20,920 nucleotides of DNA from a virus. This document shows, one piece after another, positions 1 to 20,920 of the stretch. Position numbers and translations under genes: made by a program. The first letter of the stretch is position 1; every line of letters begins with the position of its first letter. The notes beneath the pieces are model-generated. The model was not told where the DNA came from. It ran no database searches and saw nothing but the letters and a program-made list of their open reading frames with translations. Where the stretch lies: positions 1 to 20,920 of IMG/VR virus record IMGVR_UViG_3300043446_002599, one strand, 5' to 3'.

Positions 1-1423
1 TTTTTACAAGAACGCGCGTTGCGTTAGTGACGTCAGAAGAAAGAAATGTGTATCCATCAATAACCAACGCTGCTTGCGTGCCAGCATTCGTTAACGTGGC
101 TCCAACGCCAGACGAACCATTGTTGTAAGTTACAGACCCAAGATCGGCTGTTGTCGCATACCCCGCAGCGGCATGATACGTAAGATTGGCAACAGTCGCG
201 ACCGTGTTGTCTACATATTGTTTCGTGGCAGCTTGGAGAGATGCGCTAGGATCTTGCGTTAAAGTGATTGTCGTCAAACCGGCAAGCGTTGTAGAGGTTC
301 CGCCAAGCGCAATTGATGTGCTGCCAATCGTGACAGAGCTATTTTGAAGGTCCGCGTTCGGAATTGTAGATGATGCGGTAAATGCACTTGTGCCATTCCC
401 TTTGACGTATCCCGTCAAGGTCGTCGCACCAGTACCACCGTTTGCTACAGGCAATGTTCCAGAAACATGCGTTGTGAGACCAATCTTGCCCCAGCTTGGT
501 GCAACGCCAATTCCACCAGAAATAAGAGCATTACCCGTAGAAACGTCGTTCAGACGAGCAAGCGTGCTTGATGTGTCTGCGTATAGCAGATCACCTGTTG
601 TATAGCTTGAAAACCCAGTTCCGCCCTGAGGAGACGACAACGGCGTCGAAAGACCACTTAGGCTTGTGATGTCTGAGTTTGCACCGCTTGATGCAGCGCC
701 TAAGTTTGCCCGGGCACCCGAAGCCGTCGTGGCACCTGTCCCACCATACGCAATCGCAATAGTCGAACCGTTCCAAGTAGCGTTTGAAATCGTCGCGGGA
801 GATGAAAACGTAATGCTAGATGCTGTTAAACTTGTAAATGTGCCTGCGCGCGGATCAACACCACCAATTACCGTTCCATCAATGGTGCCGCCCGTGATAG
901 CGACATTTGTTGGATCGAACGCGGAAACATTTTTCCAAAAAGGATTCGAGCTTGCTCCTGCGGTAGCAAGAACATATCCATTGGTTCCAGGTGTCAGAGC
1001 TTGCCAAGTAGAAGCTCCCCGGTAAAGCACGCTGCCTTGCGTGCTAGATACCGTGTCAAGAACTTGGCTTACCGTCGCATCGACAGGAGTAGCCGTTGAC
1101 CCGCTTGTGTTGGCTTTGATGGTATAACCAGCCATCTGAGCCAGAAGATTGTTTGTAATACCATTTGGGGCAATCGAAATCGTGCCGGTAGGACTAGCGG
1201 CATCAATCGTACCGCCCGCAACGCCATCGACACGAAGCGGAGATGCTGTCCCGACCGATGTAATAACGGCAGGAGGATAAGTGGTTGAAATATAGGTGCC
1301 AATTTGGGAAATTGTTCCCCGTTTGGTCGTGCCTGTAGACCCGCCAGGCTGAACCAACTCAAATTGCTCATCACCGCTCAGCGAAATTGCGACTGGTAGC
1401 GTAGGTATTGGTTGATTAGCCAT
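1..1423 (-). CDS. Tail fibre protein, 3' end outside the window
   Basis: An open frame starts at ATG 1423 and runs to the left edge without a stop, giving at least 474 residues. It begins MANQPIPTLPVAISLSGDEQ and is rich in Ser, Thr, Gly and Ala. It carries GGTG motifs (GGTGATTASGARANLG, GGTGATTLTGYVKGNG and PQGGTGFSS) typical of shafts of phage tail fibres and T4-like short-fibre proteins. Near the left edge is an ATKQYVD element, also common in fibre shafts. The receptor-binding tip and any chaperone domain should lie beyond the edge. The start overlaps the upstream stop as TGATG, so translation is probably coupled. Last in the visible late operon, as expected for a host-recognition gene. 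The family (trimeric tail fibre) is clear; host and receptor cannot be inferred. Confidence 0.85.
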   Translation of the reverse strand, partial: MANQPIPTLPVAISLSGDEQFELVQPGGSTGTTKRGTISQIGTYISTTYPPAVITSVGTASPLRVDGVAGGTIDAASPTGTISIAPNGITNNLLAQMAGYTIKANTSGSTATPVDATVSQVLDTVSSTQGSVLYRGASTWQALTPGTNGYVLATAGASSNPFWKNVSAFDPTNVAITGGTIDGTVIGGVDPRAGTFTSLTASSITFSSPATISNATWNGSTIAIAYGGTGATTASGARANLGAASSGANSDITSLSGLSTPLSSPQGGTGFSSYTTGDLLYADTSSTLARLNDVSTGNALISGGIGVAPSWGKIGLTTHVSGTLPVANGGTGATTLTGYVKGNGTSAFTASSTIPNADLQNSSVTIGSTSIALGGTSTTLAGLTTITLTQDPSASLQAATKQYVDNTVATVANLTYHAAAGYATTADLGSVTYNNGSSGVGATLTNAGTQAALVIDGYTFLSSDVTNATRVLVK

Positions 1424-2007
1424 CAGATCGTACCCTGAAGTGCGGGGATGATGATCGTTCCGGACGTGATTTGACTTCCCGTCGCAACGCTAGAGAAGGA
1501 AACAGATCCAGAACTCGAAGAAGTAACGACAAAACTGCCGTTGTAGAGGTTGGGAACAACCCCTGTGATTGTTACAGTCGTTCCAATCGGGACAAACTGA
1601 CCAGAATACGTGACCGTTGCGACCGTTCCAGTGCCCGAAACCGTCAAAGTCGGGTAAGATTGCCATTCACCACTCTGAACAACGCGCAAAGTCCCGTCTT
1701 GAGTGACACGAATTGCGCCATCTTGCGTAACACGCCAATCCGTCTCGTCCTGTGCATACGGTTCAGGACGCGCATTGTTGATCGGAATGGGATCTGGAGG
1801 CAGAAGAACCGGTTTTTTCTGTTCTTGCGGAATGTCGTAACAGGTGTCACAAACGAGAAACCGAAGGTTCTGAAGAACTGGTCCGCTAAAATCAAATTGG
1901 AAGCGCAACTTATGGTGGTTGTACAAGAAACCGCAGCGATCGCAAACTCCGAACGCGCGCGGGCTCGTTGGATTAACTAATGCGCGACCGTGTGGTCTTG
2001 CTGTCAT
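1423..2007 (-). CDS. Cys4 virion-associated protein with C-terminal beta-rich domain
   Basis: A 194-residue protein. The N-terminal part has two CxxC pairs (C22/C25 and C53/C56), a likely structural zinc site, then a Pro-rich linker with LPPDPIPINNARPEP. Next come short tandem repeats of the type RVTQDG/RVVQSG (about residues 92-113) and a Ser/Thr/Val-rich beta-sandwich-like end. I recognise the N-terminal layout as one seen in podovirus structural operons next to the gp4-like adaptor; no biochemical role is known to me. Its start shares one base with the stop of the HNH gene (TAATG) and its stop overlaps the fibre start (TGATG). A minor tail or fibre-attachment protein is plausible from position only. 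Confidence 0.75.
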   Translation of the reverse strand: MTARPHGRALVNPTSPRAFGVCDRCGFLYNHHKLRFQFDFSGPVLQNLRFLVCDTCYDIPQEQKKPVLLPPDPIPINNARPEPYAQDETDWRVTQDGAIRVTQDGTLRVVQSGEWQSYPTLTVSGTGTVATVTYSGQFVPIGTTVTITGVVPNLYNGSFVVTSSSSGSVSFSSVATGSQITSGTIIIPALQGTI

Positions 2008-2516
2008 TAGTTTGTCCTCATAAATTCTTGATGCAACTCGGCTGCTTTCGCAACATATGCGGCATGAGCTTCTTCAGGTGTTCTATATGAACCAAGATAA
2101 ATTCTTTTGTTATCGCAACGAACACATGCTCTATATCTATTTTTCTTTTTATTGAACCAAACACCTTTTAATTGAGTCTTGCTGTTGGCCATGACTTTGC
2201 GATTTATGCTGTTTTGAGAATAGGTTGCAAGCCTCAAGTTCAATATTCTGTTGTTCGATTTATCTCCGTCGATATGATCCAAAACCATAAGAGGCCAAAC
2301 TCCATGTTCAACGAACCAAACAAGCCGATGGCATAGAATTTGACGCCGGAATACACCGACATAAACATACCCGTTGGCCTTTTTGCAGCCAGCGGTATAT
2401 CCATTTAATGCAGCACCGCGCGTTTTTTTATTGTAAAAACATCCATTTTCCTTGTCGTAATCAAGAACTTGCAAAAGATCTTCTTTTGAGAATGCGTATT
2501 CTTGCTTTTTGCTCAT
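2007..2516 (-). CDS. HNH homing endonuclease with AP2 DNA-binding domain
   Basis: A 169-residue free-standing endonuclease. The HNH core has H63-R64, the D80-H81-I-D-G-D motif and N89/N93 (NNRILNLR). A C-terminal AP2/ERF-type domain (about 117-160, from LKGVW to AAYVAKAAE) recognises DNA. Such proteins nick or cut alleles lacking the insertion and spread by recombination. Here it sits exactly between the adaptor and Cys4 genes: ATGA overlap upstream (2513-2516) and TAATG downstream (2007). It therefore does not interrupt either neighbour and can be translated by coupling. The coding sequence is visibly richer in A and T than its neighbours (runs such as ttttttattg), consistent with recent acquisition. 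It resembles the other HNH/AP2 gene at 10390-10938. Confidence 0.93.
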   Translation of the reverse strand: MSKKQEYAFSKEDLLQVLDYDKENGCFYNKKTRGAALNGYTAGCKKANGYVYVGVFRRQILCHRLVWFVEHGVWPLMVLDHIDGDKSNNRILNLRLATYSQNSINRKVMANSKTQLKGVWFNKKKNRYRACVRCDNKRIYLGSYRTPEEAHAAYVAKAAELHQEFMRTN

Positions 2517-3202
2517 CTGTAATACGCTCCTAACGCGGGATAAATGTATAACGGCGTGTCCTCAGTGTCCTCTGCGGCTGCAAACTGCCACGCCTCGGTG
2601 TAATCAGCCTTTCTGATGGCTTCCAACTGAGGTTGGTAGATACGCGCAAACCGATGAGCAAGCCCGGCGACGAACGCGTCGTACCAACGATACGGAATGT
2701 CGGGGGTTTCACCACTTGGCAGGTTGGCATCCTGCACTTGGTACATCGTTTGGAGCTTTAGTGTGTAGGGTCCACCGCTATCCGGAACTGGCCATACAGT
2801 GATTTGCGGTGTGATTTGCCGATTATACCAGTAAACCGTTGGCGTAGATTGAATTTCTTTGTTTGGAAGAGCACCATATTCATATGTGCTGATCGGGTTC
2901 ATGATACGATCAGTTGTAACGCCGCTGATTGTGACCGAGAGGTAAGCGACAAGAATGCTCACGGTCCGTGCTGGCAGGGTATAGGTACTTGTCCCTTGCG
3001 TTAGAGAGATTTGTTGAAGCTCACTCTTCCAAAGGTTAACGCCTCGATTGGCCCATTCAGACAGCAACAGGTTGCACTCTATCCCCGCTCGGTTCATGTG
3101 CTCGGGCAACAATGCCGTAGGCCGGAGTTGGATACGATCAAACGCATCCAACACCAACGAACCTACTGACGGTGCAAAGCTATATGTGCCGCTGCTGGTC
3201 AT
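2513..3202 (-). CDS. P22 gp4-like head-to-tail adaptor protein
   Basis: A 229-residue protein with the sequence style of the P22 gp4/tail-accessory family: N-terminal SVGSLVLDAFDRIQLRPTAL, then EHMNRAGIECNLLLSEWANRGVNLW, and a C-terminal RWYDAFVAGLAHRFARIY helix. In P22-type phages this protein forms a ring under the portal after packaging, retains DNA and provides the platform for the tail. The start overlaps the upstream stop (TGATG at 3202) and its stop overlaps the HNH start (ATGA). It fits with the podovirus-like portal further upstream. Annotation as adaptor is by family resemblance read by eye, not by a profile search. Confidence 0.8.
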   Translation of the reverse strand: MTSSGTYSFAPSVGSLVLDAFDRIQLRPTALLPEHMNRAGIECNLLLSEWANRGVNLWKSELQQISLTQGTSTYTLPARTVSILVAYLSVTISGVTTDRIMNPISTYEYGALPNKEIQSTPTVYWYNRQITPQITVWPVPDSGGPYTLKLQTMYQVQDANLPSGETPDIPYRWYDAFVAGLAHRFARIYQPQLEAIRKADYTEAWQFAAAEDTEDTPLYIYPALGAYYR

Positions 3203-3981
3203 CAGGTGTAATCATTCTTGATGAGAGTGATTTGGAACGTCGATGCCACGCTATTGTTAGTTGAAGATCCAATCGCCCTCGCCTCAACGTCCGTTTTTTC
3301 GGGAATGGCAATAGCTGGATCAAAGATGTAATTTGCAACGCCGCTGTTCAAAGCAACCACAGCAGTCGTCAACGGGATTCCGTTGGTTCCAGAGGTCAAC
3401 AACCGACCCGTGACTTGGTTGTTGCCGTTCGTTGCGCCAACGGTCAGATTGCCAGCGGTCATATATCCCGTGTATCCGGCAGGGATTGTGTAATGCCCCG
3501 TTGTCCGGCGATTGTATCCAACGTACATCATGTCGTAGACTGTCGCCGGAACACCCGCCGTCACAGTACCCGTGCCAAGATAAATGTTACCCGCCGACGT
3601 GGCGCCAGATCCCGCCGTTGCGACGTAGATGTTATTGATCCGAAGATAGGTGTTGGTCGTGTTGACGGCAGTCTGACCGTTAAGCGTAACGGTTTCAGAG
3701 ACCTCGTTGTAACTCCCGTCAAGACCTTCAATGACAATTGTCCTAGCGCCAGTGCCCGCAGCAGCGTCATTCGCGCTATCGGAACTGACCTTCATCGCAA
3801 TTGCCGAAGCCGGATGCGTCAGAACGGTCCCGTTGGGCCATATCGTCTCTTCCGACGTGTCGATGTCTGGATTATACCCAAAAACTGCAACCGCGCGGTG
3901 ACCCATGATCTGGCCCCGGCTGACCTGAAGGCCAAACGGCTCGTACCTGCCGCTTGCTGTGATAGAATAGGCAGTCGCCAT
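3202..3981 (-). CDS. Virion structural protein, beta-rich
   Basis: A 259-residue protein, Gly/Thr/Asn-rich and with little charge, typical of a beta-sandwich virion protein. It contains segments that I recognise from phage structural operons: ETIWPNGTVLTHPASAIAMK, then TGARTIVIEGLDGSYNEVSE, YLRINNIYV, GNIYLGTGTVTAGVPATVY and HYTIPAGYTGYMTAGNL. The function is unknown; a head decoration or tail-surface role is possible. The start (ATG 3981) has AGGAAAG about 7 bases upstream. A stable hairpin (4012-4029) lies about 30 bases upstream of the start, after the stop of the 56-residue gene. The stop overlaps the adaptor start as TGATG. Confidence 0.78.
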   Translation of the reverse strand: MATAYSITASGRYEPFGLQVSRGQIMGHRAVAVFGYNPDIDTSEETIWPNGTVLTHPASAIAMKVSSDSANDAAAGTGARTIVIEGLDGSYNEVSETVTLNGQTAVNTTNTYLRINNIYVATAGSGATSAGNIYLGTGTVTAGVPATVYDMMYVGYNRRTTGHYTIPAGYTGYMTAGNLTVGATNGNNQVTGRLLTSGTNGIPLTTAVVALNSGVANYIFDPAIAIPEKTDVEARAIGSSTNNSVASTFQITLIKNDYT

Positions 3982-4011
3982 TGGTTTCGCTTTCCTGAAG
4001 ATGAGGGGAGA

Positions 4012-4029
4012 TGGGGGCCGAAGCCCCCA
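4012..4029 (-). terminator. Stable UUCG hairpin between late genes
   Basis: Read on the minus strand this is TGGGGGC-TTCG-GCCCCCA, a perfect 7-bp stem closed by a UUCG tetraloop. No T-tract follows, so full termination is unlikely. It more probably protects or partially attenuates the mRNA between the 56-residue gene and the 259-residue virion gene. Seen directly; role inferred. Confidence 0.5.
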
Positions 4030-4035
4030 CCAGGG

Positions 4036-4206
4036 TTACTTGTGGAGCTTCCGGAGGGTTTCCGCCAAGCGTGCCCGACGGGCGAGCGTCGGATTGCCTG
4101 AATGCGTAGCCTTCTCCAGTTTCTTCGCCGGGATCTTCTCGCCTGCGGGAACGTGCAACGACTTATGCAACGCGCCCGGATGCTTGATAGCCTCGGCTAT
4201 CCACAT
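4036..4206 (-). CDS. Small basic virion-operon protein, 56 aa
   Basis: A short frame from ATG 4206 to TAA 4036 encodes 56 residues: MWIAEAIKHPGALHKSLHVP, then AGEKIPAKKLEKATHSG and a basic end LARRARLAETLRKLHK. The pattern W-I-x-x-A-I-K-x-P-G-A-L-x-K-S-L followed by G-E-K-I-P-x-K-K-L and RARLAxTL is one I know from small phage proteins of unknown function, so I take the gene as real despite its size. GGGGGA lies about 3 bases upstream of the ATG as a possible ribosome-binding site. The frame stays open upstream and reads RARGGRM just before the ATG, matching the K/R-x-GG motifs of the preceding gene. A CTG codon overlapping that gene's stop could be an alternative start. It lies 23 bases after the 106-residue gene. 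Confidence 0.72.
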   Translation of the reverse strand: MWIAEAIKHPGALHKSLHVPAGEKIPAKKLEKATHSGNPTLARRARLAETLRKLHK

Positions 4207-4229
4207 GCGTCCCCCGCGCGCCCGCGTGG

Positions 4230-4550
4230 TCAGTCCCGCTCGGCACTCGTCGAAGAGTGAGCGGAAGAGAAGGGAGACTTGTCCGATCCAACGCGGCCAC
4301 CGTGCTTACGATGCGGCTTGTCAAGACGATGCTTGGCAGCGCCACCTTCAGCATGAAGATGCTTCACGGCCTTGCCGCCCTTCTTATAGGGCTTGAACTT
4401 AGCCTTGGCCTTCGACTCGGCAGAAGTCTCGTCGTTGGTTTCCGAGCTAGCACCGACGCTTTCCGCTTCCTTAGCGACATTGCTGTCGCCACCAGCGTAA
4501 GCAACCATGCCGCCCTTAGCGCGGTGATGCTTCTTGTGATGTGCTTTCAT
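4230..4550 (-). CDS. Lys/Gly-motif protein, 106 aa
   Basis: A small, very basic protein with a His/Lys-rich start (MKAHHKKHHRAKGG) and four copies of a short motif with paired glycines: RAKGGMV (10-16), YKKGGKA (55-61), HAEGGAA (66-72) and RKHGGRV (81-87). The middle (28-47) is acidic and Ser/Glu-rich. The end SDKSPFSSAHSS resembles the tails of other phage GG-motif proteins. AAGGA lies about 6 bases upstream of ATG 4550. No known enzymatic domain is visible. The basic repeats suggest a disordered protein that could bind nucleic acid or capsid, which is an inference. Similar motifs occur in the 349-residue protein at 9366-10415. Confidence 0.75.
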   Translation of the reverse strand: MKAHHKKHHRAKGGMVAYAGGDSNVAKEAESVGASSETNDETSAESKAKAKFKPYKKGGKAVKHLHAEGGAAKHRLDKPHRKHGGRVGSDKSPFSSAHSSTSAERD

Positions 4551-4566
4551 GATTTGTCCTTACAGA

Positions 4567-5052
4567 TCAATAGTTAGCCGGGGGGATCTGGTTTGCAGAC
4601 TGCACATAACGTACAATCAGCGTACCAACGCCACCGGAACCACCCGTGTGGGCACCGGATTTGACGTAAATCCGGACGTCCGATGTACCAACATTGATCC
4701 ACAAACCCGTGCGGGTTGCATCAGTGCCAGGAGTGAGAGCCAGACGACCGACCGCATTGGCGTTCGTTGCGGCAACCAATTCAGTTGCCGTCGCCGAAGT
4801 ACCAACACTGACCGTGTATGTCGTCGTGCCGCTGTTCCAAGCAGTCGTTACGTACACATCAATCCCGATGATGAAACTATTCGCCGGAATGACGATGTTC
4901 GTAGCGAGAGCCGTTTCCGTGCCAACCTGAGTGATCGCTTGAATCTGCGCCGCTTCAAGAATACCAGTGTTTTGAAGCGAACCTACGGTAGAACCGGAGG
5001 TATCAATCACATTGCCAGAGAGAACCGGCCCAGTGAAGGTTGTGACACCCAT
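4567..5052 (-). CDS. Capsid-associated structural protein, 161 aa
   Basis: A 161-residue protein beginning MGVTTFTGPVLSGNVIDTSG and rich in Thr, Gly, Val and Ala with few charges. It appears to consist of beta strands (for example NSFIIGIDVYVTTAW, TYTVSVG and GTLIVRYVQSANQIPP). It has GGAGACAAG just upstream of ATG 5052, and begins 12 bases after the major capsid gene stop. Genes in this position next to the capsid gene often encode decoration or head-fibre proteins; I infer that role. No signal peptide or membrane segment is seen. Confidence 0.7.
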   Translation of the reverse strand: MGVTTFTGPVLSGNVIDTSGSTVGSLQNTGILEAAQIQAITQVGTETALATNIVIPANSFIIGIDVYVTTAWNSGTTTYTVSVGTSATATELVAATNANAVGRLALTPGTDATRTGLWINVGTSDVRIYVKSGAHTGGSGGVGTLIVRYVQSANQIPPANY

Positions 5053-5064
5053 GGGCTTGTCTCC

Positions 5065-5979
5065 TTACGAGGTCGGGAAGTTCCCGTAGATGGCACGAGG
5101 ATCGTTGTAGCCGAACGAGAAGCGCTCATAGCCTTTCACCAGGAGGTTATCCGTGATGAAATCCACCTGCATGTCCATCTCAAACGGGATGCGCAGCATG
5201 TGAACCAGACCGTCGATGTTCGTCGAGAGGAACCAAGCGTACTGCGACGTGAGGAAGTCGAGCACGATGTAGCCCTCTGGGAGACCACCGGAGGTTGTGA
5301 GGATCGCGTTCACGTCGTTGTTCGCGGTGCCCGGACGCAGTTCCGTCTTTGTCAGACGAATAGCCTGCGGTTCGAGAGCCGGAGGAACAATGAGGCGACG
5401 TGCACGCGACAGGATGCGCAGACCCGCTTCGTTGTAGAACCCAGTGCGGACGTTGATCATGGACTGGAGGAGCGAAGACTCCGTGAGGTCCAGATCGGTC
5501 GTCGGACGGTTGGCCCAGGTGCCGCCATCGTACGGATGGTCGGTGGCGCAAAGAGCTTTACCGTCACCACCGATCGACGCATTGTAGGTCGTCGCGGTGT
5601 TGAGGATGTTCGCGCCCTGGATTTCCTTGAACTGCGCAAACGACTCTTGCAGCTTCAGGTTCGTGGGGTTGAACTGGGCCTTGTAGAGGTTATCATCAAT
5701 GGCCTTGCGAGTAATCGCGTAACCAAGGGCAACTTCCTGGTGCTCGAAGTTGAACGTGAAGCGTTCACCGGCGTTGTTGTCGAACGCGGTAGCACCACCT
5801 TCAGCCTTGAGCTGGGGCAGGCCGAGGAAACGCATCTGAGTCGAGCGTTCCAGAGCCATATTGGACTTGTGCGTGGTAAAGACCTTATCCCACTGACGCG
5901 GGATCATGTCATAAGAACCACGTACGTCAAACAGACCTGGCAGGAGCTCCTGCTTGATCTGGGAAAGACTGACAGCCAT
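5065..5979 (-). CDS. Major capsid protein, Mu gpT-like
   Basis: A 304-residue protein assembling the icosahedral head. The sequence fits the Mu gpT-like major head protein group (HK97-type fold): N-terminal SLSQIKQELLPGLFDVRGSY, a middle with FTFNFEHQEVALGYAITRKA, the ALCATDHPYDGGTWANRP segment, then the diagnostic RRLIVPPALEPQAIRL and PGTANNDVNAI, and a C-terminal LLVKGYERFSFGYNDPRAIYG. Its length is typical of the family and there is no obvious N-terminal delta domain, in line with a separate scaffold gene upstream (7260-8171). GGAGG lies 8 bases before ATG 5979, the strongest ribosome-binding site in the module, fitting the most abundant virion protein. Confidence 0.9.
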   Translation of the reverse strand: MAVSLSQIKQELLPGLFDVRGSYDMIPRQWDKVFTTHKSNMALERSTQMRFLGLPQLKAEGGATAFDNNAGERFTFNFEHQEVALGYAITRKAIDDNLYKAQFNPTNLKLQESFAQFKEIQGANILNTATTYNASIGGDGKALCATDHPYDGGTWANRPTTDLDLTESSLLQSMINVRTGFYNEAGLRILSRARRLIVPPALEPQAIRLTKTELRPGTANNDVNAILTTSGGLPEGYIVLDFLTSQYAWFLSTNIDGLVHMLRIPFEMDMQVDFITDNLLVKGYERFSFGYNDPRAIYGNFPTS

Positions 5980-5992
5980 GGATCAAGCCTCC

Positions 5993-6607
5993 TTAGATAC
6001 CGGTCGTCTGAAGCGTATTAGCTTCGACGATGACCCAGTTGTTTGCCGAGGTCGCATCCGAACCGTTACCAACGCCCGCGTAGAGGCTGATGATACGGAA
6101 CGGCAGCGTCGAGGTCGTGCCGGCGGTATACATATCGAGATATGCGCCAGAACGGCCCGTAGCGGTGGAACCAGCCGAGAGACCAGCAACGTCCACGTTC
6201 TGACCAACATCAGCCTGCGTGACGGCGCTGGCCGTCGTGTTGCTGTTGCCAGTCTGAACAACGAAGCGGGGAGCTGTGCCGGGCGAGCACGGGATGATGT
6301 AAGCTTCAATCGACGACTGAGCCGAAGAAGCGACATCCGCGCCGGGCCAGTATGCCGACCACACCACGCGACCCTGCGAGGTCGAGAGGTACTTGCAACC
6401 GACGAAAATACCCATCATCTGGGAGACGCCGGTCGAAGCTGTCCACTGGGCAATATAGCCAGTGTTCAGGAGCTTTACCGGATCGCCAGTGTAGATCTTT
6501 GTCGTGTCATTATAAGCAATGGGGAACGTCACCTGTTCTGCACTCGGCGCAGCACCAGGCGCCCCACCGACTTGGCTGAAGCCAAACGGTGCCAAGGTGT
6601 TAGCCAT
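5993..6607 (-). CDS. Probable head decoration protein, 204 aa
   Basis: A 204-residue protein starting MANTLAPFGFSQVGGAPGAA. The middle has FPIAYNDTTKIYTGDPVKLL and MMGIFVGCKYLS, a pattern common to small beta-barrel head proteins lying just before the major capsid gene in podovirus-like genomes. Low charge and many Thr/Ser/Gly/Ala residues support a structural role. AAAGGA lies about 9 bases before ATG 6607 and the stop is 13 bases before the capsid start. I infer capsid decoration or cement function from position and composition; I cannot name the family with certainty. Confidence 0.7.
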   Translation of the reverse strand: MANTLAPFGFSQVGGAPGAAPSAEQVTFPIAYNDTTKIYTGDPVKLLNTGYIAQWTASTGVSQMMGIFVGCKYLSTSQGRVVWSAYWPGADVASSAQSSIEAYIIPCSPGTAPRFVVQTGNSNTTASAVTQADVGQNVDVAGLSAGSTATGRSGAYLDMYTAGTTSTLPFRIISLYAGVGNGSDATSANNWVIVEANTLQTTGI

Positions 6608-6672
6608 TAGGCTATCCTTTCTTTAAGGCTACTTGGGGCTCGTCCGCACGGGCGTCGTTCAGACAAGCAGCG

Positions 6673-6695
6673 AATGAACAAAGCGCTTGTTCATT
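6673..6695. repeat. Perfect 9-bp inverted repeat hairpin
   Basis: AATGAACAA, a 5-base loop (AGCGC), then TTGTTCATT, a perfect 9-bp stem in the 114-base gap between the 175-residue gene and the decoration gene. No T-tract follows on either strand. It may be an mRNA processing site, a partial terminator or a protein-binding site. The gap is the largest inside the head-gene cluster apart from that around 8172-8288. Confidence 0.55.
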
Positions 6696-6707
6696 TACTC
6701 GGCACTA

Positions 6708-6723
6708 AACCTCGGATGAGGTT
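6708..6723 (-). terminator. Short hairpin at the 3' end of the 175-aa gene
   Basis: Read on the minus strand it is AACCTC-ATCC-GAGGTT, a perfect 6-bp stem that begins inside the TAA stop of the 175-residue gene. TTTAG follows but no long T-tract, so termination is weak at best. With the 6673-6695 hairpin it could set the relative levels of scaffold-side and capsid-side transcripts. Confidence 0.4.
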
Positions 6724-7249
6724 ACTCTTCGACCGTCAAACGGGGGCGAGCCACGTCTGAAGGTGCGTAAGATGTTTTGAGAGAAGGCGTGGTGCCCTTA
6801 AACCCTTGCGGGATGGCACCGGTAAGCTGTTGTTTCTGGGCTTCGACAAGCATTTGAGCCGCTTGGAAGTCTTCTTCGCGAGCCTGTCGTGTCAGTTCAG
6901 CCGGACGTTCCATCAGCATCATGCCGTCACGGCGGATGATCTCCGTTGGATCGCTGACCGATGAGAAATATCCTTTGTGAGCACCATGAACGACTGGACG
7001 CCAGCCGTTGTCGTGAAGATGCGTAATGTGCGCATCATCTCGCTGACCATAAAGAAACTCGCGCTTCCACTCGTAGGTATAACCCGGAGGGATCAAATGG
7101 TCCGGAATGTAGAACCGATCCACATTTGAGCCACGTTTGCGGCTTAGGATGGTTCCATCACGCCCGACAACTTCGTTTCCGGTGGGACGAATGGGGTCGC
7201 GAACGGTTTCACGGAGAGGTTCGCGGTTCATTTCACGGTTTTTGCTCAT
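6722..7249 (-). CDS. Unknown head-operon protein, 175 aa
   Basis: A 175-residue charged protein. The N-terminus is Arg/Glu-rich (MSKNREMNREPLRETVRDPI). A central block PPGYTYEWKREFLYG leads to NGWRPVVHGAHKG (81-93) and GMMLMERPAEL (109-119). The C-terminus (about 120-150) is predicted helical with Gln/Ala. The central block aligns with the 87-residue protein encoded at 13037-13300, with the same 22-residue distance between the two key tryptophans (W61-W83 here, W29-W51 there). The start ATG 7249 has GAGGCAG upstream and the gene begins 10 bases after the scaffold stop. Function unknown; position between scaffold and capsid genes suggests head assembly. Confidence 0.72.
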   Translation of the reverse strand: MSKNREMNREPLRETVRDPIRPTGNEVVGRDGTILSRKRGSNVDRFYIPDHLIPPGYTYEWKREFLYGQRDDAHITHLHDNGWRPVVHGAHKGYFSSVSDPTEIIRRDGMMLMERPAELTRQAREEDFQAAQMLVEAQKQQLTGAIPQGFKGTTPSLKTSYAPSDVARPRLTVEE

Positions 7250-7259
7250 GGTTTCTGCC

Positions 7260-8171
7260 TCAATATGGGTTGTCGTATGCGCCGGACTTCATCATCATGG
7301 CTTTTCGGCGCGCGTATTCCTTCACACCAATGGGTTCGCCCCTATTCGGGCCCGAGTTCCAGACAATCGATCCGTCAACGGCTGCTTTTGCCTCGCCGGG
7401 CGTCAATTTCACGACGTTTGCACTCGTGTTTGACCCACCAGAGGACAGATCTCCGCCTCTGGAGACCGGTGCAGCCGGCGTTGCGCGACGCGAAGACTGT
7501 TTTTGAGGTGCGCCGTCGTCCGAAAACCCAAGTTTTTGGTCGATGAATGCAAAATACTGGTCAGAATCCGGCGCCAGACCTTCCGCTTCGGCTTCGTAAT
7601 GAGCCGCGATCAGCTTTTTGTTCTTAGAAGCATCGGTTACGAGATCTTGATGCTGTCTCAGATACTCTTGGCTGCGTGGTGAAAATTTGGAAATGTACGA
7701 TTCAACCGGATCTGCCGACGTTACGGGCGTTTCAGACCGAGTTTTCTCAAGGCTTTCCTTGCCTTCCTTAAGTTGCTTCAGCGTTGTCGTCACTTCCGCA
7801 AGGCGTTCGTTGGCCGTTACGGTGCCATCGACGTCGCCGCGTTCCATTGCATCCTTCAACTCACGCCGGATCGCATCGCGCTCGCTCTCCACAGCCATGA
7901 TTGACGAGGAGACAACATCCAATTCGCTTTGTGCGACCTTGGTTTGAGCCTCACGGGCCTGTCGCTCTGCAATCTCGGCCCGACGACGTGCTTCTTCTTT
8001 TTCCTTGCGTTCCGTCTGAAGTTTTGCTTCAAATTCTTTTACCTGAGCCCGAACGATCTCGACGGCATCGCTGTCCGACTTTGTTTCGGTCTGAGGTGTA
8101 GATTTCGCCGTGGTGGAAGTGGTGTCTTCCCCCTCGTCAATTTCTACTAAAAGTTCCTTATCGTCGTTCAT
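7260..8171 (-). CDS. Probable capsid scaffolding protein
   Basis: A 303-residue acidic protein lying upstream of the capsid genes. Residues 1-35 are acidic and disordered (NDDKELLVEIDEGEDTT). Residues about 40-150 form a long coiled coil rich in Glu, Lys, Arg and Ala (for example KLQTERKEKEEARRRAEIAE). The rest is Ser/Gly-rich with a basic C-terminal ARRKAMMMKSGAYDNPY. Long central coiled coils with a basic C-terminal capsid-binding tail are the usual build of scaffolding proteins, which guide procapsid assembly and then leave. The assignment is by architecture and synteny. The start ATG 8171 overlaps the stop of a possible 27-codon frame as ATGA. Confidence 0.78.
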   Translation of the reverse strand: MNDDKELLVEIDEGEDTTSTTAKSTPQTETKSDSDAVEIVRAQVKEFEAKLQTERKEKEEARRRAEIAERQAREAQTKVAQSELDVVSSSIMAVESERDAIRRELKDAMERGDVDGTVTANERLAEVTTTLKQLKEGKESLEKTRSETPVTSADPVESYISKFSPRSQEYLRQHQDLVTDASKNKKLIAAHYEAEAEGLAPDSDQYFAFIDQKLGFSDDGAPQKQSSRRATPAAPVSRGGDLSSGGSNTSANVVKLTPGEAKAAVDGSIVWNSGPNRGEPIGVKEYARRKAMMMKSGAYDNPY

Positions 8172-8251
8172 TTCTGCACCTTAAATAACCCTGGGATGGG
8201 TGCCGGCTTTTCTCCGCAAGGAAGCCGGTCTGAACCTTGAACCCACGCCAT
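8168..8251 (-). CDS. Possible 27-aa coupled ORF before the scaffold gene
   Basis: A short frame, MAWVQGSDRLPCGEKPAPIP to GLFKVQK, fills most of the gap between the GroES-like and scaffold genes and ends in an ATGA overlap with the scaffold start. Overlaps of this kind are usual in this operon, which is the main reason to list it. There is no strong ribosome-binding site and no known relative. The same DNA contains an inverted repeat (CCGGCTT to AAGCCGG, about 8211-8236), so the region may instead be an untranslated leader. Confidence 0.25.
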   Translation of the reverse strand: MAWVQGSDRLPCGEKPAPIPGLFKVQK

Positions 8252-8288
8252 CCGCCCAGAGGAGCCAAAGCGATGACGGCGCCAGAGA

Positions 8289-8681
8289 TCAGTAGACCAC
8301 ACCAGGGGAGGGAATAATGCCCTTGATGTGGACTTCCTCCAGCAGACGGCAGAGATGGCCGTTGAGCATGAAGGAGAACCCGTCTGAAACCCTAAAGAAG
8401 CACCACTGCCCGGCTTCAACATTCTGGCCGTGGAACTTGTTGTGCGCATCATCAACGAACGCGAGAGGGCCTTTCTTGAGCACCAGACCAACCTTGCCTT
8501 GGTACTTGTCCTCGCCGCGCGTCGTGTCCGAGAGATAAATACCCCCGGCGGTCTTCTCTGGGCGGATGTAGATGCCAACCAAGATCTGGTTGTGCAGCAC
8601 TTCCACCTTGCTCAAGTCGCCCACTTTCTCGCGGATTTCATGAGCTGGATCGTATTTGTGAAGCTTAATAGGTGTCGTCAT
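8289..8681 (-). CDS. Phage GroES-like co-chaperonin (Cpn10)
   Basis: A 130-residue protein with the Cpn10 fold signature: VEVLHNQILVGIYIRP, then KTAGGIYLSDTTRGEDKY (43-60), which matches the mobile loop and following strand of GroES, then YQGKVGLVLKKGP and GQWCFFRVSDGFSFMLNG. The C-terminus LCRLLEEVHIKGIIPSPGVVY replaces the usual GroES end. Phage Cpn10 proteins such as T4 Gp31 cap host GroEL, in T4 to fold a capsid protein too large or awkward for GroES. Its place among head genes agrees with that. I chose ATG 8681, not the upstream in-frame start, because AGGT lies 4 bases before it and 17 bases separate it from the previous stop. Confidence 0.88.
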   Translation of the reverse strand: MTTPIKLHKYDPAHEIREKVGDLSKVEVLHNQILVGIYIRPEKTAGGIYLSDTTRGEDKYQGKVGLVLKKGPLAFVDDAHNKFHGQNVEAGQWCFFRVSDGFSFMLNGHLCRLLEEVHIKGIIPSPGVVY

Positions 8682-8698
8682 GTTTACCTTGGGTGAGG

Positions 8699-9169
8699 TT
8701 AGCAGCCCCATGCCCTGCGAGCTTTACGCAACCGACTATCGGGATCTTTCGCAGCACCTGGGAATTGCTTCATTTGCCCTGCGGAACGCGCACAGAACGA
8801 CTTATGCCGAGGGTTGTCGGTATCTTTTGAAGGCGGTTTCAATGTTCCGCCTGTCTCTGCGTGGTAGGAAGCGCGCCCCTTGGCGTTCAACCCACCTTCT
8901 GGATTCTTGCCTTCAGCTCGGGTCCAGGCCGGGGTTTTGCCGCCCGAAGCCCGCTCAGGACGATCAAGCCGGCTCTTCGCAGTCTTCGCAGACTCACGGA
9001 ACGCCTCAGCCGTCGGCGCACCCTCTTGCCCGGGCTTCCGCATCCGCTCACCCGAACCCTCAGCGATCCGTTCGCGCTTGGCGTGGATGTTCTCATAGAG
9101 ACCACCACCGTAGCGCTTGGACGCCAGTTCACGGGCCGTGCAGCACGAGCCTTTATACGGATGCGCCAT
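8699..9169 (-). CDS. Basic phage protein, DUF6321-like
   Basis: A 156-residue basic protein. The C-terminal half contains AWTRAEGKNPEGGLNAKGRA, then ETGGTLKPPSKDTDNPRHKSF and CARSAGQMKQFPGAAKDPDS, ending with a C-terminal RKARRAWGC. This block is a conserved phage domain of unknown function which I believe is DUF6321; the number should be confirmed. The N-terminus (MAHPYKGSCCTARELASKRY) has a CC pair. No enzymatic motif is visible. The start at 9169 shares a base with the preceding stop (TGATG), so coupled translation is likely. It lies just before the GroES-like gene. Confidence 0.72.
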   Translation of the reverse strand: MAHPYKGSCCTARELASKRYGGGLYENIHAKRERIAEGSGERMRKPGQEGAPTAEAFRESAKTAKSRLDRPERASGGKTPAWTRAEGKNPEGGLNAKGRASYHAETGGTLKPPSKDTDNPRHKSFCARSAGQMKQFPGAAKDPDSRLRKARRAWGC

Positions 9170-9363
9170 CAGCTATTCGCCTCTCGCTCAATGTCCCGAA
9201 TCCACTCTTTAACCTGTTGAAGCGTACGGATCTGGCCAACCCGGTAGCGATATTCCGGGAAATCCTTGGCCATTCCTTCTACGAGATCTTCGGCAAGCCT
9301 CTTCCACTCATCGTCGATGAGCCTGCCGAGTTCTCTCGCAACCGCTGCTTCGTAGGCGTTCAC
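9169..9363 (-). CDS. Small helical unknown protein, 64 aa
   Basis: A 64-residue protein, mostly helical and acidic/basic mixed: NAYEAAVARELGRLIDDEWK, then RLAEDLVEGMAKDFPEYRYR and VGQIRTLQQVKEWIRDIERE. It starts at GTG 9363, two bases after the stop of the 349-residue gene, and its TGA overlaps the next ATG as TGATG. Small helical proteins of this shape are common in podovirus head operons between portal and scaffold genes. Function unknown. Confidence 0.72.
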   Translation of the reverse strand: MNAYEAAVARELGRLIDDEWKRLAEDLVEGMAKDFPEYRYRVGQIRTLQQVKEWIRDIEREANS

Positions 9364-9365
9364 AG

Positions 9366-10934
<1,569 letters not shown>

Positions 10935-10938
<4 letters not shown>

Positions 10939-13037
10939 GACTTACTTCCGGGATTTCGAGGCGTTGTAAAATCTTTGCCAATGATTTTTTCTGCCATTGG
11001 TGCGGATTCAGGGTGAACAGCCATCGTTCTCGCCAAATCAACCATGGCCAGCATGCGCTTCTCTGCGCGGTCCTTGTCCTTGTCCTGAAGCTCAGCGGCC
11101 TTGATAGCCGCGCGGGTCTTCAGTTCGTCCATTTTTGCCGCGGCTTGCATTTTCACGTTCAACAACATCGGATCTTCTTGAGGCGGTGCCGGCATCTGAG
11201 GCGGCGCAAACAAGCCTTCCGTGTCGTCAAACCCGATGATCTTCAGCACCTGCTCATCAACCGCCCGTGCGTCGTACAGTTGTGGGTTGGCAGCCTGCAA
11301 CTGTTTCAAAGCCATGCCTTTCATCAACCGATGGACATGACTAGGAGTATTTGGATCGGCAACAGGGTTGATGCCGTACGTGTTGAGAGCCTTGGTGAAA
11401 CTCTCTTGATCCCACGGCGTCGAGGGGTTACGGTTCCCCCGCCAGAATGCTTCCGGTTCATCGCGGAACAAATCCGACAGCAACTCAAACTCTTCGCTCT
11501 GAGCCTGATGTAAATTCTTATGGATCGCGCTCTCGACCTTCGTGGCCTGTTCGATCATCGCGATCGTGGTGCCAACGGGAGCATCCTGCTTCCCTTCGCC
11601 GACCTTCATCTCCGTGATACCGGCAACCCTTCTGGTCGCTTCCGTCACCTTGTCCATCATGCCCAACAGACCGGGCGTGACGTCCTTATACGGCAACGGC
11701 ATCACCATGTTGTTGATCGGCTGGCCCTGCGTATCAACCACGACACCGGCACCGGCAGGAACGCGCATTTCGTTCGTCTGCTGTCTCGCGGCGATCTTAG
11801 CCACCAGGAAGCCGGGAAAGTTCGCGAACATACCGGCGTCGAGAGCCTCGCGCCAAGCCGCCGTCAGGGCAGCGGTCGAATTGCCAAGTAGATGAAGCAG
11901 CCCCCAGCCATAGAAGCCAAAGCCACGAATATAAGGGTAATGAACGAACGTCGTACGAACGTCGCAGTCCTCATCGTCTTCTCGCCAGTTCCGACGGAGT
12001 TCCAGAACTTCACGGCTATCCTTGTCGATCGTCACCCGGTACGGGAGCGGCAGCCCCTTACCTTTGAACTGTCTTGGCGCAAACTGCGGCAGATCCAACT
12101 CACAATAACACTCGTACAGCGTGTGGTCCTTGTCCTCGGGGCGCTGGCTATCAAGGTTAATGCCCTCGATCGAGGCTTCTTTCCTCTCCACCGCGTCAAA
12201 CTGCGGATTGGGCGGCAGGCTCCCGACGTCACGATAGACCCCGAGCACTTTCATCCGCTTCATCACACTGGACCGCATCCTGATCCGATGCGTGATCCGT
12301 CCAGCGTTCCGAATGTCAGTTGCAGCGTTGTTGACGATCAGATCCTCAGCGTCTACGCTCTCCGATACCGGCCTACGCCGCATCGGGTCCATGTAGACCT
12401 TCTTGAACCCCGATCCGCCGAACACCGTCATCAGCAGCAGCCGGTCGGTGTCCGGGTAATACTCTCTTGCCTTTTTTGTGAGATACCAGTTGAAATCTTT
12501 CTCAAGATCCTCAGCCAGCTTGTCCCGCTTGATTGTACGCTTGCCCATATCCTGGACCTTCACCGGGCCCGCCGCAGGCAACAGTTCCGCTCGCGCGTTG
12601 CTCCAGGCCATCAGTACAGCCTCAAGCAACATCGGATGCCGTACCGTCGCCATGCCCTCGACCGGTGCCGAGGTGTTCCCGACGTCGCCCTTGGCGTCCT
12701 CAAGCTTCAGAGCAAGCAGATCCATGCCCTTGGCACGCACCGCGACCCACTCTTCACGGCTCTGGAGATCCGCCTCGATCGCCTCCAAGACATCATTCGC
12801 GATCTTCCCCAGATCCGCCGGGGCCATCCGTTCCGCGAGGTTGTCCTCAAAACTCGACGACTTTTTTTCTTCCTGCGGGTTGAGATCAACCGTTACGCTG
12901 CCATCCGGCAACTCAACGACAATCGTGTCAGGGTTCACCTCGGCCCCTTCCATGGAGCCTTCCATCTCAATCTCGACGCCCTCAGCCTGCGGTTCAGGCT
13001 TGCGTCCCATGACATTGTGCAGGTTCCAAATAGCCAT
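10935..13037 (-). CDS. Portal protein, podovirus/P22-like
   Basis: A 700-residue protein forming the dodecameric ring through which DNA enters the head. Recognisable blocks are EGMATVRHPMLLEAVLMAWS near residue 130, an RVPAGAGVVVDTQGQPINNM stretch around 455-475, PLPYKDVTPGLLGMMDKVTE, and VGEGKQDAPVGTTIAMIEQA typical of this portal family. The length agrees with P22-type portals. I start at ATG 13037, not the in-frame codon at 13115, because it overlaps the upstream stop (TGATG), has GGAG about 12 bases before it and avoids a 79-base overlap. It follows terL and one small gene, the classical order. The C-terminal part is Ala/Lys/Asp-rich and helical, fitting the barrel. Confidence 0.9.
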
Positions 13038-13300
13038 CAGTGCACAATCTCCGCTCTCTCCATCAGGACCATTCCATACAATTGGACGGGTCCAGGGTGT
13101 CCCTTCGGCATCCAACGGCCATCATGACGATGCGCCGGAACAGGCATCCACCCGCTCTTTACCAATTTCTCAATCCGTTCCCGATCTTCTGACGATCCAT
13201 CGTACGCCCGGAACCAACCGTAAATCGTTCCAACCGGCGGATCCCACGGTCTCAGCAAGAACGGATTGTCGTCGTCCTCAATCTCCAACCGTTTCGTCAT
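13037..13300 (-). CDS. Small protein between terL and portal, 87 aa
   Basis: An 87-residue protein (MTKRLEIEDDDNPFLLRPWD start) with PPVGTIYGWFRAYDG, SGWMPVPAHRHDG (49-61) and GMVLMERAE (76-84). It appears to be a short paralogue of the central part of the 175-residue protein at 6722-7249. It overlaps the terL end by four bases (ATGA) and the portal start by one (TGATG), so it is translated with both. No known domain. A role in connector or packaging assembly is possible from its position only. Confidence 0.75.
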   Translation of the reverse strand: MTKRLEIEDDDNPFLLRPWDPPVGTIYGWFRAYDGSSEDRERIEKLVKSGWMPVPAHRHDGRWMPKGHPGPVQLYGMVLMERAEIVH

Positions 13301-14949
13301 GCCGGGTAAAGCGGCCCCGACCGCCGTCTGTACTGTCGAGACTCTTGATCCGCATACTCGATCTCGTGCCGATGCACGATCAGACCAGCCTCTCGCAAGA
13401 ACTTCATTGCCTGCGTCGCGCTATCCGTCAGATCCTTGTAGCGGCCCCTTGGAAAGCTCTGCATCTCGTCCATGACCATATCGGCCCAATCGCGATCTGG
13501 GGCATACACCAGCAACTGGCTGAACACCGGCTGTACCGCGTGCGCCCGAGCCACCTTGTCACCGTTCGGTTGCACAACCTGGACGTTCCAGCCCTCGGTT
13601 CCATGCAACCGTTGGATCTCTTGCACCGCCGTCAGGCCCGATGCCTTGCCTTCGATGATCAACTTGTCAGCTTTGTACCGCCGGCACGTCCATGCCAGCC
13701 ACTCGACCAGGCCCCACGATGGTTTCGTCCGGGCCTCGAACTCAGCGGTGCTCTCGTTGAACTTGCGCGGTTCGTACTTCCCGTGCATCGCCAGGAACTT
13801 ACGCCAAGCGTAGATCAGTACAATTCGTGGCGCACCATTCTCTCGCCACAGGCCCCAGACCGTGCAGGCGCTGGGGTCGTTGCTTTCCTTCTCCGTGTAG
13901 GCCGTATCCGCCGAGACCAGGACGAACTCCAACGGCGGGTAGGCGTCGTCAGCCCACAGTTGCCACCAATCGCGTTGGAAAATACCACCGCCCCGAGGTG
14001 CTGGGCTCTGCTGGTACTGGCCAGCGTAAGCATATGGGCCCAACGACGATTGCAGTTCCGCCACGACCGGCGGTGGGAACCGTTCCGGCCACGCCAACTC
14101 GCGGTCTTCCGATCGAGGATCAGTCCAGCCGATCGACGTGCTGCAATGCCGGCCGGGGTCGTATTCCATTGGGATCATCAGATGCGTGTAGCCTAGCCCT
14201 TCCGACAGGATCGTGCCGCTGACGTCGGCCTCGTGCACCCGCTGCATGATCACGATGATCGCCGACCGTTCCATGTCATTGAGACGGTTCGACAAAGCTT
14301 CCCGGAACCACCGGACCGTTTCACCGCGCACCGCGTCGGATTCGGACTCTTTGACCGAATGCGGGTCGTCGAGAATGACCAGGTCACCGCGCTCACCAGT
14401 ACCGACGCCTCCGACCGATGTCGCCAAAGCGCTGCCGGTCTTTGAGTTCGTGATCTTCGTCTCGCCGACCTTCTTAAGCTCAAAGCGATCGCCGTACAGC
14501 TCGCGATATTGCGGCGACATCATCAGGTCGCGGAGCTTGGCATTGTCGCGCTCGGTGAGGCTCGCAGCGTACGAAAACTTAAGCATTCGCAGGTGCGGTC
14601 TGGAGGCCGGCCCCCACAGCCAGGCCGGGAAGAAGACGTTGCACAAGAGGCTCTTGCTAAAGCCAGGCGGGACGTTAATGAGCAGGCGATTGACCTGTCC
14701 AGCAGCAACGGCTTCAAGGTGCACACAGATCGCGTGCATCGCCCAGCCTTCGACGAGCGGCGTCTCGGGCTCAAGCACTGGCCAGAAATACCGCACGAAC
14801 TCGTACAGGCTGTCGCGATGGCGGTACATCTGCACCCGCCGGCGCTGTTCGGCCTCCAGCAGATCAAGCTTGGCGCGCTTCTCGGCGCCGATACTCGGCT
14901 GTGGTGCGCGTGATGTTGCCTGTCGATCAACTGTCATACACATTCGCAT
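13297..14949 (-). CDS. terL: Terminase large subunit
   Basis: The packaging motor ATPase and nuclease, 550 residues from ATG 14949. The ATPase domain has a Walker A-like loop VPPGFSKS (93-100, with Lys-Ser), a Walker B LVILDDPH (190-197) and the coupling motif VIMQR (233-237). The RNase H-like nuclease domain has SADTA (Asp348), IIEGK (Glu433) and YKDLTDS (Asp506/Asp509) as candidate metal ligands. All key residues appear intact. An in-frame TTG at 14973 and ATGs at 14943 and 14937 are alternative starts; none has a strong ribosome-binding site. Its small subunit lies not directly upstream but beyond an oppositely oriented three-gene cassette, which is unusual. The stop overlaps the next gene as ATGA. 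Confidence 0.95.
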   Translation of the reverse strand: MRMCMTVDRQATSRAPQPSIGAEKRAKLDLLEAEQRRRVQMYRHRDSLYEFVRYFWPVLEPETPLVEGWAMHAICVHLEAVAAGQVNRLLINVPPGFSKSLLCNVFFPAWLWGPASRPHLRMLKFSYAASLTERDNAKLRDLMMSPQYRELYGDRFELKKVGETKITNSKTGSALATSVGGVGTGERGDLVILDDPHSVKESESDAVRGETVRWFREALSNRLNDMERSAIIVIMQRVHEADVSGTILSEGLGYTHLMIPMEYDPGRHCSTSIGWTDPRSEDRELAWPERFPPPVVAELQSSLGPYAYAGQYQQSPAPRGGGIFQRDWWQLWADDAYPPLEFVLVSADTAYTEKESNDPSACTVWGLWRENGAPRIVLIYAWRKFLAMHGKYEPRKFNESTAEFEARTKPSWGLVEWLAWTCRRYKADKLIIEGKASGLTAVQEIQRLHGTEGWNVQVVQPNGDKVARAHAVQPVFSQLLVYAPDRDWADMVMDEMQSFPRGRYKDLTDSATQAMKFLREAGLIVHRHEIEYADQESRQYRRRSGPLYPA

Positions 14950-15011
14950 AATCTTTATTATGGAAAACGGCAACTGAACTTTGTTATTGACACTCGTTTA
15001 GTGATTTGCAT

Positions 15012-15026
15012 GCGACGCTTTGCCGC
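15012..15026. promoter_or_regulatory. Operator-like inverted repeat, copy 1
   Basis: GCGAC-GCTTT-GCCGC, an inverted repeat with one mismatch, inside a 17-base segment (TGCGACGCTTTGYCGCG) found again at 18671-18687. It sits 22 bases before the -35 box of the cassette promoter, in the divergent gap between terL and the cassette. Probably a regulator-binding site for one or both directions. Seen in sequence; function inferred. Confidence 0.6.
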
Positions 15027-15048
15027 GTGAATAAATCATCTCGGGCGC

Positions 15049-15077
15049 TTGACATGCACTACAGTGTGTGCGATATT
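15049..15077 (+). promoter_or_regulatory. Cassette promoter between terL and terS
   Basis: TTGACA, a 17-base spacer, then GATATT: a consensus -35 and a good -10 with ideal spacing. The spacer carries TGCACTACAGTGTGTGC, an imperfect palindrome matching the spacer of the ArdC promoter at 18700-18729. The rest of the 14950-15123 gap holds the inverted repeat at 15012-15026 and a 46-base leader. The minus-strand signals for terL in this gap are not clear. Confidence 0.75.
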
Positions 15078-15123
15078 GAGATCGTCACGGCGCGATAGAC
15101 GCCAAACAACATGGAGAGATACG

Positions 15124-15414
15124 ATGACGGAGATTACAATCCACGGACTTAAATTTATCGTTGAGGCGAGCGGCTTTTGTCACGCAGAAGCAGATCAAGA
15201 CGCAGGCATCGAGGCGATTTCGGCCCACCTCGATGAGATGGATAAAAGCGACGTCGCCGCCGCTCACGCGGATGGAATAGCCTGGATCGACGGTGATTTG
15301 TTTGGAGATCGGCCTGCAATCTTCGGCATGTTGGAATGCGTCGGCCACGCAGAGGCGACGCTTGGCTGGCACAACCCAAGCGCGGCCGGGTTTATGGTGT
15401 CAGCGATACGATAA
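15124..15414 (+). CDS. Cassette gene 1: acidic unknown protein, 96 aa
   Basis: A 96-residue acidic protein, MTEITIHGLKFIVEASGFCH and onward, with many Asp/Glu and few basic residues, no membrane segment and no motif that I recognise. I chose ATG 15124 because GGAGA lies 6 bases upstream within the ACATGG leader shared by other plus-strand genes; the longer in-frame start at 15049 lies inside the -35 box of the promoter. It is the first gene of a cassette reading against terS and terL. Small acidic proteins in early phage cassettes are often inhibitors of host systems, but no specific activity can be assigned. Confidence 0.78.
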   Translation: MTEITIHGLKFIVEASGFCHAEADQDAGIEAISAHLDEMDKSDVAAAHADGIAWIDGDLFGDRPAIFGMLECVGHAEATLGWHNPSAAGFMVSAIR

Positions 15415-15431
15415 CTTCAACGAGGCACCCA

Positions 15432-15524
15432 ATGTCAGACCGCTACTTTTGGCTCGCCGGCAACTTGTTCTTCACCTGCCTGATGTCTTTCGTTCTTACC
15501 ACAGTGCTCTGCGCGATATTCTAA
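15432..15524 (+). CDS. Cassette gene 2: small membrane protein, 30 aa
   Basis: A short frame from ATG 15432 to TAA 15524. After the N-terminal MSDRYFW, nearly all of the peptide is hydrophobic: LAGNLFFTCLMSFVLTTVLC, ending AIF. This predicts one transmembrane helix. The gene begins 17 bases after cassette gene 1 and has only a weak ribosome-binding site (GAGGCA). It could alter the membrane or be an accessory to its neighbours; a holin role is unlikely on size alone. Real status is supported by placement between two expressed genes and by the tandem hairpins that follow. Confidence 0.55.
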   Translation: MSDRYFWLAGNLFFTCLMSFVLTTVLCAIF

Positions 15525-15531
15525 GGCCGAA

Positions 15532-15565
15532 ACGCCCTTCGGGGCGTCCTAGCGTAAGGCGCTAG
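15532..15565 (+). terminator. Tandem hairpins after cassette gene 2
   Basis: Two perfect 6-bp stems: ACGCCC-TTCG-GGGCGT (15532-15547) and CTAGCG-TAAGG-CGCTAG (15549-15565). Neither has a T-tract, so they are likelier to be processing or partial-attenuation elements between cassette genes 2 and 3 than full terminators. They occupy most of the 84-base gap. Confidence 0.5.
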
Positions 15566-15608
15566 CTGATGAGGCCAGAAACTCACGGATAGACATGGAG
15601 GTAGAACT

Positions 15609-15863
15609 ATGATCCACACTTTCACCCTCAGCATTGAGCCGATTGAAGGTCCAACGTTCCAATACGGGTTCCATCTTGGAACAGACCTCGCGCTCGCAAA
15701 AAAGATCGTCGAGGAGAAGTTCCAAGCGCGCAACGATAGCAGCTATGTCGCAGACTTGGACGGCCGCACGATGCGTACGAGGACGATGGCACTCATTCGC
15801 AATAATAAGATCGTCGATGTTTACGACGGTCAATGGGCAAGCGAATGGAATCCTGAAATGTAA
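15609..15863 (+). CDS. Cassette gene 3: unknown protein, 84 aa
   Basis: An 84-residue protein, MIHTFTLSIEPIEGPTFQYG and onward, with a likely beta-alpha-beta arrangement: a strand at 2-10, a helix about 25-40 (DLALAKKIVEEKFQ), then strands in TRTMALIRNNKIVDVYDG. It ends ASEWNPEM. No domain is recognised. The ribosome-binding site is strong: ACATGGAGG, a version of the shared leader. A clear intrinsic terminator begins seven bases after the stop, so it is the last gene of the cassette. The small size, own transcription unit and position inside the packaging module are moron-like. Confidence 0.78.
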   Translation: MIHTFTLSIEPIEGPTFQYGFHLGTDLALAKKIVEEKFQARNDSSYVADLDGRTMRTRTMALIRNNKIVDVYDGQWASEWNPEM

Positions 15864-15869
15864 ACCCAG

Positions 15870-15891
15870 CCCCGCTTCGGCGGGGTTTTTT
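15870..15891 (+). terminator. Intrinsic terminator of the cassette
   Basis: CCCCGC-TTCG-GCGGGG followed by six T (15886-15891). A perfect stem with a UUCG loop and T-tract is a textbook rho-independent terminator for plus-strand transcripts. It would keep cassette transcription from running antisense into terS. Confidence 0.9.
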
Positions 15892-15917
15892 CTTGCCGGT
15901 CATCTATCCGGACAAAT

Positions 15918-15978
15918 CGGTTTGCGGATCGCCAAATTTGTGCACTGTGGGTGTGCTTTTTGGCCGATTTGCAAACCG
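15918..15978. repeat. Long imperfect inverted repeat beside terS
   Basis: Arms 15918-15936 and 15959-15978 pair over about 19 positions, starting CGGTTTGC with GCAAACCG, with two G-T pairs and one bulge; inner GCAC/GTGC (15942-15945 and 15953-15956) can extend the fold. It lies in the 184-base gap between the stops of cassette gene 3 and terS. The gap holds no gene otherwise. It may terminate the terS transcript, or be a terminase recognition (pac) element. Structure seen; role inferred. Confidence 0.55.
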
Positions 15979-16047
15979 GGCAAAGAAGCGGCAATTGACG
16001 GAAAGCAAAATTATTTCTATCGGCCCGCGAGCGTTTGTGAAAATATT

Positions 16048-16632
16048 CTACTCAGGGGGTTGTACCTCTGGATTTATTTTGCTTTCGGCGTCATCTTCCG
16101 CGCCATCAAAAGAATTTAATTCCTCCGGCTCGACCGTTTCAGCAGTCAACTCGAGCAGTTCGCCGGCCGTTTCGCGTATCTGGGCCAGCAATTCAGCGTC
16201 CGACAATTTCCGGACGTCGGCAGTGATGTCGATCTGTTTTTTCTCGACGAAGAGCCCGACCTCTCGGCCCAGCAATTCTAGCGACCTGGCTGCGACCGCT
16301 CCGTCATATCGGTATTCGAGACCGTCAGAGCGCGTCTGAACCGGGCGTTCAGCTAAAGCGATCTCACAATTTTTCACAAGTTTGTCGATAACCCATTGAC
16401 GAGACAGCTCAAATTTCGTGCTCACTGCAACAAATGCACGCTTTTCGGCTTCTGCGCGGGCCACCAAGATTTCGTCAATGCGGGCTCTAATATGTGCTTT
16501 TCTAGCCAACATGCTTGCAGAGCTTCGGCGATCATTGCTGAAGCCTGCTTCTTTATATGCCTTCCCCTGATGCCAACCTTTGGCTAATAGCTGCGCATAA
16601 GCCTCATGCCTGGCGTTTTGAAGCGCTGGCAT
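16048..16632 (-). CDS. terS: Terminase small subunit
   Basis: A 194-residue protein. The N-terminus (about 5-55) contains a helix-turn-helix of terminase small subunit type: AYAQLLAKGWHQGKAYKEAG, then RSSASMLARKAHIRARIDEI, where Leu-Ala-Arg-x-x-x-I-R-x-R-I is the common pattern. The middle contains DGAVAARSLELLGREVGLFV, a known feature of this family, and the C-terminus is acidic (VEPEELNSFDGAEDDAES). In the holoterminase it recognises phage DNA at pac or cos and loads it on TerL. It overlaps the upstream gene by 29 bases. TerL is on the same strand but about 1.1 kb downstream, beyond the antiparallel cassette. Confidence 0.88.
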   Translation of the reverse strand: MPALQNARHEAYAQLLAKGWHQGKAYKEAGFSNDRRSSASMLARKAHIRARIDEILVARAEAEKRAFVAVSTKFELSRQWVIDKLVKNCEIALAERPVQTRSDGLEYRYDGAVAARSLELLGREVGLFVEKKQIDITADVRKLSDAELLAQIRETAGELLELTAETVEPEELNSFDGAEDDAESKINPEVQPPE

Positions 16633-16891
16633 TGTCTTGATCTTTCATGGTTTTGCTGATGTCGAGTAGGGTCGGCATGGCTTTGATGGTCCATTCCATC
16701 ACGGCGTTAGACGACGCCCATGTTTTTACTCCTGGGATTACGAATGGATAGCCATCTGGGTCTCTTTCGTAGCAGATTGCGATAAATGACGCGATTTCTC
16801 CTGATTTGCATTTATCGAGTAGGAGCTGGGCGCATTCTACTATCGCGTCTCTTTGGACGTCCGTATGGTTTTGGAGGTAAGGTTTTGGCAT
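16604..16891 (-). CDS. Unknown protein before terS, 95 aa
   Basis: A 95-residue protein (MPKPYLQNHTDVQRDAIVEC start) with CAQLLLDKCKSGEIASFIAI, then CYERDPDGYPFVIPGVKTWA and a helical end (EWTIKAMPTLLDISKTMK). Small phage proteins with a similar DGxxxV and MEWTIK layout exist, but I cannot name a function. The gene overlaps terS by 29 bases, which argues for co-translation. No metal-binding or catalytic set is evident. Its position suggests co-expression with the packaging genes. Confidence 0.65.
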   Translation of the reverse strand: MPKPYLQNHTDVQRDAIVECAQLLLDKCKSGEIASFIAICYERDPDGYPFVIPGVKTWASSNAVMEWTIKAMPTLLDISKTMKDQDNASASKRQA

Positions 16892-16907
16892 GGGTGTGCC
16901 TTTTGGT

Positions 16908-17027
16908 TTATTTATTGATTACCGTTAAGAACTTGACGCGCCTTGAGTGGCAGTGATTACATTGTGTCTGCGGGGTCCATGGTCGGTCTCTGATGTCGAT
17001 TTGGTCGCAGGTTAGGCATTTGGTCAA
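16908..17027 (-). CDS. Zinc-ribbon mini-protein, 39 aa (TTG start)
   Basis: With a TTG start at 17027 the frame encodes 39 residues: MTKCLTCDQIDIRDRPWTPQ, then TQCNHCHSRRVKFLTVINK. Two CxxC pairs (C4/C7 and C23/C26) with 15 residues between form a plausible zinc ribbon. The TTG overlaps the upstream stop as TTGA, like the ATGA junctions elsewhere. A much longer reading of the same frame (from 17276) would overlap the 65-residue gene almost entirely and is unlikely. The start is uncertain, but the cysteine pattern and coupling argue for a real protein. Confidence 0.5.
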   Translation of the reverse strand: MTKCLTCDQIDIRDRPWTPQTQCNHCHSRRVKFLTVINK

Positions 17028-17221
17028 GTAGGTAGCTGCTTTTGAACGTAGATCATTAGTGCCTCTGGATCGCTCGATGCTGCGTAGATTAGGGCTCCCG
17101 ATCTGCACGTCGGGCATTTCTCGGGGAGCTTCCAAGCTTGCGGCTTCGTTTTGATCCAGGGGCATTTCGTGCAACTGCCTATGAATTGTACGTTGGTCAA
17201 TGGACTTCTGAGCTTTCCCAT
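17024..17221 (-). CDS. Zinc-ribbon protein, 65 aa
   Basis: A 65-residue protein with C17-T-K-C20 and C36-P-T-C39, i.e. CxxC-x15-CxxC, the form of a small zinc ribbon. The N-terminus is MGKLRSPLTNVQFIGS and the C-terminus is hydrophobic/helical (ALIYAASSDPEALMIYVQKQ). It overlaps the upstream gene by 25 bases and the next gene by four bases. Zinc ribbons of this kind often bind nucleic acid or a protein partner; there is no evidence for either here. Confidence 0.62.
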   Translation of the reverse strand: MGKLRSPLTNVQFIGSCTKCPWIKTKPQAWKLPEKCPTCRSGALIYAASSDPEALMIYVQKQLPT

Positions 17222-17496
17222 TCATCGTGGGTCGGATTCTTTGCTGGCTGAAGCTCAGTGACAATGTTGTTTTCATCGAGCATCAAGGCGCGGCCGTTTG
17301 TTGCGATGGATACATAAGCTCCATTGGCGCCGTGAATTAGGATGCTGCCGTCTTTATGCAACTCAATTCTCAGGATGTCTTCGGGGCACCCGGTAATATC
17401 ACAGAACGCATCGTGAACCTGGGGCGCCAGCACCGTGAGATCGAGGCACATGACGACATCGAGCTGCTCAGGTTGCTTTTTGACTCGCTTTGTCAT
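17197..17496 (-). CDS. Unknown protein, 99 aa
   Basis: A 99-residue protein. It starts MTKRVKKQPEQLDVVMCLDL and has a beta-rich middle, DILRIELHKDGSILIHGANG, followed by AYVSIATNGRALMLDENNIV and an acidic C-terminus. Start and preceding stop overlap as ATGA (17493-17496), so it is translationally coupled to the 74-residue gene. No known family is recognised. It belongs to the minus-strand operon starting at 17717 whose products are all small. Confidence 0.65.
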   Translation of the reverse strand: MTKRVKKQPEQLDVVMCLDLTVLAPQVHDAFCDITGCPEDILRIELHKDGSILIHGANGAYVSIATNGRALMLDENNIVTELQPAKNPTHDEWESSEVH

Positions 17497-17717
17497 GCCT
17501 TGGCCCTCACTGTGTAAGAACCCGTAGTTGATTCAACGGTATTGGATACAGCCCGCGCCATCAACTCTTGAACTTCATGGCGGGTAAGGCGATGCTTGGC
17601 GGCGATCTGGTCGATGTGCTCCCCTAGCGCGAGGAACATCAACGAGTCGCTGCCTTTCGACCGCACGACGGCCTTGCAGGCTTCATAGGCGGCATTTATT
17701 CTTTGACCTAAACGCAT
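17493..17717 (-). CDS. First gene of the small-protein operon, 74 aa
   Basis: A 74-residue mainly helical protein: RLGQRINAAYEACKAVVRSK, then SLMFLALGEHIDQIAAKHRL and TRHEVQELMARAVSN. The segment IDQIAAKHRLTRHEVQELMA could be a helix-turn-helix, so DNA binding is possible but not established. GGAGGGAGAT lies just before ATG 17717, an excellent ribosome-binding site, and a promoter is visible at 17745-17773. It leads the operon that runs into terS. Confidence 0.68.
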   Translation of the reverse strand: MRLGQRINAAYEACKAVVRSKGSDSLMFLALGEHIDQIAAKHRLTRHEVQELMARAVSNTVESTTGSYTVRAKA

Positions 17718-17744
17718 TTATCTCCCTCCAAATCAATTAAAGGG

Positions 17745-17773
17745 AGACTACACTGCAACACATACGATTGCAA
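17745..17773 (-). promoter_or_regulatory. Promoter of the 17717-16604 operon
   Basis: On the minus strand: TTGCAA (-35, 17773-17768), 17-base spacer, TAGTCT (-10, 17750-17745), start of transcription about 17738, then GGAGGGAGAT and ATG 17717. The spacer includes GCAGTGTAG, a half-match to the ACTACA elements of the two plus-strand promoters, so shared control is possible but weaker. Confidence 0.5.
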
Positions 17774-18054
17774 CTGATACCGACGCGGCGGGGCTGGCCA
17801 TGCACCCGCCATACCGTCAAAACACACGCGGCCCTCGATGTCTCGGCGCGAGATACGAGTTGCAGCGTTTACCGGCTCTACAGATCAAGGCGCGACTCTT
17901 GATTGTAGGCTACCTATCGTCCGTCACCCCGTTCGATCGCGAAGGCCAGCCTCGGCGCGAGGCGGCAGGCGATGAACGCAATCTTGCTGCCCGGTGCCGG
18001 CGCGGCGCCAGGTGCAGTTCGATCAGCGGATCAGGACCATATTTCGTGGAGCTG
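17774..18054. other. Palindrome-rich non-coding region
   Basis: I find no convincing gene here. Two copies of the 11-base palindrome CTCGGCGCGAG lie 109 bases apart (17842-17852 and 17951-17961). A long hairpin occurs at 17878-17908: CTACA, bulged G, ATCAAG, 8-base loop, CTTGAT, TGTAG, an 11-bp stem. GGCGCGGCGCC lies near 17998. This could be a control region, an origin component or a structured RNA; nothing decides among them. Confidence 0.45.
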
Positions 18055-18141
18055 TCAGTCTAGGGACAGCAGGATCAAGCAAACAATGAATAAAGTTGCA
18101 GTTGCAACAGCGGCACCGACGGTTGCTGCGATCAAAGACAT
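18055..18141 (-). CDS. Possible 28-aa membrane peptide
   Basis: A short minus-strand frame encodes MSLIAATVGAAVATATLFIV then CLILLSLD, a nearly continuous hydrophobic helix that would span the membrane. GAGA lies about 8 bases before ATG 18141. No good promoter is seen, and a terminator lies between it and the gene to its right. It could be a small phage membrane protein like the 30-residue one at 15432, or chance. The opposite strand also has a short frame (MNKVAVATAAPTVAAIKDMV, from 18087), which I consider less likely. Confidence 0.35.
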   Translation of the reverse strand: MSLIAATVGAAVATATLFIVCLILLSLD

Positions 18142-18225
18142 GGTTATATCTCAAAGGGTTGGTAGAACCCGCGTCGCGTAAGCCCCTGAGCCGCGTTGGG
18201 AGTGTGGGCATTGCTGGCGGGTGTT

Positions 18226-18268
18226 CCAAAAACAAGAAAACGCGCCCAGCCCGAAAGCCAAACGCGTT
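18226..18268 (-). terminator. Terminator of the RHH gene
   Basis: On the minus strand AACGCG (18268-18263) pairs with CGCGTT (18244-18239), extended inward by GC and G-T pairs around a TTTCGG loop, followed by TTCTTGTTTTT. A typical intrinsic terminator placed about 50 bases after the stop of the ribbon-helix-helix gene. Confidence 0.7.
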
Positions 18269-18321
18269 GCCTTATCTTAGCGATGTTCCTATACCGTTCC
18301 GGGCTTTACGTCAACCACTTT

Positions 18322-18606
18322 TCACTGGTGCGTCGTTTTGTCGCGATCAGGAGTAGTTGACGAGCGGTAAACCACGAAACCTCGGCCGTCGCATGTGTCG
18401 CAGGTCTCGCGGCGGCCATTCGAGGCAGGATCTATGCCTGATGCCCCGCAATCTGGGCAGAGATCCAAACCGGACTGCCTGATGGCGTCCTCAAGAACGA
18501 GGCAGATCAGGTTGCTCGTGCTTCTGCGATCGCGAGAAGCAAGCTCAGAGAGAGCGTTGCGAAGGCCGGCGGCCATGCGAATTGACGAAACGGGTGTGTT
18601 GCTCAT
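18322..18606 (-). CDS. Ribbon-helix-helix protein with Cys4 zinc motif
   Basis: A 94-residue protein from ATG 18606. Residues about 4-44 (TPVSSIRMAAGLRNALSELA, then RDRRSTSNLICLVLEDAIRQ) have the pattern of an Arc/MetJ/CopG ribbon-helix-helix DNA-binding domain. The C-terminal part has C50-P-D-C53-G-A-S-G and C69-D-T-C72-D-G-R-G, like the CxxCxGxG repeats of the DnaJ zinc domain. That combination is unusual. A promoter with -10 only 7 bases before the ATG suggests a leaderless mRNA. An in-frame TTG at 18642 lies in the -35 box and is less likely. Divergent from the ArdC gene with an operator-like repeat between, it may be the regulator of the plus-strand blocks and of itself; this is inferred. 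Confidence 0.75.
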   Translation of the reverse strand: MSNTPVSSIRMAAGLRNALSELASRDRRSTSNLICLVLEDAIRQSGLDLCPDCGASGIDPASNGRRETCDTCDGRGFVVYRSSTTPDRDKTTHQ

Positions 18607-18613
18607 GAATCGG

Positions 18614-18642
18614 TATGTAATACATCCAACGGCACGGTGCAA
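18614..18642 (-). promoter_or_regulatory. Promoter of the RHH gene
   Basis: On the minus strand: TTGCAC (18642-18637), 17-base spacer, TACATA (18619-18614). The expected transcription start (about 7 bases on) coincides with ATG 18606, and there is no ribosome-binding site. ATGTATTACAT at the -10 is nearly palindromic and could be a repressor contact. Confidence 0.5.
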
Positions 18643-18671
18643 GGGCTAAATAATCGACAGCTACTTTGACT

Positions 18672-18686
18672 GCGACGCTTTGTCGC
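18672..18686. promoter_or_regulatory. Operator-like inverted repeat, copy 2
   Basis: GCGAC-GCTTT-GTCGC, a perfect inverted repeat located between the divergent RHH and ArdC promoters, 13 bases before the ArdC -35. Copy 1 lies at 15012-15026, 22 bases before its -35. The 9-base difference is close to one helical turn, so a protein bound there would face the polymerase similarly. Function inferred. Confidence 0.65.
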
Positions 18687-18699
18687 GAGCATGGGGGTG

Positions 18700-18729
18700 T
18701 TGACAAGGTGCACTACAATGTAGTATAAG
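18700..18729 (+). promoter_or_regulatory. ArdC-operon early promoter with internal palindrome
   Basis: TTGACA (18700-18705), then GTATAA at 17 bases or TATAAG at 18 bases. The perfect palindrome ACTACA-A-TGTAGT (18712-18724) covers the spacer and reaches the -10 box, a classical repressor position. The TGCACTACA part is shared with the promoter at 15049-15077. Confidence 0.78.
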
Positions 18730-18904
18730 ACTGGACATGACGGCGAAACACTCGATCGGCCCCAACCGGCCTAGCAGCGAGTGACAAGCGCCCCGCCAGC
18801 ATCGCACAGACGATCCGAGCGGAAACGGCCAGAAGCCGGAAGTTAGAGCATGAATTGCGAGGGGCATCCGCCCCGATAAAAAAACACGACATGGGAAGAC
18901 AAAA
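18730..18904 (+). promoter_or_regulatory. Structured leader before the ArdC gene
   Basis: About 175 untranslated bases with several possible stems: CACTCG to CGAGTG enclosing GGCC-CCAACC-GGCC (about 18751-18783), CGGCC-AGAA-GCCGG, and GGGGC-ATCC-GCCCC followed by seven A. A 15-codon frame (ATG 18737 to TGA 18784) starts at the expected transcription start. A regulatory leader is possible; nothing here matches a known riboswitch. Confidence 0.4.
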
Positions 18905-19810
18905 ATGGCTAACGACATCTATCAACAAGTAACCGATCGCATCGTCGCCGAGCTTGAAAAGGGTGCGACGCCTTGGATAAAGCCTTGGCGCAGCGCCAAA
19001 AAATCAAGTTCCGCCATGCCACATAATGCAATTACGCGGCGTCCTTATTCGGGTGTCAACGTGCTGCTGCTGTGGCTAACCGCTGATGCGGCCAATTACA
19101 GTTCAACCGGTTGGCTGACGTTCAAACAATGTTCGGAAGCTGGCGGGCGAGTTAAGAAAGGCGAGAAAGCGACTTTGATCACCTTCGTCAAACAGTTGTC
19201 TATTAAAGACAAAAACGACAGTGGCGAAGTGATTAAGGATGAAAACGGAGACGACGTAACGCGGCAAGTTCAAATGCTGCGCGGCTATTACGTTTTCAAC
19301 GTCGATCAGTGTGAGGGGCTTCCTGAAAAAATCACGGGATCTGTACCTACAGCAGATGACGCGATGTCAGACCCTGAATTTGACGCCTGGGCCGCAAGCA
19401 CGGGCGCGATCATTCGGCACGGTGGCGATCGAGCTTTCTACACGCCAAGCAGTGATTATATCGTGATGCCTGCGCGTAACGCTTTTAACGAAACTGCCAA
19501 CTATTCGGCAACGCTTCTGCACGAACTTGGACATTGGACCGGCCACAAGTCGCGGCTTGATCGTAACTTGCGCGGACGGTTCGGCGATGCCGAATATGCT
19601 GCCGAGGAATTGATTGCCGAACTGACTTCGGCTTATCTCTGCGCTGATATGAACATTGACGGCGACATTCGCCACAGTGGATACATTCAGCACTGGCTGA
19701 AGCTGTTGAAATCTGACAAGCGCGCGATCTTTACAGCGGCCTCTGCGGCGACAAAAGCGGCAGAGTTCATAAAGACTGCGGCCCGTCAGGTGGAAGCAAT
19801 CGCAGCCTAA
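18905..19810 (+). CDS. ardC: ArdC-type antirestriction protein
   Basis: A 301-residue protein. Residues 1-135 form the ArdC N-terminal domain (DIYQQVTDRIVAELEKGATP, WIKPWR, RPYSGVNVLLLW, GWLTFKQCSEAGGRVKKGEK), known to bind single-stranded DNA in plasmid ArdC. Residues about 155-300 form the zincin-like metallopeptidase domain with HELGHWTGH (His206, Glu207, His210) and the downstream acidic AAEELIAEL (about 232-240) likely giving the third metal ligand. All catalytic residues are present. ArdC on plasmids protects incoming DNA from restriction; a matching role early in infection is the natural inference. GGGAAGA lies 6 bases before ATG 18905. First gene of the right plus-strand block. Confidence 0.92.
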   Translation: MANDIYQQVTDRIVAELEKGATPWIKPWRSAKKSSSAMPHNAITRRPYSGVNVLLLWLTADAANYSSTGWLTFKQCSEAGGRVKKGEKATLITFVKQLSIKDKNDSGEVIKDENGDDVTRQVQMLRGYYVFNVDQCEGLPEKITGSVPTADDAMSDPEFDAWAASTGAIIRHGGDRAFYTPSSDYIVMPARNAFNETANYSATLLHELGHWTGHKSRLDRNLRGRFGDAEYAAEELIAELTSAYLCADMNIDGDIRHSGYIQHWLKLLKSDKRAIFTAASAATKAAEFIKTAARQVEAIAA

Positions 19811-19815
19811 CACTT

Positions 19816-19913
19816 CACCCAGCTAAGGCCGGGTGTCCCTCCCAATTCATGCAATTCTGCGATAGCTAACTACTCGTTGACTTGTGGCGAGTAGATACCT
19901 GTCGCAGGACAGG
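19816..19913 (+). terminator. Three hairpins between ArdC and the next gene
   Basis: CACCC to GGGTG with inner GC pairs (19816-19835), CTACTCG to CGAGTAG with an 11-base loop (19870-19894), and CCTGTC-GCAG-GACAGG (19898-19913). None is followed by a T-tract, so read-through is expected with processing or attenuation. They fill most of the 131-base gap. Confidence 0.45.
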
Positions 19914-19941
19914 ACAACAACCAAAACATGGGAAGAATACA

Positions 19942-20205
19942 ATGTTCTACACCGTTCAATATCAAGACTATTTGGGCGTCACCGCCGACCTTGATGCAAA
20001 AGAGATCGCACGTAACTATTGGCTAGACCAAGTTGATGCTGACGAAGCTGAGTTAATGTTGGAACAGATGTTTCGGCACAGCTACTTGGCTCGACAAGAA
20101 CAACTTCCGGACGAATTGCAATTAACGTGTGATCAACATCTGCGTGAAATGGTCAAGTATCACGTGCATCAATTTCTTGAAGACCACCACCAAAACCCTG
20201 AATGA
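19942..20205 (+). CDS. Acidic unknown protein, 87 aa
   Basis: An 87-residue acidic, mainly helical protein: MFYTVQYQDYLGVTADLDAK, then EIARNYWLDQVDADEAELML and EQMFRHSYLARQEQLPDELQ. No domain is recognised. I place the start at ATG 19942, not at 19882, because GGGAAGA in the shared ACATGGGAAGA leader stands 6 bases before it, and the extra N-terminal residues fall in the hairpins. Follows ArdC in the same direction and is probably part of the same early unit. Confidence 0.75.
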   Translation: MFYTVQYQDYLGVTADLDAKEIARNYWLDQVDADEAELMLEQMFRHSYLARQEQLPDELQLTCDQHLREMVKYHVHQFLEDHHQNPE

Positions 20206-20215
20206 GCAGCGACTA

Positions 20216-20233
20216 GCCCCTGGCGACGGGGGC
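20216..20233 (+). terminator. Weak hairpin after the 87-aa gene
   Basis: GCCCC, an 8-base loop, then GGGGC, followed by CTTTCCC. A short stem in the gap before the next gene; too weak for firm termination, similar to the hairpins after other plus-strand genes. Confidence 0.35.
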
Positions 20234-20280
20234 CTTTCCCTGCCCATCCAGCAGGACACTAAAACATGGGAGCAATATCA

Positions 20281-20499
20281 ATGCTTTACGCTACAATCGG
20301 CGGCCAGAACTGGCAAATGGATACCTGGGAGCAGGTTTCAAATGCTTATCTTCGGTTGATCCAGCACATCGGGCGCGTCAGTCGTGCTCCGCAGTGCAAA
20401 ATCATCGATGCCGCCGGTGAAATAGTTGCATATGTCACGGTGACGGGCGTCGTTTGGTCGCCAGATCACAATCAACCCTTCTTCGATCCTAACGCGTAA
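20281..20499 (+). CDS. Unknown small protein, 72 aa
   Basis: A 72-residue protein: MLYATIGGQNWQMDTWEQVS, a helix NAYLRLIQHIG, and a beta hairpin CKIIDAAGEIVAYVTVTGVV, ending WSPDHNQPFFDPNA. I start it at ATG 20281 because the ACATGGGAG leader precedes it in the same way as in the ArdC and 87-residue genes. The in-frame ATG of that leader (20266) would add five residues (MGAIS) and remains possible. No family recognised. Confidence 0.68.
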   Translation: MLYATIGGQNWQMDTWEQVSNAYLRLIQHIGRVSRAPQCKIIDAAGEIVAYVTVTGVVWSPDHNQPFFDPNA

Positions 20500-20507
20500 G
20501 GTGTAAC

Positions 20508-20780
20508 ATGTACTCGATACAACTCTTGAAGTTCAACGATCAGGGCGAGGGCCGCGAGGTCTTCGTTTCATCGTATAACGCACTCGATGCGGCCCATGCG
20601 GTGGCTCAGTATCTCGACAAGTCGCCAGAATATGCCACGCGGTTTGTCGATCTAATCACTAGCCATCCGGCTTGCATCGAGCTTGTAACGATGGACGACG
20701 CGGAGGATGGTTACTGGCTAATCCGGATGTCCAAAGAGCAGTACAATAAAGACTACCCGCACTCGATTGGTGAGCAGTAG
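20508..20780 (+). CDS. Acidic unknown protein, 90 aa
   Basis: A 90-residue acidic protein: MYSIQLLKFNDQGEGREVFV, a helix with NALDAAHAVAQYLDKSPEYA, then CIELVTMDDAEDGYWLIRMS. A small alpha/beta fold seems likely. AAGGTG lies 5 bases before ATG 20508, eight bases after the previous stop; it lacks the ACATGG leader, so it is probably translated as part of the same mRNA. A strong terminator begins just after its stop, marking the end of the block. Confidence 0.75.
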   Translation: MYSIQLLKFNDQGEGREVFVSSYNALDAAHAVAQYLDKSPEYATRFVDLITSHPACIELVTMDDAEDGYWLIRMSKEQYNKDYPHSIGEQ

Positions 20781-20783
20781 ATA

Positions 20784-20824
20784 GACCGCCCCCTGGGGCG
20801 GTCCTTTGGGGCGGTCCTTTTTCT
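20784..20824 (+). terminator. Terminator with duplicated 3' arm
   Basis: GACCGCCCC (20784-20792) can pair with GGGGCGGTC at 20795-20803 or with an identical copy at 20808-20816; the 13-base unit GGGGCGGTCCTTT is repeated in tandem, and the second copy is followed by more T. A strong intrinsic terminator in which the second copy supplies the better T-tract. Confidence 0.82.
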
Positions 20825-20920
20825 GCTTATCGGCAGAACGCGCGACCAACGCGCCCAATGCCCCGCAGTTTTGGTCCACAGATTGGCGTCTGTGGCTGCG
20901 AGGCAATCAGGAGCTGATGA
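20825..20920. other. Non-coding right edge with hairpins
   Basis: No gene is seen. TTCTGC-TTATCG-GCAGAA (20821-20838, overlapping the terminator's end) and CCACAGA-TTGGCG-TCTGTGG (20876-20895) form perfect stems. The second may belong to a following leader or transcript outside the window. Confidence 0.4.

Follow-up and report, generated by a model that had tools for sequence, protein, structure and literature searches.

The rightward gene unit that starts from 18.9 kb in the virus record IMGVR_UViG_3300043446_002599 is probably an accessory operon that a tailed phage expresses early, with the antirestriction gene ardC at its head and a role in interaction with the host. The window analysed here is the entire record of 20,920 bases. 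Its leftward late genes encode a terminase, a portal and a major head protein, and the rightward unit consists of ardC, orf2, orf3 and orf4 in this order and ends in a strong hairpin with a run of U residues. Judging from its relatives, the phage is probably tailed and the contig a fragment of a genome of about 60 kb that infects an alphaproteobacterium. Searches of the region against Rfam and, as DNA, against phage records gave no match. Among the structural genes, two minus-strand ORFs (2007–2516 and 10390–10938) look by eye like HNH-type homing endonucleases.

The lead gene ardC (18905–19810, plus strand, ATG at 18905 and stop ending at 19810) encodes a 301 aa protein that, as far as its sequence tells, is an ordinary, true member of the ArdC family. 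As the initial annotation had claimed, it joins an ssDNA-binding to a peptidase-like domain: ArdcN (Pfam PF08401) matches residues 3–131 at 1.3e-40 with 138.8 bits against a cut-off of 22.6, and the gluzincin-like metallopeptidase MPTase-PolyVal (Pfam PF18818) matches residues 158–280 at 8.3e-51 with 171.8 bits, far above its cut-off. PHROG 7245, an anti-restriction protein family, is matched at 6.4e-88, and the sole solved relative found by sequence is ArdC of plasmid R388 (6i89/6sna), with 232 bits over residues 4–293. Identity to the nearest phage and plasmid relatives lies between 41 and 55 %. The active site, likewise described as intact, holds up on alignment: HELGH occupies residues 206–210, and H206, E207, H210, E234 and E235, the latter two in the glutamate helix, are invariant among ten aligned proteins and correspond to H201, E202, H205, E228 and E229 of R388 ArdC, in which H201, H205 and E229 hold the metal (PMC7213743). 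The full metal site is kept in all aligned phage members, as would suit an ArdC whose main activity is that of a protease, one that processes or degrades a host protein, and not that of an antirestriction DNA-binding protein; we consider this reading improbable. Against it, we know of no substrate of ArdC. Moreover, R388 ArdC left HhaI undegraded and its metal-site mutant E229A still supported conjugation (PMC7213743). Given the behaviour of this mutant, the intact HELGH motif tells little about antirestriction either.

Besides these confirmed features, the analysis adds a promoter with an internal palindrome, a divergent ribbon-helix-helix-like gene, a repeated leader and a promoter enrichment at phage ardC genes. 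The predicted sigma-70-type promoter (TTGACA-18-TATAAG, 18700–18729, plus strand) faces ardC, and its TTGACA-N18-TATAA core has its single exact match in the window at 18700–18728. Inside the spacer lies a perfect 13-nt palindrome, ACTACAATGTAGT (18712–18724), a candidate operator with a single exact copy in the window. A 94-aa gene on the opposite strand (18322–18606, minus) possibly encodes the regulator of this promoter; it shows sub-threshold Pfam matches to RHH_5 at its N-terminus (4e-4) and to the DnaJ_CXXCXGXG zinc knuckle (2e-4) as well as a PHROG match to an Arc-like repressor at 1e-3, and its codon usage gives no clear coding support. Two plus-strand ORFs nearby (17800–18063 and 18434–18649) were ruled out as coding by their codon usage. 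In a comparison that takes in related phages and relies on a crude gene caller, a strong promoter was located within 250 nt upstream of 10 of 69 phage ArdC genes and of 8 of 349 other lead genes (Fisher p = 1e-4), an excess from which we conclude that ArdC is often promoter-proximal.

Three of the four genes are preceded by a near-identical leader with ACATGGGA, which ends a few bases 5' of the starts of ardC (18883–18902), orf2 (19920–19939) and orf3 (20258–20277), all on the plus strand and grouped as direct repeat family D2. It is possibly a common ribosome-binding context or the remnant of a duplication. A search of viral contigs returned 32 matches to it, which were present as a single copy everywhere except in one near-identical contig and were therefore taken as chance. 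An imperfect 26-nt inverted repeat (85 %) flanks ardC at 18848–18873 and 19827–19852; no mobile-element evidence was found there.

The initial annotation had listed three compact proteins of 87, 72 and 90 aa running up to a strong terminator, and the ORFs themselves were confirmed. They comprise the acidic orf2 (19942–20205), orf3 (20281–20499, or 77 aa if an in-frame ATG at 20266 serves as start) and orf4 (20508–20780, acidic with a net charge of −8), all on the plus strand. Their codon usage matches that of the phage late genes in this frame only, at 0.16–0.20 bits per codon, and none of 500 base shuffles for each ORF reached as good a fit. The clearest case is orf4, which differs from its counterpart in the near-identical contig L002 (IMGVR_UViG_3300046804_005295) by 20 substitutions within 200 bases, 18 of them at codon position 3 (binomial p = 2e-7), with dN 0.028, dS 0.327 and dN/dS 0.084. 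Such a pattern marks orf4 as a functional gene under purifying selection, and the codon statistics, joined for orf4 by this comparison, show all three to be real genes.

Fold, scan and alignment likewise place a terminator-like hairpin at the operon end (20784–20820, plus strand), where the folded segment 20770–20830 reaches −35.5 kcal/mol (z = −5.0), in agreement with the terminator noted before. Less apt is the picture of simple packing, as gaps of 131 nt 3' of ardC and 75 nt 3' of orf2, both with hairpins, and the shared leader interrupt the series. Given the hairpins in these gaps, ardC and the small genes may be transcribed as two or more separate RNAs.

L002 shares about 7.7 kb with the window and is identical to it until 20548, save for 50 nt of non-coding DNA further upstream (17939–17988) that L002 lacks. 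From 20549 to 20800, about 250 bases that cover most of orf4 and the terminator, the two diverge by roughly 10 %; at the end of this patch there is an indel near the orf4 stop and a 13-nt terminator deletion in L002, in which, as read from the sequence, the same kind of hairpin can still form before the U run, and then identity resumes. The patch looks like an exchange with an unsampled allele, and it may instead be an assembly chimera. A divergent orf4 with its terminator in otherwise identical DNA is what would be expected for an exchanged accessory gene.

Relatives of the three small proteins are scarce. None of them matched a family in Pfam, PHROGs or NCBIfam, and tblastn against phages gave weak, chance-like matches alone for orf2 and orf4 (E 0.4–0.6) and none for orf3. 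Against plasmids, where orf3 and orf4 were searched, orf4 drew a single weak match and orf3 drew none. When viral contigs were scanned with one protein at a time, L002 alone came up; it was also the only one among 48 related records, nearly all with ArdC, to contain the small proteins. One row for orf3 in a further record, L088 (E = 0.001), was rejected with its 14.6 bits over 40 residues that contain a stop. No match to the small proteins was obtained in 385 alphaproteobacterial genomes, a run made without a positive control, and in 80 contigs with related terminases, many of them short, neither ArdC nor the small genes were within reach. One of these contigs, L135 (66 % terminase), carries what reads from its sequence as a ribonucleotide reductase-like gene in the ardC direction. 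So far, orf2 to orf4 thus appear lineage-specific at the sensitivity of sequence searches, which is weak for such short proteins.

As the initial annotation had nominated these proteins as anti-defence candidates by guilt by association, we surveyed the neighbourhoods of the best 80 phage ArdC loci from an alignment-based scan. They yielded 391 called neighbour ORFs in 288 clusters, none of which is joined by orf2, orf3 or orf4. The 150 downstream proteins taken as representatives matched 14 Pfam families, with GP88 found twice and Sak, Mom, resolvase, sliding clamp, ParB, HTH domains and others once each. Mom of phage Mu has a known anti-restriction function, and the Mom-like protein was the one recognised anti-restriction protein among these representatives, to which PADLOC added two borderline matches; the tally rests on a simple gene caller with some spurious ORFs and has no matched background. 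A linkage of ArdC with known anti-defence genes in phages is not supported, and a literature search joining early genes with anti-defence gave nothing usable. The association argument is therefore weak; the candidacy of orf2 to orf4 retains a basis in their position in an early operon and in a weak fold likeness of orf3 described below.

Most neighbours are without a name, and the other named ones belong mainly to recombination, replication, partition and regulation. The small proteins could thus be general early proteins for regulation, replication or nucleotide metabolism that occupy the same accessory slot without relation to ArdC or defence, an explanation we regard as unlikely. It agrees with the named phage ArdC neighbours, mostly Sak and RusA (recombination), ParB-like proteins, resolvase, sliding clamp and GP88, and with the next downstream gene in L002, which begins at 20917, the window's end, and whose product of about 330 aa has winged-helix matches and a weak DnaD-like helicase-loader similarity at its C-terminus. 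However, orf2 to orf4 match none of those neighbour families, and they are replaced from one related phage to the next in a way that core replication genes are not. This turnover is visible in the podovirus-like IMG/VR contigs L021, L025 and L030, which have a related terminase and portal with ArdC divergent from them, but carry a 106–115 aa protein and others behind ArdC and lack orf2 to orf4. The same place for ArdC with other small genes behind it indicates that the slot is stable and its cargo variable. A terminase match lies nearby on the opposite strand at 11 of the 80 best ArdC loci.

A more specific proposal starts from the predicted structure of orf3. The AlphaFold2 single-sequence model (pLDDT 86.6, pTM 0.72) folds into a hairpin, one helix and further strands, a predicted beta-beta-alpha-beta-beta-beta arrangement. 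Its best PDB rows were Erh1 (Z 4.8), AcrIF9 (4.5, 4.3 and 4.1), a designed protein and MerB (both 4.0) and Dmd (3.9); AcrIF9 accounts for four of the eight best rows with Z 3.9–4.5, and no row reaches 5. The model thus weakly resembles AcrIF9 and Dmd, below the level that proves kinship: all three would share the small one-helix, antiparallel-strand fold class (VIA-align Z 3.8–4.5), but the structural alignments show 8–10 % identity with no family match, and another surface charge is expected. The reason for keeping this likeness as a lead is that AcrIF9 and Dmd are both counter-defence proteins of phages and resemble each other, with a Dali Z of 5.3 between them (PMC7714069).

Dedicated counter-defence, with orf3 as an AcrIF9/Dmd-like inhibitor that binds a toxin or a defence complex, and with orf2 as an acidic DNA mimic beside ArdC, is in our view a doubtful explanation of the small proteins. 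The confident orf3 model, the recurrence of AcrIF9 and the presence of RB69 Dmd among its best rows speak for it, together with the mutual likeness of the two proteins and the charge of orf2, which is −12 net in 87 aa (pI 4.6) and among the most acidic 10 % of 237 ArdC-neighbour proteins. This acidity is nevertheless within the range of those neighbours and not exceptional, and at Z values below 5 the shared arrangement is common and silent on function, with the unrelated Erh1 and MerB scoring equally. Sequence relation is lacking, phage ArdC seldom has a known anti-defence gene next to it, and orf3 has a net charge of −2, in contrast to the positively charged cleft reported for AcrIF9 (PMC7714069). 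Its strongest form, in which orf2 to orf4 and ArdC make up an early multi-target counter-defence cassette, with orf3 founding a new family of AcrIF9/Dmd-fold inhibitors and orf4 being an allele-swapped arms-race inhibitor, is a long shot; if orf3 were such an inhibitor, two types of counter-defence would be joined on one small scaffold. For orf4, the model is of low confidence (pLDDT 64), and its structural rows, mostly of ribosomal protein S24e with Z < 5, were set aside.

We therefore return to the early accessory operon as the preferred reading. The host sigma-70-type promoter at 18700–18729 would drive ardC, orf2, orf3 and orf4 up to the terminator at about 20784–20820, and the Arc/ribbon-helix-helix protein of 18322–18606 would probably repress this promoter later via ACTACAATGTAGT. 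ArdC would bind DNA and block restriction soon after entry, by analogy with R388 ArdC, and orf2 to orf4 would most likely be narrow-range host-interaction proteins, for takeover or counter-defence, that are quickly exchanged between related phages. Such a role is suggested by their position and turnover, not by known relatives. The slot behind ArdC, variable even where the packaging genes are related, is a compact place to seek host-interaction proteins.

To our knowledge, ArdC is well known on plasmids and little studied in phages. The closest characterised system, ArdC of R388, has the same two domains in 297 instead of 301 aa and the same metal ligands and catalytic glutamate, but it belongs to a conjugative plasmid, and antirestriction has been shown for the plasmid protein, whereas here the function is predicted from the sequence of a phage. 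R388 ArdC prefers ssDNA and is required only when the recipient restricts (PMC7213743). It acts on incoming conjugative ssDNA, whereas phage DNA enters double-stranded; protection of the phage DNA by the window ArdC is thus proposed by analogy. Closer in kind are the phage ArdC proteins of PHROG 7245, found in the Caulobacter phiCbK/Ccr group and the Manatee Spring phages with about 40–44 % identity over about 90 % of the length, and several of the best-matching phage ArdC records are annotated as antirestriction. These phages have other small neighbour genes and are not close relatives of the phage studied here. Strong promoters precede ArdC in several groups of phages, and in phages like the present one the gene is divergent from the packaging genes; from this, we predict it to be an immediate-early protein with a role comparable to that of the first antirestriction gene of T7.
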